64,000 nt of DNA. It comes from Methanoculleus thermophilus (lineage in GTDB: Archaea; Halobacteriota; Methanomicrobia; Methanomicrobiales; Methanoculleaceae). This document shows positions 1-64,000 of this stretch, in pieces (positions within the stretch are counted from its first letter, which is position 1; every line of letters starts with the position of its first letter). The stretch covers positions 1 to 64,000 of the forward strand of contig NZ_BCNX01000007.1 in NCBI RefSeq assembly GCF_001571405.1. The letters are read 5' to 3'. The position numbers were made by a program, and so were the translations under genes. The notes beneath the pieces are model-generated. The model made no database searches. It worked only from the letters and a program-made list of their open reading frames with translations, and was not told the DNA's origin.

Positions 1-1
1 G

Positions 2-166
2 GAACTAAAGGCACGAAAATACTGGTACCAGGTCAAAGAGATCAAGATCAAAGTGATCCTCCATAACCTAACGAAGGCAGTACAAACAGTCGTGATTGTC
101 GTTGTCTGGAAGGAATTCAACAGAGCCGTTTTTCCGTTAACATTGTCGCGCTCCCCAGGAGAGTGA
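2..166 (+). pseudogene. 3' fragment of an ORF, possible transposase tail
   Basis: An open frame enters from the left edge and stops at TGA 164-166, giving 54 residues with no start in the window. The sequence is Lys/Val/Ile-rich (a YWYQVKEIKIKVILHNL core) and reads like real protein rather than random frame. The basic helix followed by a short tail resembles the C-terminus of an IS transposase, but I cannot assign a family. It may simply be the end of a normal gene lying outside the window. Confidence 0.35.
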
Positions 167-435
167 AACCCCACATCCCATATCGATGCTGCGACTTTCA
201 GGTGCACGCTTCATGAAAAAAATGCCCGCCGATATCGTCCCACCTCATTGTTGAACCCATCTCGGCGGCCAGATGGCTGAAGTCAGACATCTGTGGCATC
301 GATTTTCTAATATATCGGCAGTAATGTCACAAGAAAGTGATCAGAGCCGAAGCATAATATATATTTTTCTCAAAAGTGTCCAATAATAGTAATAAGGAAA
401 TAATGTAAAAACAACGATATTTTTGATCATAATTA

Positions 436-484
436 GATTATAAATGATATAATCTGATATCCATTCATGGAAGAGCATAAATAC
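436..484 (+). promoter_or_regulatory. Inverted repeat plus TATA box for the first CBM6/beta-helix gene
   Basis: A perfect inverted repeat GATTATA-n5-TATAATC (436-454) is followed by an archaeal TATA-like element CATAAATAC (476-484). A TATA box there predicts a transcript start near 505, so a leader of about 70 nt. The inverted repeat just upstream of the TATA/BRE is well placed for an activator or repressor; that role is inference. Confidence 0.4.
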
Positions 485-526
485 GAGAAGTTGCGAATGT
501 AATACTGAGGGGAGACCCTCTACGAG

Positions 527-557
527 CCTTCTGGAGACAGATGCAGTCTCCAGAGGG
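527..557 (+). promoter_or_regulatory. 5'-UTR hairpin before the ribosome binding site
   Basis: TCTGGAGAC (530-538) and GTCTCCAGA (546-554) are perfect complements around a 7-nt loop. The stem extends to 12 bp with one G-U pair. It ends 6 nt before the Shine-Dalgarno AAGGAGA (564-570), so it could control translation or mRNA stability of the downstream surface protein. Confidence 0.5.
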
Positions 558-576
558 GATTCCAAGGAGATGATGC

Positions 577-3099
577 ATGAAGAAGACTCAAATTCTGGTA
601 CTGACACTATCCATGATGGTAGCTTTTGTTGCACCAGCACTGGCAGCCCAGAACCAGGAAGTCTCCCAGGGATCATATGATGCCGTTGTATACATCAACG
701 GCACAAAGATCCTTGCAGAAGACAGCAACGGCCAGTTAATCAGCAGCGGAACTGCGGGAATTGATGACAGCAACGTCATACAGGCCGCAGTGAAGGCTAT
801 TAGCAATGGGACAGTTGTCCTGCAGGCCGGAACCTATACCCTGAACAGCCCGGCTAAGATCAGGGTATCAAACCCTGGGGCTGACATAGAAGACCCATCC
901 GACGGGGCAAAGCCCTACAAGGCGCACTCCATCCCCGGTCGGATCAACTTCGTCGACTTTGACTTCGGAGGCGAAGGTGTTGCGTACCACGACACCGAAG
1001 CAGGCAACCAGGGCGGCTACACCTACCGCACTGACAATGCCGATGTCGATATCGGTAAGAGAGACGGTGTCAACACACCGGTCGTCTCACACACGTACGC
1101 TGGAGAGTGGCTCCAGTTCTCCGGGGTACAGGTAGCTGAGTCCGGAACGTATTCTGCGACGTTCTACACCAGCACCACACAGGACCAGATGTCCTTTAAG
1201 GTACTGGTCGATGGAAAAGAAGTCTCCACAGTCACGGTCCCCAACACCGGCAGCTGGTACACGTTTGCCCCCACCACGGTGAAGATCCCGCTCACCGCAG
1301 GAGTGCACACGATACAGGTTGCCATGGAGACCGGGTGGGCCGACATGGCCTACGTCGAGTTCGCAACCAATGCACCTACGCCCACGCCCACGGCCACACC
1401 GACCGTGACGCCGACGCCCACTGCAACGGCGACACCAAAGCCAACCCTGACGCCCACGCCAACACAAACCCCATCCGATGGGGTAAAGCCCTACAAGGCG
1501 CACTCCATCCCCGGTCGGATCAACTTCGTTGACTTTGACTTCGGAGGCGAAGGTGTTGCGTACCACGACACCGAAGCAGGCAACCAGGGCGGCTACACCT
1601 ACCGCACTGACAGTGCCGACGTGGATACTGGCAGGCGGAACGGTCTTGATGTCCCGGTCGTTGCCCACACCTATGCTGGAGAGTGGATCCAGTTCTCCGA
1701 TGTGCAGGTAGCCAAGTCCGGCACCTATGCAGCCACCTTCTACACCAGCACCACGGAAGATAAGATGTCCTTCTCGGTGCTGGTGGACGGAAAGAAGGTC
1801 GCCACGGTCAATGCGCCCAACACCGGCGACTGGTATACGTTTGCACCCACCACCGTCCAGATCCCACTCACCGCTGGAAAGCACACGGTGCGGGTCACCA
1901 TGGACACCGGGTATACTGACCTTGCGTATGTCGAGTTTGCGACTGAAGCACCCACACCCACGCCCACAGCCACACCGACCGTGACGCCGACGCCTACCGC
2001 AACGGCGACACCTAAGCCAACCCTGACGCCGACACCAAAGCCGACCCAGACGCCAACACCAACCCCCAGCGACAAGGTCTACGGAGCGGATGCAAACCCG
2101 ACCGGAAACCCCATCGGCGGCGGTGAAGGGTATACAGAGATCATCAGCCGAAACGACCCGCGTGTGAAGTACATCGTCGATACGCGGGATGAACTGCTCT
2201 CGGCCCTCAAGAACGCACGGTCCGGAGATGTTATCTACGTCGAAGGTAACGCGAACATCGACATGAGCGGCTACTTCAACGTTGGAGTGCCGGCCGGCGT
2301 GACCATCGCGAGCAACCGGGGCGAGGACGGAGCAGCAGGAGGGCGGATCTACCAGAAGCGGCTGTCCAGCGACTCAAAATCTCCGGACCTTCGGCCAATA
2401 TTCATTACCAAAGGCTCTGGAGTGAGATTTACCGGTCTGCGCATAGATGGACCGGACACCGGAGTGAGCGTCTCGGAGTGGCGCGCTGGGATCCGTATTG
2501 AACACCCGATGGCCGAGATCGACAACTGTGAGATCACCGGCTGGGGTGGAGCCGCGATTGTCTTCTGGGGCACAGGATCTGCAAAGGATATGAAAGACGG
2601 CGGATATGTCCACCACAATTATATCCACCATTGCCAGGGATCGGGCTTTGGCTACGGTGTCGTCACCTATCTCGGATCCGTCTGCCTGATTGAGGCGAAC
2701 TACTTCGACTACACCCGACACTCGATCGCCGGAGACGGGTCTGCCGGAAGCGGGTACGAAGCGAGATATAACATAAACGGCCCCAATGCCACCTATCAGA
2801 ACTTCGACATGCACGGCAAGCCCAACTCCTCAGGCTCCGGGAAGATTGCGGGAGATCTCATCAAGATCCACCACAACACGTTCCTCGGCACAGAGCCTGC
2901 GGTTGCACCCCCGGTCGTCATCCGCGGCGTACCCCGTGTCGGAGCGTACATCGACCACAACTGGTTCTACTACACCAGTTATGCGCCAGTTTGGCAGGTC
3001 GACTCAAAAGGAGGCATCTACATAACGGATAACGTGATCGGGAAAGATAAGAAACTCTCCACATCTGGCCCGATACGTTACGTTACCTGGAATGAGTAG
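577..3099 (+). CDS. Secreted protein: two CBM6 modules and a pectate-lyase-like beta-helix
   Basis: The 840-residue product begins with a typical Sec signal peptide (residues 1-24, ending ALAA). After about 85 unique residues come two CBM6-like modules (about 112-264 and 304-460). Each shows the GGEGVAYHDTEAGN...GGYTYR and AGEWIQF patterns of that carbohydrate-binding family. Each is followed by a Pro/Thr-rich linker of about 40 residues. Residues 499-840 form a His- and Gly-rich right-handed beta-helix of the pectate-lyase superfamily. Strong Shine-Dalgarno AAGGAGA lies 6 nt before ATG. It is likely an exported glycan-binding protein, perhaps a lyase or epimerase; the enzymatic activity is not shown. 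The next gene is a shorter paralogue. Confidence 0.85.
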   Translation: MKKTQILVLTLSMMVAFVAPALAAQNQEVSQGSYDAVVYINGTKILAEDSNGQLISSGTAGIDDSNVIQAAVKAISNGTVVLQAGTYTLNSPAKIRVSNPGADIEDPSDGAKPYKAHSIPGRINFVDFDFGGEGVAYHDTEAGNQGGYTYRTDNADVDIGKRDGVNTPVVSHTYAGEWLQFSGVQVAESGTYSATFYTSTTQDQMSFKVLVDGKEVSTVTVPNTGSWYTFAPTTVKIPLTAGVHTIQVAMETGWADMAYVEFATNAPTPTPTATPTVTPTPTATATPKPTLTPTPTQTPSDGVKPYKAHSIPGRINFVDFDFGGEGVAYHDTEAGNQGGYTYRTDSADVDTGRRNGLDVPVVAHTYAGEWIQFSDVQVAKSGTYAATFYTSTTEDKMSFSVLVDGKKVATVNAPNTGDWYTFAPTTVQIPLTAGKHTVRVTMDTGYTDLAYVEFATEAPTPTPTATPTVTPTPTATATPKPTLTPTPKPTQTPTPTPSDKVYGADANPTGNPIGGGEGYTEIISRNDPRVKYIVDTRDELLSALKNARSGDVIYVEGNANIDMSGYFNVGVPAGVTIASNRGEDGAAGGRIYQKRLSSDSKSPDLRPIFITKGSGVRFTGLRIDGPDTGVSVSEWRAGIRIEHPMAEIDNCEITGWGGAAIVFWGTGSAKDMKDGGYVHHNYIHHCQGSGFGYGVVTYLGSVCLIEANYFDYTRHSIAGDGSAGSGYEARYNINGPNATYQNFDMHGKPNSSGSGKIAGDLIKIHHNTFLGTEPAVAPPVVIRGVPRVGAYIDHNWFYYTSYAPVWQVDSKGGIYITDNVIGKDKKLSTSGPIRYVTWNE
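901..1370 (+). repeat. CBM6 module, DNA repeat copy 1
   Basis: The first of three nearly identical CBM6-coding blocks. The first ~150 nt (901-1056) differ at only a few positions from copy 2 (offset 576 nt) and copy 3 (offset 2607 nt); the rest is more diverged. Confidence 0.8.
1477..1946 (+). repeat. CBM6 module, DNA repeat copy 2
   Basis: Second copy of the CBM6-coding block in the same gene, 576 nt (192 codons) after copy 1. Near identity at synonymous sites indicates recent duplication or gene conversion. Confidence 0.8.
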
Positions 3100-3104
3100 G
3101 TAGG

Positions 3105-3152
3105 ACGGGTAAGAAAAACCCGTATAACCCTCCAAAACTTGCCCTTTTTTAT
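3105..3152 (+). terminator. Putative terminator after the first surface-protein gene
   Basis: ACGGGT (3105-3110) and ACCCGT (3118-3123) form a 6-bp stem with a 7-nt loop. A T-rich run (CCCTTTTTTATT) follows at about 3143-3152, a common archaeal termination signal. Confidence 0.45.
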
Positions 3153-3369
3153 TAAAAAGAGATTCCTTCCCATCTCAGATGTAATTTTCGAGGCATGACG
3201 GCAGAGAGAAGCACAGCACTCCTCCCCCAGCGTACGCAGGAGCTCTTCCCACCCTGTCTCAGTGCTCCATGGATTAACCCTCCCAACGCACTGAAGCATG
3301 CCTATGTTCAACAGAACACCTTCGAGCAAAAGGTTTATTACAGTTCTAGGAATCAGAAAGTGAGATTTA

Positions 3370-5025
3370 ATGCGCCCAGGTGAGATGATTTCCATTGCTC
3401 TCATCCTACTTTGCGCAGTGCTGGCGACCTCGATTGTGCTTACCGACCACCCTGTGCCATCGGTGCGGAGCTGGGGAGGAATACCAACATCTCTGGAAGA
3501 ACCTTCTGAGGTCCAGAAACCTTACAAGGCGCACTCCATCCCCGGTCGGATCAACTTCGTTGACTTTGACTTCGGAGGCGAAGGTGTTGCGTACCACGAC
3601 ACCGAAGCGGGCAACCTGGGCGGTTACGCATACCGCACGGACAATGTCGATGTGGACGTCGGCACGCGGAGCGGTGCCGACGTCCCGGTCGTCTCCCACA
3701 CCTATGCCGGAGAGTGGATCCAGTTCTCCGAAGTGCAGGTAGCCAAATCCGGCACCTATGCTGCCACGTTCTACACCAGCACCACGGAAGATAAGAAGTC
3801 CTTCTCGGTTCTGGTGGACGGGAAAAAGGTCGCTACAGTCTATGCGCCCAACACCGGCGACTGGCATGCGTTTGCCCCCACCTCAGTGCAGATCCCGCTC
3901 ACCGCCGGGAAGCACACGGTGAAGATCACCATGGACACCGGATTTGCAGATCTGGCGTATGTCGAGTTTGCGCTGGCAGCACCGACGTCGACGCCCAGTG
4001 GGGAATACGGAGCGGATGCAAATCCGACCGGAAACCCCATCGGTGGCGGTGAAGGGTATACAGAGATCATCAGCCCGAATGACCCACGTGTGAAGTTCAT
4101 TGTCGATACGCGGGATGAACTGCTTTCAGCCCTCAAGAACGCACGGTCCGGAGATGTTATTTACGTCGAAGGTAACGCGAACATCGACATGAGCGGCTAC
4201 TTCAACGTTGGAGTGCCGGCCGGCGTGACCATCGCGAGCAACCGGGGCGAGGATGGAGCGGCAGGAGGACGGATCTATCAGAAAAGGCTTTTCAGCGACC
4301 CAAAGGCGCCGGATCTCCGGCCGTTATTCATTACCAAAGGCTCTGGAGTGAGATTTACCGGTCTGCGTATAGATGGACCGGACACAGGGGCGAGAGTGTC
4401 AGAGTGGCGCAGCGGGATCCGGGTTGAACATCAGTTGGCCGAGATAGACAATTGTGAGATCTCTGGTTGGGGTGGAGCCGCGATTGTCTTCTGGGGCACA
4501 GGATCTGCAACGGATATGAAAGACGGCGGATATGTCCATCACAATAATATCCACCATTGCCAGGGATCGGGCTTTGGCTACGGTGTCGTCACTTATCTCG
4601 GATCCGTCTGCCTGATTGAGGCGAACTACTTCGACTACACCCGGCACTCGATCGCCGGAGACGGGTCTGCCGGAAGCGGGTACGAAGCGAGATATAACAT
4701 AAACGGTCCCCACGCCACTTCCCAGAATTTCGACATGCACGGCAAACCCGACCCCTCAGGCTCCGGGAAGATTGCGGGAGATCTCATCAAGATCCACCAC
4801 AACACGTTCCTCGGCACAGAGCCTGTGGTTGCACCCCCGATAGTCATCCGCGGTGTACCCCGTGTCGGAGCCTATATCGACCATAACTGGTTCTACTACA
4901 CCAGTCATGCGCCAGTTTGGCAAATGAATGGAAAAGGAAATATTTCCATGACGTACAGCCTGATCGGGGAAAATAAAACACTCTCAACGTCGGGTCCGAT
5001 ACATTACGTATCCTGGGACTTATGA
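3370..5025 (+). CDS. Secreted protein: one CBM6 module and a pectate-lyase-like beta-helix
   Basis: A 551-residue paralogue of the preceding gene. It has a short hydrophobic N-terminal signal (about 1-25), one CBM6-like module (about 51-202), a short Thr/Ser-Pro linker instead of the long PT linker, and the same beta-helix (about 213-551). DNA of the beta-helix portion is nearly identical over long stretches to that of the neighbour (for example 2218-2340 versus 4138-4260). GTGAG six nt before the ATG supports this start; an internal ATG at 3385 is the alternative. It ends facing a minus-strand glycosyltransferase gene. Glycan binding is the expected role; catalysis is unproven. Confidence 0.83.
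   Translation: MRPGEMISIALILLCAVLATSIVLTDHPVPSVRSWGGIPTSLEEPSEVQKPYKAHSIPGRINFVDFDFGGEGVAYHDTEAGNLGGYAYRTDNVDVDVGTRSGADVPVVSHTYAGEWIQFSEVQVAKSGTYAATFYTSTTEDKKSFSVLVDGKKVATVYAPNTGDWHAFAPTSVQIPLTAGKHTVKITMDTGFADLAYVEFALAAPTSTPSGEYGADANPTGNPIGGGEGYTEIISPNDPRVKFIVDTRDELLSALKNARSGDVIYVEGNANIDMSGYFNVGVPAGVTIASNRGEDGAAGGRIYQKRLFSDPKAPDLRPLFITKGSGVRFTGLRIDGPDTGARVSEWRSGIRVEHQLAEIDNCEISGWGGAAIVFWGTGSATDMKDGGYVHHNNIHHCQGSGFGYGVVTYLGSVCLIEANYFDYTRHSIAGDGSAGSGYEARYNINGPHATSQNFDMHGKPDPSGSGKIAGDLIKIHHNTFLGTEPVVAPPIVIRGVPRVGAYIDHNWFYYTSHAPVWQMNGKGNISMTYSLIGENKTLSTSGPIHYVSWDL
3521..3970 (+). repeat. CBM6 module, DNA repeat copy 3
   Basis: Third copy of the CBM6-coding block, in the paralogous gene. Its first ~140 nt match copies 1 and 2 almost exactly, including synonymous positions. 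Confidence 0.75.
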
Positions 5026-5147
5026 TTGGGAAGATGGGTAAGAGAACTCCATAACTCTGTGACCATATTTTCCCTCTCGCCGGGGCTTCGTGACCCACGA
5101 TCCAGAAACTATTACCTGCACCTGATATCGCGTGCCACCAGAATCCT

Positions 5148-6383
5148 TCAGCCCTTTTGCGGCAGAAGAGGCGGGGCAGGCTTTTGGATGCCGTTATCTG
5201 TACCCTTCCCGACCAGCGTCTCCAGGAAACCTTTGAGTTTGCGCATCTTCACCGACCAATCAAGGTGCTCCTCAGCGTAGCGGTGCATCTTCTGCGGGTG
5301 GTCTGGATCGGCGCCGATCTCTCTCGCGAATGCGAGAATCTGCTCGATATCGACGGGACTCTCATCGGCGGGGAGATGAAGGATATATGGGAAATCTGCG
5401 GGGAAGTCGGGATCGCCGCATGCAATAATATAAGGAATCCCCCGGGCACAATACTCCCGCCCTTTCAATTCAGAAGTCTGTGTCAGCCCCTTCCTGTGAA
5501 TCCCAAGGCTCCCCACTGCGATATGGCACTGGTCAAAGAGGGCGTCGAGGGCTTTTCCTGTGATGAAACCGTGGAAGACTACCCGATCGCTGATGCCAAG
5601 GTCGCCGGCCAGTTTCTGGAGATAGGATAGTTCAGTTCCGTCCCCGGCAATGTGGAGTATTACTTTCGGCATTCCATTATGCGTGCTGATACCCCTGATA
5701 AGCCGGTCGAGCCCGTGCCAGCGGCTGACATTGGCGACGCAGAGTATGTGGAGGCTGTCGCCGTCGTAGTCTGGAGCATGCCTCACAGGGACTGATTGAA
5801 CTGCAAACCCATTCCCTATCGTGAGATGGGGTTTTGTCGGATCTTCGGCATAGGCGATCTCATACCGGGTGATCTCATCAGTGACGCCGATTATGGCATC
5901 TGATTGGCGTCTTAATGATTTTCCAAGAAGGTATTCTAACCAATACATAAGGGGATTATTATATAGTCTGAACTCTTCCAGTTCTTTTGCTTGATGCTCT
6001 ATCACAACCTTGCATGCCCTAAACCCTCTTCGGTGGCTCTTTGGGGGATATATGGGGAATGGACCATCATACCGATAATACAGTATATCATCAGAACCCA
6101 GCGATTCTATAGTCTTACCAAATATCTTGTTTATCTCGTGGAAAAGCTTGATCCAGCCAAAAATATTTCCAGTCCAGACCCTGTCCACCCTGTATATTGT
6201 AAGGTGATCGTAGGAAGGATAGTAAGCATCTCCAATACAGACGAGCACCATCTCAACATCCAGGTCTAATCGATTCAATTCCGAGACCTGGCCCAGCAAT
6301 TTCTTATTTACGCCATCATTGGGATGATGGGTATTAAATATAAAATATTTTACTTTCACCAAATTCACCAGACATTCATCCAC
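5148..6383 (-). CDS. Glycosyltransferase, GT4-like
   Basis: A GT-B type glycosyltransferase of up to 411 residues. The second Rossmann domain shows the expected order: LHILCVANVSRWHGLDRLI, a VVFHGFITG strand-turn and a late GREYCARGIPYII segment in the place of the family's E-x7-E nucleotide-sugar site. The longest frame starts at GTG 6383. A GTG at 6359 with a GGTGA element 5 nt upstream gives the N-terminus VKVKYFIFNTHH and is the more natural start. It would transfer a sugar from a nucleotide donor to a lipid-linked glycan at the cytoplasmic membrane face. Donor and acceptor cannot be read from sequence. Confidence 0.8.
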   Translation of the reverse strand: MDECLVNLVKVKYFIFNTHHPNDGVNKKLLGQVSELNRLDLDVEMVLVCIGDAYYPSYDHLTIYRVDRVWTGNIFGWIKLFHEINKIFGKTIESLGSDDILYYRYDGPFPIYPPKSHRRGFRACKVVIEHQAKELEEFRLYNNPLMYWLEYLLGKSLRRQSDAIIGVTDEITRYEIAYAEDPTKPHLTIGNGFAVQSVPVRHAPDYDGDSLHILCVANVSRWHGLDRLIRGISTHNGMPKVILHIAGDGTELSYLQKLAGDLGISDRVVFHGFITGKALDALFDQCHIAVGSLGIHRKGLTQTSELKGREYCARGIPYIIACGDPDFPADFPYILHLPADESPVDIEQILAFAREIGADPDHPQKMHRYAEEHLDWSVKMRKLKGFLETLVGKGTDNGIQKPAPPLLPQKG

Positions 6384-6599
6384 CTGTGATTAATGCAAGA
6401 TAAATAAATCGATCGGATATGGAACTTGCATTGAGTACCGATTCGTCATGCCTTATTCCAATATCTAAACCGCGGATTTTCGCCGGCATTCCCCAGTCAT
6501 GATTGAACAGACAGTCAGGCGGTTGTAGTACTCAAAGAAGCCTCATTCTCGCGTACTCGGGGGTGACTCACGCAAAACTTGTCAACCCGCCTATCGTGG

Positions 6600-6655
6600 C
6601 GTGTCCTGATGCAGGTCTAAGCCCTACCCTTCAGGGCGGGATAGTTGACCACTCT
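6600..6655 (+). mobile_element. IS200/IS605-like right-end remnant
   Basis: CCCTACCCT (6622-6630) and AGGGCGGG (6633-6640) form an imperfect 8-9 bp hairpin followed by ATAGTTGAC. This is close to the terminal hairpin seen at right ends of archaeal IS605/IS1341 (TnpB) elements. No tnpA or tnpB ORF is present. The hairpin encodes the last residues (NYPALKGRA) of the minus-strand deacetylase, so an insertion or deletion of the element probably replaced that gene's 3' end. Confidence 0.4.
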
Positions 6656-7582
6656 ACTGATAAAGCCTGTAACACCGCTCACGTCAACTATGAGTTCATT
6701 TAGGTCATTGCTCTTCTCATTGACATAGAATCTTTTCAGTTTGAATGGATTGGTATGGCAGGTGTTAAAACCGGGATCGGTAGTAAAGCCGAACTCATAT
6801 CCCGCAGCCATGCACAATTGAATATCTCTATCAGAATAATCGCCATTCGGATATGCTATTGAATTTATGGGTAAGCCGAATTCATCTTCAAGAACGGCCT
6901 TTGAAATAAATATTTCATCACGTGCTTCTCTATCGTCACACTGCGTTAAGCAGGGATGAAATAAGGTATGGGATTGGAAGTTTACATAAGGCAACATTTC
7001 GTTAATGTGATTTTTAGATAGGGCATGAGGATTTGTGTATTCTTTCTCCTGTCCAAATTCAATCTCTCTCAAAATTCGGAGTCTTTCACCATTTGGTACT
7101 TTTTTCAACTCCTCTACAGTAAGTGGGAGGTGCATCTCCTGATATAACGCCTCTTCGAACCAAAAGTGTCTGTTTGTATTTATGATCCCGGAACATAGAA
7201 ATATGGTTACCGGAATGTTATACTTTTTAAAGAGCGGGAGCAGGTCATAGTTGCTCCTGTGCCCGTCGTCAAAAGTAATTACAAGCGATTTTTTAGGGAA
7301 AGTCTCCTTTTTCTTATATATGTCAATAAATTCATTCAGGCTTATGATGTTGTAGTTCCTTACCAAATATTCAAATACCACTTCGGCGGTCTTGGGTTCG
7401 ATTGCATGAAAGAGTAATATACTAACCTTATTCTTCTGAAATACCTCTCTGAAGATAAAAGGTAATCCAGAGTGCCTGATACAAAAGTATATGAAGCGTT
7501 CGATACTGGCGTTCCGTCTCACAAAACTCAGAGATTTTTTTAACATTGCCTGATAATATTGGGATAAACGATCTCTGATCAT
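6617..7582 (-). CDS. Polysaccharide deacetylase (NodB homology domain)
   Basis: A 321-residue protein with the metal-dependent NodB deacetylase signature: TFDDG at about 103-107, the second metal motif S-H-x3-H at about 204-209 (SHTLFHP) and AYPNG near 243-247. The family removes N- or O-acetyl groups from polysaccharides. No signal peptide is seen, so it may act on lipid-linked precursors inside the cell. The C-terminal end NYPALKGRA is encoded by an IS605-like hairpin and may not be native. ATG overlaps the stop of a small upstream ORF (ATGA). Confidence 0.85.
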   Translation of the reverse strand: MIRDRLSQYYQAMLKKSLSFVRRNASIERFIYFCIRHSGLPFIFREVFQKNKVSILLFHAIEPKTAEVVFEYLVRNYNIISLNEFIDIYKKKETFPKKSLVITFDDGHRSNYDLLPLFKKYNIPVTIFLCSGIINTNRHFWFEEALYQEMHLPLTVEELKKVPNGERLRILREIEFGQEKEYTNPHALSKNHINEMLPYVNFQSHTLFHPCLTQCDDREARDEIFISKAVLEDEFGLPINSIAYPNGDYSDRDIQLCMAAGYEFGFTTDPGFNTCHTNPFKLKRFYVNEKSNDLNELIVDVSGVTGFISRVVNYPALKGRA

Positions 7583-7782
7583 GCTTCACCACACGCCCGA
7601 TTAAAAAAAATCCCGTTTTCGTCTGAGATCTGGGTAAAAGTAGACATTATTCTATTAAACACCAGCAATTTTGAAGAGGTCTTTCTGGTGAGATACCCTT
7701 CAAAGTAGGTCGCCTTCAAGCATCCATGCTCCATCGGTAAACGAGATACACCATCTACCCTCCGTAGAGATAGGTTACCCAT
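7579..7782 (-). CDS. Small ORF coupled to the deacetylase gene, hypothetical
   Basis: A 67-codon frame I do not recognise. Support comes from signals rather than protein sequence: a TATA-like TTTATATTTA at 7834-7843 on this strand, a purine-rich AAGGTGGTGAGG just before the ATG, and an ATGA overlap with the deacetylase start. It could equally be a chance ORF within the leader of that mRNA. Confidence 0.3.
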   Translation of the reverse strand: MGNLSLRRVDGVSRLPMEHGCLKATYFEGYLTRKTSSKLLVFNRIMSTFTQISDENGIFFNRACGEA

Positions 7783-7833
7783 AACCTCACCACCTTCTTG
7801 CTGTAAACGGGTTCGTAATCCCTACGAGCCACT

Positions 7834-7843
7834 AAATATAAAA
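7834..7843 (-). promoter_or_regulatory. TATA box for the small ORF/deacetylase unit
   Basis: On the minus strand the sequence reads CTTTTATATTTAG, a good archaeal TATA box. It predicts a transcript start near 7811. The rest of 7844-8170 shows no gene. Confidence 0.45.
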
Positions 7844-8170
7844 GCCATTGCTTCAAGCATGATGTTTCGGGAGCCCTTTGCTATACAGTGGATGCGCAAC
7901 CGATGAAGTGCGGGCAGAGGCATGAAGAACACCATGATCTGGCACCATTATATTTTTTTCTTTCCTTCCCGGGAAACATCAGGAGCGTTTTGCTCTGGAG
8001 GCATCTCTCCGGAAATGTGTTGTGGTTTGGTTTCTTTCGACGCATGAGCCGGGAGACGACCCAAGAATGGAGGTGATGAAAGTTGCTTGAGTGAGAACGG
8101 CATGGAGGATAGAATAGCAGACCTTCGTCAAGCTCATAACACTATATCGATGGAAGGGGCTGGTGCATTT

Positions 8171-8218
8171 AGGCGAGGCACGCCTGTAAACATATCATTC
8201 AATCCACCTTTCGGATTG
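8171..8218 (-). terminator. Inverted-repeat cluster downstream of a glycosyltransferase
   Basis: Two small hairpins lie just beyond the minus-strand stop at 8239: CAATCC-n7-GGATTG (8200-8218) and AGGCG-n5-CGCCT (8171-8185). They lack a strong T-run, so termination is only a guess. Confidence 0.3.
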
Positions 8219-8238
8219 GTGCACCTGGATTGATGCAC

Positions 8239-9390
8239 TTAGACTGTGCCATTATGATTAGAAGAGTTATGGGATGACCTCTTAATCTCCTCGAAATAAT
8301 CAATAATATCTGATGTAGAGGTCTCTGATAAGTATCCTTTGGAGAAATCGAGGTCTACCTCCACAGGGCATTCATTTGTCAGTATTTGATTGATTTTATG
8401 AACGAACTCGCTTGTTGAGGAGGCTGTATGAACACACATACTAATATCCTCAGGCAATCCGGCTTTTGCCTCTGGAGAAGCGATAACCGGCTTACCACAC
8501 GCAAGAGATTCGAGTATTCGGACTTTTACACCACCAGAATTCTTTAATGGTACAAGGATCGCATCCGCACCCCGGATATATTTCTCCACATTATCCACAT
8601 AACCTAAATAGTTTATATCGGGGTTTCCCTTAAGATCGATCTCTTTTGGTGGTTTTCCCGATCCGAAAATGTTCATTCGAATTTTTGGCATCAATCCAGA
8701 TTGTTTCAACGCCGGTATCAATGAAGATATAATAAATCTTAAACCTTCAACATTCTGTTCCCTATCCAGAGCCCCATAGAAAAGAAGATTGAATTTATCG
8801 CCACCGAAATCATATTTAGATCCGTTGCTTTGATACTTTGTAGTATCCACTCCAAGTGGGATGTAGAATACCTTTTGCTTAGGGAAATTACTCCTGACAT
8901 ACTCACAGTCCCTTGGCGAAAGAGCGATGATTGCATCTGCGTGTGCCATCGCATAGTGCTCGTATATTTTCATAGGGATATATAGGAGAGATTTGTTTCC
9001 CTTCAGGTATTGCCACTCGATATTATGCATCACCAGCACTAGAGGAACCTTTCGATTCTTCGAAATCATTCTTCCAAAGTGATAACTGTAAATAGTGGTG
9101 AAAACGATGTCGGCAGGGATATCCTTAAAGACTTCCCGATGAACCAGGTATTCCGGTTTGTAAATCTCTAGAGTTTTCGTAAATTTTCCCCAGGGTAGAA
9201 TAGAAGGGATGTGCCTAGTACTGAATGGTATACGTGGGGGGAGAAAACCCGTTTTCCCATCTTCTTCGTACATGAAATATTCCGTTACTTCATGCCTTTG
9301 CCCCATATCATTCAGAAGGTGGAATCGGTACCAGTCTCCGCCACTGTTAATTGGAATTGGATTATAGACATCGAGAAATGCAATTTTCAT
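8239..9390 (-). CDS. Glycosyltransferase, GT4-like
   Basis: A 383-residue GT-B enzyme starting MKIAFLDVYNPIP. The C-terminal half has the usual NLLFYGALDREQNVEGL opening, INYLGYVDNVEKYIRGADAI, and the nucleotide-sugar site GGVKVRILESLACGKPVIAS with the E in ILES. GAGGTG lies immediately before the ATG. A decayed GT2 gene lies 8 nt upstream on the same strand. Likely cytoplasmic, adding one sugar to a growing surface glycan; specificity unknown. Confidence 0.85.
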   Translation of the reverse strand: MKIAFLDVYNPIPINSGGDWYRFHLLNDMGQRHEVTEYFMYEEDGKTGFLPPRIPFSTRHIPSILPWGKFTKTLEIYKPEYLVHREVFKDIPADIVFTTIYSYHFGRMISKNRKVPLVLVMHNIEWQYLKGNKSLLYIPMKIYEHYAMAHADAIIALSPRDCEYVRSNFPKQKVFYIPLGVDTTKYQSNGSKYDFGGDKFNLLFYGALDREQNVEGLRFIISSLIPALKQSGLMPKIRMNIFGSGKPPKEIDLKGNPDINYLGYVDNVEKYIRGADAILVPLKNSGGVKVRILESLACGKPVIASPEAKAGLPEDISMCVHTASSTSEFVHKINQILTNECPVEVDLDFSKGYLSETSTSDIIDYFEEIKRSSHNSSNHNGTV

Positions 9391-9397
9391 TACACCT

Positions 9398-9670
9398 CTA
9401 CCCCTCTAACTCTATTTCGTCAGCAGTATGAATGAATTCAGAATGGACTCTGTTATCATCGATAGCATTCCCATGGTCCTCGAGCATTCCACTTATTATC
9501 GTAGGCTCAATGACCCTCCTTGATAAGACGCAGAAATCTGTTGTCACGTCGTCAACAGCGAGGGCAGCAGCAATGTGCTTCTGCGCATCGGCAATGATCT
9601 CTGCAATGTAAGCCTCTTTGTCATAGACGGGCATGGCAACGAGGGTGCTGACTGCAGGGGCCTGCTGCGG
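9398..9670 (-). pseudogene. Decayed GT2 (dolichyl-phosphate mannose synthase-like) fragment
   Basis: Translation contains VAMPVYDKEAYIAEIIADAQKH, then ALAVDDVTTDF, SRRVIEPTIIS and HGNAI. These line up with the start of GT2 synthases (PAYNEEA, VVDDGSTD, GNAI). The nucleotide-binding VDDGSTD motif is corrupted to VDDVTTDF and the enzyme stops shortly afterwards. The frame stays open up to 9967, but that upstream part is not recognisable. Best read as a remnant of a second GT2 gene; the intact relative is at 26.7 kb. Confidence 0.6.
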
Positions 9671-9970
9671 TGGCAACCAACTTGGGGCGTAGGTTGTTGG
9701 ACCCTTAGCGAAACGGACTGCCTCTTCAGTCGTATAGGTGACGGGAGGAAATACAACTGGTTCCCTATCAGGAACTCTCCCAGGATAGGGAGAAACGCAA
9801 GCCCGAGTTGAGAATACCTCAACCACTCTGGAGACCGTGTGGTGAGGAGGATTTCCCACACCCCCGGCTACCTGGACCCGGTCGTCAACCGCAATCCGCC
9901 CTAGCCGAACTACGCTCTCCACATAGAAAGGTATCCACCCAGACACCACAGAATCACGTCCATACACAGG

Positions 9971-10603
9971 CCCTCATCCAGCCACATCACTGCCTGCCGG
10001 GATGAAACAGGCGGCCCTCTTCCGGATCGGGATGACCGGAAGGTGGATGGAACACTACTACCTAAGCCAGGGGGCCGGTGGGTTATTATAATATATATAT
10101 TTTTCATCGGCCTGCTCAAGGCTGGGGGAGAGCCTTCTCGACCGGCTGGGGGTGCTAACGCGGTAATTTCACAAGAAAAAACCCCAGCGAACGAATAATC
10201 GGTGCCCCCCCGCATAAAAGGGATGATCTCAGGGACTCACGAACTTTACTATGATAACAATTCTAGTAGTTATCCTCCCGTGGCGACCGCTTTAGGAACA
10301 ATTTTTTGAATTATCCACTTAAAAGGGAAGTGATATCATCTCCCGGTAATTGGCGACAAGCGGAAATGCCTCTCGAACGTGAGTACCGAGAAACAGAGAT
10401 CGTGCTTCAGGGAATATTGGGACTCGGGTAGGGCCTGCCCGAGTCCCTTCTTCAATAGGAGATGCAGATCCCGGTTTGGTGGGGAAACCCCCAGGAGGCT
10501 AGTGTTGCAGGTGCGTCTCCAAGTAGCAGCGGGTCGTATGTTTGCCCACGTTAGTTAACATCGGGCGGTCATGATAAGTTGTCTATGGGCAGGAGGATTT
10601 GCG
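9971..10603. other. Non-coding stretch
   Basis: No supportable gene. It holds an AT-rich TATA-like run at about 10085-10103 and scattered GC-rich inverted repeats, consistent with decayed intergenic DNA. Confidence 0.5.
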
Positions 10604-10618
10604 AAATATTTTTAAATG
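10604..10618 (+). promoter_or_regulatory. TATA box for the amidotransferase gene
   Basis: AAATATTTTTAAATG is a good archaeal BRE/TATA region. It predicts a start near 10639 and a short leader containing GAGGTT before the ATG at 10663. Confidence 0.5.
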
Positions 10619-10662
10619 ACTGTTAGCATCCACATGCGACAACTGCTGTGAGGTTATGAAGC

Positions 10663-11817
10663 ATGCCCAGTTATCAAGTGTGTACCCGTTGCGTAATGGA
10701 TGTCACAGCAAAGGATATAGTATTCGATGAGGAGGGCAGATGCAACTATTGTACAGCGTTTCTGAGAGAGATGGAGGATTTCAAGGCGAGAACTGCAGAC
10801 TCCCAGTCTCATTGCGATGAACTCATCTCCAGGATTAAGGCCGCCGGGAAGGGTAAGGAATACGATTGCATTGTGGGAGTATCTGGCGGTGTGGACAGTT
10901 CATATGCACTGTACCTCGCAGTAACGCATGGGCTGCACCCATTAGCGGTACACCTTGATAACGGCTGGAACTCAGATGAAGCTTCCCAGAATATCGCAAA
11001 TATGATCGATAAGTTAGGTGTAGATCTCCACACGCATGTGATTGATTGGGAAGAAAACCGAGATTTACAACGATCTTTTTTCAAGGCGAGCGTCGTCGAT
11101 ATCGAGCTGCTGATGGATAATGCCATGACGGCCCTGAATTATCAGCAAGCGGCAAAATATGGAGTCAAATATATTCTGCTCGGAACTAACATAGCAACAG
11201 AAGGCATGAGTATGCCTCCGGGTTGGAATCACTATAAATATGACGCCTACAATATCCGGCAGATCCACAAGCGTTTTGGCAGTGTTCCAATAAAAACACA
11301 CCCTCTCTTTTCGACCATGGATTATTTGCGGTATAGGCTCATACATAAGATCAAAGCAGTCTCGTTCCTCGATTATTTCCCATATAATAAGTCTGAAGCA
11401 CTGGAGTTGTTACGCAAAAAGTTCGGATATAAGCCCTACCCATATAAACACTATGAATCGGTATTCACCAGATTTTATCAGGGGTATATCCTTCCGCGCA
11501 AGTTTGGATACGATAAACGGCGGCTACACCTTTCCAACCTCATTGTAAGTGGACAAATGACGCGCGATGAGGCACTGCAATTGCTAGAAGGTTCCCCTTA
11601 TCCGGATCCTGAACTGGAGGAACAGGATCGCATTTTCGTGATGAAGAAACTCGGGTTTTCTGAAGATAGTTTCAATCAATACATGAATGCTCCTGAAGTT
11701 CCCCATCAGGCGTATGGGTCAGAGGAATGGTTATGGAACCTCTTGGGTTCGGTGGCAAGAACCGTCCGGAGAAGTCGATCCAGTACTCAAAATCATGCGG
11801 TCATCCCCATTCTATGA
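10663..11817 (+). CDS. N-acetyl-sugar amidotransferase (WbpG/PseA-like, PP-loop)
   Basis: A 384-residue member of the LPS-type amidotransferase family. It has an N-terminal zinc site (C7, C10, C27, C30 in CTRC...CNYC) and the ATP-pyrophosphatase PP-loop SGGVDSS at 74-80. The family converts an acetamido group on a nucleotide sugar to an acetamidino group, using ammonia from HisH/HisF-like partners (WbpG with HisH2/HisF2 in Pseudomonas). No such partners are adjacent, and the hisF at 62 kb looks like the histidine-pathway enzyme. This points to amidino-sugar modification of the surface glycan, or to unlinked partners. Confidence 0.85.
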   Translation: MPSYQVCTRCVMDVTAKDIVFDEEGRCNYCTAFLREMEDFKARTADSQSHCDELISRIKAAGKGKEYDCIVGVSGGVDSSYALYLAVTHGLHPLAVHLDNGWNSDEASQNIANMIDKLGVDLHTHVIDWEENRDLQRSFFKASVVDIELLMDNAMTALNYQQAAKYGVKYILLGTNIATEGMSMPPGWNHYKYDAYNIRQIHKRFGSVPIKTHPLFSTMDYLRYRLIHKIKAVSFLDYFPYNKSEALELLRKKFGYKPYPYKHYESVFTRFYQGYILPRKFGYDKRRLHLSNLIVSGQMTRDEALQLLEGSPYPDPELEEQDRIFVMKKLGFSEDSFNQYMNAPEVPHQAYGSEEWLWNLLGSVARTVRRSRSSTQNHAVIPIL

Positions 11818-12352
11818 AATGAAGACTTGAATGGGGTACATAGTACTCTGGAAACTAGTGCTATCTCCAGGTAGTTACTGAGCCCCATCTACCTCTCAGA
11901 AGCATCATGCAAGGCGACCGCGAACCGACCATCGGACGAGTCCAAGGACGGCAATTACACCGTCGGCATCAAGAACTACAAGGCCATACTCCAGTTCTTC
12001 CCAAGAAGGATTCTCAATACCAGGAGACTGTTTCGGAAATGAATCGTCTTTCCTCCATCACCTCACATTGCAACCATCTGCAAACTCAGGAGATTAAAAA
12101 GACCATTCCCCGTAAATTCTTACCTTTTTCTAGAGCATTGGGAAGATCTCCACCCGATCCACCCGGAGCAAAGATCTCTTCAAGTTGACCAAAGAAATCT
12201 TTGCTCTTCGCAGTGGCACCGATATTTGCAATTGACTATAATGAAATGTATCGCTCTAACGTACTTTCAGTAGAAACGACTGTTCTTGCCAAGCGAACCA
12301 AAAAGACCACTTTCAAAGCATCGATGAGTGGTGAAGCATGGAGGGAGTTAGA
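11818..12352. other. Non-coding stretch with a possible gene remnant
   Basis: One frame (about 11882-12040) ends in NYKAILQFFPRRILNTRRLF and a stop. It looks protein-like, but has no start or recognisable domain, so it may be the tail of a lost gene. Nothing else is supportable. Confidence 0.3.
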
Positions 12353-12363
12353 TTTATAAATAC
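12353..12363 (+). promoter_or_regulatory. TATA box, leaderless spacing
   Basis: TTTATAAATAC is centred 27 nt before the ATG at 12384. This predicts a leaderless mRNA and supports that start, since no Shine-Dalgarno is present. Confidence 0.55.
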
Positions 12364-12383
12364 CAACGGCAACATTCGCCCTG

Positions 12384-13112
12384 ATGGCATCTATTCTCCC
12401 ATCCATACCACAGCAAATGAAGGAGGTTTTCGTGAGAATAGAGAGGAAGTTCCTCAGCACGATCGATCTAGGGAGATTGGATAGTCTTCACCCCATCAGC
12501 ACCTCCTTTGGCAACGACCGAGGGCAGCCAATTGATCGATATTATATTGAAGACTTTCTTTCGCAGCACAAAAATGATATTTACGGCCGAGTATTGGAAA
12601 TCGGAGATAATACATATACAAGAAATTTCGGCGGCAATAAGGTCGAGCAGTCCGATATCCTTCACGTCAAAGGGACTCCATCTGCCACGATAGTGGCTGA
12701 CATTACACGGGCGGATAATATTCCCTCCAACACCTTTGACTGCATTATCCTGACCCAGACCCTTCAATTCATCTATGATCTCCCCTCAGCAATAAGCCAT
12801 CTTCATCGCATCCTGAAGCCGGGTGGTGTGCTCCTGGCAACGATGCCCGGGATAAGCCAGATCTCTCGCTACGATATGGACAGATGGGGCGAATTCTGGC
12901 GTTTTACTACCCAGTCGGCGCAACAGCTCTTCGAGAAAGAATTCACAGAAAAAAACGTTCAGGTAAGAGCATATGGGAATGTTCTTATCGCGACTGCCCT
13001 GTTACATGGCCTTGCTGTTGAAGAACTCAAACCCGAGTATTTCAGGTACCAGGACCCTGATTACCAGGTCCTTATCACCGTGCGTGCGGTAAAGTCCCAG
13101 GCAGGGAACTAA
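12384..13112 (+). CDS. Class I SAM-dependent methyltransferase
   Basis: A 242-residue protein with a Methyltransf_11-like fold. It shows VLEIGDNTY (degenerate motif I), ATIVADITRADNIP (acidic loop), FDCIILTQTLQFIYD and LKPGGVLLATMPG (post-motifs). Motif I reads EIGDNTY rather than ExGxGxG, as in a subgroup found in polysaccharide clusters and often fused to glycosyltransferases. It likely methylates a sugar of the surface glycan; the substrate is inferred from location. A second ATG lies at 12417, but the TATA spacing favours 12384. Confidence 0.75.
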   Translation: MASILPSIPQQMKEVFVRIERKFLSTIDLGRLDSLHPISTSFGNDRGQPIDRYYIEDFLSQHKNDIYGRVLEIGDNTYTRNFGGNKVEQSDILHVKGTPSATIVADITRADNIPSNTFDCIILTQTLQFIYDLPSAISHLHRILKPGGVLLATMPGISQISRYDMDRWGEFWRFTTQSAQQLFEKEFTEKNVQVRAYGNVLIATALLHGLAVEELKPEYFRYQDPDYQVLITVRAVKSQAGN

Positions 13113-13208
13113 CCCGAGATGATAACGGGGATAGGTCGTATATGTCAGGCGAACTCCCCTGTCCGCTGGAACCACACCCTCTAAGAAGAACTCATAGATT
13201 TGAGATTA

Positions 13209-14324
13209 TTAGACCTTAAGCACCCCGTTCCACCGGGCAACTGCCGACTCAAACGTAAAATTCTCCTCTACAAACTTCCGCCCGTTTTCTGAGATCTCTT
13301 CCAAATTGGGGGTGTTCAGCGCCCGGATGACATTCTCCGCGATGCACTCCGGCGAGTTGTTCTCCATGATAAATCCAGTCTTGCCATCGGTTATGATATC
13401 CGGTATTGCCCCGACCTTCGCTGCGAGCACCGGGGTCCCGCAGGCCATGGCCTCGAGTACGATGTTCGGGAGCCCTTCGGTGTAAGAAGGAAGGACAAGG
13501 AGCCGGAGTTGGTTGAAGTATTTTGGAAGGTCATCGTGGGAGATCCAGCCCGGGAGGTCGACGCGGATGGTAAGCCCCTCTTCCTGCAGGAAGGCGGCGA
13601 TCGTCTCTTTCAGCGCCCCATCCCCGCCGATGAGCACACGGAGATCCTGCCGGTCATTGAGGATGGCAGGGAGGGCCCGGGCCAAGTGCTGGACACCTTT
13701 CTCCCAGCTCAACCGACCAATGTAACCAATGAGAGGCGGGCGGGCGGCCAGAGGGGTGGTGACGGTGAAGGTCTCGAGATTAAGGAAGTGCTCGTGGGCG
13801 ATGCGAATCTTCTGACGGTAGGGTTCAAGATTCCAGAATGAAATAAGGCTTGTAGAGTACAGTATGATACTGGTGCACAAGTTATAACAGACCTTCGAAG
13901 GGACCGCAATTAGGCTGCATAAGATACTATTTGGCGAGAGCGAATTTTTGGATGGCAATAACCAGTAGACTTTATTGTTAAAGATCTTCGCGGTGATCAT
14001 GGGTAAGAGGGGAGGGAACTCATTAAAGAAGATGACGCTCTGAAACTTTTTCCTCAATGAAAATAATTTAGAACTAACCTTTAGTTCCAATACAGCATAT
14101 TTTAGAATTCGCATGATCATCGATGATCCAGGTTGATAAGGAATGGAGTGTATGCGCACCAAATCGTTTGATTCTTGAAAATGAATTTGACCGAATGCAC
14201 CGATGATAACATGTGTTTCATTGGTAGCAGATAATATTCTAGATAGATTCGATATCGGAACACTGAAGGCTGTGCCAATGGGAAAAGAGACCACTGAAAT
14301 ACCACAAAGATCGGTATCATCCAT
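13209..14324 (-). CDS. Glycosyltransferase, GT4
   Basis: A 371-residue GT4 enzyme. The second domain is canonical: IGYIGRLSWEKGVQHLARAL, VLIGGDGALKETI, VDLPGWISHDDLPKYF, VLPSYTEGLPNIVLEAMACGTPV (the E-x7-E retaining site) and PDIITDGKTGFI. The N-terminal half is more AT-rich and less typical, as in many surface-glycan GTs. GGAGT precedes the ATG and TAATTAAT lies about 21 nt upstream. It acts in the cytosol on lipid-linked glycan; specificity unknown. Confidence 0.88.
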   Translation of the reverse strand: MDDTDLCGISVVSFPIGTAFSVPISNLSRILSATNETHVIIGAFGQIHFQESNDLVRIHSIPYQPGSSMIMRILKYAVLELKVSSKLFSLRKKFQSVIFFNEFPPLLPMITAKIFNNKVYWLLPSKNSLSPNSILCSLIAVPSKVCYNLCTSIILYSTSLISFWNLEPYRQKIRIAHEHFLNLETFTVTTPLAARPPLIGYIGRLSWEKGVQHLARALPAILNDRQDLRVLIGGDGALKETIAAFLQEEGLTIRVDLPGWISHDDLPKYFNQLRLLVLPSYTEGLPNIVLEAMACGTPVLAAKVGAIPDIITDGKTGFIMENNSPECIAENVIRALNTPNLEEISENGRKFVEENFTFESAVARWNGVLKV

Positions 14325-14872
14325 TTTAGAGGAACTCCATCAGATTAATTAGATCGGAATGAAGCACGGCGGCTTTCATGTATCTTACACCCTCGGCCTC
14401 TGAAACTCAATGACCTGAAGAAGCATAACTCTGGCTTTTTACAGGGTATCATAATAACGCTTCAAAGGCTCTGGAACAGCCAGGTGTTCTGTGGATTTCT
14501 GGAGAGGCACTGGATCGACGAACTCTATGCCTGACATGGTGATCAACCCCACACCTTGAGGGGGAGAGCGCCAATATAAATTTTTTGGCGGCCTGCTGGT
14601 ACGAAAACTACCTCAGAATATATGGAGCGTGTGCTCGAAAAGATCACTATTATTGATGAGATTCGGTTATAGCCGGCTTTCATCCGCCCTATGTGGATCC
14701 GTTCCCGAGGCGGAGATGATAACCAGGAAGAGCCGGACAATAGCACGGGACAGTTCACGTGATCTCGATCACTGCAACAATCAGTTGTGGATATGATACC
14801 TTAACCAGGCCCGGCAAGCACTTCGAAGCGATGCTGTACGGAAGAGCAGCAGGGGCGTTCCCGCAGAATCCA
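14325..14872. other. Non-coding stretch
   Basis: No gene supported. It contains AT-rich islands (about 14573-14590) and GC-rich short repeats. A CCCCACACCTTGAGGGGG segment near 14550 weakly resembles an IS605-type end, but the stem is poor. Confidence 0.35.
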
Positions 14873-16798
14873 TCAGTTCGAGAAGTAATATAGGTCGACC
14901 CCAACGTTTGAGTAAATTTTATCCTCCACAGACAATTTCCTCGCAATCTTTTGCACATTCTCTTCTGTCGGGAGATAAGGCTGAATATTCTCCGGATCTA
15001 GTTCATTACCCTTCCCGAAGACAAGGCCACCATGCTGGAACTGATTCTCTAGGAGAATAATATACCCGCTTTCTTCTGGCGTCTTCAGATCGTTGTTCAT
15101 CCAGTAGCTGATGTAGTAAGGCAGCCCCAGGCGTTCAGATTGATCGAATTTTCCCCGTTCGAAGAATCGGGACGTATAGTGATCTGAGTACAGGGACGAC
15201 CCACTCGGCACTGTCTTCAGTACATGATCAAATCCAACCACCTCATCCTGATTGAAAGAATCCCGTGTATAACTCAGTTCATCAGACTCAACCTTGATAA
15301 GCCCAAGAGAACCAATGCCGTAGAGGACGACCAGAGCGATCAGCAGAATCCCAACCACCCTTATCGGTATCCTCCCGGCAGTTAGATAGCGGCTGAAAAT
15401 AGATAGCCCGAAACCCATAGCAACGGCAAGGAATGGCAGGAATAGGAGCGCATATCGGTCTATCCTGAGGATCTCTACCAGTTGGAAGACAGTGCTAAGG
15501 ATGTTGGGAACATTCAGGAGGATTGCTAAGAACCCCAATACACCAAGCACAACCGAGTATCTCGGCTGTTGCTTCCATATGAGGTAGATCGCCCCCGCCA
15601 AAGCGAAGAATACGATTAGTATTGTATCGATATTGTTCATCAGAAAACTCAGGCCCAGATGGTGTAACGCATCGGTGAAGGCGATATTCTGATACAGTGA
15701 GAGATCGGTGCGTGGGGCCAACTCTCCCAGGAAAGAGTAGGCTATAAAGAGCCAGTAGGAGGCGCATAGAGAAATAGGCACCATCAGGAAGGCTGGAGTT
15801 ACGTGAATTTTATTGTGAGTATACAACTCAAAGACAAAGAGGAGGCCAAGCAGGACGATAATCATTGGCGTAGATATCTGGTGGACCAAAAGCATGAAAA
15901 AAACTGTAATCACAACAAGAACTTTCCTGGCCGTGGGCTTGACGGTGGAGTATCGTGCATCTGCTTCGGAGGTCGTCAGAGAATAGAGGAGGTAGAGAAG
16001 GATGAGAAATCCAACATAGGCCATGGTCCTTGTCACCATATATGTGCCGTAATATATGACGTCGGCGTTCATAGCGTACATAAGAGCGATAATGAGCGAG
16101 ATCTGCTCGTCGTGGAATATGACGTTGACCAGGTAATACAGGAATAATACCGTTGAGGAGAAAACCAGACCCGTGATGATAAAGAGCGAAGTCTGAATAT
16201 CCAGCCCGAGGATATGCGACGAAATGGCCACAAACACGTGGTACAGAGGGAAGTAAGTGTAATTCCCAAGTTCTCCCGGGATGACATGCCCAGAGAGATA
16301 GGTGACAGTGGACATGTAGGTGTGGGGCAGAATATCTGTCCACCCGAAGTACAAGGCCGGCCGAAGGGTATAGTTGTAGATCGTGGCTGTAAGGCTAAGC
16401 ATGATCTCAAGGAGCACCACTGCAGGCACCAGTCTCCGGGATAAGATCTGGATGAAAATGATGGCATATAGGATAAGTATCGTCAGAAGACCCCAGTTTG
16501 ATCCGGCCGGAGTCATCAGAAAGGCCAGGATGGTGAATACGTAAAAGAGCGAGAACAACATCACCGACGTTGAGGGATTGGAGAAATATACTTCAGTTTT
16601 ATTTGAAAAGTCGAGATCCTTCTTTTTCATGAGAATAAACATGAAAGATCCCAGAATTGCTGGCACTGCCATGATCGAACCGTTGATCAGATAACCAATT
16701 CTGTCGATCAGAAGACAGAATATGCAACCTGCGATATAGGCAAGTATTAGCAAGTACGGGAAAATGTTGGCCAAATTCTCAAACAACCGGATCTTCAT
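14873..16798 (-). CDS. Multi-spanning membrane protein, GT-C-like
   Basis: About 641 residues from MKIRLFENLANIF; a longer frame starts at ATG 16843. There are roughly a dozen hydrophobic helices, then a soluble C-terminal segment of about 130 residues ending at the stop. The loop after the early helices contains GWTDILPHTYMSTV and the segment NYTYFPLYHVFVAISSHILG, typical of archaeal GT-C/oligosaccharyltransferase-like membrane proteins that use polyprenyl-phosphate sugars. No catalytic motif proves activity; a polymerase or ligase role for the glycan is plausible. Confidence 0.65.
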   Translation of the reverse strand: MKIRLFENLANIFPYLLILAYIAGCIFCLLIDRIGYLINGSIMAVPAILGSFMFILMKKKDLDFSNKTEVYFSNPSTSVMLFSLFYVFTILAFLMTPAGSNWGLLTILILYAIIFIQILSRRLVPAVVLLEIMLSLTATIYNYTLRPALYFGWTDILPHTYMSTVTYLSGHVIPGELGNYTYFPLYHVFVAISSHILGLDIQTSLFIITGLVFSSTVLFLYYLVNVIFHDEQISLIIALMYAMNADVIYYGTYMVTRTMAYVGFLILLYLLYSLTTSEADARYSTVKPTARKVLVVITVFFMLLVHQISTPMIIVLLGLLFVFELYTHNKIHVTPAFLMVPISLCASYWLFIAYSFLGELAPRTDLSLYQNIAFTDALHHLGLSFLMNNIDTILIVFFALAGAIYLIWKQQPRYSVVLGVLGFLAILLNVPNILSTVFQLVEILRIDRYALLFLPFLAVAMGFGLSIFSRYLTAGRIPIRVVGILLIALVVLYGIGSLGLIKVESDELSYTRDSFNQDEVVGFDHVLKTVPSGSSLYSDHYTSRFFERGKFDQSERLGLPYYISYWMNNDLKTPEESGYIILLENQFQHGGLVFGKGNELDPENIQPYLPTEENVQKIARKLSVEDKIYSNVGVDLYYFSN

Positions 16799-16843
16799 CA
16801 GAGTTTCCGTTCCTTTCTTTGAATGGAGACATTCCTTAGGCAT

Positions 16844-17220
16844 TCGGATGTAATGAATCGCATCTTATGGATGGAGCCTATAGGCTCGTTAAGAGAGGTA
16901 CTCTGATATATAACCTTCTGGGCATCCCCGCTGGTATGAAGATCCCCTTCGGATATGGGGATCAGCTTGGACAGGCTCGCCCTTCTTTGGTTGCAGACGG
17001 TTTGAGTTGCCGCAGGCAATACCTTGAGTTGCTTTGATGAGCGTTATCCACGCAAAGAAGGATTCTGGGTAACAATAGGAACAATCCCCTTACTGACGCC
17101 CATCCCGTCTAGATGATCGTCCCACAGGTGAGGCATTGCCGGGAAAGACTTGTCCAGAAGAAACATTTTAAATATGTGAATAGGACAGGAGAACCAATTC
17201 ATGAAATGATACCGGGACTT
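16844..17220. other. Non-coding stretch with TATA-like element
   Basis: No clear gene. CATTTTAAATATG at 17165-17177 resembles a TATA box that could serve the FemAB-like gene at 17357 or the small frame before it. Confidence 0.35.
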
Positions 17221-17397
17221 ATGCCAGAAGATGTATTGAAATTAGGGCGTTCCCCTGTCATTATGGAACAGAAGAATGCTGGATATCAATTAGTCAAAAA
17301 GCCAGTGAGATATTTTCAGGGCACCAGGATTTACATCTTTCAACGGATGAGAGATCATGAACGGGAAAATAGAAGTGAGAAGGCTGGACGACGGTGA
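17221..17397 (+). CDS. Small ORF overlapping the FemAB-like gene, hypothetical
   Basis: A 58-codon frame starting MPEDVLKLGRSPVIMEQ, 44 nt downstream of a TATA-like box. It overlaps the next gene by 41 nt. The sequence looks protein-like and the frame continues upstream to 17113 as well. It may be a leader ORF or the tail of a lost gene; family unknown. Confidence 0.25.
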   Translation: MPEDVLKLGRSPVIMEQKNAGYQLVKKPVRYFQGTRIYIFQRMRDHERENRSEKAGRR

Positions 17398-18355
17398 ATT
17401 ATCTGCGTGGGACGCGTTAGTCGCCGATTCAGTTCAGGGAACCGTTTTCCATACGAGTGACTGGTTACTCAGGACTGCTGCATCTCTGAATCAGAATCCA
17501 ATTATACTCGGCTGCTATGAAGACGAAGAACTGATCGGGGGCTGTTCCCTTCTCCAGCCAAAGCAGTATAAATGGCTTAAAGTAACTTCTTCAATAGCAA
17601 TGCTAACACCCTATGGCGGCGTGGTGGTTGGCAGTATAGAAAGTACAAAGCGAAGAGAGCTGGAATTGCAGAACAATAAAGTCATCGCAGCCATTCAGGA
17701 ATATCTCACTCAGCAGAGATTTGACTACGTAAACCTGATAAATTCTCCCGGATTGCAAGATATTCGGCCATTCACCCAAAATGGGTGGAATTCAAAAGTG
17801 TATTACACATATATACTTCCTATCAACGAGAATCTCTTCGACAAGATATCAAAGAATGCACGGAGAAGTATTCGTAAAGCCCAAAAACTTGGCATAGATG
17901 TAATGCAGCATTTCGATCCCGAGTTGTATTGGGAATTAACCACTGATACCTTCAGAAAGCATAAATCTCCCCCTCCTTTCTCTAAAGAGCATCTTGTGAG
18001 CATGCTGAACATGATCAGGGATAAGAACATAGGTGAGATGTGGATCGCCAAGACCTCTTCAGAGGAAATTGCCGCCGCAGAAATAATACTTAAAGATACA
18101 AAGAATATTTATCGTTGGTCTGCTGCATCTTTGAAAGAACATCTGGGTTCGGGGGCCGTTTCGCTTCTGCTCTGGGAAATTTTCAACGACATCAGAGATC
18201 GCGATTATACATCGATCAATCTGATGGCAGGAAACACCGCGCACCTGAGTACTTTCATAGCAAGTTACAATCCCGATCTCGTCCCATACTATGGCGTAGA
18301 ACTGCAGAGAATAAAGTATAGGATATTAAAGGGATTAAAATCGATACTCTCATGA
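17357..18355 (+). CDS. FemAB/GNAT-like transferase
   Basis: A 332-residue protein with a double-GNAT FemAB architecture. It has VFHTSDWLLRTAA near the N-terminus, LFDKISKNARRSIRKAQKLGI in the middle (the typical RR/K-x2-RKA segment) and IYRWSAASLKEHLGSGAVSLLLWEIF in the C-terminal acyltransferase core. In bacteria this superfamily adds amino acids from aminoacyl-tRNA to peptidoglycan precursors. Archaea of this type lack murein, so here it probably N-acylates a sugar or aminoacylates a surface glycan (inference). GGATGAGAG lies before the ATG. Confidence 0.75.
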   Translation: MNGKIEVRRLDDGELSAWDALVADSVQGTVFHTSDWLLRTAASLNQNPIILGCYEDEELIGGCSLLQPKQYKWLKVTSSIAMLTPYGGVVVGSIESTKRRELELQNNKVIAAIQEYLTQQRFDYVNLINSPGLQDIRPFTQNGWNSKVYYTYILPINENLFDKISKNARRSIRKAQKLGIDVMQHFDPELYWELTTDTFRKHKSPPPFSKEHLVSMLNMIRDKNIGEMWIAKTSSEEIAAAEIILKDTKNIYRWSAASLKEHLGSGAVSLLLWEIFNDIRDRDYTSINLMAGNTAHLSTFIASYNPDLVPYYGVELQRIKYRILKGLKSILS

Positions 18356-18473
18356 TAAATATTTCCAGTCGGGTCCGCGACACGGACGCTACACTTGACC
18401 GGTCACCAAACGAAAAAAAGGAAACCAATCCGAATATTACAACTTTAACCATTCAGTACGAAGAATGAAGTGG

Positions 18474-19040
18474 TCATGGCTCGACTCGTTTCAGCCAAGC
18501 TTCCCTCCAGAAAAGGAGGCAAGACCTGTCGCACGCATGGTGCCTTTTCCCATCGCAGTAGACCCCTTCCAGAAAAACCGTAGGACTCCGTAATATCCTT
18601 ACTTCACCATTAAATTCAAGAGTGATCGAGCGCACCTTTTTAAACACGCGGTATTTTTTTCCACAAAATTCCTCCATTTCGGGCATGAAAAGCAAGCCCT
18701 TGTACTTCCCGTTTTCATCAAGCGTGGAAAGGATTTCTTCTAGAGACCGGACCTGAACAAATTCACCTGGCTGCAGATCAAGATTCTCCTCCACAGGCAT
18801 AACGTCCTTTTTAACAATTGTTGATAATTTTGTATCGCTAGCGTCGTTACTTGCAGGTGATATTATAAGCTGAACCTGCCTCCACAGCGGAACGACATAT
18901 GGAATCTGTTTGACAATAGATACCAACGAAGCCTTGATAGAATCCTCCCACACCCTCTGCATGCGAAATTTGTATGATGGCCGTGTGAATTCACAGACCT
19001 CCTGAGCCATGAAGGTACAGGACTTTACTTGGTTGTTCAC
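18474..19040 (-). CDS. Conserved hypothetical with CDG-x2-H-x2-C-x3-C motif
   Basis: A 188-residue soluble protein from GTG 19040; ATG 19010 is an alternative. The second half carries LQPGEFVQVRSLEEILSTLD, GLLFMPEMEEFCGKKYRVFKKV, and near the C-terminus VYCDGKRHHACDRSCLLFWREAW. I recall this architecture from polysaccharide gene clusters, without an assigned function. The clustered Cys/His suggest a metal site. The FWREAW ending is strikingly conserved-looking. It sits between two FemAB-like genes. Confidence 0.7.
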   Translation of the reverse strand: MNNQVKSCTFMAQEVCEFTRPSYKFRMQRVWEDSIKASLVSIVKQIPYVVPLWRQVQLIISPASNDASDTKLSTIVKKDVMPVEENLDLQPGEFVQVRSLEEILSTLDENGKYKGLLFMPEMEEFCGKKYRVFKKVRSITLEFNGEVRILRSPTVFLEGVYCDGKRHHACDRSCLLFWREAWLKRVEP

Positions 19041-19351
19041 ATTTCCCCCCCATACTAAAAACTAACTTTTGGATCTCTTTGGCCAGTCTAAAGTGCGAGA
19101 TTCAATCCCACACTTTCACATTCTATCGAGCAATATGTCCGGCATGAACCCTGACTTGACAGGGGCTAGTGCAGTAATAATATATAAATCCTCTGTCACG
19201 GACCCGTTGTGTTGAATATCCAATCATCCAACCGCGAATCTGTTCCCCAATAGAGCAGCCATCTGCCGTGCAGGAGCAGGGGCTGAACTTTACCATTTTA
19301 TGATCATAAAACCCTCACAAAGGCGATCATTCCCTTACTGATACCTGCACG
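19041..19351. other. Intergenic region with TATA elements
   Basis: Contains AATATATAAATCC (about 19178-19190) and TGATCATAAAACC (about 19301-19313), either of which could drive the plus-strand FemAB-like gene. No ORF is supportable. Confidence 0.4.
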
Positions 19352-20503
19352 ATGTATCATAGAAAGTTTTTTGGTATCTGGAAGAATAGTGGCCCATCAA
19401 TGGGCTATTCGATACAGGAACTGTCAGAAGAAACTGCAGAGGCCTGGGACGAGTTTAACAACCAATGTCCAGAGGGGACATTTTTCCACAGCATAAAATG
19501 GAAAAAAATACTGGAAAATGTACTCCATATCGATCCAAAATACTGGATCATTTCAAGTGGGCAGAAGATAGTCGGCATCGTACCTTCAAAAAAATGCACA
19601 TTAACGTACCTAAAGGGGCTAGACACCCTCCCTCATTCGGAGTTCAACAGTATCTTACTGGATAATAATTTCGATCCCCGTGATCTGCACGAGGTACTTA
19701 CCCAGTTCGCATCAAAGTATTCCTTTTTTTTCCTGAATACGAACAGACAGGAATTTCTGGACTATATAGGATACGACCATTATCCCTATGAGATTGTGGG
19801 GAATATGGTATTGAACTTGCAACAGAAACCGCCAGAGACCATCTGGGAAAACTTCTCAGCCAAAAAAGGACAGAGAAAATTCATTCGCAGATTCGATGAA
19901 AAGGGATTTAAAATCCATGAAACTCATGAACCGGAGGATATGAAGATATTTCATCGATACTACGCCGAAAACTTGATACGCATAAATGCAGACGTTTTGC
20001 CGCTCACTTTCTTTCAAAAACTTCCAGAAGTGTTCTCATCCGACGAGATGCGCGTGACATTACTATCAAAAGGGGATACTTACGCCGGGGGGTTACTTAC
20101 CTTCATGCATCCAGCCAGCAAGACTGCATATTTTCAGTATCTATCATTGAATAGAAACCTGCCTAATACATATCACCCCACCTATTATCTCTTCTGGGAA
20201 GGACTTAACTGGGCATGGGACAACGGATATGAGAAGATCTCTTTTGGCCGGCAAAAATTGGATCCTAAAAATCCCCGTTTCCAGATAAAGGCAGATTTTG
20301 GAGCGGAGTATAAACCAATATATTCACAAATTGTTCTATTCACTAAAACAACCTCATTACTCTACCGGATAAGAAAACTGCGCGTCAGAAGAAACAGTAT
20401 GCCCCTAGATACAGGAACACCGGTAAGACAATTAGAAGCCAGCGTGCTCGATAAAAGATGCATTGAACACCCCAGGCATATTGGCCGCCGACCCGGACCA
20501 TAG
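19352..20503 (+). CDS. FemAB/GNAT-like transferase, second copy
   Basis: Up to 383 residues, with the recognisable part starting at M17 (19400). Markers are GTFFHSIKWKKILENV, ENFSAKKGQRKFIRRFDEKGF (the basic FemAB segment), AYFQYLSLNRNLPNTYHPTYYLFWEGL and ISFGRQKLDPKNPRFQIKADFGAEYKP in the second GNAT half. It is only distantly similar to the copy at 17.4 kb. The last ~40 residues (after RVRRNSM) look unlike the family and may be a replaced or frameshifted tail. Probable modification of the surface glycan or an amino sugar. Confidence 0.72.
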   Translation: MYHRKFFGIWKNSGPSMGYSIQELSEETAEAWDEFNNQCPEGTFFHSIKWKKILENVLHIDPKYWIISSGQKIVGIVPSKKCTLTYLKGLDTLPHSEFNSILLDNNFDPRDLHEVLTQFASKYSFFFLNTNRQEFLDYIGYDHYPYEIVGNMVLNLQQKPPETIWENFSAKKGQRKFIRRFDEKGFKIHETHEPEDMKIFHRYYAENLIRINADVLPLTFFQKLPEVFSSDEMRVTLLSKGDTYAGGLLTFMHPASKTAYFQYLSLNRNLPNTYHPTYYLFWEGLNWAWDNGYEKISFGRQKLDPKNPRFQIKADFGAEYKPIYSQIVLFTKTTSLLYRIRKLRVRRNSMPLDTGTPVRQLEASVLDKRCIEHPRHIGRRPGP

Positions 20504-21285
20504 GACTGTATGGGCACCTGTTTGCGAACAGAGTCATCCAGAGTACCACCGAGTAGGGTCAAAACTCATATCATCACCAAGCACTCGTGCGGATCCCAAC
20601 AGAGGCCGACGGGTGCATCTATCGATGAGAAAGAGCGAACATCCTCAATTCTTGATCGGAAGAACGATCTGACGGTGGAAGCGCCCGGTCTAAAATCAAG
20701 GTAACCTTGTTAACCCTCCAGATCATAAGGCACAGATCTGGTGAGTCAAACCGAAAAATGAGTGCTCATAGCGCTCATAGTGAGGAGCATTTTCCTTAGG
20801 CACCTCGATCCATCTGAAGAACCGTCCGATTATTCTTCTATATATAGGATTGGATCAACCGACATGGCCTTCCCCGCTCCGGGTGTTCCCGGGATCTCAG
20901 GATGGTTGAACGTTGCTGAACTCTCGTTTTCGATAGGCCACAGACCCAAACTCCTCGCGTTGGCATGTTGCCACGAAGCCCGGTGCCAGGGTATTAAAAA
21001 TGTTGTTGTACTTTGTCGCACGAGGTTGTATTTGCTCATGGCAGGATGACAAAACCCTTTTTTCCCAGGTGAAAAGCAGTCTTCGGGCACTGCGCCCGAA
21101 TAATGGTGGGCAGGAGATATACCACTATCATGTATCTCTGTGAGCCCGACCTCCAACACTCAACCAGAGTTTCAACGCGAGATGAAGGGTAAAGCTGGAG
21201 GCATCTTCATCAGAAGATGAATCTACAACCATATGAGGCTTCATAGCAGTTTTGGGTTGCACTTACCGGAAACCGAGATTAATGG
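20504..21285. other. Non-coding stretch with hairpins
   Basis: About 780 nt without a supportable gene. It contains a TATA-like CTATATATAGG (20839-20849), a hairpin TTCGGGC-n5-GCCCGAA (21082-21100) and CATCTTC-n4-GAAGATG (21202-21219). Confidence 0.4.
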
Positions 21286-21375
21286 TTGGACCCAGGACAT
21301 GATGTAAAAATACTTTGTCTTTTTCCAAGACAGAGACGGAGTGGAGGAAAAAGCATAATACATACTGCCGCAAGT

Positions 21376-22641
21376 ATGCGGAGGGGGAGCTGGTTGCAGA
21401 GAATAGACCTGTTCAGGCAGGATAATGAGATCTGGGAGTTATTTACCAGAAAGGAAGAGTACGATGGGTGCAGTCGTGATTGCTATGACCGGTTCCCATA
21501 CTACAGGAGCCGCCATCGGGACATATTTGTGCCTCGGGCATCAGAAATGCTGATGGAAAATGGCTATTACTGCGAATATCCAGATGACCAACCTTTTGCA
21601 ATCTGCCTGACTCACGATATAGACACGGTGTACAGGCCCCTCCATTCCAAGGTGTACGAGATCGTATGTGCGCTGAAACACAGGGACTTTGCTCAGGCCG
21701 GCTGCATCGTTCCACAACTATGCTCGAAGAAGCGTCCGGAGTGGAATTTCAGCGAGATCGTCGATCTCGAAGAGTCCTATGGGGCATGCTCCAGTTTCTA
21801 TTTCCTGGCCCTTGAAAAGGGAGATGAGGACTACACATACGCGATCGAGGATCTGGAGCGGGAGATGTGTATGCTCCAAGATAGGGGGTGGGAGATCGGC
21901 CTGCATGGAGGGGGCGAGGCTTACCGCGACTCTGAACGACTACAGAGGGAGAAGCGGCACCTGGAAAAAGTCCTGAATCGGACAGTATACGGATATCGAA
22001 ATCATTTTCTCAAGTTCAGGGTCCCGGACACCTGGGAACTGCTAGAGCGAGCGGGGTTTCGCTATGATACCACCCTCGGCTATCCGGACTGCGTTGGGTT
22101 TCGGAACGGGATGTGCCACCCGTTCCATCCGTTCAACTTAAACACCAACCGGAGGATGGAGATTCTAGAAATCCCGCTCACAATAATGGATCAGACATTG
22201 TTCTCCTACATGCGATTAAACATGGAGCAGGCTTGGACCCTGACAAAAGGCCTTCTTGAGACAGTCGAAAAGCATAACGGTGTAATCACCATCCTCTGGC
22301 ATAACACGTACATGACCGGTGCGCCGCTTCGATTCTACAGCAAGATCCTGAAGTATGGTCGTGAGAGAGGTGCTTGGATGACAAACTGCAAAGAAATTGA
22401 AACCTGGTGGCAGAAGGGCGGCATGAGATCGCCTCACGAAATTCAACGACACCGATCTCCGCCACCCTTTGCGTACCTTTCACCCGATGACATTTCAGCC
22501 AGTTTACCAGTCAGCCCCATCATCGAGGGAGACCTGACGGTTCTGTCCAAACAACGCGTTTGTGAGAGAGAACACACCCCAACCATTTTCACGAGATTGT
22601 TGCAAAACAAGGGATCTGCAGCAAAAGGGCAGAAAAGGTAG
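21376..22641 (+). CDS. Polysaccharide deacetylase-like protein (NodB superfamily)
   Basis: About 421 residues from ATG 21376; the frame is open from TTG 21286. It contains LTHDIDTV (metal-binding THDID variant), GWEIGLHGGGEAY (replacing the second His motif), VYGYRNHFLKF and ILWHNTYM, matching the divergent NodB-type family common in prokaryotic surface-polysaccharide loci. The last ~70 residues are low-similarity and may be non-native. It is probably a glycan de-N-acetylase or a related hydrolase. GGAGG occurs about 30 nt before the ATG, so the start is uncertain. Confidence 0.75.
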   Translation: MRRGSWLQRIDLFRQDNEIWELFTRKEEYDGCSRDCYDRFPYYRSRHRDIFVPRASEMLMENGYYCEYPDDQPFAICLTHDIDTVYRPLHSKVYEIVCALKHRDFAQAGCIVPQLCSKKRPEWNFSEIVDLEESYGACSSFYFLALEKGDEDYTYAIEDLEREMCMLQDRGWEIGLHGGGEAYRDSERLQREKRHLEKVLNRTVYGYRNHFLKFRVPDTWELLERAGFRYDTTLGYPDCVGFRNGMCHPFHPFNLNTNRRMEILEIPLTIMDQTLFSYMRLNMEQAWTLTKGLLETVEKHNGVITILWHNTYMTGAPLRFYSKILKYGRERGAWMTNCKEIETWWQKGGMRSPHEIQRHRSPPPFAYLSPDDISASLPVSPIIEGDLTVLSKQRVCEREHTPTIFTRLLQNKGSAAKGQKR

Positions 22642-23014
22642 GCAACCACAGACTTCAGCCTACAACTTCAGGAGGCTGCTAAAGAGCGGGCACATACCCG
22701 GGAAACCATTCGGTCGATTCGCAAATCATGCCATCCGTTGCATCTCCAAAACATCTTTCCACAGGAGTCACCTCGATCCTATGTTAAGACCATTTAACTA
22801 GTTGAAGGGATGAAACCACAAGGAGAAGAGATTTTTTATCAGAAGGGCAGACAGGGGTCTGCTTTCATATTATCCAGCAGAGGCAAAAAGAGCCGAAGCC
22901 GAAAGACCGGTCCTCACTTAACGGCGTTATGCCAGGGGATTTGGCACCCCAAACGGACCTGTTTGTCGATATAACCCCAATACAGGCAACTCTGCCCGCC
23001 AGCGTTGGAACTGT
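22642..23014. other. Non-coding stretch between convergent genes
   Basis: Nothing recognisable on either strand. Confidence 0.4.
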
Positions 23015-24514
23015 TTACCAAAGCAGGCCCAACCGCTCCATCCATTTCATGCGATCCGGGGAGATAGAGCCCCGGATCATCCCCATGACCTCTTGGCGAA
23101 TCAGGGTATCCGTGAAGAACATTAAGAGGTAGTAGGCAACCGCAGTTATCCCTGCAACCGTAAGCAGGAGGATGAATGGGGCCTCTAAGTATGTCGCGAT
23201 GATAAGAGGTATGGATATAGTTATGCTGAGTGCCAGGTGCCGGGCCAGGCTGCTAATACTGCTCCGATACCCGGCGCCGGACACCATTATGAGGTATACA
23301 CTTTTTAACCCCCATATGAGCAGGCCACCGACAGAGAAGAGTATAAGCACAAGAATGGGGTCATGGATATTGCTACCAAAGATAAAGAGGAGCGACCATG
23401 CACATAGGGTCATGATCTCAAAGAAGAAATACGCCTTTTGCCTGTTGAGGACACTAAAGAGGGATGAGATGGGGGCGAATATAAATACAGCAAAGAACCA
23501 CGGAGCGAGGATCGCCGCATAAGTGCCTGCAGAAAGCCAGTTTGCACCGAAGATAAATGTAAAGAGATCTTCGGCAAGGATGGCTAAAACGACGAACGGG
23601 AAGATCCCAATGGATATGAGCCGTGTATAAACCTCATGCACAACGTTCTGGACGCTTCCAGTCTGGATCCTCTCTTCACTCGCTTTCTGAAAGAACACCT
23701 GTGTGATAGACGTTCCCACTATTGTCATGGGCATCCGCACTGCCATCATGGCAAGAGAATAATACCCAACAATCGTCGGATTAAAGAAATAAGCGAGCAT
23801 GAATGCCGGCAACTCCCAGGACATGCTGTTTGCAAGGGCTCCGAGAGTACCATAGAACGAAAAATACCTGTACTCATGGGCAAGTTCCTTTATCCGTTTT
23901 GTTGTAACCTTCTTTAAGAGGGCAATATCCTCCTTTAATCCCCGGAGGAGCAAGAGGTTGGCAAGGCCTGCCCCCATCACCGAACCGAGAATGAGACCCA
24001 GAGGAGAGGCATAGATTAACCCGCCTCCGATCTGGAATATCCGTGCCGCAACAGAGTTCACCACGATGCCCCTGGCAACAACACCATACCTTACCTTTCG
24101 GGAGAGCCACTCATTCAGGATTAAGATAAGACTGCTAAAGAGGAGGTAAAACGGCAGCCAGATAAAGTAACCGGCGATCAGGGGCATGTTGAAGAGGCTC
24201 CCGAACCAGTCGCTATATCCAACGAATACTACACCGGATGCAACCGCAAAACCCAGTGCACAGATAGTACTGAGCACGAGGAGGTTCATGGAGTCATCAT
24301 CCTTTTCCGTCACCATTATTGCAAAGTTGTAAGAGAGGGAAGAGACGACCAGAAGCACCGCTGCTATAGAAAGGAAGAGTTGATTGACCCCAAAGAACTC
24401 CGGGGGATATATACGTGTAACCACGGGTATGAGGAGTATAGTAAAGGCCTGGGCGATCATGGTGCCCGACGTCAGTTTGAAGAGATTACTGAGGAAACTC
24501 GGCATGAAACCCAT
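23015..24514 (-). CDS. Polysaccharide flippase (Wzx/MVF-like)
   Basis: A 499-residue, roughly 12-14-helix membrane protein. Its N-terminus, SNLFKLTSGTMIAQAFTILL followed by PVVTRIYPPEFFGVNQLF, is the hallmark of oligosaccharide flippases. It would flip lipid-linked glycan units across the cytoplasmic membrane. A TATA box centred 27 nt upstream supports the ATG at 24514 as a leaderless start; ATG 24505 is the next in frame. A second, distinct flippase is at 36.7 kb. Confidence 0.85.
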   Translation of the reverse strand: MGFMPSFLSNLFKLTSGTMIAQAFTILLIPVVTRIYPPEFFGVNQLFLSIAAVLLVVSSLSYNFAIMVTEKDDDSMNLLVLSTICALGFAVASGVVFVGYSDWFGSLFNMPLIAGYFIWLPFYLLFSSLILILNEWLSRKVRYGVVARGIVVNSVAARIFQIGGGLIYASPLGLILGSVMGAGLANLLLLRGLKEDIALLKKVTTKRIKELAHEYRYFSFYGTLGALANSMSWELPAFMLAYFFNPTIVGYYSLAMMAVRMPMTIVGTSITQVFFQKASEERIQTGSVQNVVHEVYTRLISIGIFPFVVLAILAEDLFTFIFGANWLSAGTYAAILAPWFFAVFIFAPISSLFSVLNRQKAYFFFEIMTLCAWSLLFIFGSNIHDPILVLILFSVGGLLIWGLKSVYLIMVSGAGYRSSISSLARHLALSITISIPLIIATYLEAPFILLLTVAGITAVAYYLLMFFTDTLIRQEVMGMIRGSISPDRMKWMERLGLLW

Positions 24515-24536
24515 TCAGTGCCTACATCCCCATCCA

Positions 24537-24545
24537 AATATATGT
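24537..24545 (-). promoter_or_regulatory. TATA box, leaderless spacing, flippase gene
   Basis: On the minus strand CATATATTT is centred about 27 nt before the ATG at 24514, with no Shine-Dalgarno between. Confidence 0.5.
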
Positions 24546-24772
24546 TTTGCCCCCATCCTGGGTGTTTAGATCCGCTCCATCCAAGCATCGCTGGAGCCTA
24601 TATGTCAGTTCTGACTTAGAACCGCAGGATGATTGCAAGGCTGGTAATAGAACAGGGTGGTATCGGCTTATACAGCCCAATGGCCAGAACAATGTTAATA
24701 AAAAAGCGCGACATGGCCTTTATCCGTGAGAAGGATGTACCACCCGCCATATCAGCCACAGCCGGGCCCCCT

Positions 24773-25600
24773 TTAGGTCGGCACTCCCTCACTTTTCTTC
24801 AGGATATAGGATATCTGCATGCTGTGCGAGCGAGAGGTGTCATCCAGGATAACCTGATCCAGGCAAACTTCAGACTTAAGGCCTTCCGCGACCATACACG
24901 CAAGCAGACTGCAGATCGAGCAGGGACAGAGTGCACAGAACTTGGAAGACCCCTCACGGAGTGAAGCACAGCCGGGGAAGAACAGATAGTTATGCAACGT
25001 AAAGGTTACAGTATCACCCTCTTGTTTCATATCCACCCAATCGGCAACTGAGAGTATATCCTCGCAGACTTCCCGGACCGCTACCTTCAGCAGGCTGTAC
25101 TCCGAAGGCAGGGTGAGACCATCCTCGCGTTTTAGGATCTCGATGATTGGGCCTGCCAGGGGACGGTACAGGGCCCCGGTGATCCCGTTGTGGCAGGCAA
25201 ACCCGCCCCCATCCCCCAGAAGAGATTGGCTGGGTGGCTGTGTAGGAATGAATTGCATAACCTCTCCGCCTTCACCATTCGGCGGAAGAAAAACTGCAGC
25301 CCCGTGACCACCCAGGTCATGGATGATACTGCCGAGGGTGGAGACTCCCTGCATGGAGAGCCAGTTGGCTAACCGTGCATCTACGGATCTGCCGCCACCG
25401 AGCGCAAAGAGAAACGCTCCACCGATGAAACTGGTTGCACTCAGTAGGGTTAGCGGATTCTGCATAACCCCAAACGGATCTGCGAGCAGGACTGCAGAGA
25501 GAAGCAGAACTGCAAAGCAGATTAGGATGAATGAACCGAGTCTATAACGATCATATCGCTTTACCGGCGCATCTTTCATCAAAACTGAACTACCAGACAT
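24773..25600 (-). CDS. Membrane-anchored protein with a Cys-rich 4VR-like C-terminus
   Basis: A 275-residue protein. Two hydrophobic helices (about 22-42 and 50-69) are followed by a soluble domain with VSTLGSIIHDLGGHGAAVFLPP. It ends with FCALCPCSICSLLACMVAEGL and CLDQVILDD, resembling the Cys-rich end of V4R-type hydrocarbon-binding domains (resemblance only). It lies 17 nt after the small membrane protein gene, forming a two-gene operon. Function unknown; membrane sensing is a guess. Confidence 0.6.
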   Translation of the reverse strand: MSGSSVLMKDAPVKRYDRYRLGSFILICFAVLLLSAVLLADPFGVMQNPLTLLSATSFIGGAFLFALGGGRSVDARLANWLSMQGVSTLGSIIHDLGGHGAAVFLPPNGEGGEVMQFIPTQPPSQSLLGDGGGFACHNGITGALYRPLAGPIIEILKREDGLTLPSEYSLLKVAVREVCEDILSVADWVDMKQEGDTVTFTLHNYLFFPGCASLREGSSKFCALCPCSICSLLACMVAEGLKSEVCLDQVILDDTSRSHSMQISYILKKSEGVPT

Positions 25601-25617
25601 GAGAGATATCCACCATA

Positions 25618-25875
25618 CTAGTTGAAGAGTTCCAGCACTCGCAGATAGATGACAATACCAAAGATCACCGTAGCGACCATTGCCAAGCGATTCACGTTAC
25701 GGATATAGCGCGGTTTCATATACATCGGATGAATCATATAAACAATAATAAAGAACCCTACAAGGGTAAATGCCAGAAACATTTTCAGTTCCGATGCATG
25801 GAGCAGGTACATAAGACCCCCCACGGTGAACATCCAGGCTGCCAAGGTGATTGATGCTATATTCTTTTTATGCAT
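25618..25875 (-). CDS. Small three-helix membrane protein
   Basis: 85 residues with three hydrophobic segments (about 7-24, 31-49, 63-82) and basic loops. Unknown family. It is the first gene of an operon with the Cys-rich membrane protein. A TATA box 27 nt before the ATG makes the transcript leaderless. Confidence 0.65.
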   Translation of the reverse strand: MHKKNIASITLAAWMFTVGGLMYLLHASELKMFLAFTLVGFFIIVYMIHPMYMKPRYIRNVNRLAMVATVIFGIVIYLRVLELFN

Positions 25876-25895
25876 CGTTGAGCCTATTACAAACT

Positions 25896-25907
25896 GAATA
25901 TATAAAG
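25896..25907 (-). promoter_or_regulatory. TATA box of the two-gene membrane operon
   Basis: Minus-strand CTTTATATATTC, centred at about 25902, places transcription start at the ATG (25875). Confidence 0.6.
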
Positions 25908-26324
25908 TCTATGGAGTACAGAGCAAAATGTAGGGACCGTCGTTTTAAATCGTAGACGGCTTCCGACGTGCAGGCCCTATCCCGTTTGCATCGCTTCGTC
26001 TCTTTGTTCCAGGATCTCCTCCGTTCCCATCTCTGAAGAGAGGGAGTAACCGACAGAGCGCACCATAGCAGTCACAAACATGGTAAGATTCCCGGCAGGC
26101 CAACAATATCGACGCACAGCCTGCGTCGAGCTCATTAGATCCGTGTCAATTGATCTCTTCCGTGACCAGGTGCGGGTATAGACTGGACCCTTATAGCGGC
26201 GGCACAGACGTCAGGTAACTGCAATCTTCAAGAGGTCTTAACGTATTGGAGCGAGGGAACTTCGTTCCCGCTTACGGGATCGAGACATAATTGTAACAGT
26301 CGCCGATGGCTAAAGAGTCTCACG
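25908..26324. other. Non-coding stretch
   Basis: No gene or repeat that I can support. Confidence 0.4.
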
Positions 26325-26688
26325 ATCTTTTCGGGCACCCCATGCCATGGGAGATCCAGCTTTTCCTGTGCCTGTGAGGGACGCCATAGGTGACCGATAT
26401 CGGGATCTCGACCATCATAAGGCCGATCGAGTCGAGATGGGCGATCATCCGCAACCCAACGACGAGGTCAGCAACCCCCGCAAACACCGGCGCCGCCACG
26501 ATTGGGGCTCTTCCAGGTTGTGATGACCATCAGTGTTGGTCATCCCGAGGGTCTCACAGCCAGATTCATGCGTTCAGGCAAATTCGGCCGTCACGACCTT
26601 CGTCTTGCCGCCGCTCTCCGGCATCTCGGCAACCAGCCCGGCGGACAAGGAAGATCCTTTGCGAGATGACGGTGATCGCGTAAGGTAC
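26325..26688 (-). pseudogene. Internally deleted, frameshifted GT2 copy
   Basis: Minus-strand translation gives LVAEMPESGGKTKVVTAEFA then a stop, a later TNTDGHH (compare DGDGQHD), and after a frame change PIVAAPVFAGVADLVVGLRM joined directly to IAHLDSIGLMMVEIPISVTY and GVPHRHRKSWISHGMG. Each piece aligns with the intact GT2 next door (RLPENAGKAKAMMAGF; PAVVAPVIAGEADLVIGSRF; DMIVQFASRNLRMTEVPISV; PHKHKKNPLSHGFG), with the middle ~80 residues missing. It begins where the intact gene stops, so it is a decayed tandem duplicate. Confidence 0.75.
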
Positions 26689-27723
26689 CTACGTTTCACC
26701 CGCCCGCCGTTCAATCATCGATACTAAGAAATTGAGGATCAGCCCGGATGAGACCAGCAGGAGCCCAAGAATGAGTGCGGTTATCCCCAAAGTGAATACA
26801 ATGTAATGGAACTGATTGATCCGATAGAACTCGGAGAAAGTGTAGAGCTCAAGAGCGATCCCGAAGAACGCGATAACTCCTCCCGGTACTCCAAAGAAGA
26901 GGAGCGGTTGCTTATATCCGATCAGCCCCGCGATCCGGGTAAGCACCCCGAAGCCGTGGGAAAGCGGATTCTTCTTGTGCTTGTGGGGAACGTCGTAGGT
27001 AACGGAGATCGGGACCTCGGTCATCCGGAGGTTGCGGGAGGCAAATTGGACGATCATATCGGTTTCGATGTTGTAGCCCTCCGATGCGAAGGTGAGGTTC
27101 TCAAGGGCCCGGCGGGAGAGGGCCCGAAAACCCGACTGTGAATCCGTCGTCGTGAAGCCGCCGCCGTCAACCGAGAGGTTCGTGAACCTGTTGAGCACCA
27201 ACTGCCCGGCCCGCCGGTAAGCAGGGATCTCAGCCCGGGTGTTCAGGAACCGGGAGCCGATGACCAGATCGGCCTCGCCGGCAATCACCGGCGCCACGAC
27301 AGCCGGGATCTCGTCGGGATCGTGCTGGCCGTCGCCGTCGATCACCACGACGGCGTCGTAGCCGAGCTCACGTGCCCGTGAAAATCCGGCCATCATCGCC
27401 TTTGCCTTACCGGCGTTTTCCGGCAGTCTGATGACATCGGCACCGGCGAGTCGGGCGATCTCGGCGGTTTGATCGATCGAGCCGTCGTCGACGACGATCA
27501 CCCGGTCGGTGTGCTTCTTCGCTTGAAGAACGATGGAACCGATGACGAGGGCCTCGTTGTATGCAGGAGCGATAACCGCGAACTGCGGGTGTTCTGCCAC
27601 AGGGGTTGCCGAAGTACCCGTAATGTCACGTGGTTTCTCCAGGATCGTTCTACCGGAGAAGCGAATTTCTCCAGGGATCGGATTCCACCCCCGAGAGAGG
27701 AGACCGGAAGGGGGAAGGCACAC
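26689..27723 (-). CDS. GT2 polyprenyl-phosphate glycosyltransferase (DPM1/DpgT-like) with C-terminal membrane helices
   Basis: The GT2 domain runs from FAVIAPAYNEALVIG to PISVTYDVPHKHKK and includes VIVVDDGSIDQT, VVVIDGDGQHDPDEIP (DxD metal site) and VIGSRFLN. Two transmembrane helices follow at the C-terminus. The family makes dolichyl/polyprenyl-phosphate sugars as donors for GT-C enzymes. The frame is open up to TTG 27999, but the first ~90 codons of that version look non-native. Starts at GTG 27723 or GTG 27600 are both possible. A TATA box near 28039 on this strand implies a long leader. A decayed copy lies immediately downstream. Confidence 0.82.
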   Translation of the reverse strand: MCLPPSGLLSRGWNPIPGEIRFSGRTILEKPRDITGTSATPVAEHPQFAVIAPAYNEALVIGSIVLQAKKHTDRVIVVDDGSIDQTAEIARLAGADVIRLPENAGKAKAMMAGFSRARELGYDAVVVIDGDGQHDPDEIPAVVAPVIAGEADLVIGSRFLNTRAEIPAYRRAGQLVLNRFTNLSVDGGGFTTTDSQSGFRALSRRALENLTFASEGYNIETDMIVQFASRNLRMTEVPISVTYDVPHKHKKNPLSHGFGVLTRIAGLIGYKQPLLFFGVPGGVIAFFGIALELYTFSEFYRINQFHYIVFTLGITALILGLLLVSSGLILNFLVSMIERRAGET

Positions 27724-27999
27724 ACTCCTTGCAGGCTGCTCTCCGCGGGCATCCGCCGTACGTGCAGCCTTTCCGCCCCTGCCATTGGGATGTACCGGCG
27801 CGATGTTGCTGCCGGACTGGGGAAAAAACCTGGTATCTGTCAGTTTCGCACATGTAGAAGCCTCGGTAGTAACTGGATGGATAGATCCTAACCAGTGCAC
27901 GTGAAACCCTCCATCACAGCATCTCCCGGACAACCCCTCTAAACAGGCAGGGCGCCAGAAGGATGGATCGGAACAGATCTGGGGAGTTGCCCGACTCAA

Positions 28000-28399
28000 T
28001 CACACTGCACAGGGCCCGCCATATGGACTACTGGCATATATAATTTTCCGAATCGCTGATTATGGCAACCGTATCGCATTGCATTCGGTAAATTGGCGGC
28101 GGTAAAGCCACCTGGGAGACGAACGGCCCAACCGGGAGCAAAGAGACGGGATAACAGTGCCGGTACACAGCCCCTTTTTCATAAAACTGCGGCATCAGTC
28201 CCCTGCTTCATCATAAGTTCAGTGGGGGTAACTTTCATCATCTGCCGCTGAAGTGCTCGATCAGTAGTTGGTGTGGGAGTAATTAATGGTTCGGCAGTTC
28301 AGGCAGTATCACGGAACCCTCCGTACCAGGTCCGGCACCATAAAACATCCCGGGCGCCTTACGCAGCAGGACTGGCCCGTTGGCGCCCCCACGTGGGGC
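28000..28399. other. Divergent promoter region
   Basis: Contains GGCATATATAATTTTCC (about 28032-28048), a TATA box probably read leftward for the GT2 gene. Otherwise no gene. Confidence 0.4.
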
Positions 28400-28412
28400 A
28401 AAATATATATTT
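28400..28412 (+). promoter_or_regulatory. TATA box upstream of the CapA operon
   Basis: AAAATATATATTT lies about 20 nt before the TTG codon of a short ORF that overlaps the CapA gene start. Confidence 0.5.
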
Positions 28413-28425
28413 CTCAACCTCCAGT

Positions 28426-28617
28426 TTGGAGCAGTGCGTCAAGGGGGAAGGCAATATTCCAGACTGCCCATACCTTAAGAGTTTTCTATCCGAAGGCAGC
28501 AGGGACCTGCTGCCGGGGGTGAAGAGTGCAGAGATCAGCCGTCAGATACTGATGAATCTCAGTGGCGACCCCAGGCAATTTTGTGGTAACAACGAGTCTG
28601 CCGGGAGGGAGGTATGA
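28426..28617 (+). CDS. Small Cys-containing protein coupled to CapA, hypothetical
   Basis: A 63-codon frame from TTG with the sequence pattern EQCVKGEGNIPDCPYLKSFL, three Cys in total, and a protein-like composition. It follows a TATA box closely, and its TGA overlaps the CapA ATG (ATGA), suggesting translational coupling. I do not recognise the family. The TTG start is the weak point. Confidence 0.4.
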   Translation: MEQCVKGEGNIPDCPYLKSFLSEGSRDLLPGVKSAEISRQILMNLSGDPRQFCGNNESAGREV

Positions 28618-29696
28618 CATCTGTGCGGCTTCGAGCTGTAGGGGATGTTCTGCTCTGGACGAGGAACGGGAAAGAGCCGTTTGCCCTGATTCAGCACGAA
28701 CTCCGGCAGAAGGATCTGCTCTTTGGGAACCTGGAGACCGCCCTCTCCGAGACCGGAACCGAGAGCAAGAAGCGCTGGATCAATACAAACCCGCCAGAAG
28801 CAGGCGACTACCTCAGAGATGCCGGATTTGACATCGTCAGCGTGGCGAATAACCACACGCTCGATATGGGCCGGGAAGGGTTCGAGAAGACCCTCGAGGG
28901 TCTGGAAACCCGAGGAATCGCCTATATCGGTGGAGCAAGGGGTGACGATCCCCCTGCAGGGCAGGTTATCGAGCGGAACGGGATCCGGCTGGGGTTCCTG
29001 GCCTACACGAGCGGACGATTCCGGTCGCCATCAGGAGTCACGGTAGCAAAACTGCGGAAAAAAGCCATAATCAACGACATCAAGACGCTGAAGGACCAGT
29101 GCGACCATGTTATTCTCTCCCTGCACTGGGGAATCGAGAATACGTACTATCCCTCCCCCAACCAGGTCCGGCTTGCCCATGCCCTCATCGACAGCGGGGC
29201 GACCCTGATCCTTGGGCACCATTCGCATACCATCCAGGGGTTGGAACGGTATAATGACGGATTGATCGCCTATTCCCTTGGAAACTTCCAGTTTGATACC
29301 GAGATCTTCAAGGAGAAGATTAACAGCACCATGATCCTCTCTGTAGACTTTGACCGGCATGGCATCCGGGATTACACGACCATCCCCTGCATCATCAATA
29401 GCGACTTCCAGCCTGAGGTTGCGAAGGGATCAACCCGGGAACAGGTGCAGCGCTGGATTGCAAAATGTTCTGAACGAGTGCAGAAAGGGGAAGTCAGCCG
29501 GCGGTGGTGGTTTGAAGAGATCGGTGAGGACTACCTGGTATATAATCTGGAGAGTTATCGCTACCGCATCCGACGGCACGGGCTCGCACCTCTGATCGAG
29601 TGTGGAGTCTGGTTGGTGACACCGTTCTGCCTCAACTGCTATGCGGGTATGATCAGGAAACGGCTGAAACAACGGAGCATAAGAGGATACGCATGA
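28614..29696 (+). CDS. CapA-like metallophosphoesterase-fold protein
   Basis: A 360-residue PGA_cap/CapA family protein: VGDVLLW (D11), GNLETAL (39-43), SVANNHTLDMG (N80, H81), VILSLHWGIE and LILGHHSHTIQG, the metal-ligand set of this phosphoesterase-like fold. Bacterial relatives act in poly-gamma-glutamate capsule synthesis or export. No pgsB/C-type partners are present, so in this glycan cluster its substrate is unknown. Strong GGGAGGGAGGT precedes the ATG. Its stop overlaps the next ATG (ATGA). Confidence 0.85.
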   Translation: MTSVRLRAVGDVLLWTRNGKEPFALIQHELRQKDLLFGNLETALSETGTESKKRWINTNPPEAGDYLRDAGFDIVSVANNHTLDMGREGFEKTLEGLETRGIAYIGGARGDDPPAGQVIERNGIRLGFLAYTSGRFRSPSGVTVAKLRKKAIINDIKTLKDQCDHVILSLHWGIENTYYPSPNQVRLAHALIDSGATLILGHHSHTIQGLERYNDGLIAYSLGNFQFDTEIFKEKINSTMILSVDFDRHGIRDYTTIPCIINSDFQPEVAKGSTREQVQRWIAKCSERVQKGEVSRRWWFEEIGEDYLVYNLESYRYRIRRHGLAPLIECGVWLVTPFCLNCYAGMIRKRLKQRSIRGYA

Positions 29697-30895
29697 ATAT
29701 TTTACAGGTTACCCCGTTCTTTAAACCACTCTGGGAATCGGGAGGAGTTGCGCGAGTTGCATATGATATTTCTCATAACCTTCACGCGAATGGGCACGAC
29801 GTCACGGTATATACGACGAACAGGAGCCTCCACGCCTACGATCTGCCGACGAATCGTCCAACCAAAGTTGACGGGATGAACGTCTACTACTTCGAAAACC
29901 TGCGCAAGTACATCCCGATAACAGCTCCTCCGGTGATGCCGTACTACATGCCGGCAGTCGCACGAAGGGAGATTGCAGGGTTCGACGTGATCCATATCCA
30001 CGACCATCGTACCCTGCTTACCGTCATCGCGTCGCATTATGCAAGGAAATACGGCATTCCGTATGTGCTCCAGGCGCATGGGGCACTCCCGCGGGATACC
30101 GGATCTACACGGATGAAACGGCTCTTTGATATGCTCTGGACAGAGGATGTCATTCGCGGCGCTGCAGGGGTGATTGCGCTCAACAAGATCGAGGCGGATC
30201 ATTACCGGATGCTGGGGGTTGATGACGAAAAGATAGCAATTATCCCGAACGGACTCGATCTTGCTGAGTATCGCGACCTCCCTCCCCGCGGTAAGTTTCG
30301 CGCAGCATGGGGCATCGGCGAGACCACCAAAATCGTGCTCTACCTCGGACGGCTCGACCCGACGAAAGGCATCGACCTCCTGATCCGATCGTTTGCGCTT
30401 CTTGCGCGGGAGTTCGATGATGTTGTCCTCATGCTGGTAGGCGAAGATATGGGATTCAACCATGAATTCAAACAGTTGATCCAGTCGCTGGGCATCAGTG
30501 ACCGCGTGATCTTCACGGGATTCGTAAGCAAGGAAGATAAGTTGGCTGCATATATTGATGCAGACGTCTTCGTCACACCGAGTTTCACTGGATTCCCGGT
30601 CACATTTCTTGAGTCCTGCCTCTGCGGGACGCCAATCGTGACAACGGGGCATGGAGATCTGCTCGAATGGATAGACAATACCATCGGGTTCAATACCGAA
30701 TACACACCGGAAGCGTTCGCCGAGACTGTCGGTCGCCTGCTCAACGACGATGCCCTGCGGGCAAGGCTTGGTGAACAGGCGAAAGAGCTCGTCCTGACAA
30801 GATACAACTGGCAGTCAATCGTCCATGAGATTGAGAACTTTTACGCAAAGGTCGCAAACGGCAGCCTCAGCAAGCGGGGTTCCGTCCGGGTCTGA
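29693..30895 (+). CDS. Glycosyltransferase, GT4
   Basis: A 400-residue GT4 enzyme starting MNILQVTPFFKPLWESGGVA, the canonical N-terminal Gly-rich loop. The C-terminal half has VLYLGRLDPTKGIDLLIRSF, VIFTGFVSKEDKLAAYIDAD, and FVTPSFTGFPVTFLESCLCGTPIV with the E-x7-E-like site. ATG overlaps the CapA stop, so the two are co-translated. It acts in the cytosol on surface-glycan synthesis. Confidence 0.9.
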   Translation: MNILQVTPFFKPLWESGGVARVAYDISHNLHANGHDVTVYTTNRSLHAYDLPTNRPTKVDGMNVYYFENLRKYIPITAPPVMPYYMPAVARREIAGFDVIHIHDHRTLLTVIASHYARKYGIPYVLQAHGALPRDTGSTRMKRLFDMLWTEDVIRGAAGVIALNKIEADHYRMLGVDDEKIAIIPNGLDLAEYRDLPPRGKFRAAWGIGETTKIVLYLGRLDPTKGIDLLIRSFALLAREFDDVVLMLVGEDMGFNHEFKQLIQSLGISDRVIFTGFVSKEDKLAAYIDADVFVTPSFTGFPVTFLESCLCGTPIVTTGHGDLLEWIDNTIGFNTEYTPEAFAETVGRLLNDDALRARLGEQAKELVLTRYNWQSIVHEIENFYAKVANGSLSKRGSVRV

Positions 30896-31016
30896 CGGAT
30901 TCAAGATCCCCTAAAACTCTTTTTGGAAGTTCGCGAAGACCTGCCCTGCATAAAATCAGGTGCCCAGGGTTCACGCCAGAAGTCCGAACAAGATGGCGAC
31001 TATCCGCCGCATAAAG

Positions 31017-31026
31017 ACAAAAAAAG
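31017..31026 (-). terminator. T-run downstream of a beta-helix gene
   Basis: On the minus strand the sequence after the stop at 31069 runs into CTTTTTTTGTC, an archaeal-type oligo-T terminator. Confidence 0.4.
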
Positions 31027-31068
31027 ATTGGGGCCAGACCCTGTGCGGGCCAGGCGGTATCGACCGAT

Positions 31069-32526
31069 CTACTCACCGGCAGACGTAGCCTTCATGCCTG
31101 CAGTCTGGACATTCTGGCCGCCCTCGACCAGGAAGGCCTTCGGAGAGTCGGAGACGATCTCGCCGGTGTACTGGACATTCTGGTTGTTCTTCGCCCAGAC
31201 CAGTGTCTCAACCCGATCGCCGGATGCATGGATGTCAACCACAGCATCGCCAAACTGGCCGTTTGTACCGCCGAGACTTGCACCCTTGCCGTCGATTCCG
31301 GCCGGGTTTATGAGGTTGAAGTTCTTGATCTGGATGTTCTTTGCAAGATCAACCTGGAGACCGTAGCCGTGCGAGTCAATGCTCGAGCAGTTCTCAAGCA
31401 CCAGAGCGGGGTCAGTCGAGCGGCACGGGATGCTGTAGTAGCCGGCCGGCTTACGGTATGTGTAGTCTGTCTTTCCGGCACCGGTATCCTTCTCGACGCA
31501 GTTGTAGAGTTTGCCGCCGTTCGTGGCATAGAAACCATACAGCGAGTTGCCTTCCGCCGTACAGTTGATGAACGTCGCGTCAGCGTTCGGAGCGTAGTAG
31601 CCGCACCCGAAGTAGTGGGTCGACATATCGCTCTGCTTGTAGGGCACCGTCGGATACGGCTTCTGCCCGTTGTTCCGGCTCACACAGTTCTCAAGGACCG
31701 CGTCCGTCACCGTGGGATCGAACTCGAAGTGGAATCCGGACTCAAGATTGCCTTCTGCAAGACAGTTCGTCACGCGGAGGCCGTCCATGTCATTGAGTTC
31801 GGCAAAGTCGAACCCGGTGATCCAGGGGTTGAAGGCACCCGTGCTCCCGCAGTTGATAGCCTCACAGTTATCGTAGCGGACGTTCTTGATCACCTTGTTC
31901 GTTGTGCCCCAGGCGTTGTGGAGGAACCCATATGTCCCGGTATCCACGGCCTTGCAGTTGACGAACTCGACATCCTCGAGGGTCGGCGCATAGACGGCCG
32001 GGTCGTGGATCAGGAGGAAGACCGCCTGGATGCTTGCATCCGCAGTTCCTGTAATGTTGTGGATCTTTGCGTGGCTTGCCCGGACAGTCACCACACCAAG
32101 CCACTTGACGTTGCTGCTGTAGCCGGTGCCCTCGACGGAGAACCCGTCGAGCGTGATGGACTCCTGGTCGACACTGATGCGCCCGTCATGGGTGAACATA
32201 AGGTTTGTCGCATCCGGACCCTGCCCAGAGAGCGTCGTGCCTGCCGGCGGAGCGATAATGCCGGCGCAGTTGAACGTACCATCCGAGAGGACGACCTTAC
32301 CACCATCCGGCAGTGCGTCAAGCGCTGCCTGGATCTCAACGTGGTCGTCGACTCCGTCACAGACATAGTCTGCCTGGTCCTTCGACAGTTCGGTGCTATC
32401 GCTTGCAGCCACGGTGAGCGTGGCCGGAGTTGCAGACTCGACTGCACTTACCGGAGAGAATGCTGCAATCAGGCAGCCTACCAGAAGCAGTGCAGTCAGT
32501 CTTAGTATATTTCGCCTATCTGTCAT
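31069..32526 (-). CDS. Secreted right-handed beta-helix protein (paralogue 1)
   Basis: 485 residues with a signal peptide (about 1-29, ending SPVSA). The Pectate_lyase_3-like entry module is YVCDGVDDHVEIQAALDALP and KVVLSDGTFNCAGII. Many parallel-beta-helix coils follow, each with N-C ladders (VTNCLAEG, LENCVSRNNG, FINCTAEGNS). Several N-x-S/T sequons suggest glycosylation. Unlike paralogue 2 it stops right after the helix. It is probably a surface or sheath component; catalytic activity is not evident. AT-rich promoter DNA lies upstream. Confidence 0.82.
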   Translation of the reverse strand: MTDRRNILRLTALLLVGCLIAAFSPVSAVESATPATLTVAASDSTELSKDQADYVCDGVDDHVEIQAALDALPDGGKVVLSDGTFNCAGIIAPPAGTTLSGQGPDATNLMFTHDGRISVDQESITLDGFSVEGTGYSSNVKWLGVVTVRASHAKIHNITGTADASIQAVFLLIHDPAVYAPTLEDVEFVNCKAVDTGTYGFLHNAWGTTNKVIKNVRYDNCEAINCGSTGAFNPWITGFDFAELNDMDGLRVTNCLAEGNLESGFHFEFDPTVTDAVLENCVSRNNGQKPYPTVPYKQSDMSTHYFGCGYYAPNADATFINCTAEGNSLYGFYATNGGKLYNCVEKDTGAGKTDYTYRKPAGYYSIPCRSTDPALVLENCSSIDSHGYGLQVDLAKNIQIKNFNLINPAGIDGKGASLGGTNGQFGDAVVDIHASGDRVETLVWAKNNQNVQYTGEIVSDSPKAFLVEGGQNVQTAGMKATSAGE

Positions 32527-32993
32527 GCCATTCAGCCTCTCTGTGAGGTAGAACTATCGTTTTTTGGCCACCGCATATATATTTTATTATAAAAATAAAA
32601 TTTGTTAGAATAATTGTCTCGATATATAACGGGATATGATCCGCCTGGTTTGGAAGAAGGCGGTATAGATGCGAGAAAAAGGTCTGCAAAAACATTATAT
32701 AATATCACTTTAATTTAAATCGAAACAGATAAATACTCGCGCTTTCTTCCGGCAGCCACCCAAAAACGGCCCCCCATTAAGCAGGTATGCGCAGAGTTGA
32801 AGGAGAACGGGACTGTGCGTCTGGATGGGTCGAGGACTCCGAGAATGATAGCCGGACAGTGACACGAAGCAATACTGGCGCCGCCAAACTCACCAAGAAC
32901 GGGACAGAGAGAAACCGGGTACTGCATGGACACCGCTTGAGAGCGCCGTCAGGTTCGTACCATCCTGTGGTGGAATATTCGGTCTAACGGTGC
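32527..32993. other. Very AT-rich promoter region
   Basis: Includes ATTTTAT-n7-ATAAAAT (32581-32601) and several TATA-like runs. The one near 32580 probably drives the leftward beta-helix gene with a ~27-nt leader. No ORF is supported. Confidence 0.5.
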
Positions 32994-33006
32994 TTGAGAA
33001 GAGAAT

Positions 33007-33017
33007 ATCTATATAGA
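33007..33017 (+). promoter_or_regulatory. TATA box, leaderless spacing, GT4 gene
   Basis: TCTATATAGAG is centred 27 nt before the ATG at 33039. A GAGAGGGG stretch also sits between, so the mRNA may be leaderless or have a very short leader. Confidence 0.55.
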
Positions 33018-33038
33018 GGGGGCCCTAGAGAGGGGCCT

Positions 33039-34214
33039 ATGCGAGTGGCATGCCTGACCTTCTGGTTCTACGACTACACCATCCAGATGGCAAACGAGCT
33101 TGCCCGGCACACCGATGTGTTGCTGCTGCTTCCGGACTACAGGTCGGAGGAGTACCTGGAGAGCATTGACCCGAGGGTGAGGGTTCGCGTCTTTGGCTAC
33201 TCACAGTATGCCGGAAGACTTGGGCCGTCGTGCTACCCGATGCTTCGGGAGATCGTTGCCGCGATCGACGATTTTGGGCCGGATATCGTTCACTACCAGG
33301 TGAACAACCCCATGCTCTGCCCCCTTCTGCTAATGCTTCGAAAGTATCCGCTCGTGGCGACGTTCCACGACATCGAGCCGCATGCCGGTGAAGACCGACT
33401 CCTGGATCTCGGTTCCCTCCTCTATCGGCTCACCCTGTTCGTATCGAGGATTGTACCCGATCGGATCTTCGTTCACGGGAAGGCGCTCAAAAAGGCCCTG
33501 GTAGAGGACTACCGCGTCCCGGACCAGAAAGTGCGTGTCATCCCGATCGGGGAGCATGAGGTGACACCGTTTAAAAAATACGAAAAGGTTGATCTCAGGC
33601 CGGAGGGTCATCGAATCCTCTTCTTCGGCCGCATCCACCGCTACAAAGGGCTAGAGTGCCTGATCCAGGCAGAACCGTTTATCACCAGGGAGATCCCGGA
33701 TGCACGGATCGTCATCGCCGGAACAGGAGAGGACTTTGGCAGGTACAGGGCGGCAATGGCGGGCCGGGACGCATTCGAGGTCTACAACTACAGGATACCC
33801 TATGAAGAAGGAGCCCGGCTCTTTCAGCAGGCGAGCGTTGTGGTGCTCCCCTACATCGAAGCGTCCCAGAGCGGCGTCATACCGACCGCATATGGGTTCA
33901 GACGACCGGTGGTGGTCACAGATGTAGGGAGCCTGCCCGAGGTCGTCGATGACGGAAAGACAGGATACATCGTGCCTCCACGCGACCCGACAGCACTGGC
34001 AGATGCGATCGTGAGACTCCTTAAAGACCCGGAAGCATGCCAGCGCATGGGAGAACAGGGCTACATAAAGCTCAAGACGGATATGGCCTGGTCAACGATC
34101 GTCCAATCGCTTCTTGCGGTCTACAGCGAGATTGTACCCGCCTCAGAGATTGTCGAAAAGCCTGCAGACGAGGTCCTGATCGAGAGAACGCACGCTGGTG
34201 TAAGAGAGCGATGA
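33039..34214 (+). CDS. Glycosyltransferase, GT4
   Basis: 391 residues starting MRVACLTFWFYDYTIQMANE. It contains DIVHYQVNNPML, LVATFHDIEPHAG, ILFFGRIHRYKGLECLIQAE, IVIAGTGEDFGRY, VVVLPYIEASQSGVIPTAYG (replacing the usual E-x7-E start) and PEVVDDGKTGYIVPPRD. The frame is open to 32994, but the start at 33039 fits the TATA box and the family's usual N-terminus. A perfect hairpin follows the gene. Cytosolic glycan assembly. Confidence 0.88.
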   Translation: MRVACLTFWFYDYTIQMANELARHTDVLLLLPDYRSEEYLESIDPRVRVRVFGYSQYAGRLGPSCYPMLREIVAAIDDFGPDIVHYQVNNPMLCPLLLMLRKYPLVATFHDIEPHAGEDRLLDLGSLLYRLTLFVSRIVPDRIFVHGKALKKALVEDYRVPDQKVRVIPIGEHEVTPFKKYEKVDLRPEGHRILFFGRIHRYKGLECLIQAEPFITREIPDARIVIAGTGEDFGRYRAAMAGRDAFEVYNYRIPYEEGARLFQQASVVVLPYIEASQSGVIPTAYGFRRPVVVTDVGSLPEVVDDGKTGYIVPPRDPTALADAIVRLLKDPEACQRMGEQGYIKLKTDMAWSTIVQSLLAVYSEIVPASEIVEKPADEVLIERTHAGVRER

Positions 34215-34292
34215 CCGGGAGAGTTCCGCAATGAGACGGTCATCGGGGAGAAGGGATGGACAGTTTCCCCCGGAGCTAGCATACCCAAAGAG

Positions 34293-34315
34293 AGCGTCCC
34301 CGGACCGGGGACGCT
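34293..34315 (+). terminator. Perfect GC-rich hairpin after the GT4 gene
   Basis: AGCGTCCCCGG (34293-34303) and CCGGGGACGCT (34305-34315) are exact complements with a single central base. This is the strongest hairpin in the window. A weak T-run (TTTTAAT) follows. It could be a terminator, or an operator for the DUF2206-like gene downstream. Confidence 0.55.
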
Positions 34316-34422
34316 GCAAAGGTTTTAATAGGCAGACTCGATAGTAAGTGCACGGACAGGATAATAACCGATCAGAGGCCCCCAATGAGGAAGAGGCCCA
34401 CCAGAGACTCGCCTGATGTATC

Positions 34423-36627
34423 ATGTACCTGCTCAATCCACTTCAGATGAACGACTGGGATAACAGGAGATTCTTCTGGGTATTTCAGGCGATTCAGCTC
34501 GCTTTCATCGGGGTAATCCTCCTTGACCTCCTCGGACACTACATACCGATTGCAAGAGAGGCTCTGGCTTTCCTCTATCTGACATTCCTTCCAGGGGTCC
34601 TTGTGCTGAAGGCACTCAGGTTTCATAATCTCGGCACGATCGAGACACTGCTCTACTCCGTCGGACTGAGCCTTGCAGTCCTGATGCTCACAGGTTTTGC
34701 CGCAAACATCATCTACCCGCTGCTCGGGTACGCACGCCCATTCTCGTTTGCGAGTCTCTTTCTTACAACCGTCGCTGTTGTGCAAGTTCTGCTCTACATA
34801 GCGCTCACAAGAGACCGGGGGCATACCACATCCAACCCTAAAGTGGAGATCCCCCCATCCCCTGCCGTACCATTCCTGATGCTGCTTCCGTTTCTTGCAA
34901 TCCTCGGGACATATATGCGCGACGAGTATCACATGGTCACTCTACTCTTTCTGCTCCTCATCCTGATCGCGATCATCGGCCTCGCCATCGGATATGACCA
35001 GTTCATCCCCGAATCATGTTACCCGCTGGCGGCCTACACCATTGCGCTCTCGCTCCTCTATCATACCGCACTAATATCGGAGTATGTCTGGGGCTATGAC
35101 ATCCATCACGAACTCCATCTCGCAAACAGCGTGTTGATTCCGGGATTCTGGGACATGAGCATACCATACAACACAAACGGGATGCTCTCCGTCGTTGCGC
35201 TCGTACCTATCTACTCAATCATCTGCAGTCTCGACCCGGTCTGGGTCTTCAAGATCCTCTACCCACTCCTCTTTGCGTTCGTGCCGCTCGGACTCTACCG
35301 GGCAATCGAGAGACAGACAAGCCCGAAGATCGGCCTTATATCGGTCTTCTTCTTCGTCTCGTTCTTTACGTTCTACACCGAGATGATCTCGCTTGCTCGC
35401 CAGCAGATCGCAGAACTCTTTCTTGTCCTGACGATCCTCGCGATGATCGACAAAACCATGGACCGCGGCAGGCGGGCATTCCTCATGATCACATTCGGCT
35501 TTGCCATGATCGTCTCGCATTATGGCCTCTCGTATATCTACCTCTTCTCACTCATTCCGGCATGGCTGCTGCTGATAACCCTGGAACGCCTGCCGTTCGG
35601 CTTGCAGGAACTAGTCCGGAAAGTGGCAGGCACCCTGGCGCCCGACCTGCTTGCTCCAAGAGGGGGCAACCCGCAAGAGATAAGGACACTTGTCCTTCCC
35701 TATATCCTGATATTCGCCACGTTCACCTACCTCTGGTACTCGACGATAGCCGAGGGTATGGCATTTGCCACCATCACAGGCATCTGGGATAAGATATGGA
35801 ACACCCTCTTTGTAGATCCCCTCAATCCGACAACCGCTCAAGGGATGCAGATCCTCACCAGGCGATCATCCACACTCTTGCATAGCCTGGCAAAGATCGT
35901 CCATATCACCACCCAGGGGCTCATCGCGGTGGGACTGCTCGCAACCCTGGTAAAGGCGAAACGGTGGCGTATCGAGCCCGAGTATCTTGCTCTCTCACTC
36001 ATCTTCCTCCTCATAAACGTAGCCGGGATTATCGTTCCGTTCTTTGCAAGCTCCCTCAACACCAGCCGCCTCTACCACATCACCCTGATCTTGCTTGCCC
36101 CGTTTGCAATCATCGGTGGTATAACTCTCTACGAGACAGTAGCATCAAGGATACGCATGATAACCGCCATCCCGCTGATGAAAACACCATATCAGATATT
36201 ATCAGCATTCTTTGTCGTATTCCTCCTCTTTAACAGCGGACTAATCTATCAGATCACAAACGACAACCCGACATCGATGGCGCTCGAGACCACTGGCGAT
36301 AAACCAGTCTTCAACGGCAAAGAGGTGCAGGGGGCCAGATGGCTCTACTTAGAGGGTATCAACCGTCCAATCTACGTCGACGGTATGCGCTGGTGGCTCC
36401 TGCTGGGCTTTGATCCGGATCATCAACGTTACCTACCGGCAAACGTGTCGCTGGTGGAGCCGAACTCCTACCTTTACTTCGGCACGTATAACCTGGTCCG
36501 AGAGAGCGTCCGGCTCGAAGCACAGGAGGGCACGGTCACCGTGGCAGGCTATACCGATGCTGAACAATTCATCAGCAATAAGAATCGGATCTATGATAAT
36601 GCCGGATCCGTCATCTATTACAGGTGA
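34423..36627 (+). CDS. DUF2206-like multi-spanning membrane protein
   Basis: 734 residues with roughly 15-17 hydrophobic helices and an extracytoplasmic C-terminal segment of about 130 residues. The pattern LAFLYLTFLPGVLVLKALR, SVGLSLAVLMLTGFAANIIYPLLG, and later WGYDIHHELHLANSVL and YNTNGMLSVVALVPIYS matches the archaeal DUF2206 family that sits in surface-glycan loci. It is thought to be GT-C-related, but no activity is established. Starts at 34423 or 34447 are both possible. The neighbours are a GT4 and a flippase. Confidence 0.75.
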   Translation: MYLLNPLQMNDWDNRRFFWVFQAIQLAFIGVILLDLLGHYIPIAREALAFLYLTFLPGVLVLKALRFHNLGTIETLLYSVGLSLAVLMLTGFAANIIYPLLGYARPFSFASLFLTTVAVVQVLLYIALTRDRGHTTSNPKVEIPPSPAVPFLMLLPFLAILGTYMRDEYHMVTLLFLLLILIAIIGLAIGYDQFIPESCYPLAAYTIALSLLYHTALISEYVWGYDIHHELHLANSVLIPGFWDMSIPYNTNGMLSVVALVPIYSIICSLDPVWVFKILYPLLFAFVPLGLYRAIERQTSPKIGLISVFFFVSFFTFYTEMISLARQQIAELFLVLTILAMIDKTMDRGRRAFLMITFGFAMIVSHYGLSYIYLFSLIPAWLLLITLERLPFGLQELVRKVAGTLAPDLLAPRGGNPQEIRTLVLPYILIFATFTYLWYSTIAEGMAFATITGIWDKIWNTLFVDPLNPTTAQGMQILTRRSSTLLHSLAKIVHITTQGLIAVGLLATLVKAKRWRIEPEYLALSLIFLLINVAGIIVPFFASSLNTSRLYHITLILLAPFAIIGGITLYETVASRIRMITAIPLMKTPYQILSAFFVVFLLFNSGLIYQITNDNPTSMALETTGDKPVFNGKEVQGARWLYLEGINRPIYVDGMRWWLLLGFDPDHQRYLPANVSLVEPNSYLYFGTYNLVRESVRLEAQEGTVTVAGYTDAEQFISNKNRIYDNAGSVIYYR

Positions 36628-36685
36628 CGGACAGAAACTGGGCACCTGCAACCGGAATTACCCTCAAATAGGGGGTGATCCGGGA

Positions 36686-37927
36686 TCATATCCACCCTTT
36701 TCTCTTCAGAATAAGCACCACCAGGATTGTGCCCAGCACATACGTAATAAGCCACGCATACCCCATGCCAATGAGGCCGAAGAGATGCATCAGGGTAAAC
36801 CCAAGCCCGAGCAGCGCGACACTGACAAAACTGCTGATGACGATGAGACTCCTGAGATCATTTCTCACCTTTGCGATGGATATGAACGTCTGGCAGACGG
36901 AGACGAATATAGCGGAGAACGCAAGCACCCGCAGAAGAGCCATTCCTTCGACGTAATCCTTGCCAATCAGGTTGAGGATCTGCTCCCCAAAGAGAGAAAG
37001 ACCGATGATCGCAGGTATGAGCAGGGCGAACATGCTCGCGAGCGTCCGGAACACGCTTCTTTTCATCTCTCCTCCATGGCTTCCCTCAACAAAGAGCGAG
37101 GTCGTGAACGCATACGGGATCATGAAGAGGATTGAGACGATAGCATAGGTGATGTAGTAGCTCGCGGTGCTCTCCGCTCCCAGCACGTGGAGGACCATGA
37201 TCGGGATGACCATGTTCGGGGCGGACATCAGTATCCCGGCGATATACGCACCGGCAGAGAATTGCCACGCCTCCCGCAGAAAGACCCGGTCTACGCAGAG
37301 TGCCGGCCGTACGGAACACCGGGAGAGTAGGAAGAGGGAGAGAATGAGCCCGAGGACAAACGAGAGACCATAGGCGCTGAAGATTCCCATTGCCCCAAGG
37401 AAGATCAGAGGGGGGAGGAAGAGGATCCTCGAACCGTAAAGGAGATTCAAAGTAAAGTAGTGCTCAGACTTCCGTAGAGCGTTGAACGCCCCCTCAAAGA
37501 CCCAGGTGATGGAGTAGGTACCGAGGAAGGCAAGGTAGAGCGGTGCGACCGTCTTGACGATCGTAAGCTCGGGGGATATGACATCCACTGCCGCAATGAA
37601 GATCAGCCCCGCACCAAGCGCCACTGCTGTCGGCACAAGGAGGGCGGTTCCGAGCACCCGGTTCTTGTCACGGCTGGGGAAGAACCGGATCACTGATTGA
37701 TCCAGGCCAAGCCGCGAGATGAGGATGAGAAGCCCCATGGACGACATCAGAGCGGTTGCGATGCCCACATCGGCCTGCGAGTAAAGCCGGGCTGCAATCA
37801 TCCAGAAGAAGAATCCAAAGCCCGCAGCAACAAGCGAGGAGGCCATGATGAAGAACGAATTTCTGATAAGCGGCTCCTGCAGGTGATGCCTGACCTCACT
37901 GAAGTTTTTGGGGAGTGCTACAGCCAT
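36686..37927 (-). CDS. Polysaccharide flippase (Wzx-like), second copy
   Basis: 413 residues with about 12 helices. PLIRNSFFIMASSLVAAGFG is followed by FWMIAARLYSQADVGIATAL and SRLGLDQSVIRFFP, the classic flippase N-terminal half. It is distinct in sequence from the 499-residue flippase at 23 kb, so the locus may export two glycans. A 16-bp palindromic TATA element lies 27 nt before the ATG. Confidence 0.85.
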   Translation of the reverse strand: MAVALPKNFSEVRHHLQEPLIRNSFFIMASSLVAAGFGFFFWMIAARLYSQADVGIATALMSSMGLLILISRLGLDQSVIRFFPSRDKNRVLGTALLVPTAVALGAGLIFIAAVDVISPELTIVKTVAPLYLAFLGTYSITWVFEGAFNALRKSEHYFTLNLLYGSRILFLPPLIFLGAMGIFSAYGLSFVLGLILSLFLLSRCSVRPALCVDRVFLREAWQFSAGAYIAGILMSAPNMVIPIMVLHVLGAESTASYYITYAIVSILFMIPYAFTTSLFVEGSHGGEMKRSVFRTLASMFALLIPAIIGLSLFGEQILNLIGKDYVEGMALLRVLAFSAIFVSVCQTFISIAKVRNDLRSLIVISSFVSVALLGLGFTLMHLFGLIGMGYAWLITYVLGTILVVLILKRKGWI

Positions 37928-37946
37928 CGGGCGCCATTATCGAGCG

Positions 37947-37962
37947 ACATCTATATAGATGT
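37947..37962 (-). promoter_or_regulatory. Palindromic TATA element, leaderless spacing
   Basis: ACATCTATATAGATGT is a perfect 16-bp palindrome whose centre is 27 nt from the ATG at 37927. The CTATATAG core matches the promoter at 33007. A symmetric TATA could fire both ways or bind a repressor. Confidence 0.55.
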
Positions 37963-38009
37963 ATCCACCGCTCTGCTCCCTTTACCCCCGATGTTAAAAC
38001 AAAGGATGA

Positions 38010-38030
38010 GGCTAGAGGACAACTCTAGCC
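38010..38030 (-). terminator. Hairpin downstream of the beta-helix/dockerin-like gene
   Basis: GGCTAGAG (38010-38017) and CTCTAGCC (38023-38030) form a perfect 8-bp stem. In minus orientation it is followed by CCTTTGTTTTAAC. Confidence 0.5.
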
Positions 38031-38041
38031 CCGACAAGTGT

Positions 38042-40624
38042 TCACAGTGACGTTGTTCTGCCAAAGAAGAGATCTGCAATCTTGGCAACGTCAGACCAAT
38101 CCACGACGCCGTTTCCGTCAAAGTCGGCAGCGGCATCGGGCTTGGTAGTCCCCTGGACCATTCCGGCGACGATCGTCACGTCTGCCCAATCAACGGTGCC
38201 ATCTCCGTTGAGGTCGCCCTTCGTGGGGGCGGACTGGGCTTTGACAACAATAACCTTGCTCATGATGTTATTGTTCTCATTGCTCTCGGCAATCCGGTTG
38301 ACATCATCTACGGTAGCTTTCACGGTATGAGTTCCCGTGATGGCCTTCCAGGTTGCACCGACCGAGCCGCCGTTTGCAGTCAGCGTGATTGACGCACCAG
38401 GGGCAAGCGAACCAGTATGGGTGTCGGACCAGACACCGGGACCGGCGGCGCCGTCATCAAACGTGAAGAGGACGCCGTGCTTTACGCCCGCAGGTGTCGG
38501 GGCGCTACCCTGGTTCTTGATGGTGGCCTGGAGGGTCACCGCATCCCCGGCGGCCGGATTGGCTGGCTTCCAGGAGATGTTGGTCACCACAAGGTCCGGC
38601 TTCCCGGCGGGAGCCGGCGTGGTGGTGGGGGTCGGGGTGGGCTTCGACGCCGCACCTTTGACTACAATCTGCTCAGTCTTACTGTTGTTGTTCTCATTGC
38701 TCTCGGCGATCCGGTTGACGTCATCTACGGTGGCCTTCACGGTATGGGTACCCTCGAGGGCTTTCCAGAGCGCACCGGCTGAGCCGCCGTTTGCGGTCAC
38801 TGTAACCCATGAGCCCGGAGCAATAGACTCCGTGTGGGTATCGGACCATACCCCTGGACCGGCAGCGCCGTCATCAAACGTGAAGAGGACGCCGTGCTTT
38901 ACGCCCGCGGGTGTCGGGGCGCTACCCTGGTTCTTGATGGTGGCCTGGAGGGTCACCGCATCCCCGGCAGCCGGGTTGGCCGGCTTCCAGGAGATGTCGG
39001 TCACCACAAGGTCCGGTTTCCCGGAGGGAGCCGGTGTAGCGGTGGGAACCGGGGTTGTCGGTGTGATTGTCGGTGTCGGTACCGGTGAACCGGTGCGTGT
39101 CACCTTCACGTTCTGAAGAGTCACCTGACCGGCCGGGACCGTGTTTGCAATTGTCACACCGGAGGAGGTCGCAGGGAGCGTACTGGAGACAATCTCCATG
39201 TCCTTAACACGGACATTCTTGGTTCTGTAACCTTCGATCACGAACGGCTTTGAGGAGTTGGAGACAATCTGGCCAGAGAAGACAGTGTTTATGTTCTCTT
39301 TGGCCCAGACCAGCGTCTCAACCCGATCACCCGAGGCGTAGATGCTCACCTCGGCATTGTCGAACTGGCCGTTGGTGCCCCCGAGGCTCGAACCCTTACC
39401 TTTGTACCCGATCGGGTCGATCAGGTGGAAATTCCGGATCTTGATGTTGTTTGCAAGGTCAACCTGAAGGCCGTAGCCGTTCGTGTTGATGCTCGTGCAA
39501 TTCTCCATCACCGTGGAGGGGTTAAGCGAACGGGACGGGACACTGTAGTAGCCGGCCGGCACTCGATAGGAGAAGTCAGTCCTACCGATACCGGTGTCCT
39601 TCTCGACACAGTTGTAGAGTTTGCCGCCGTTGGTCGTATAGAACCCGTTCATGGAGTTGCCTTCCGCCGTACAGTTGATGAACGTCACATCAGCGTTCGG
39701 AGCGTAGTAGCCGCACCCGAAGTAGTGGGTCGACATGTCGTTTGGATTGTAGGCCCGCGTTGGGAAAGGCTTCTGCCCGTTGTTTCGGCTCACGCAGTTC
39801 TCAAGGACCGCGTTCGTCACCTTGGGATCGAACTCGAAGTGGAACCCGGACTCCAAGGTCCCTTCCGCAAGACAGTTCGTCACGCGGAGACCGTCCATGT
39901 CATTGAGTTCGGCAAAGTCGAACCCGGTGATCCAGGGATTGAACTGCCCGTACTTACCGCAGTTGATCGCGGAGCAGTTGTCATAGCGGACGTTCTTGAT
40001 CACCTTGTTCGTCGAGCCCCAGGCGTTGTGGAGGAACCCGTAGGTCCCGGTGTCCACAGCCTTGCAGTTGACGAACTCGACATCCTCAAGGGTCGGCGCA
40101 TAGACGGTTGGATCGTGGATCAGGATGAAGACCGACTGGATGCTTGCATCCGCAGTTCCTGTAATGTTGTGGATCTTTGCGTGGCTTGCCCGGACGGTCA
40201 TCACACCGAGCCATTTGGCGTTGGCGGTGTGGCCGGTCCCCTTGATGTGGAACCCGTCCACAGTAACGTACTCACGGTCGATGTTGATGCGCCCATCACG
40301 GGTGAACTCAAGGAACGTCGCATCCGGCCCCTCCCCAGCGAGCGTTGCCCTTGCTGGGGGGGAGATGATCCCGGGACACTTGTACGTTCCACTGGAGAGA
40401 AGGACAACACCACCGGATGATGGCAGGGCATTCAGTGCTGCCTGAATCTCCACATGATCGTTGACCCCATCACAGACATAGTCAGCCGCGGCTTTATCAG
40501 CCGCACTGCTGTCGCTTGCCGCGACAATGACTGTGGGGGTCGTCTCGAGCGCTCCGACAATCGGGACGAGCCCGACGATCAGGAGAGCTGCGATTAGCAA
40601 CTTGGTTGTCCGTTTGTCTCGCAT
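38042..40624 (-). CDS. Secreted beta-helix protein with two CARDB repeats and a dockerin-like tail (paralogue 2)
   Basis: 860 residues from MRDKRTTK. GAGGTGAG ends 3 nt before this ATG; the frame extends to 40693. Signal peptide about 1-25, beta-helix about 31-515, then two CARDB/APHP repeats (about 534-655 and 673-795: KPDLVVTDISWKPANPAAGD...IAESNENNN). The end (about 801-860) holds two dockerin-type calcium loops, DLNGDGTVDWADV and DFDGNGVVDWSDV. In bacteria dockerins dock to cohesins; no cohesin is visible here. It is likely a modular surface protein assembled by calcium-dependent contacts (inference). Confidence 0.85.
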   Translation of the reverse strand: MRDKRTTKLLIAALLIVGLVPIVGALETTPTVIVAASDSSAADKAAADYVCDGVNDHVEIQAALNALPSSGGVVLLSSGTYKCPGIISPPARATLAGEGPDATFLEFTRDGRINIDREYVTVDGFHIKGTGHTANAKWLGVMTVRASHAKIHNITGTADASIQSVFILIHDPTVYAPTLEDVEFVNCKAVDTGTYGFLHNAWGSTNKVIKNVRYDNCSAINCGKYGQFNPWITGFDFAELNDMDGLRVTNCLAEGTLESGFHFEFDPKVTNAVLENCVSRNNGQKPFPTRAYNPNDMSTHYFGCGYYAPNADVTFINCTAEGNSMNGFYTTNGGKLYNCVEKDTGIGRTDFSYRVPAGYYSVPSRSLNPSTVMENCTSINTNGYGLQVDLANNIKIRNFHLIDPIGYKGKGSSLGGTNGQFDNAEVSIYASGDRVETLVWAKENINTVFSGQIVSNSSKPFVIEGYRTKNVRVKDMEIVSSTLPATSSGVTIANTVPAGQVTLQNVKVTRTGSPVPTPTITPTTPVPTATPAPSGKPDLVVTDISWKPANPAAGDAVTLQATIKNQGSAPTPAGVKHGVLFTFDDGAAGPGVWSDTHTESIAPGSWVTVTANGGSAGALWKALEGTHTVKATVDDVNRIAESNENNNSKTEQIVVKGAASKPTPTPTTTPAPAGKPDLVVTNISWKPANPAAGDAVTLQATIKNQGSAPTPAGVKHGVLFTFDDGAAGPGVWSDTHTGSLAPGASITLTANGGSVGATWKAITGTHTVKATVDDVNRIAESNENNNIMSKVIVVKAQSAPTKGDLNGDGTVDWADVTIVAGMVQGTTKPDAAADFDGNGVVDWSDVAKIADLFFGRTTSL
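38290..39030 (-). repeat. Tandem CARDB-coding repeat, 417-nt period
   Basis: Two copies, for example 38421 onward and 38838 onward, nearly identical over about 200 nt including synonymous sites. This indicates recent internal duplication. Confidence 0.75.
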
Positions 40625-41033
40625 TATCTCACCTCTCGGGAGATACAGCATTATCTGACAAACCTGATTTAAAATGTTTTTTAAATTAAACAAACAAACA
40701 CAATCACACTAAAATTTAAAAAAACTGATAAATTTCTTTAAATCAACTTTTTTCATATGTCAGCCATCATCAACATAAAATGAAAAATACTAAATATAGT
40801 AACAAAAATTTGCGCACATACCTTATAGTGTGCGTCCAGACAGGTCACGTTCTACAAACATACGGAAATTCAGACGGATTTGGAGTAATTGACCGGATAA
40901 CTCAATATGCTCAAGAATTCAAAGAGGTCGTCCGGTCAAACGATCCGGCAATCCGTCATCCCTGCCGCATCATGGCGAGGGAGAGGCCGCCCGGAACAGG
41001 AGGGGTCCGTCAGACAAGAAAAAAGTAGTTCTC
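40625..41033. other. AT-rich promoter and intergenic DNA
   Basis: Contains AATTTAAAAAAC and CATTTTAAATC (minus strand, 40665-40690), which are TATA-like for the leftward gene. No gene on either strand; a short + frame at 40780-41028 has no support. Confidence 0.4.
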
Positions 41034-41052
41034 TTGGGGCTCGACGCCCCAA
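41034..41052 (-). terminator. Terminator of the anchored beta-helix gene
   Basis: TTGGGGC (41034-41040) and GCCCCAA (41046-41052) form a perfect stem. Read leftward it is followed within 10 nt by CTTTTTTC. Confidence 0.65.
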
Positions 41053-41068
41053 AACAATACCGCACAGT

Positions 41069-42724
41069 CTATTGCGTCCTCGAGGTGACCGCCACATTCT
41101 CAAAGGTCACCGCACCGGCAGGCACCGAATTCGAGAGGATAACGCCATTCGAGTAAGGCGCGAGACTTGCGGAGACAATCTCCATATCTTTAATTCGAAC
41201 TGCCCGGGTACGATCACCCTCAATCACAAAAGGCTTTGGGGCATTTGAGATGATCTGGCCAGAATATTCGACATTTTCATTATTTCTGGCCCAGATCAAC
41301 GTCTCAGCCCGGTCTCCCGACGCATAGATATTAATCACCGAATTCGCCAGCGGTCCCCCGTAGGAGCCCCCAAGATTAGTTGCCTTTCCGTCGATTCCGG
41401 CGGGGTTTATAAGGTGAAAACCGCTAATCCAGACATCACTTGCAAGGTCAATCTGGAGGCCATAGCCGTTTGAGTCGATACTCGAACAGTTCTCAAGCAC
41501 CAGGGACGGGGCTATTGACTGGGTTGGGGCGGCGTAAAACGATGCAGGCTGGACGATCCGATAGTCAGTCTTTCCAGCACCGACATTTCGATCGATGCAA
41601 TTGTAGAGTTTACCGCCGTTCGTTGCGTAGAACCCATACCGACTGTTCCCCTCGGAGTAACAGTTGATGAAGGTGATATCACCACGGGGAGCGTAGAACC
41701 CGCACCCGAAGTAGTGGGTTGACATGTCGTCCTCCCGGTAGGGTTTCATCGGGTAGGCTTTTTGCCCGTTATTCTTGCTGATACAGTTCTCAAGGATGCA
41801 ATCGCGTTTTTGGGGCTCCCATTCAAAGTGGAATCCGGACTCCAGGGTCCCCTCCGCAAGGCAGTTTGTTACGCGAAGACCCTCGATATCGTTTAACTCT
41901 GCAAAGTTGAATCCGGTCACCCAGGGGTTGAATTGCCCGAACTTGCCGCAGTTGATAGCCTCGCAGTTCTCGTAGCGGACGTTTCGGATCACCTTGTTCG
42001 TTGAGCCCCAGGCGTTGTGGAGGAACCCGTAGGTTCCGGTGTCTACAGCCCTGCAGTTGATGAACTCAACATCCTCAAGGGTCGGCGCATAGATATCTGG
42101 GTCGTGGAGCAGGAGGAAGACCGCCTGGGTGCTCGCATCAGCTGTCCCCTCGATACCAAGGATCTTTGCGTGGCTCGCGTAAATGGTGAGCACACCCAGC
42201 CAGGGTTCTTTCCCGGTTCCTGAATAACCGGTGCCCCGTATGTGGAAGTTACAGAGAGTGACTGATTCATTGGAGACGAGAAGCCGTCCATTTTTGGTAA
42301 ACTCAAGGAACGTCGCATCAGGACCTTCCCCACGGAGCATGGAGTCCGCACGCGGGTAGATACTCCCGGCGCAATTAAACGTACCTTCGGTCAGGGCGAC
42401 CGTGCCGCCCGACGATGGCAGACGCTCGAACGCCCTCTGGATATCGAGGTGATCATCGGTCCCATCACAGTGGATATCAGCCCGGGCCTTTGAGGCAGGG
42501 CTGCTATCTCTTGCCGCGACAACGACCGTCGGCCCGGGGACCTCCGGGGGCACCACCGGTGTTGTGGGGATCGGTGTGATCGGTGAGGGAGGGAGAGGGG
42601 GGGGTTTTGGGACCGGCGGAAAGAAGTGCATAAACAGCACAACAGCACCGATTACAGCCACCAGGAACGCGATGGCAATGAGAATGCGCTTCTCTTTGGC
42701 TCCCAGATGCAGTCTCGTTGGCAT
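41069..42724 (-). CDS. Membrane-anchored beta-helix protein (paralogue 3)
   Basis: 551 residues. An uncleaved-looking N-terminal helix (about 14-33, after KEKR) is followed by a Pro-rich stalk (PPVPKPPPLPPSPITPIPTT) and then the same beta-helix as paralogues 1 and 2, with DDHLDIQRAFERLPSSGGT and repeated N-C steps. It ends with the RIKDMEIVSASL...AGAVTFENVAVTS segment that paralogue 2 also has before its CARDB repeats. Probably tethered outside the cell membrane. Function unknown. Confidence 0.82.
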   Translation of the reverse strand: MPTRLHLGAKEKRILIAIAFLVAVIGAVVLFMHFFPPVPKPPPLPPSPITPIPTTPVVPPEVPGPTVVVAARDSSPASKARADIHCDGTDDHLDIQRAFERLPSSGGTVALTEGTFNCAGSIYPRADSMLRGEGPDATFLEFTKNGRLLVSNESVTLCNFHIRGTGYSGTGKEPWLGVLTIYASHAKILGIEGTADASTQAVFLLLHDPDIYAPTLEDVEFINCRAVDTGTYGFLHNAWGSTNKVIRNVRYENCEAINCGKFGQFNPWVTGFNFAELNDIEGLRVTNCLAEGTLESGFHFEWEPQKRDCILENCISKNNGQKAYPMKPYREDDMSTHYFGCGFYAPRGDITFINCYSEGNSRYGFYATNGGKLYNCIDRNVGAGKTDYRIVQPASFYAAPTQSIAPSLVLENCSSIDSNGYGLQIDLASDVWISGFHLINPAGIDGKATNLGGSYGGPLANSVINIYASGDRAETLIWARNNENVEYSGQIISNAPKPFVIEGDRTRAVRIKDMEIVSASLAPYSNGVILSNSVPAGAVTFENVAVTSRTQ

Positions 42725-43040
42725 GGAACTATGACCTACCCATTACTCGTTCAGCGTCGTCAGGGCGCCATGGCCGTCTAATCGCGGGACCAAGAGAAGT
42801 CCCGGCGTCTTCTGCCTGACGTATACCCTATGATAGCCAAGTACCATTTAAGGTTTTAGAAAGGAAACAGGCAGAAGGGCAGCCACTTCAGTGGGGAGGA
42901 GCGGTCGCCCGGCACATCCTCACCAATAAAGGCGACTCGATAGCGATAGTGAGGAACAGCGGCATCTCTGGACCAGGAGGTATCCTTCACTATGGTCTGC
43001 GGCGCTTGCGGAACAGGAGCACCTGGAATAGTCTACGCAT
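42725..43040. other. Intergenic region
   Basis: No gene, promoter or clear terminator beyond weak TATA-like ATTTAAGG (about 42846-42854). Confidence 0.35.
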
Positions 43041-44597
43041 CTATTCGGTACTGTTCGCCGGTAACACCTCAAGCCTTGAGAGATCCACACCCAAAGCCCC
43101 ATCGTCCTCAGCCAGAACAGGGTGTGCGGCATCAGAGACAATCCTCCCGGAGTATGTGACATTTCTATTGTTCGCTATGTACAGCAACGTCTCCAGTCCT
43201 CCTCCCGACGCGGAGAGATCGATAGTTGAGTTAGAGACACCCGCATCGATCGTTGAGTTCACCAGGAGGGTTCCGGAGGGGCATCCCAGGATCGACCCGA
43301 TGCCGTCGACACCTGCCGGATTCGTCATGGTGAAGTTCCGGATAAGGGCATTCTCCGTACCGCAGACGAAGATACCCCAGCCACCGGAGTCAGCGCTCTT
43401 GCAGTGCTCCATGACAAGGGATGGGTTCTCGGAAATGGGCATCGACTGGAGGATACAGTACGATATGGGTGCTACAGGGAGGTCTGCAATCCGGGTGCGC
43501 CCGGTGCTGCTCTCGGTACAGTTGTAGAGGAGCATACCGTTTGGGTTGACGATAAAGTAACCGAACATACTGTTACCTTCGGCATGACAGTTTATCAGAG
43601 AGACCTGACCTCCAGGGAGGTAGAAGCCGGATCCAAAGATGCTCGGGTCGCCGATACGATACGTCTCGGGACAGGGCTTATTTCCGTTATTCCGACTTGA
43701 GCAGTTGATGAGGACACAGTCCCGCTTCACCGGGTCCCACTCAAAATGGAATCCGGACTCCAGACTTCCCTCAGCAGAACAGTTGCTCACCCAAAGACCT
43801 TCGATGTTGTTTAACTCTGCAAAGTCAAAGCCGGTCACCCAAGGATTAAACGCCCCGTTTCTACCGCAGTTGATTGCCTGGCAGCTTTCGTAACGGACAT
43901 CGCGGATCGTCGTATTCTCCGTTCCCCAGGCGTTATGAAGGAACCCGTAGGTCTCGGGATCCACGGCCCTGCAGTTTACGAACTCGATATCCTCGAGAGG
44001 AGGAGCGTAGACATTCGGGTCGTGGAGCAGGAGGAAGACCGCCTGTATACTTGAGTCAGCCGTACCGGTGACATTATAGATACGAGCGTGACTTGCATAG
44101 ATAGTAAGCACGCCAAGCCACTGGCTGAGATCAAGAGTCGTTTCTGTGCTCAGATTTTTATAGCCGGTCCCTTCGATGCGAAAACCATCCAAGGTAACAC
44201 GCACCTGTGAGAGATTGAGCCTCCCGTTCTGGCTAAACAATATGATTGTGGCATCCGGTCCCTGGCCGGAAAGCGTCGTTCCTGCCGTCGGGGCAATGCT
44301 TCCTGAGCAGTTGAACGTGCCATCTGAAAGGACAACCTTACCGCCGTCCGGAAGGGCGGAAAGCGCCATCTGAATTTCCACCTGGTCATCGAAGCCGTCA
44401 CAGGTGTAGTTGGCCTGCGCCTTTGATGCGGGGTTGCCGTCGCTTGCCGCAACATACAGTATTGTGGGTACGGCAACAGCACCCTGGACAAGCAGGAGAC
44501 TGAGAGTTATACCGATAAGGAGGGAGATTGATCGGCATTTGCCAGCGGCGTGTATCCGGGCTGGTTCTGCCAGCCAGGCATGCAGATAGGTGATCAT
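43041..44597 (-). CDS. Secreted beta-helix protein (paralogue 4)
   Basis: 518 residues with an N-terminal hydrophobic signal (about 23-43). The entry module is YTCDGFDDQVEIQMALSALP with KVVLSDGTFNCSGSI, and the coils are as in the other three. It is the most diverged member, rich in N-x-S/T sequons (for example NLS, NVT, NCS, NST), which fits an N-glycosylated surface protein. No sorting motif is seen at the C-terminus. Confidence 0.8.
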   Translation of the reverse strand: MITYLHAWLAEPARIHAAGKCRSISLLIGITLSLLLVQGAVAVPTILYVAASDGNPASKAQANYTCDGFDDQVEIQMALSALPDGGKVVLSDGTFNCSGSIAPTAGTTLSGQGPDATIILFSQNGRLNLSQVRVTLDGFRIEGTGYKNLSTETTLDLSQWLGVLTIYASHARIYNVTGTADSSIQAVFLLLHDPNVYAPPLEDIEFVNCRAVDPETYGFLHNAWGTENTTIRDVRYESCQAINCGRNGAFNPWVTGFDFAELNNIEGLWVSNCSAEGSLESGFHFEWDPVKRDCVLINCSSRNNGNKPCPETYRIGDPSIFGSGFYLPGGQVSLINCHAEGNSMFGYFIVNPNGMLLYNCTESSTGRTRIADLPVAPISYCILQSMPISENPSLVMEHCKSADSGGWGIFVCGTENALIRNFTMTNPAGVDGIGSILGCPSGTLLVNSTIDAGVSNSTIDLSASGGGLETLLYIANNRNVTYSGRIVSDAAHPVLAEDDGALGVDLSRLEVLPANSTE

Positions 44598-44916
44598 TGT
44601 GCTCCCTGGATAACGTATGGATTACCGGGCATAGCCACCGGGCTCCACCCAGTATAGCAATAGGGATATAAAAATCAATGGGCAGACAAATCGGCCATTA
44701 CATCAACCACGAACCTGGTTTTCGCTCAGTTCTACAGAAATCTCCATTGGTCCCGTGTGCTCACCTGACGGCCGGGATCAGAATTATGTGAACACTTTGG
44801 AGGGTTCTTAATTCTACAGAATAGATGATCAACTACGAAGATCGATTCCACTGCAGGAGCAAAGATCGAGGACCGGAGAGACCGAATGGCAGGCCGATAC
44901 AGGGCGCCGGTGGAAT
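44598..44916. other. Divergent intergenic region
   Basis: AT-rich segments near 44655-44675 may hold the leftward promoter. No gene is supported. Confidence 0.35.
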
Positions 44917-44927
44917 TGTATATATTG
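44917..44927 (+). promoter_or_regulatory. TATA box of the zinc-ribbon protein gene
   Basis: TGTATATATTG is centred about 29 nt before the ATG at 44951, consistent with a leaderless transcript. Confidence 0.5.
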
Positions 44928-44950
44928 GAATACAATATTTATTAGAATAT

Positions 44951-45562
44951 ATGTCAGGAAAGAAGGAAGTCACCATCGGGATCACCGTCAACCTCGAGAA
45001 TTATGAAAACCTCCGCCTCGAGGTCGAAGGAGATGTAGAGACTCACGAGGATGTGGACGACCTTATCGCGTTCCTTGACGGGATACTTGCCCGGCTCGGG
45101 CGTGGCGATCCGGCAACCGCCGAACGGGTGGATGCATACCGCAGGCGTGTCCTGGTAGCAAAACCCGCAGAGCAGACGAAAGCGGCCGCAGAGGTAGAAC
45201 CTGCCATCCCGACAGCACCGACGATGGTGAAGGGTGAGCCGGCGCAACAGCAAAAGGAGAGTTCCTGTCCCCCGGTGGAGGTCATTGAGACGGCTATTCC
45301 GCCGGCCCCGGAGCAGCCGCAACCTGCGAATATTCCAAAACCGCCCGAAACCTCAGAGGAGAAGGCCCCGATTGCTCAAAAACCAGAGCCCGACCAGAAA
45401 CAAGCTCCAGAAAAACCGGAGCAAACGGAAGGTAAGCCGGCAGCTGCACCGGCAGGTGACGTCTGCGAATTATGCGGGGCAGAAGTGACGAAATCCCAGG
45501 CAAAGCTCTCCCAACTTTTCATGAGCAAGACGCTCTGCAAGAAATGCATGGAACAGCCCTAA
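44951..45562 (+). CDS. Zinc-ribbon protein with a Pro/Glu-rich linker, hypothetical
   Basis: 203 residues from MSGKKEVTIGITVNLENYENL. The N-terminal ~80 residues form a small alpha/beta domain (VEGDVETHEDVDDLIAFLDG). The middle ~90 are Pro/Glu/Lys/Gln-rich and probably disordered. The C-terminus has CELCGAEV...LCKKCME, a CxxC...CxxC zinc ribbon. The layout suggests a DNA- or protein-binding accessory. It lies 71 nt upstream of orc1/cdc6 on the same strand. The frame is open to 44825, but the TATA position favours 44951. Confidence 0.7.
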   Translation: MSGKKEVTIGITVNLENYENLRLEVEGDVETHEDVDDLIAFLDGILARLGRGDPATAERVDAYRRRVLVAKPAEQTKAAAEVEPAIPTAPTMVKGEPAQQQKESSCPPVEVIETAIPPAPEQPQPANIPKPPETSEEKAPIAQKPEPDQKQAPEKPEQTEGKPAAAPAGDVCELCGAEVTKSQAKLSQLFMSKTLCKKCMEQP

Positions 45563-45573
45563 ACCCATTTTTG

Positions 45574-45613
45574 ATTGCGCAATGAGGATATCACAACCTG
45601 GAGGTTATAAATA
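45574..45613 (+). promoter_or_regulatory. Promoter and palindromes before orc1/cdc6
   Basis: Within the 71-nt gap lie the palindrome ATTGCGCAAT (45574-45583), the repeat AACCT-GG-AGGTT (45595-45606) and the TATA box GGTTATAAATA (45603-45613) 25-28 nt before the start. The repeat overlaps the BRE, a typical place for autoregulation. No clear origin-recognition-box consensus was recognised. Confidence 0.45.
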
Positions 45614-45633
45614 CTACAATATCCGAGGATTGT

Positions 45634-46782
45634 ATGATGAAGAGGAACCTGCTCATGTGGGATGAGACGCTCTTTCGGGACCCCGAAGTCTTCGAGATCG
45701 ATTACGTCCCTGAGCAGTTTAACCATCGCGATGCTCAAATGCAGGAGCTCGCCTTCCAGATACGGCCGGGCCTGCGGGGCGTCCGACCTCAGAACACCAT
45801 CTGCCGGGGCCTCCCGGGAACCGGGAAGACGACAAGCGTAAAGAAGATCTTTGCCGAGATCGAAGAGGCGACAAAGAAACTGGTCCCGGTCTACATCAAC
45901 TGCCAGATCGACAACACCAAGTTTGCCATCTTCTCTCAGATCTACCGACGGATAACCGGCCACCTGCCTCCAGCATCCGGCACATCCTTCAAACAGGTCT
46001 TTGACGCCATAGCCCGACACCTTCAGCGGGAGGAGCAGGTGCTCCTTGTAGCGCTCGATGATGCAAACTATCTCCTCTATGAAAACGAGATCAACCAGGT
46101 TCTTTATCCCCTGCTCCGCTCTCATGAGACCTATCCGGGGGTTCGGATCGGTGTTATCGCCATCGTCAGCGATATGTCCGTCAGCCTGCAGAGCGAGGTG
46201 GATGCCCGGGTGGCGTCGGTCTTCCGTCCCACCGAGATATACTTCCCCCCCTACTCGGAGGGGGAGATCCGTGCCATCCTCGAAGAGCGGGTCATACAGG
46301 GGCTCTACCCGAATGTTCTCCGGCGCGAGATGCTGGACCTCGTGGTTGAGCAGACCATGAAGAGCGGCGACCTCCGGGTCGGCATCGACCTTTTGAAGCG
46401 GGCGACCCTGAACGCCGAGAAAGCGGCCCGTCGCTCAATCGAGCGGGAGGATATCTGCAAGGCGTATGAGGTCTCGCGGTACCTGCATCTGGCCTACTCG
46501 ATCCGGGCGCTTAAAGCGGAAGAGAAGAAGGTGCTCGGCAGAATTGCCGAGATGTCGATCCGTGATCAGGAGATGAACGCCGGTGATGTCTACCGTTTCG
46601 TCAAAGAGAAAGTTGGCGTCAGTTACACCAAATACTACGAGATGGTCAGGAAATTCGACGCAATGCGCCTCTTAAACCTCCATTATCGCCAGGGTCGGGG
46701 GCGGACCCGGTTGATCAGCCTCCGCTATGATCCCAAGCGTGTGCTGGAGCAACTGGGATTGGAGCAGACAGCAGCGTCATAA
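45634..46782 (+). CDS. cdc6: Orc1/Cdc6-type replication initiator
   Basis: 382-residue AAA+ ATPase with Walker A GLPGTGKTT (59-67), Walker B VLLVALDDAN (about 136-145), sensor-like IAIVSDM and a C-terminal winged helix (NAGDVYRFVKEKVGVSYTKYYEMVRKFDAMRLL). It binds origin repeats and loads the MCM helicase in archaea. Tandem ATGs occur at 45634 and 45637, the second with ideal leaderless spacing. Origins often lie next to such genes, but none is demonstrated here. Confidence 0.93.
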   Translation: MMKRNLLMWDETLFRDPEVFEIDYVPEQFNHRDAQMQELAFQIRPGLRGVRPQNTICRGLPGTGKTTSVKKIFAEIEEATKKLVPVYINCQIDNTKFAIFSQIYRRITGHLPPASGTSFKQVFDAIARHLQREEQVLLVALDDANYLLYENEINQVLYPLLRSHETYPGVRIGVIAIVSDMSVSLQSEVDARVASVFRPTEIYFPPYSEGEIRAILEERVIQGLYPNVLRREMLDLVVEQTMKSGDLRVGIDLLKRATLNAEKAARRSIEREDICKAYEVSRYLHLAYSIRALKAEEKKVLGRIAEMSIRDQEMNAGDVYRFVKEKVGVSYTKYYEMVRKFDAMRLLNLHYRQGRGRTRLISLRYDPKRVLEQLGLEQTAAS

Positions 46783-46899
46783 GCCTTTCATAACCCACCT
46801 TCGACTGCCTCGGAGGCGGGTGATATATCCCGCTATCCGCAACCGATTGATAACCCTTATCTGTTCTGCCACCGCTTGTACTCTGATGAGGTTTTCCAC

Positions 46900-47847
46900 A
46901 TGCTCAGCGTGAATGAACTGGCACTGGATATTTTTGAGGAACTCTTCGAATATGCCGAGGAATTCCATGCCGTCCCCCATGAGCTCGACAACGGCGCACG
47001 CATTATAGACTGCGGCGTCAGTACTCCCGGCGGATACCGGGCCGGAAAGCAATTCACCGAGATCTGTTTGGGTGGACTCGGTGATGTTAACATCACAATG
47101 GGCCGGATCAAAGACGTCCCAATCCCGTTCATCGAGGTCAGCACAGACTTTCCGGCCATTGCATGCCTTGGCGCCCAGAAGGCGGGCTGGACGATCAACG
47201 TCAACAAGTACTTTGCCATGGGCAGCGGCCCTGCACGGGCGCTCTCGCTCAAGCCCAAGCATACCTACGAGGTCATCGACTACGAAGACGAGTTCGACTA
47301 CGCGGTCATCTGTCTTGAGAGCGACCACCTCCCGAACGCCGGTGTGATGGAGAAGATCGCCGAGGCATGCAATGTGGATGTGGCAAACACCTGCGCGGTC
47401 GTCGCCCCCACGGCATCGATTGTCGGCTCGGTTCAGGTCGCCGGGCGCTGCGTCGAGACAGCAGTCTACAAGTTAAACGAACTCGGCTTCGACACGAAGA
47501 AGATCACCGCCGGTATCGGCCACGCCCCGATTGCCCCCGTCAAGAAGGACGGCACGAAGGCGATGGGGAGCACCAACGACGCAACGATCTACCATGGCAG
47601 CATCATGCTGACGATGAACGCCCCAGAGATCAAGGACTACCTTGAGAAGATCCCAAGCAACAAATCCAAGGGGTACGGAAAACCGTTCTACGATATCTTC
47701 AAGGAAGCCAACTTTGATTTCTACCAGATCGACACCTCGCTCTTCTCTCCGGCCGAGGTCGTCATCAACGAGCTCTCCGAGGGTGTTGTCTACCACGTGG
47801 GAGCCGTCAATCCCGAAGTGACGCTGAAGTCCTTCGGATTCATCTAA
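46900..47847 (+). CDS. mch: Methenyltetrahydromethanopterin cyclohydrolase
   Basis: 315 residues from MLSVNELALDIFEELFEYAE. TGAGGT lies 7 nt before the ATG; the frame extends to 46876. It matches the Mch family throughout (IDCGVSTPGGYRAGKQFTEI, FAMGSGPARALS, AGIGHAPIAPVKKDGTKAMG, GKPFYDIF). It interconverts N5,N10-methenyl-H4MPT and N5-formyl-H4MPT in CO2 reduction to methane. This is the clearest methanogen (or methanotrophic relative) marker in the window. It is monocistronic, with a TATA-like TGATATATCC at 46821-46830. Confidence 0.96.
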   Translation: MLSVNELALDIFEELFEYAEEFHAVPHELDNGARIIDCGVSTPGGYRAGKQFTEICLGGLGDVNITMGRIKDVPIPFIEVSTDFPAIACLGAQKAGWTINVNKYFAMGSGPARALSLKPKHTYEVIDYEDEFDYAVICLESDHLPNAGVMEKIAEACNVDVANTCAVVAPTASIVGSVQVAGRCVETAVYKLNELGFDTKKITAGIGHAPIAPVKKDGTKAMGSTNDATIYHGSIMLTMNAPEIKDYLEKIPSNKSKGYGKPFYDIFKEANFDFYQIDTSLFSPAEVVINELSEGVVYHVGAVNPEVTLKSFGFI

Positions 47848-47848
47848 C

Positions 47849-47879
47849 CATTTTTTTGACGCGGGAGATCTCATCCCGC
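47849..47879 (+). terminator. Terminator after mch
   Basis: A run of seven T (ATTTTTTTG) directly after the stop, followed by GCGGGA-n7-TCCCGC (47861-47879). Confidence 0.55.
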
Positions 47880-47999
47880 CCAAGATAGCACCTGCTTCAG
47901 AGTTATCCATACCCCCTGAACACCGCGAAAGCGCGATGAAACCCCTGACAGGGCAACAACGTTTATCCCTTACGATGCGAAACACTATAGAGCATCCAC

Positions 48000-48073
48000 G
48001 GGCTTGTGGTCTAGCTGGTCATGACGTCGCCCTTACACGGCGAAGATCCCCGGTTCGAATCCGGGCAGGCCCA
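48000..48073 (+). tRNA. tRNA-Val (anticodon UAC)
   Basis: The cloverleaf fits: acceptor GGGCTTG/CAGGCCC with discriminator A, anticodon stem TCGCC/GGCGA around loop CTTACAC (anticodon TAC), and T-arm CCCGG-TTCGAAT-CCGGG. The 3' CCA is not encoded. No intron. A TATA-like GTTTATC lies about 35 nt upstream. Confidence 0.95.
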
Positions 48074-48316
48074 TTCCAGTATGGCCCTGCAGCGGCAGGG
48101 TCATCTCGATCGTTTTTGATCCACCATGCGGTCTTCAGGGAAGTGTGACAGCCCCTAGCCCGGGGTGTAGGTCACAATCTATGCCATGGTCAAGTCGACC
48201 GAGGTCATGGTTGCCACCGATTGAGAAAATCCCACCTTTTTCCACGCAAGGCGGCAACACATAAATAGACCGGCAGCCGCTATGCCCATACCCCGGGACG
48301 TTGAGGTGCCGGAGCC

Positions 48317-48826
48317 ATGATGCGAGAGGTCTCATCTCTTCTGATCGCGGTCATCATCTGTATCATACTCACCGGTGCCGTCATCGTCTACATTACCCTC
48401 CAAGACGGGGGCGCACCTCCCTCTCCAGGGCTGACCGGCCCGTCTCCGACCCCAACATCAGGGATACCGGTCGCGACAGAGGCATCGGAACCAACAACGG
48501 CCCCCCGTACATTCTCCATCAGCGTGACGCCCACAACCGTCACAGCCCGGCCCGGAGATCCGGTCAACTTCACGCTCACGGTGCACCCCGAGAACGGCTT
48601 CGCCGCACCCGTCAGGATTGAGGTCTCTGCTACGGCTCTCGACGGCGCGTACCGCGATACCAGGGACCTCGGCACGGTCTCCCCATCCTACCCGCCGGTC
48701 ACATATATGGTCATAACCCCTGATCTCCCGCCTTTCGTCTCCACAACGACAGTGGACGCCACGGTGAGAGCAACCGGGGAGGGGATCGTCCAGACCAAGC
48801 AGGTGCAACTGATTATCCGCAGATAG
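48317..48826 (+). CDS. Membrane-anchored Ig-like hypothetical protein
   Basis: 169 residues. One N-terminal helix (about 6-27), a Pro/Ser/Thr-rich linker, then a beta-rich extracellular domain (FSISVTPTTVTARPGDPVNF...VDATVRATGEGI) like small Ig/CARDB-type folds. GAGGTG lies 8 nt before the tandem ATGs (48317, 48320). It resembles a minor surface or pilin-like accessory; function unknown. Confidence 0.6.
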   Translation: MMREVSSLLIAVIICIILTGAVIVYITLQDGGAPPSPGLTGPSPTPTSGIPVATEASEPTTAPRTFSISVTPTTVTARPGDPVNFTLTVHPENGFAAPVRIEVSATALDGAYRDTRDLGTVSPSYPPVTYMVITPDLPPFVSTTTVDATVRATGEGIVQTKQVQLIIRR

Positions 48827-49348
48827 GGTAGGTATGATACCGACCAACACGGCTCATCCAGGCACTGCGTGGAGCTTTCAAACCATACCTTTCGCACTCA
48901 TAGCCCCACACTCCAGAGGCTTTTTGAGAGAGTCCCAAATTGCCCACGAATCCCTGGAGATGGTCCGAAACAAAGACCATTTCTGAGCGGTCCATACGGT
49001 CAGCAGAGAGGTTAGGAGAGTTGGCTGCCGGTATGGAGTGAGGAGAGGATCTCAAAAATTTAGAGAGATTATCGCAAACCCCACAATTTCCACTGGAGAT
49101 TTAGACGCAGACACTGGAGCGGCCCGGAGGGGTTGGCACACCGCATCCAACCGCCAGCGCCGGATACCATTGAGCTCGCGTCTCCATCAAGACCGATCGC
49201 CACCATCCGATGTCGGGAGAGATATCGCAGGCAACCTGGGTGATGTCCGGGTAGAAACCGAATGAGCATGCCCAAGGCCTACAGGAGATCGCGCTTTCAG
49301 TGCCTGATAGAGGATTACGGGGCGAAAAGAGGCTTAGCAGGAGAGGAG
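48827..49348. other. Non-coding stretch
   Basis: About 520 nt without a recognisable gene, repeat or promoter. Confidence 0.4.
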
Positions 49349-49783
49349 TTACCCATCCTCTCCCACGACGTCGAACCAGACCGGGTCAGGGCAGTCCGGC
49401 CGGCCGCCATAGTTGATGGTGATCTCCTCGTCTTTCTCTATGGTCCGATGTGCATAGATGCGGATCTCCCCCCGGGGAACGTCGCAGATATGATCTGCAT
49501 TTGCATGGTAGGAGTGATTGTAGAGAGACCCATAACCCAGCGCCACGGCGGCAAGTTCCGGGTCTTTCCCCCAGGCAAAGTAGTAGTCAAAGAGGCGCGT
49601 TTGGTCAAGGAGTTTCTGATCATCTGCTCCACCAAGCACGATCACCGGGCAGACCTCGATCAGCTCACCGGCATCAATCCTCCTGCGGGCGAAGACGCCC
49701 CGTCCACGACCGCTCGACGAGCTGATATACACGGAATCGGAAGGGTAGATAGCCCAGCCCATCTCTGCAACATTATCCGTCAT
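49349..49783 (-). CDS. SET-domain protein
   Basis: 144 residues covering a compact SET domain: SGRGRGVFARRRIDAGELIEV, GYGSLYNHSYHANADH (the NHS core) and EITINYGG. SET proteins transfer methyl groups from SAM to protein lysines. The small size and NHSYxAN core match stand-alone prokaryotic SET proteins, which may methylate chromatin or ribosomal proteins. The start may be at 49783 or at the internal ATG at 49762. It is convergent with no close partner. Confidence 0.82.
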   Translation of the reverse strand: MTDNVAEMGWAIYPSDSVYISSSSGRGRGVFARRRIDAGELIEVCPVIVLGGADDQKLLDQTRLFDYYFAWGKDPELAAVALGYGSLYNHSYHANADHICDVPRGEIRIYAHRTIEKDEEITINYGGRPDCPDPVWFDVVGEDG

Positions 49784-49963
49784 GGTATCGCTGTAACTGC
49801 GTACGAAGTACAGTGGTGGGTTTTGTTTGTGTAAAAGGGATGCGCAAGGCTCAGCCAGGCGGATTGAGATCCCGGCAAAATCGCCCAGGGATCAAGAACA
49901 CCAACCGCCTGCGCGGAAAGTAGGTCCCGCACCAACCCGGGAGCAGGGCCATTAAGCGAAAGA

Positions 49964-50920
49964 GTGTTGTACTTGCACGACCCCACAGCGTATCAGGAGG
50001 CAGAGAGAATCGGCGACATCATCGTAGCGCAGGACCTCGAGAAGCGGTTTGAAGACCTTGTTGCGGTCGACCGTATCTCCTTTCGTGTCAGGGAGGGAGA
50101 AGTCTTTGGGTTTCTCGGCCCCAACGGGGCAGGAAAGACGACGACCATGAAGATGATCCAGTGCATCTCCCCTAAGACCGGCGGAACGCTCGAGGTCTTT
50201 GGCATGGACGTGGATACTCACCAGCAGGAGATCAAGAGCCGCCTCGGCGTGGTGCCTCAGGAGACCAACCTCGATCCGGATTTCTCAACCTACCAGAATT
50301 TGCTGGTCTATGCACGCTATTTTGGTATCCCCAAGCATGAGGCGGAGCGGCGAGCCGAAGAACTCCTTGCGTTTATGCAACTGGAGGAGAAACGGGATGT
50401 CCTGATCGAGAAACTCTCCGGCGGGATGAAACGCCGGCTGATCATCGCCCGAGCACTCATCAACGAACCAAGACTGCTCATACTCGATGAGCCCACCATC
50501 GGGCTCGACCCGCAGGCACGGCACCTGATCTGGGAGAAACTCCGGAACCTGCAGGCGAAAGGTAACACCCTCGTCCTCACCACACATTACCTTGACGAAG
50601 CAGAACGCCTCTGCGACCGGCTTGTGATCATGGATCACGGGAAGATCCTCGTTGAGGGGGCGCCGGCGGACCTCATCCGGGAACATGCCGGAAGCGACGT
50701 CGTCGAGGTCAAGCGGGTGGAGACGGCAGTCGCTCGCCTGGACGAGCTCGGCGTGGACTACGACCTTGCCGGGGATGTGGTCCAGGTCTTCACGGATAAC
50801 CCCCATGAGATTGCACGCGACCTGCTCGAGGTCTGCCGGCACAAAGCGGCGGTGACGGTCCGCCCCGCAACTCTCGAGGATGTCTTTCTGCGGCTGACCG
50901 GCCGGAGCCTGCGGGAGTGA
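49964..50920 (+). CDS. ABC-2 type exporter, ATPase
   Basis: 318 residues from GTG 49964: Walker A GPNGAGKTT (52-60), signature LSGGMKRR (151-158), Walker B LLILDEPT (171-178) and the H-loop TTHYLDEAERL. The C-terminal ~90 residues are the DrrA-type extension (VEVKRVETAV...TLEDVFLRLTGR). Operon with the permease 8 nt downstream. It exports an unknown substrate; drug, lipid or polysaccharide is typical for the family. Confidence 0.92.
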   Translation: MLYLHDPTAYQEAERIGDIIVAQDLEKRFEDLVAVDRISFRVREGEVFGFLGPNGAGKTTTMKMIQCISPKTGGTLEVFGMDVDTHQQEIKSRLGVVPQETNLDPDFSTYQNLLVYARYFGIPKHEAERRAEELLAFMQLEEKRDVLIEKLSGGMKRRLIIARALINEPRLLILDEPTIGLDPQARHLIWEKLRNLQAKGNTLVLTTHYLDEAERLCDRLVIMDHGKILVEGAPADLIREHAGSDVVEVKRVETAVARLDELGVDYDLAGDVVQVFTDNPHEIARDLLEVCRHKAAVTVRPATLEDVFLRLTGRSLRE

Positions 50921-50927
50921 AGAGACG

Positions 50928-51695
50928 ATGGTCGAGATCAGCAGCAGGGTATGGAGCGTCTGGCGGAGAAACTGGGATGCGTTTCTTCGAACCTACCGGG
51001 TGAACTTCATCCCACCCTTCGTCGAGCCGGTGCTCTACCTCCTGGCACTTGGGTTTGGGCTTGGGACCTACATAGAGGCTGTGGACGGCATACCGTACCC
51101 GGTCTTCATCGCACCGGCCCTCGTCTCGATATCGGTGATGTATTCGGCCTTCTTTGAGTGCACCTACTCGTCATATGTCCGGATGTACTACCAGAAGACG
51201 TTTGACGCCATCATCGCAACACCCGTCAGCATCGATGAGGTGATCGCCGGGGAGATGCTCTGGGGCGCGACCAGGGGGATGATCTATGCGGCGCTGATGC
51301 TCCCGGTGCTCGTCATCTTCGATGTCGTGGCCATGCCCTCATCCTTGCTCCTCATTCCCTTCGCGTTCCTTGCCGGTCTTCTCTTTGCGGCGATAGCGAT
51401 GTGTTTTACGGCGATCACGCCGAGCATCGATGCGTTGAATTATCCGTCATTCCTCTTCATCACCCCGATGTTTCTCTTCTCAGGGACATTCTTTCCCCTC
51501 GACCTCCTGCCGCAGCCGGTCCAGTACTTCGCCCTTGCCGCCCTCCCGCTCACGCATATCGTCAGCGTCAACCGGGCGATCACCCTCGCTGCATTCTCGC
51601 CGATCAACCTCTTCAGTCTCGCCTGGATTGCCGTGGCGACGCTGCTCTTCTTTCTTCTCGCTATCAGGCTGATGCGAAGGAGGCTGATCGTCTAA
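50928..51695 (+). CDS. ABC-2 type exporter, permease
   Basis: 255 residues with six hydrophobic helices and the ABC2 membrane pattern RTYRVNFIPPFVEPVLYLLAL plus LFSGTFFPLDLLPQPVQYFA, the hallmark loop of this family (NodJ/DrrB-like). It pairs with the ATPase just upstream. An inverted repeat TCTAAC-n8-GTTAGA at the stop (51691-51710) may help terminate. Confidence 0.9.
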   Translation: MVEISSRVWSVWRRNWDAFLRTYRVNFIPPFVEPVLYLLALGFGLGTYIEAVDGIPYPVFIAPALVSISVMYSAFFECTYSSYVRMYYQKTFDAIIATPVSIDEVIAGEMLWGATRGMIYAALMLPVLVIFDVVAMPSSLLLIPFAFLAGLLFAAIAMCFTAITPSIDALNYPSFLFITPMFLFSGTFFPLDLLPQPVQYFALAALPLTHIVSVNRAITLAAFSPINLFSLAWIAVATLLFFLLAIRLMRRRLIV

Positions 51696-51767
51696 CTCTC
51701 TCACGTTAGAAGGATTCACGGAGCGCGTCTGCACAACCGCAGAACAACGTCAGCTGAAAAAAAGGGA

Positions 51768-51959
51768 TTAAAATCGGGGTTTCCTGTACTTTGGAAGGCA
51801 GTCGCGACAGTAGACAGGCCGACCCTCCGTCGGCTTGAAAGGAACTTCGCACTCCTTGCCGCAGTCGGAGCAGACTGCTTTGTGGAACTCGCGGGGGCGG
51901 TCCTGGTATGAACGGGAACCCCGGCCAGAAAATCTCTCTTCCATCGGAATTTCACTCAC
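51768..51959 (-). CDS. CxxC-x17-CxxC zinc-ribbon mini-protein
   Basis: 63 residues ending CSDCGKECEVPFKPTEGRPV then YCRDCLPKYRKPRF: two CxxC pairs exactly 17 residues apart, matching the small CxxC-x17-CxxC domain family. A basic SGRGSRSYQDRPREFHKAV precedes it. A near-identical gene lies upstream on the same strand. Probably zinc- and nucleic-acid-binding; role unknown. Minus-strand CCCTTTTTTTC (about 51756-51766) terminates it. Confidence 0.78.
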   Translation of the reverse strand: MSEIPMEERFSGRGSRSYQDRPREFHKAVCSDCGKECEVPFKPTEGRPVYCRDCLPKYRKPRF

Positions 51960-51986
51960 ATTAATGACTTTATTCGAACAAACTAC

Positions 51987-52163
51987 TCAAAAGCGGGGTT
52001 TCCTGTGCTTTGGAAGGCAGTCGCGACAGTAGACGGGCCGACCCTCCGTTGGCTTAAATGGAACTTCGCACTCCTTGCCGCAGTCGGAACAGACTGCCTT
52101 GTGGAACTCGCGGGGGCGGTCCTGGTATGAACGGGGGCCCCTGCCAGAAAATCTTTCATCCAT
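51987..52163 (-). CDS. CxxC-x17-CxxC zinc-ribbon mini-protein, tandem copy
   Basis: 58 residues from MDERFSGRGPRSYQDRPREF; the frame is open to 52268. It has the same CxxC-x17-CxxC ribbon as the copy 28 nt downstream, differing at a handful of residues. A TATA-like CTTATATATGC on this strand (about 52212-52222) gives a ~25-nt leader. Tandem duplicate. Confidence 0.75.
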   Translation of the reverse strand: MDERFSGRGPRSYQDRPREFHKAVCSDCGKECEVPFKPTEGRPVYCRDCLPKHRKPRF

Positions 52164-52493
52164 ATAATTCAACCATGCAGATAATCTGCACACATACAGA
52201 CTACCTGCCTGCATATATAAGTGCGTCTCATAAAACCCAACAACGATCTGCAACTTCGGTGCACCCATCCATGCAGTATCCGCGGCCCCGGCGCGTGGGG
52301 GACATCTGTAGAATGAAAGAACAGCGTAGTTCGGGCATTTCCACGGATGGAGAAAGTTGCGGCATAACCCTTTTATCGATACTATCCTACCGAATGATCA
52401 TCCAGATATGGCACACGTTAAACCATTTCTCTTTTACAACCGAACGAATTGCTATTTCCTCCCAGATTATGGGAACAGGGTGAGTGGCCCAGC

Positions 52494-54479
52494 ATGACAG
52501 ACGATATTCACACGGACGAACCCCCGGATAGTAGACAGAAGAATAACCACAGACGGACAATTGGTCCTGTCCCGAATCTTGAAGAGCACGTGAAACCCGA
52601 CTGGTGGAAGGGTATCTTCAACCATCTCTACTTAAAGACCGATGGCGACGTCGTTGACGACCAGCGGATCACCAGCAGCGAGATTGATAGAATAATAGAG
52701 ATCCTGCATCTGGAGCCGGATCAGAAGATCCTCGACCTCTGTTGCGGCCAGGGAAGACACACGCTCGAACTCGCGCGCAGGGGCTATAACGCCGAAGGTC
52801 TCGACCAATCGCACTACCTGATCCAGCGGGCCCGGTCGACTGCAAAGAAGGAGGGGCTCTCTGTCAGATTCCGTGAGGGAGATGCGCGCCGGCTGCCGTA
52901 TCGCACCGACACCTACGACGTCGTCCTTGTTCTCGGGAACAGTTTTGGTTACCTGGACTCTGTCGAGGAAGACCTGCGGATTCTTACTGAGTTGCGGCGC
53001 ATCCTCAAACCATGGGGGCGAGTGCTTCTGGATGTGGCCGACGGCGAGTACTTAAAAGAGCATTTCCAGCCGAGGTCATGGGAGTGGATCGACCGTACGA
53101 TGTTCGTCTGCCGCGAACGGTCGCTCTCGCTCGATGCCCAGCGCCTGATATCCAGAGAGGTGATCACCGACGTCAACAAGGGCGTCGTAGCCGACCAGTT
53201 CTATGCCGAGCGCCTTTACACCCCCGACGCGCTCCGGCGGCTCCTGGAACGGGCAGGATTCTCCTCCATCACCTTCCACGAGATCGCCACGGAATCGCAG
53301 CGGAACCAGGACCTCGGCATGATGGAGCGCCGCTATATCGTCACCGCGGTCACAAGGAAAGAGTGGTCGTCAACGAAGACGAGAGGGCAGAAGAAGGCAA
53401 AGAACGTCGTGGTGCTGCTGGGCGACCCGTCCAGACCCGACGCGTTGAAACCCTCCTGCACCTTCGATGATGACGACTTCTACACCATCGACCAGATGAA
53501 GGCGGCTCTCCGGGAGCTTCCGGGATACCGATTCACGTACCTCTCCCGGCACGAGACCATGCTCCAGGATCTCACGAGACTGAAAGGGAAGATCGATTAC
53601 GTCTTCAATCTCTGCGATGAAGGCTTCAACAACGACCCCCGAAAAGAACTTCATGTGCCGGCACTTCTTGAGATGCTCGGTATACCGTATACGGGCTCCG
53701 GGCCGCAAGCGCTTGCGTTCTGCTACGATAAGTCGCTTGTACACGGTGTCGCAAGAGAGATGAGGATCCCGGTGCCGGACTCCTGCTTCATCACCCCGGG
53801 TGACCGGACTTACGATATCGGGATAAATTTCCCGGTGATCGTCAAGCCGAACGAAGGAGATTCCTCATACGGCATCACCCAAAAGAGCATCGCCCATTCC
53901 GTTGAAGAGCTCGCCGACATCATCAACTCACTGCGGGCGAAGATGGGATACGACCATTCACTTCTTATCGAGGAGTTCCTTACTGGAAAGGATATCAGTG
54001 TAGGGATCATCGGGAACCCTCCGGGATGCTGCACAGTACTGCCTATTACAGAAGAGGACTACTCCGCACTGCCTCCGGATCTTCCCAGGATCTGCGGCTA
54101 TGAAGCAAAGTGGCTCCCTGACTCGCCGTATGGGATGATCGTCTCACGGCCTGCAGAACTTCCGGAAGAGACCGAGAAAGCGATTGTGCGGTGCTGCATC
54201 GCCCTCTTTGAACGCCTGAAGTGCCGTGACTACTGCCGGTTCGACTGGCGTCTTGACGAACACGGCAATCCGAAACTTCTCGAGGTCAACCCGAATCCCG
54301 GCTGGTGCTGGGACGGGCATCTCGCAAAGATGGCAAAATATGCGGGCATATCATACCCCGAGATGCTCGGCCGGATCCTCAAAGCTGCAGAGGAACGGTT
54401 CGGGATGGATCATGAGAAGGTGGCACAAGAGGGCGATAAGGAGACTCTCTCGCTCGATCTCGACCGTGAGGAGGCCTGA
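52494..54479 (+). CDS. Fusion: SAM methyltransferase and D-Ala-D-Ala-ligase-like ATP-grasp enzyme
   Basis: 661 residues from MTDDIHTDEP, with GGGTGAG 8 nt upstream; the frame extends to 52449. Residues ~55-285 are a class I methyltransferase with motif I ILDLCCGQGRHT (79-90), VRFREGDARRLP and LKPWGRVLLDVADG. Residues ~305-650 are a D-Ala-D-Ala-ligase-like ATP-grasp: VFNLCDEGF, GIPYTGSGPQALAFCYDK, PVIVKPNEGDSSYGITQKS, LIEEFLTGKDISVGI, and LLEVNPNPGW (metal site). It would ligate a carboxylate to an amine and methylate the same or a related molecule. Methanogens have no murein, so the substrate is unknown. Confidence 0.88.
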   Translation: MTDDIHTDEPPDSRQKNNHRRTIGPVPNLEEHVKPDWWKGIFNHLYLKTDGDVVDDQRITSSEIDRIIEILHLEPDQKILDLCCGQGRHTLELARRGYNAEGLDQSHYLIQRARSTAKKEGLSVRFREGDARRLPYRTDTYDVVLVLGNSFGYLDSVEEDLRILTELRRILKPWGRVLLDVADGEYLKEHFQPRSWEWIDRTMFVCRERSLSLDAQRLISREVITDVNKGVVADQFYAERLYTPDALRRLLERAGFSSITFHEIATESQRNQDLGMMERRYIVTAVTRKEWSSTKTRGQKKAKNVVVLLGDPSRPDALKPSCTFDDDDFYTIDQMKAALRELPGYRFTYLSRHETMLQDLTRLKGKIDYVFNLCDEGFNNDPRKELHVPALLEMLGIPYTGSGPQALAFCYDKSLVHGVAREMRIPVPDSCFITPGDRTYDIGINFPVIVKPNEGDSSYGITQKSIAHSVEELADIINSLRAKMGYDHSLLIEEFLTGKDISVGIIGNPPGCCTVLPITEEDYSALPPDLPRICGYEAKWLPDSPYGMIVSRPAELPEETEKAIVRCCIALFERLKCRDYCRFDWRLDEHGNPKLLEVNPNPGWCWDGHLAKMAKYAGISYPEMLGRILKAAEERFGMDHEKVAQEGDKETLSLDLDREEA

Positions 54480-54852
54480 TCGGCCTCTATTTTTGAGCAG
54501 GGTTAAGGGCGGTCTGCTCAACCAACCCTTGCGAACGCATTGATCCCCCCTTGACGGGATACGGATGAGCCTGCAGGAGATGATCCTGGTCGGATGGCAA
54601 ACAGCAATGCGGGCAGTCCTCTTTGTTGCGGCCCTCGGGGCCGCAAGCGGGAAGCTTGCCGCATGCGCGCCAACTTCCGACGGCTGATGGTGTAAACCCA
54701 GGAGCACCATAGCCACCTCGGTTTCTTCCCGGTCAATCTCATCCGGCCCGAGATCCGCCTCACCCTTGGTCTGGATCAGGGAACATCGGCACATCTGTAT
54801 GGGTGGGCGAAAGCCATAGGGTGCAGGCACCATCAACCCGCAGATACCCATC
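54480..54852. other. Intergenic region
   Basis: No ORF supported on either strand. Confidence 0.4.
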
Positions 54853-54853
54853 A

Positions 54854-54862
54854 GTATATAAC
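54854..54862 (+). promoter_or_regulatory. TATA box of nifB
   Basis: GTATATAAC is centred 31 nt before the ATG at 54889, giving a leader of only a few nt. Confidence 0.5.
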
Positions 54863-54888
54863 GTCCCCTGACAGATAGATCACGTAAT

Positions 54889-55803
54889 ATGGCCGATGAA
54901 TCGTATCGGACCGCGACGGTCCAGGGCAGGGAGGTCCCCTACGATCCAGAGCAACTGCGCAAGATCAGCGAGCACCCCTGTTACTCCGACAAGGCATGCC
55001 ACGCCTTTGGGCGGTGCCACTTGCCCGTCGCTCCGAAGTGCAATATCCAGTGTAACTACTGTATCCGGGACTTCGACTGCGTGAACGAGAGCCGGCCGGG
55101 CGTAACAAGCAGAGTCCTCTCCCCCGAGGAGGCGCTGGAACTCACGAGAAACGTCATCAAGGAACACCCGTATGTAAAAGTGATCGGCATCGCAGGGCCG
55201 GGCGAGCCGCTCGCAAACCCCGAGACGTTTGAGACACTGCGGCTGGTCCACGAGGAGTTCCCACATCTGATCATGTGCATCAGCACAAACGGTCTTGTGC
55301 TCCCGGAGTCGATCGAGGAACTCGCCAAATACGACGTCGGGAACGTTACGGTCACGCTCAACGCGATCGACCCCGCAATCGGCGAGAAGATCTACTCCTG
55401 GGTCGATTACAAGGGAAAGAAGTATTACGGGCGGGAAGCAGCCGAACTCCTCCTCTCTCAGCAACTGAAGGGGATCGAGATGGCGGTTGCAAAGAAGATG
55501 TTTGTCAAGATTAACACCGTCTACATCCCCGGAATCAACGATGAGCATATCCCCGAGATTGCAAAGAAGGTCGGAGAGATGGGGGCGTTCACGTTCAACG
55601 TCATACCGCTCATCCCGCAGTATAAGTTTGCCGGGATCACGCCGCCAACACCAAAAGAGAAGCGGGAGATGCAGGACCGGTGCGCTCCGTATATCAAGCA
55701 GATGCGCCACTGCGCGCGCTGCCGGGCGGATGCCATCGGAAGACTCGGCCAGGACATTCAGTCCTGTGTCTACCAGCAGATGAAGAATGAGAAGGCAGAA
55801 TAA
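54889..55803 (+). CDS. nifB: NifB-type radical SAM protein (short archaeal form)
   Basis: 304 residues with HPCYSDKACHAFGRCHLPVA, the radical-SAM cluster C51-x3-C55-x2-C58 (CNIQCNYC) and DCVNESRPGVTS. The distinctive NifB sequence carries ligands for the extra iron-sulfur clusters, including the C-terminal HCARCRADAIGRLGQD. It lacks the NifX-like domain, as archaeal NifB does. NifB builds the NifB-co core of nitrogenase cofactor. No other nif genes are in view, so nitrogen fixation is unproven for this organism. Confidence 0.9.
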   Translation: MADESYRTATVQGREVPYDPEQLRKISEHPCYSDKACHAFGRCHLPVAPKCNIQCNYCIRDFDCVNESRPGVTSRVLSPEEALELTRNVIKEHPYVKVIGIAGPGEPLANPETFETLRLVHEEFPHLIMCISTNGLVLPESIEELAKYDVGNVTVTLNAIDPAIGEKIYSWVDYKGKKYYGREAAELLLSQQLKGIEMAVAKKMFVKINTVYIPGINDEHIPEIAKKVGEMGAFTFNVIPLIPQYKFAGITPPTPKEKREMQDRCAPYIKQMRHCARCRADAIGRLGQDIQSCVYQQMKNEKAE

Positions 55804-55836
55804 GCAACCTCTTTTTACCTGCCGGACACCCCGGGC

Positions 55837-56697
55837 ATGACAACGACGATCGATCTCTTGCCCGACCAGCCGTTTGACCTTGATCTGACACTCTCCTGCG
55901 GGCAGGCCTTCCGCTGGGAGAAGGTAGGCAGGTGGTGGCAGGGCGTCGTCGACGGCCGGGCAATCCGGATACGGCAGGATGCAAACCGGCTCACGTTTTT
56001 CGGGGCGGATACGGAGTTCATCCGCGACTACTTCCGGCTCGATCAGGATCTTCCTTCCATCCTCTCGTCAATCGACCGTGATCCTGCAATCAGCGCCGCC
56101 ATAGAGGAGTGCCGCGGCCTCCGGCTTGTGACGCAGCCGCCGTGGGAGTGCCTGGCCTCATACATCTGCGCCACGAACACAAACATCCCCGCAGTGAAGC
56201 GTCGGGTCGCCCTCATGGCGGAGCGCTACGGGGAGCCGATAGACGGACCTTTCGGCACGGCATACGCGTTCCCGGAGCCTGACGCACTTGCTCCGTGCAC
56301 CCGTGCGGACCTATGGGAATGTAAACTCGGCTACCGAACGGACTATCTCCGGGAGGCTGCTTGCTTTGCGAGCAAAAACCCCAACTGGGCAGAGCGGGTC
56401 GCAGCCCTCCCGTTCGAGGAGGCGCGGCAGGCCCTGATGCACCTTCGGGGCGTCGGGCCGAAGGCGGCGGACTGTGTGCTGCTCTTTGGATTCGGGTTCT
56501 ATGAGGCGTTCCCGGTCGACGTCTGGATCCACCGGATCGTGGCGGAGACCTACCTCCCCGACCTCGCCGGGAGGAAGTGCACCCCGGCAGACTACGATCG
56601 GATCCGGCGGTTTGCGCAAGGCTATTTCGGGGAGTATGCCGGGTACGCCCAGGAGTACCTCTACTGCGCTCGTGGCCCGGCACGCCGGGTACAGTGA
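55837..56697 (+). CDS. ogg: 8-oxoguanine DNA glycosylase (OGG1 type)
   Basis: 286 residues with an N-terminal beta domain (FDLDLTLSCGQAFRWEKV) and the HhH-GPD core LRGVGPKAADC (catalytic Lys209) followed by FPVDVWIHR (Asp228). It removes 8-oxoG and makes a Schiff base. Close behind nifB (33 nt) on the same strand; co-transcription is possible but functionally unrelated. It ends 3 nt before a convergent gene. Confidence 0.9.
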   Translation: MTTTIDLLPDQPFDLDLTLSCGQAFRWEKVGRWWQGVVDGRAIRIRQDANRLTFFGADTEFIRDYFRLDQDLPSILSSIDRDPAISAAIEECRGLRLVTQPPWECLASYICATNTNIPAVKRRVALMAERYGEPIDGPFGTAYAFPEPDALAPCTRADLWECKLGYRTDYLREAACFASKNPNWAERVAALPFEEARQALMHLRGVGPKAADCVLLFGFGFYEAFPVDVWIHRIVAETYLPDLAGRKCTPADYDRIRRFAQGYFGEYAGYAQEYLYCARGPARRVQ

Positions 56698-56700
56698 CAC

Positions 56701-57144
56701 TCACTTGTTCCTGTCGCGGAGCCGCTCCCGGACGAGCAAGACTCCCGTGAGCAGGATGAGGATACCGAGGGCGGCAAGGCCGAGGGTGACGAGGGCAACT
56801 GGCACTCCGAAGACCGAGATCACGGGCGAGGCGGTGGTGATGGCGACGTTTCCTATCTCCAGGGGCGGCACAAACTCCCTGCCGGAAGCGAGATCTCCGT
56901 ACCGCGCCATCGTCGTGCTATAGAGATGCGCCCTCACATCCGGGGGCATGCTCTCCAGGTACTCGGGGCAGACTTGCTCATAATACTCGCCGAAGGATGC
57001 GTTCCGCTCAAGCATCTGCTGGTGTATCTCCGCGTGCGACTCGTTGAACGAGTAATTGATGGAGATCTCCCCTGCAGCCGAGCCGGGCGCAAGAGAGACC
57101 GCCGCGAGCAGTGCGAGGAGGAGAGCGTATCCGCGTATCTTCAT
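56701..57144 (-). CDS. Small secreted/anchored hypothetical protein
   Basis: 147 residues from MKIRGYALLLALLAA; the frame extends to 57171. Signal peptide (ending PGSAAG), a ~90-residue exposed domain with Asn-rich N-x-S/T sites, and one C-terminal helix (PVALVTLGLAALGILILLTG) with a basic tail. A surface-anchored protein of unknown role. It lies downstream of and on the same strand as modABC. Confidence 0.6.
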   Translation of the reverse strand: MKIRGYALLLALLAAVSLAPGSAAGEISINYSFNESHAEIHQQMLERNASFGEYYEQVCPEYLESMPPDVRAHLYSTTMARYGDLASGREFVPPLEIGNVAITTASPVISVFGVPVALVTLGLAALGILILLTGVLLVRERLRDRNK

Positions 57145-57219
57145 GGTCATCATCCGAGGAGCCGGGAGCATGGCGGCCTCCGGCTATGACTTGAAGTGGA
57201 CGCCCGGGCCATAAAGTCA

Positions 57220-57939
57220 TTATTGTTCCAATCCGGTGAAACTCGCGATAAACTCGTTATCCCGCATCGAAAGCACCTCCTCCGGCGTTCCCAGGGCCGC
57301 CACCCTTCCCTCCTCGATGAGGCAGACACGGTCGCCGAGTTCGAGAAGATCACGGAGATTGTGAGTGACGACGATGCAGGGGATGCCGGCGTTCCGGAGA
57401 CGGTCGCGAAGTTCTTTCCGCATCGCTCCTTGAGCCCGCATATCGACGGCGGCGAGCGGTTCATCGAGGAGGAGGAGTTCGGGATCGAGCACCAGCGCCC
57501 GGGCGAGGGCAACTCGCTGCCGCTGCCCACCCGAAAGCCTGGCGACGTTGACGTCCGAAAGATCGGCAAGGTTCATCGAGCGGAGCTGCTCCGCTACGAC
57601 TCTGGCTATCTCGGCTTTGGGGACCTTTCTGCACCGTAGACCGAACGCCACATTCTCAAAGACGGTCATGTGCGGGAAGAGGGCGTAGGACTGGAAGAGG
57701 TGGCCGATATTTCGGTTCTCGGCGGGGATATCGATCCGCTCTTCATCCGAGTAGAGTGTCCGGTCTCCGAGAACGATCTTTCCACTCTTGGGGGTGAGGA
57801 TGCCTGAGATCAGGTTCAGTACCGTGGACTTGCCCGCTCCGTTCTCGCCGATAAGGACGAGGGTTTCACCGGGTTGGACTGAGAACGCGACGTCGAGGGT
57901 AAAGTCCCGGAGGTGTCTTGTGACGTGGACGGAAAGCAT
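57220..57939 (-). CDS. modC: Molybdate ABC transporter, ATPase
   Basis: 239 residues: Walker A GENGAGKST (31-39), Q-loop, signature LSGGQRQR (135-142), Walker B LLLLDEP (155-161). ATG overlaps the permease stop (TGATG), with AGGAGG upstream. It lacks the C-terminal molybdate-sensing Mop domain of E. coli ModC, as do many archaeal versions. A longer frame to 58173 is only permease read in another frame. Confidence 0.88.
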   Translation of the reverse strand: MLSVHVTRHLRDFTLDVAFSVQPGETLVLIGENGAGKSTVLNLISGILTPKSGKIVLGDRTLYSDEERIDIPAENRNIGHLFQSYALFPHMTVFENVAFGLRCRKVPKAEIARVVAEQLRSMNLADLSDVNVARLSGGQRQRVALARALVLDPELLLLDEPLAAVDMRAQGAMRKELRDRLRNAGIPCIVVTHNLRDLLELGDRVCLIEEGRVAALGTPEEVLSMRDNEFIASFTGLEQ

Positions 57940-58781
57940 CAGTACCTCCTCCTGGCGGCGATCTTCACCGCGGCAATCACCGCAAACGATATCATCACGA
58001 GGATGATGGCAAGGCTGATTGCGGCGTCGAGATCGCCCTGCATGGTCGTATAGATAGCAAGCGGCATCGTCTGGGTCCTGCCCTGGAAGTTCCCGGCGAA
58101 CATGATCGTGGCGCCGAACTCTCCAAGCGCTCGGGCGAAGGAGAGGATTGCCCCGGAGACGAGCCCGCCCCACGCGAGTGGAATGGTGATCCGGAAGGCG
58201 ACGGTCGCGGGCGATGCTCCGAGGGTTCGCGCAGCATCCTCGTAGAGGCGGTCGACCGCTTCGAAACTTGCTTTCGCCTGCCGGATGTAAAACGGCGAGG
58301 CGACAAAGACCTGAGCAATTACGACCGCAAGCGTGGTGAAGGCGATATGGATGCCGAAGATATCGAGGTACTGCCCGATAACTCCACGGCGTCCGAACGC
58401 CATCAGCAGCGCAATGCCCGCCACCGCTGGCGGGAGGACTATAGGGAGATCAGTGAGGGTGTCGACCAGTTCCCTGCCGCGGTACTCCCGCCGGGCGTTC
58501 ACCAGGGCAAGCGGCGTCCCGAAGAGGACAACGATCGCCGTGCTCACCGCCGCGGTGATGAGGGAGAGCGCGAGAGCGTCGAGCACCACCGGTTCGCCGA
58601 GCGAGCGGAGGAACGCCTCCGGCGATATGCGCAGGAAGAGCGAGACTACCGGCAGCGTGATGAAGAGGAGAAAGATCCCAAGGAGGACGGCAGTGAGGAG
58701 GGCAAGTGTCACCCTCCCAAACCGCGTCCGGCTGCCGGAGGCGAAGGCCTCACGCTCAGGCAGGGATCGGGTCAAATCCAT
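57939..58781 (-). CDS. modB: Molybdate ABC transporter, permease
   Basis: 280 residues with six helices and the binding-protein-dependent EAA loop: VDRLYEDAARTLGASPATVA. FTTLAVVIAQVFVASPFYIRQA is typical of ModB/WtpB. It overlaps modA by 26 nt and modC by 1 nt, so the three form a tight operon. Confidence 0.9.
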   Translation of the reverse strand: MDLTRSLPEREAFASGSRTRFGRVTLALLTAVLLGIFLLFITLPVVSLFLRISPEAFLRSLGEPVVLDALALSLITAAVSTAIVVLFGTPLALVNARREYRGRELVDTLTDLPIVLPPAVAGIALLMAFGRRGVIGQYLDIFGIHIAFTTLAVVIAQVFVASPFYIRQAKASFEAVDRLYEDAARTLGASPATVAFRITIPLAWGGLVSGAILSFARALGEFGATIMFAGNFQGRTQTMPLAIYTTMQGDLDAAISLAIILVMISFAVIAAVKIAARRRY

Positions 58782-59574
58782 ACTCAGTCAGAATGGCGCT
58801 GCCGTCCGGGCCCCGGACGAATGCTATGAATGCCTCTGCCTCGGCCTTGTTCGGCGACTCCGCAAGGATACCGAGCGGATAGGTTGCCTTGACGTTGTAC
58901 ACGGCCGGGATCTCGATCCGCATCACTTTCTCGAGGTCGTCCTTGGAGACGTCCGACTTGTAGACGATCGCCGCGTCCGCCTCACCGAGCGCGAGCTTGG
59001 GCACCACGGAGCTCACCGCCGTCTCCTCGGAGATAACGTTTGCCATCACGGCGTCCCGGTATGCCGGGCCATATGCGGAGTCTGCAGCCAGTTTATCGAG
59101 CATCTGCCGGGTGTAGTCCCCGAAGGGGACGTCCTTTGTGCCGATGACGAGTTTTACACCAGATTTGTTCAGGTCGGCAAGACCCGTGACCCCTGCCGGG
59201 TTGTCGACCGGGACGATCAGGGCGAGATTGTTCTCAAGGAACGGTGTCACGGTGCTGTTCACCATGAACCCGCCGTCCTGGAGGGCCTGCATGTGCTTTG
59301 TGCTCGCAGAGACAAAGATATCCACGTTCGCCCCCTGTTCGATCTGGGTGCGGAGCGCCTGTGAGCCGTCGAATACAAACTCGACCTTGACGTTCTCGTT
59401 CTGCGCCTCGTAGGCTCTGCCGATATCCGTGAAGGCTCCTGTGAGCGATGCGGCCGTAAAGACAGTCAGGGTCGTCTGCTCGGGTGCGGAGGTGGTCGTA
59501 CACCCGGCGACCAGGAGACCGGCGACCATCAGCAGAGATATGGCAGCAAGAGCTACCCGGGATGTTCTTATCAT
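58756..59574 (-). CDS. modA: Molybdate-binding lipoprotein
   Basis: 272 residues from MIRTSRVALAA; the frame extends to 59607. The lipobox LLVAGC gives a lipid-anchored mature protein at Cys25. The core LTVFTAASLTGAFTDIGRAY, VDIFVSAST, ISEETAVSSVVPKLALGEADAAIVYKSDV and YPLGILA match ModA (AAS loop) rather than the longer WtpA. It captures molybdate/tungstate for formylmethanofuran dehydrogenase and possibly nitrogenase. Confidence 0.88.
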   Translation of the reverse strand: MIRTSRVALAAISLLMVAGLLVAGCTTTSAPEQTTLTVFTAASLTGAFTDIGRAYEAQNENVKVEFVFDGSQALRTQIEQGANVDIFVSASTKHMQALQDGGFMVNSTVTPFLENNLALIVPVDNPAGVTGLADLNKSGVKLVIGTKDVPFGDYTRQMLDKLAADSAYGPAYRDAVMANVISEETAVSSVVPKLALGEADAAIVYKSDVSKDDLEKVMRIEIPAVYNVKATYPLGILAESPNKAEAEAFIAFVRGPDGSAILTEYGFDPIPA

Positions 59575-59603
59575 ATGTGCATCACTCGTAAGAGAATTGC
59601 GGC

Positions 59604-59651
59604 CCAATATATTTAATTTAGCTGATTTAAGCCCAAATTAACGAGATTTGG
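59604..59651 (-). promoter_or_regulatory. modABC promoter and inverted repeat
   Basis: Minus-strand TATA (AAATTAAATATATTGG) gives a start near 59584. Upstream lies CCAAAT-n7-ATTTGG (59633-59651), a plausible regulator site. Confidence 0.4.
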
Positions 59652-59938
59652 TTTACGAAACTGCAGAGCATAAAAATGTACGCAATATCTGCAGGCCTGC
59701 CGCCCAAACAGGGGTGAGGTAGGAGTATCAGACGATACTGCACAAACGCAGGTCACCCGATTGCCGGAGTCGATGAAAAATGGTTTAAAGAGAGACGAAA
59801 ACGCCGATGCGGCCCAAAATAAGAAGAATCTCCATCCTGGACATCCCCAGCGCAGGGGCGCCTTGCAGCCGGTAGGCCGTATCCGGAAAGATATGCTGGC
59901 AAAGGCGCTTTTACCCGACCCGTGGCAGTCTCGTTCGA
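59652..59938. other. Non-coding intergenic
   Basis: No supported gene. Confidence 0.35.
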
Positions 59939-60220
59939 TCAGGTGCGCCGCCGCTTCATCTCGTCCAGAAGTTCACGCCGGACATCTTCGATGCGCTCGT
60001 TCACCATCCGAACGAGGGGTTCGTCCTCGTAGAGATCGTACGATGTGGTCCCCCGGCACCGAGTCTCTTCGAGCGTCTTAGCCTTCGTCAATTCCCCGAT
60101 AACGGACTGAGCCATATTCGAGTACTCACCGCGATCAACCTTCTCCTTCAGCCACCGGTACAGGTGACCCGGGAGCCGAACACCCACCTGCTTGCTTGAG
60201 ATATTATCGGGGGATTCCAT
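59939..60220 (-). CDS. Ribbon-helix-helix regulator
   Basis: 93 residues. The N-terminal KQVGVRLPGHLYRWLKEKVDR fold (beta strand then helix, with GEYSNMAQSVIGELTKAK as the second helix) fits CopG/RHH DNA-binding proteins. A charged C-terminal helix follows. It is divergent from a double zinc-ribbon gene over a 108-nt shared region that holds the proposed operator, so it probably represses itself and that neighbour. Confidence 0.72.
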   Translation of the reverse strand: MESPDNISSKQVGVRLPGHLYRWLKEKVDRGEYSNMAQSVIGELTKAKTLEETRCRGTTSYDLYEDEPLVRMVNERIEDVRRELLDEMKRRRT

Positions 60221-60279
60221 CTTCCTATTCAGGTATCCGGCAGAGCAATTATATTATAGTGTTTTTATTCTTCTCGGGA

Positions 60280-60305
60280 GATACCATAGGATACCCATAG
60301 GTATC
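60280..60305. promoter_or_regulatory. Putative ribbon-helix-helix operator
   Basis: Two CCATAGG repeats 11 bp apart (60284-60290, 60295-60301), framed by GATACC (60280-60285) and GGTATC (60300-60305). They sit between the leftward TATA (60246-60262) and the rightward TATA (60304-60312). RHH proteins typically bind pairs of sites one helical turn apart. Confidence 0.5.
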
Positions 60306-60328
60306 ATTAAACGATCGCGACCCCCATA

Positions 60329-60766
60329 ATGATCCATGAGACAGAACAGAATGGTCGGCCCGCACCGGCTGAAAAGTGCAACGGGGGCGGAAAAGAGATG
60401 GTGCTGCATCACCTGGAGGGGGATTGGCAAGTGCGCGATTTAGACGCGACCCGAAAGACAATATGGCAGTCGCGCACCGCCGGAGGAGGCGGGCCTGTTT
60501 CCTGCCCCATCTGCGGGTGTCGGAGCCGCATAAAGGACTTCGTCTCCATCAAACCGCAGATGCATGCTATCCACCAGTGTCTTGGGTGCGGCTGCTGGTT
60601 CGACGATCTTGGGCCGGCATGCCCAACGTGCAGATCCTCCGGCGAATATCTTGGGTATGTCGATGTCCCCGGGCGCGGCATATATACACAGTATCGGTGC
60701 CGGAGATGCGGCCATGGGTTTATGCTCAAGATGCAGGAAAGCACAGATGACCGCCAGCAGAACTGA
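60329..60766 (+). CDS. Double zinc-ribbon protein, hypothetical
   Basis: 145 residues (ATG 60398 is an alternative start) with two ribbon pairs: C59/C62 and C84/C87 around IKPQMHAIHQCLGCGC, and C98/C101 with C124/C127 (CPTC...RCRRCGHGF). Such proteins bind RNA, DNA or ribosome-associated partners. It is divergent from the RHH gene. Confidence 0.65.
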   Translation: MIHETEQNGRPAPAEKCNGGGKEMVLHHLEGDWQVRDLDATRKTIWQSRTAGGGGPVSCPICGCRSRIKDFVSIKPQMHAIHQCLGCGCWFDDLGPACPTCRSSGEYLGYVDVPGRGIYTQYRCRRCGHGFMLKMQESTDDRQQN

Positions 60767-60823
60767 TGGGGAGCCGATCCCTTCTCTCCAGTACCTGATA
60801 TTCAAGGGAAAAAGAGTGGTGTT

Positions 60824-62050
60824 TTATGTCCCGATAGCCCAGCTGGCCATGTACTTCTCCTGCTCGGGCGTCAGCCGGTCGATCGAGAGGCCGAGCGCGG
60901 CAAGTTTCAGCCGTGCCACCTCTTCGTCGATGGCGGACGGGACGTCATGGACACCCGGAGCAAGTTTACGCCCATGCTTTGCAACGAACTCGGCAGAGAG
61001 AGCCTGGACGGCGAAACTCAGGTCCATCACCTCGATGGGGTGGCCCATCCCCTTCGGTGTTGCAAGGTTCACGAGCCTGCCTTCGGCAAGAACGTGGATG
61101 GTCTTGCCGCCGAGGATGTATGTGTCGATACCGTCCCGACGGACGATGGAGTCCGAGTGCGATTCAAGCCAGTCGACGTCGATCTCGACGTTGAAGTGTC
61201 CGGCGTTCGCAAGGATCGCCCCGTCATTTAAGTTCGGGAAATGCCGCTCGGTGATGATACTCGTATTGCCGGTGGTGGTGACGAAGATATCACCTAACGG
61301 CGCCGCCTGGTCCATCGTCATGACGTCAAACCCATCCATGTGCGCCTGGAGCGCCCTTCTCGGGTCGACCTCGGTCACGATGACCCGGGCGCCGAGGCTC
61401 CGTGCTTTCTGCGCGAGTCCCCGACCGCAGTAACCGTAGCCCGCGACAACAAACCGCTTGCCAGCGACGAGGACGTTTGTCGTGATCATGATCGAGGCGA
61501 GCGAACTCTCCCCGGTGCCGTGTACGTTGTCAAAGAAGTGCTTCATCGGGGTATCATTGACAGCAATGACAGGGAACTTGAGCGCCCCGTCCCGCTCCAT
61601 CGCACGGAGCCTGTGGATGCCAGTCGTGGTCTCCTCGCACCCGCCGATGACCGTATCAAGCACTTCCTGGCGCTCGGTATGGATGCGGTAAATGAGGTCC
61701 ATGCCGTCGTCGATGGTGATCGCAGGGCTGGCATCGAGCACCCGGTCGATGGCCGCATAGTACTCCTCGACGCTTGCACCCCGGCGAGCATAGGAGTGAA
61801 TCCCTTCCCGGGTATTGAGCGCCATCGAGACATCATCCTGGGTCGAGAGGGGGTTGCACCCTGTGATATGCACCTCAGCTCCACCCGCTGCAAGAGTCTC
61901 GACCAGCACCGCAGTCTTTGCCTCGACATGCAGGGCCATGCCGATGGTCATACCGGAGAAAGGTCTCTCCTCGACGAAGCGCTTCCGAATGGACGCGAGT
62001 ACCGGCATATACTGCCGCGCCCATGCAATTTTCAGGTCTCCTGACTCCAT
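60824..62050 (-). CDS. ahcY: S-adenosyl-/S-inosyl-homocysteine hydrolase
   Basis: 408 residues of the compact archaeal AhcY type: NAD-binding GYGYCGRGLAQKARS (204-218), EVHITGCNPLSTQDD, HGTGESSLASIM (176-187) and ITIDDGMDL. It regenerates homocysteine from the product of SAM methylations. In Methanocaldococcus the homologue prefers S-inosyl-homocysteine, made by deamination of SAH, so either name may apply. Stand-alone on the minus strand. Confidence 0.92.
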   Translation of the reverse strand: MESGDLKIAWARQYMPVLASIRKRFVEERPFSGMTIGMALHVEAKTAVLVETLAAGGAEVHITGCNPLSTQDDVSMALNTREGIHSYARRGASVEEYYAAIDRVLDASPAITIDDGMDLIYRIHTERQEVLDTVIGGCEETTTGIHRLRAMERDGALKFPVIAVNDTPMKHFFDNVHGTGESSLASIMITTNVLVAGKRFVVAGYGYCGRGLAQKARSLGARVIVTEVDPRRALQAHMDGFDVMTMDQAAPLGDIFVTTTGNTSIITERHFPNLNDGAILANAGHFNVEIDVDWLESHSDSIVRRDGIDTYILGGKTIHVLAEGRLVNLATPKGMGHPIEVMDLSFAVQALSAEFVAKHGRKLAPGVHDVPSAIDEEVARLKLAALGLSIDRLTPEQEKYMASWAIGT

Positions 62051-62471
62051 AAAACCACCAGACCGGTCTTTGCGCCCGGATATTCTTTGGTTTGCCTGTA
62101 AGGGTATCTTCTGTGAGTACTTAAACCTGAGGTAAGCGGAAGGTCATGGAGGCTCACAGCCCAAAACAGGGTTGTCGAACCCAAACCCATGCTCACGCGC
62201 AACGGGGATGCCGAAACAATCTGAGGTCTGAAACTATAGATCTGGAAGTCATCCCGAATACAGTGGACTGTGGGGGCAGCGCATCAAAAAACGGCGATCT
62301 CTCCCGAAGAGCCGTCTGCCGGGCTGGTGACCGAAAAATTGAGACGTGCAACCGCAACCATCAGATGACACCTCACCCTGCGGTCGGCCGCAGGTGCATG
62401 CCTGCCCCTCACAAAAAGAGAAGAACTCTCGAACCAAACCCTCATCACCTCCCGCTTCAAAACCACTACGC
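62051..62471. other. Intergenic region
   Basis: Divergent promoters for ahcY and hisF probably lie here (for example GTTTAAGTAC, minus strand, about 62118-62128). No gene. Confidence 0.4.
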
Positions 62472-63278
62472 ATGGTTTTGACCAAGCGGATCATCCCCTG
62501 CCTGGACCTCAAAGACGGGCGGGTAGTCAAGGGCACGCACTTCGTCGGCCTGCGCGACGCGGGCGATCCTGTGGAACTCGCCCAGCGCTACAATGAGCAG
62601 GGTGCGGACGAGGTGGTCTTCCTTGATATCACCGCCACCAGGGAAGACCGGAGCACAATCATCGACGTCGTGCAGCGAGCGGCCGATGAACTCTTCCTCC
62701 CGCTCACCGTCGGCGGCGGCATCCGGACAATCGACGACATGAAGCAGATCCTCCGTGCGGGTGCGGACAAGGTGAGCATCAACTCAAGCGCCGTCGCCGA
62801 CCCGGACCTGATCACGCGTGGGGCGGAGCGGTTCGGCACCCAGTGCATCGTCGTCGCAGTGGACGTCCGGCGAAACTACAGAATGGAGCCGGGAAAGACC
62901 CCCGTTGCCCTCGCCGACGGCCGGGAGTGCTGGTATGAGGTCGTGACCCATGGCGGGAGCCGGGCCACGGGGATCGATGCCGTTGTATGGGCAGCGGAGG
63001 CCGAGGAGCGAGGGGCCGGCGAGATCCTGCTCACCAGTATGGAGACCGACGGGACAAAAGAGGGGTTCGATATCCCGATCACGAGAGCGATCTCGGAGGA
63101 GGTCGGGATCCCTGTAATCGCAAGCGGCGGCGTGGGGACGCTTGAGCACTTCTACACAGGATTCACGGAGGGAAAGGCTGACGCATGCCTTGCGGCAAGC
63201 GTCTTCCACTACGGGGAACTCACCGTCCGCCAGGTCAAGGAGTACCTGGCGGAGCGGGGTATCCCGGTACGGCTTTAA
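62472..63278 (+). CDS. hisF: Imidazole glycerol phosphate synthase, cyclase subunit
   Basis: 268 residues from [20 protein letters not shown]. Catalytic acids D12 and D131 (VVAVDVRR) and the TIM-barrel phosphate sites VGGGIRT and [10 protein letters not shown] fit HisF. It makes IGP and AICAR from PRFAR with ammonia from HisH. A longer frame (from 62346) lacks similarity. Its 3' end overlaps pheT on the opposite strand by 44 nt. Confidence 0.94.
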
Positions 63279-64000
63279 GATCAAGTGCGAACGCCGCGAC
63301 CGAATGCTCAAGATCGAAGGCGGCGAGAACCGCCGGGTGAATCTCCCCAAAGACCCCGACTATTTTTCCATCGACGACGATATCCCCGCGGCGGCCATCG
63401 ATAAACGCGGGATCGGTCGATTCCACGACCGTGTAGGGAAGCGAGAGTTCGCGGCAGAGGACGTCCACCGCTGCATACGCTTCAGAGAAGTCTGCGCCCG
63501 GGTGGATGCTGACCCCCGCGGCCTTCTGGAAGGTGACGCAGTCCTCGACCACGTCCCCCACCGCAAAGAGCCTCTGCGGGAGCTCGCGGTGCTTGTTCGC
63601 CTGGAGCGTCTCCATCAGCAGGGGAAGGAGGTCGGTTCTGACCACCGTCTGCTCCTCACTGATCGGGTGAAGAACCCGCAGGGTTCCGGGAGCGGGCTCG
63701 CGCTGCATCATTGAATACAGCACCCGCTCGTTTGAGAGGGTGAACGGGATCACCTCAAGATATCCTAGACCAATCATCACCGACCGAACCGCCCTCTCGA
63801 TCGCAGTGATCGGGTGCTCCTTTGCGACCGTGGTGGTCGCCGGGAGGGCAGCATCGAAGTTCTCGATACCATAGGCGATCGCCACGTCCTCGAAGATGTC
63901 CCAATCGTGGAGGATGTCTGCGCGGTAGCAGGGGATGAGCACCCGAACATGCGAGTCGCCGTCGGGTTCGGCCTCAAAGCGCATCCGGCGGAGGAGCCGC
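63235..64000 (-). CDS. pheT: Phenylalanyl-tRNA synthetase beta subunit, C-terminal part
   Basis: The frame runs off the right edge, so the N-terminus is missing. The visible ~255 residues match archaeal Phe[21 protein letters not shown] then [51 protein letters not shown] and [11 protein letters not shown], ending with the anticodon-end/core segment [20 protein letters not shown]. It attaches Phe to tRNA-Phe together with PheS (outside the window). Confidence 0.92.

Follow-up and report, generated by a model that had tools for sequence, protein, structure and literature searches.

NmbA is a methyltransferase that acts on the cysteine nitrogen of bacillithiol, and N-methyl-bacillithiol is present in anaerobic Chlorobiota; archaea are reported to be without the genes of the bacillithiol pathway (PMC12719100). 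Even in archaea that have pseudomurein, a convincing orthologue of the D-Ala-D-Ala ligases (Ddl; PF07478, NF002378/TIGR01205) was not found in a recent study (PMC11915815). The gene described here, within a 64,000-nucleotide stretch of Methanoculleus thermophilus DNA (the window), encodes a methyltransferase that resembles NmbA and a Ddl-like ATP-grasp ligase in one polypeptide. Both domain types are known; the conserved fused family appears to be undescribed. A model covering the fusion as a unit was not found in Pfam, NCBIfam or PADLOC, nor a description of a methyltransferase-ATP-grasp fusion in the open, as distinct from the subscription, literature. The architecture goes unmentioned in the accessible text of papers on archaeal fusions, pseudomurein ligases and archaeal thiols.

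The fused gene and its two domains

The initial annotation described a methyltransferase joined to a D-Ala-D-Ala-ligase-like ATP-grasp enzyme, and this is borne out by a single intact ORF of 661 residues (Table 1) with Pfam matches far above cut-off on both halves, to methyltransferase families at residues ~64-257 (Methyltransf_25, E 7e-20) and to Dala_Dala_lig_C at residues 444-629 (E 7e-27). The ORF has an ATG start, a TGA stop and no internal stops. There is an in-frame TTG upstream, at 52449, and the ATG at 52494 is the supported start because Methanoculleus relatives begin at the same ATG with a shared 'MTD-HTDEPPDS' sequence. The host genome (2.22 Mb, 99% complete) has a single copy. An AlphaFold model of the full protein (mean pLDDT 82, pTM 0.56) has two confidently predicted domains, low confidence in the tails (residues 1-20 and 641-661) and, at this pTM, an uncertain relative orientation of the domains; the methyltransferase half modelled alone reaches pLDDT 91 and pTM 0.89. 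Relative to other Methanoculleus, dN/dS is ~0.08-0.13 in both halves, and both are under purifying selection. These values, and the full-length matches, in unchanged domain order, of the 80 best relatives from other assemblies, argue that the fusion is neither an assembly artefact nor due to chance.

Table 1. Positions of the fusion gene, its domains and its motifs in the window
Feature	Residues	Position	Strand	Basis or remarks
Fusion gene, methyltransferase and Ddl-like ATP-grasp ligase	661 aa	52494..54479	+	ORF call, Pfam
Class I SAM-dependent methyltransferase domain, N-terminal	21-290	52554..53363	+	Pfam, AlphaFold pLDDT 91, fold neighbours
SAM-binding motif I, DLCCGQGRHT	81-90	52734..52763	+	D81, G85, G87 and R88 invariant in 48 fusions
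Methyltransferase motif NSFGY	149-153	52938..52952	+	nearly invariant; SFGY common to NmbA 9ri2
Family motif RSWEW, putative cap/substrate region	194-198	53073..53087	+	invariant or nearly so
Family motif QDLGMME, end of methyltransferase domain	272-278	53307..53327	+	invariant or nearly so
Interdomain linker	~292-302	53367..53399	+	low model confidence at 294-300; variable in alignment
D-Ala-D-Ala-ligase-like ATP-grasp domain, C-terminal	303-640	53400..54413	+	Pfam, PDB sequence and fold matches to Ddl
ATP-binding motif PVIVKPNEGDSSYG with K451 (DdlB K144)		53832..53873	+	K451 invariant
Omega-loop EAKW, K539 (DdlB K215) and W540 replacing DdlB Y216		54102..54113	+	invariant or nearly so
Mg2+/acyl-phosphate site RFDW...LLEVNPNPGWCWDGH		54237..54320	+	R582, D584, E597, N599 and G603 kept

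The key motifs to which the initial annotation had drawn attention are present in both halves and nearly invariant across ~77 fusions. In the N-terminal half, D81, G85, G87 and the acidic residue of beta strand 2, D104, are invariant, as in class I SAM methyltransferases, and the fold agrees; CRERSL is a further, nearly invariant, family-specific motif. Among solved structures, the best sequence match of the METHYLTRANSFERASE half is NmbA (PDB 9RI2) with an E value of 1e-25, the runner-up having 1e-15. The two proteins have GRH, SFGY, F-PR and ER-LS motifs in common and, in the model, a sheet-type cap, but are only 22-24% identical in a fold alignment, and the fusion, unlike NmbA, carries a ligase and occurs in archaea. 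NmbA forms a single row on a branch of length 3.66 in the methyltransferase tree. The fold neighbours are CypM, CcbJ, GSMT, NmbA, TylM1 and several C-methyltransferases of small natural products. Glycine/sarcosine and CypM-type peptide N-methyltransferases share the fold and N-methylate small molecules or peptides; they are, however, only ~19-22% identical to the fusion and have no ligase, and the fusion falls below their curated cut-offs. The match to NmbA and the fold neighbours together favour a small molecule or peptide as the acceptor and probably a nitrogen as the acceptor atom, an atom that this fold predicts poorly, as the neighbours PsmD/SgMT are C-methyltransferases.

The C-terminal half matches Ddl and Van ligases best, both among curated sequences and by fold. 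Residues were compared with an E. coli DdlB sequence whose length and active-site positions agree with the published numbering. The equivalents of DdlB K97, K144, E180, K215, R255, D257, E270, N272 and G276 are present in all 60 relatives compared, except that one of them has D at E270, so that the loss of ATP-grasp catalytic residues in relatives, which by the initial annotation would have refuted it, is not observed. Across the fusion family, K413, K451, E493, K539, R582, D584, E597 and N599 are retained, as befits a member of the carboxylate-amine ATP-grasp superfamily. In the same 60 aligned relatives, DdlB E15 has no conserved counterpart, and Y216, S281 and L282 are invariantly replaced by W540, G608 and H609, the last two within the Mg2+/acyl-phosphate site. 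Van-type ligases have H at the position of Y216. The family has its own signatures, an invariant NPNPGWCWDGH block and an N-terminal F-DDD--T motif, and scores 131 bits against the 243-bit cut-off of NCBIfam model NF002378, the other models shown being likewise below cut-off. With the Ddl catalytic residues kept and the D-Ala residues invariantly exchanged, the acyl-phosphate machinery appears intact and the substrate pocket different but fixed. The ligase half thus shares the fold and all of the ATP, Mg2+ and acyl-phosphate residues of Ddl but differs in the invariant set at the D-Ala site, in its scores and in forming a separate, long-branched clade. Because another invariant set replaces the D-Ala-binding residues, it is, as judged from its sequence, a Ddl-like carboxylate-amine ligase and not a D-Ala-D-Ala ligase. 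The lack of peptidoglycan in the host, which had made the gene seem surprising, is for the same reasons irrelevant.

Distribution and phylogeny of the family

When one genome per bacterial or archaeal species was scanned, at least 586 relatives were found, some of which are possibly not fusions. The best 80 of these are all full-length fusions with the same domain order and 63-86% identity; the architecture is therefore not an oddity of one organism, nor are its homologues confined to two separate enzymes. These 80 span the Methanomicrobiales, Asgard archaea and some twenty bacterial phyla. Archaeal carriers among them include Methanoculleus, other Methanomicrobiales, Jordarchaeia, Freyarchaeota, Lokiarchaeota, Altiarchaeota and Methanophagales, and bacterial carriers include Planctomycetes, Aminicenantes, Atribacteria, Thermotogota, Dehalococcoidia, Deltaproteobacteria, Zixibacteria, Cloacimonadota, Acidobacteria and Nitrospirae. 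Many are metagenome bins labelled by their records, so single placements may be wrong; Methanoculleus records that are not metagenome-assembled, for example M. chikugoensis and MH98A, also have the fusion. The distribution is patchy, with the fusion in 56 of 185 Methanomicrobiales genomes, 36 of 180 genomes of the Asgard phylum (counting matches better than 1e-200), and 7 of 247 and 6 of 244 genomes of the deltaproteobacterial and planctomycete groups, respectively. Methanoculleus, Lokiarchaeal and distant bacterial copies share 60-68% identity, high for a metabolic enzyme that is not a housekeeping protein, which argues for strong constraint and repeated transfer between domains.

In the tree of the ATP-grasp half, the fusions lie on one side of a single branch, with archaea and bacteria intermixed, and a stem of 1.55 changes per column separates them from most solo Ddl-like ligases. 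With a support of 69 for that branch their monophyly is not firmly shown; the topology would fit a single fusion event followed by transfer across domains. A methyltransferase-only copy (L190/L123) is nested within the fusion clade of the methyltransferase tree, and so looks like a case of secondary ligase loss. Solo ATP-grasps related to the ligase half include those on rhizobial plasmids (H1-H20; 27-34% identity), whose context is uninformative, and L204, the nearest to the fusions in sequence motifs (40%), which keeps NPNP-W-DG and, by eye, adjoins an amidase-like gene.

Some genomes depart from the single intact gene. One Methanoculleus copy (G039:C1:1841818-1843789) is interrupted by an in-frame TGA or frame change near residue 110-118 and is possibly a pseudogene, and another Methanoculleus genome (G036) has no fusion match at E 1e-40. 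One member of the Methanomicrobiales (G103) has three copies (L153, L154 and L155), two scoring equally and one frameshifted; on a circular contig they would lie within ~45 kb, spanning the contig ends. A phage origin was considered and rejected, as phages gave partial, Ddl-type matches and no full-length match; so was a defence origin, as the PADLOC match, to mad2, covers only the methyltransferase core at residues 41-200, and a whole-protein match in a defence neighbourhood was not found.

Gene neighbours and related operons

No general conserved neighbour was found within ±6 kb of ~125 fusion loci. Most copies are solitary, and most apparent clusters are local synteny in Methanoculleus or Lokiarchaea. 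In the window, a radical SAM protein of NifB-like appearance (54889-55803, +) is directly downstream of the fusion, a set of molybdate-type ABC transporter genes for an ATPase, permease and binding protein is at 57220-59607 (-), both identified by eye, and a SET-domain gene is at 49349-49783 (-), 2.7 kb from the fusion on the opposite strand. SET-domain genes are near many Methanoculleus fusions and elsewhere only at two loci, with one small gene beside the fusion (L161:4566-7008) and two beside the methyltransferase-only copy (L190:4924-6642), and a general link was rejected. In several Asgard loci (L160, L162, L163, L165-L167, L169, L171 and L174) the fusion is linked to the gene for PAN, the proteasome-activating ATPase, an unusual operon partner.

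The partner that recurs between phyla is an AstE/AspA-like hydrolase, for which the nearest models are those of DoeB-type deacetylases. Its gene adjoins the fusion on the same strand, 3-69 bp away, in a TA06 bacterium (L045) and two Desulfobacterota (L062 and L085), and the three proteins are ~60% identical between phyla; a frame-broken copy follows the fusion in one of the Phycisphaerae (L072). Five Asgard genomes have the hydrolase, all among the 36 of 180 that carry the fusion (hypergeometric 2.5e-4, ignoring kinship; about three independent lineages), with the genes apart. It was found in none of 185 Methanomicrobiales genomes, including that of the window, in none of 247 genomes of the deltaproteobacterial group, 7 of which have the fusion, and in 2 of 71 in the order of L062, the second at a contig end where a neighbour cannot show. 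A second ATP-grasp is close to the fusion at L158 and L128, and an M32 carboxypeptidase is downstream at L033/L035. Amide hydrolases as recurrent partners are consistent with an enzyme whose product is an amide or peptide. A separate 719-residue protein (L062:9389-11548) combines a Ddl-like ATP-grasp with an M20 peptidase-like domain, so that a single chain holds a ligase and what is likely a hydrolase.

In Desulfobacterota, a sister clade of the fusion methyltransferase (40-42% identity) is unfused in every copy seen. In 6 genomes the gene adjoins one encoding a 455-470-residue protein with weak similarity to YheCD/GshB-like ATP-grasps, for which a PDB match was not found, and this gene generally has a DUF885 metallopeptidase gene next to it; the three form a conserved unit (L191, L132, L133, L192, L193 and L195). 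Here too a methyltransferase of this type is next to an ATP-grasp and a metallopeptidase, but the genes are separate and the ATP-grasp belongs to another family, so that there are two unrelated forms of association between this methyltransferase type and an ATP-grasp ligase. Another conserved Desulfobacterota operon (L131, L134 and L135) encodes an agmatinase and a pyruvoyl arginine decarboxylase, followed by two tandem Ddl-like ATP-grasps, a methyltransferase, glycosyltransferase-like proteins and a small membrane protein, with a deoxyhypusine-synthase-like gene confirmed in L131, and looks like an undescribed bacterial pathway to a polyamine conjugate. Its ATP-grasps are 33-39% identical to the ligase half and have a methyltransferase gene downstream, but they are unfused and on a distant branch, and the methyltransferase is weakly similar.

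Proposed function and alternatives

We consider it reasonably likely, with a probability of about 0.6, that the fusion is a biosynthetic enzyme with two active sites that makes an N-methylated small amide or peptide in two steps. Judging from the retained Ddl catalytic residues, the C-terminal ATP-grasp would use ATP and Mg2+ to convert a carboxylate to an acyl-phosphate, which an amine would attack to give an amide or peptide bond and ADP. Judging from its fold and closest relatives, the N-terminal domain would methylate the same small molecule with SAM as donor, most likely on a nitrogen. Fusion would hold the two steps together, so that one solitary gene could suffice to derive an N-methylated small amide or short peptide from common metabolites, and in some lineages the AstE/AspA-like metallo-amidase may complete or reverse the pathway. 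The initial annotation had suggested a protein that both methylates and forms an amide bond, giving a small peptide or amide, and the conservation of both sets of catalytic motifs makes this plausible; it had not foreseen that the family extends across domains, can have a hydrolase partner and is akin to NmbA-type N-methyltransferases. The invariant SAM motif, the retained ATP, Mg2+ and acyl-phosphate residues and purifying selection on both halves speak for the two-step enzyme, as do the match to NmbA, the fold neighbours, the unfused sister methyltransferase beside an ATP-grasp and the hydrolase association; the solitary state of most copies, the missing hydrolase in Methanomicrobiales, the poor prediction of the acceptor atom and the uncertain domain orientation speak against it.

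Two alternatives are specific versions of the same ligase-plus-N-methyltransferase chemistry. An enzyme that couples agmatine, putrescine or homospermidine with an amino acid and methylates the conjugate is suggested by a Zixibacteria locus (L054), where genes for a pyruvoyl arginine decarboxylase, a deoxyhypusine-synthase-like protein and an agmatinase are directly upstream on the same strand. The same trio precedes the tandem ATP-grasps of L131, and part of it those of L134 and L135; SpeD/SpeE-like genes, named by eye, are upstream in L085, and deoxyhypusine synthase or arginine decarboxylase is close by in some Lokiarchaea. We regard this reading as unlikely, as these are about three lineages among well over 100 loci, the tandem ATP-grasps are beyond the long stem and archaeal deoxyhypusine synthase is a housekeeping gene; polyamine genes, striking at L054, were rejected as a general neighbour, being roughly at chance level overall by a rough estimate. 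Rather unlikely, too, is an enzyme for a new N-methylated low-molecular-weight thiol, in which the ligase would join cysteine to a partner and the methyltransferase would act on the cysteine nitrogen in the manner of NmbA. No characterised protein is closer in sequence than NmbA, and anaerobic Chlorobiota contain N-methyl-bacillithiol (PMC12719100), but the similarity is modest, the NmbA branch very long, bacillithiol genes are reported missing in archaea (PMC12719100) and no thiol genes were seen next to the fusion.

That proteins instead receive an amino acid or tag from the ATP-grasp, with capping by the methyltransferase, would suit the position of the fusion just 5' of PAN in about nine Lokiarchaeal genomes, on the same strand and mostly 5-43 bp away, and the SET-domain genes at L161 and L190. 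Both links are lineage-restricted, the methyltransferase fold and its closest relatives have small-molecule or peptide substrates, and Ddl-like active sites are small and closed, all of which make this reading improbable. A true D-Ala-D-Ala (or D-Ala-D-Lac/Ser) ligase, gained with a methyltransferase and serving a cell-wall-like polymer, would account for Ddl and Van ligases being the top curated matches, but is very improbable given the scores below the Ddl cut-offs, the unconserved E15, the three replacements in all relatives, the clustering of DdlB with solo Ddl-like proteins apart from the fusions in the tree and the reported lack of a convincing Ddl orthologue where pseudomurein is made.

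If the fusion is a two-step enzyme for an N-methylated amide or peptide, a further, more tentative proposal is that it is a horizontally mobile single gene that makes an undiscovered compound of this kind from start to finish, with the AstE-type hydrolase as an optional off-switch. The product might be an osmolyte, a redox or metal-handling compound or a polyamine conjugate, in many archaea and bacteria mostly known from anoxic habitats. As cultured Methanoculleus carry the fusion, metabolomics or heterologous expression would be a feasible test, and the product could prove to be a widespread, so far undiscovered metabolite.
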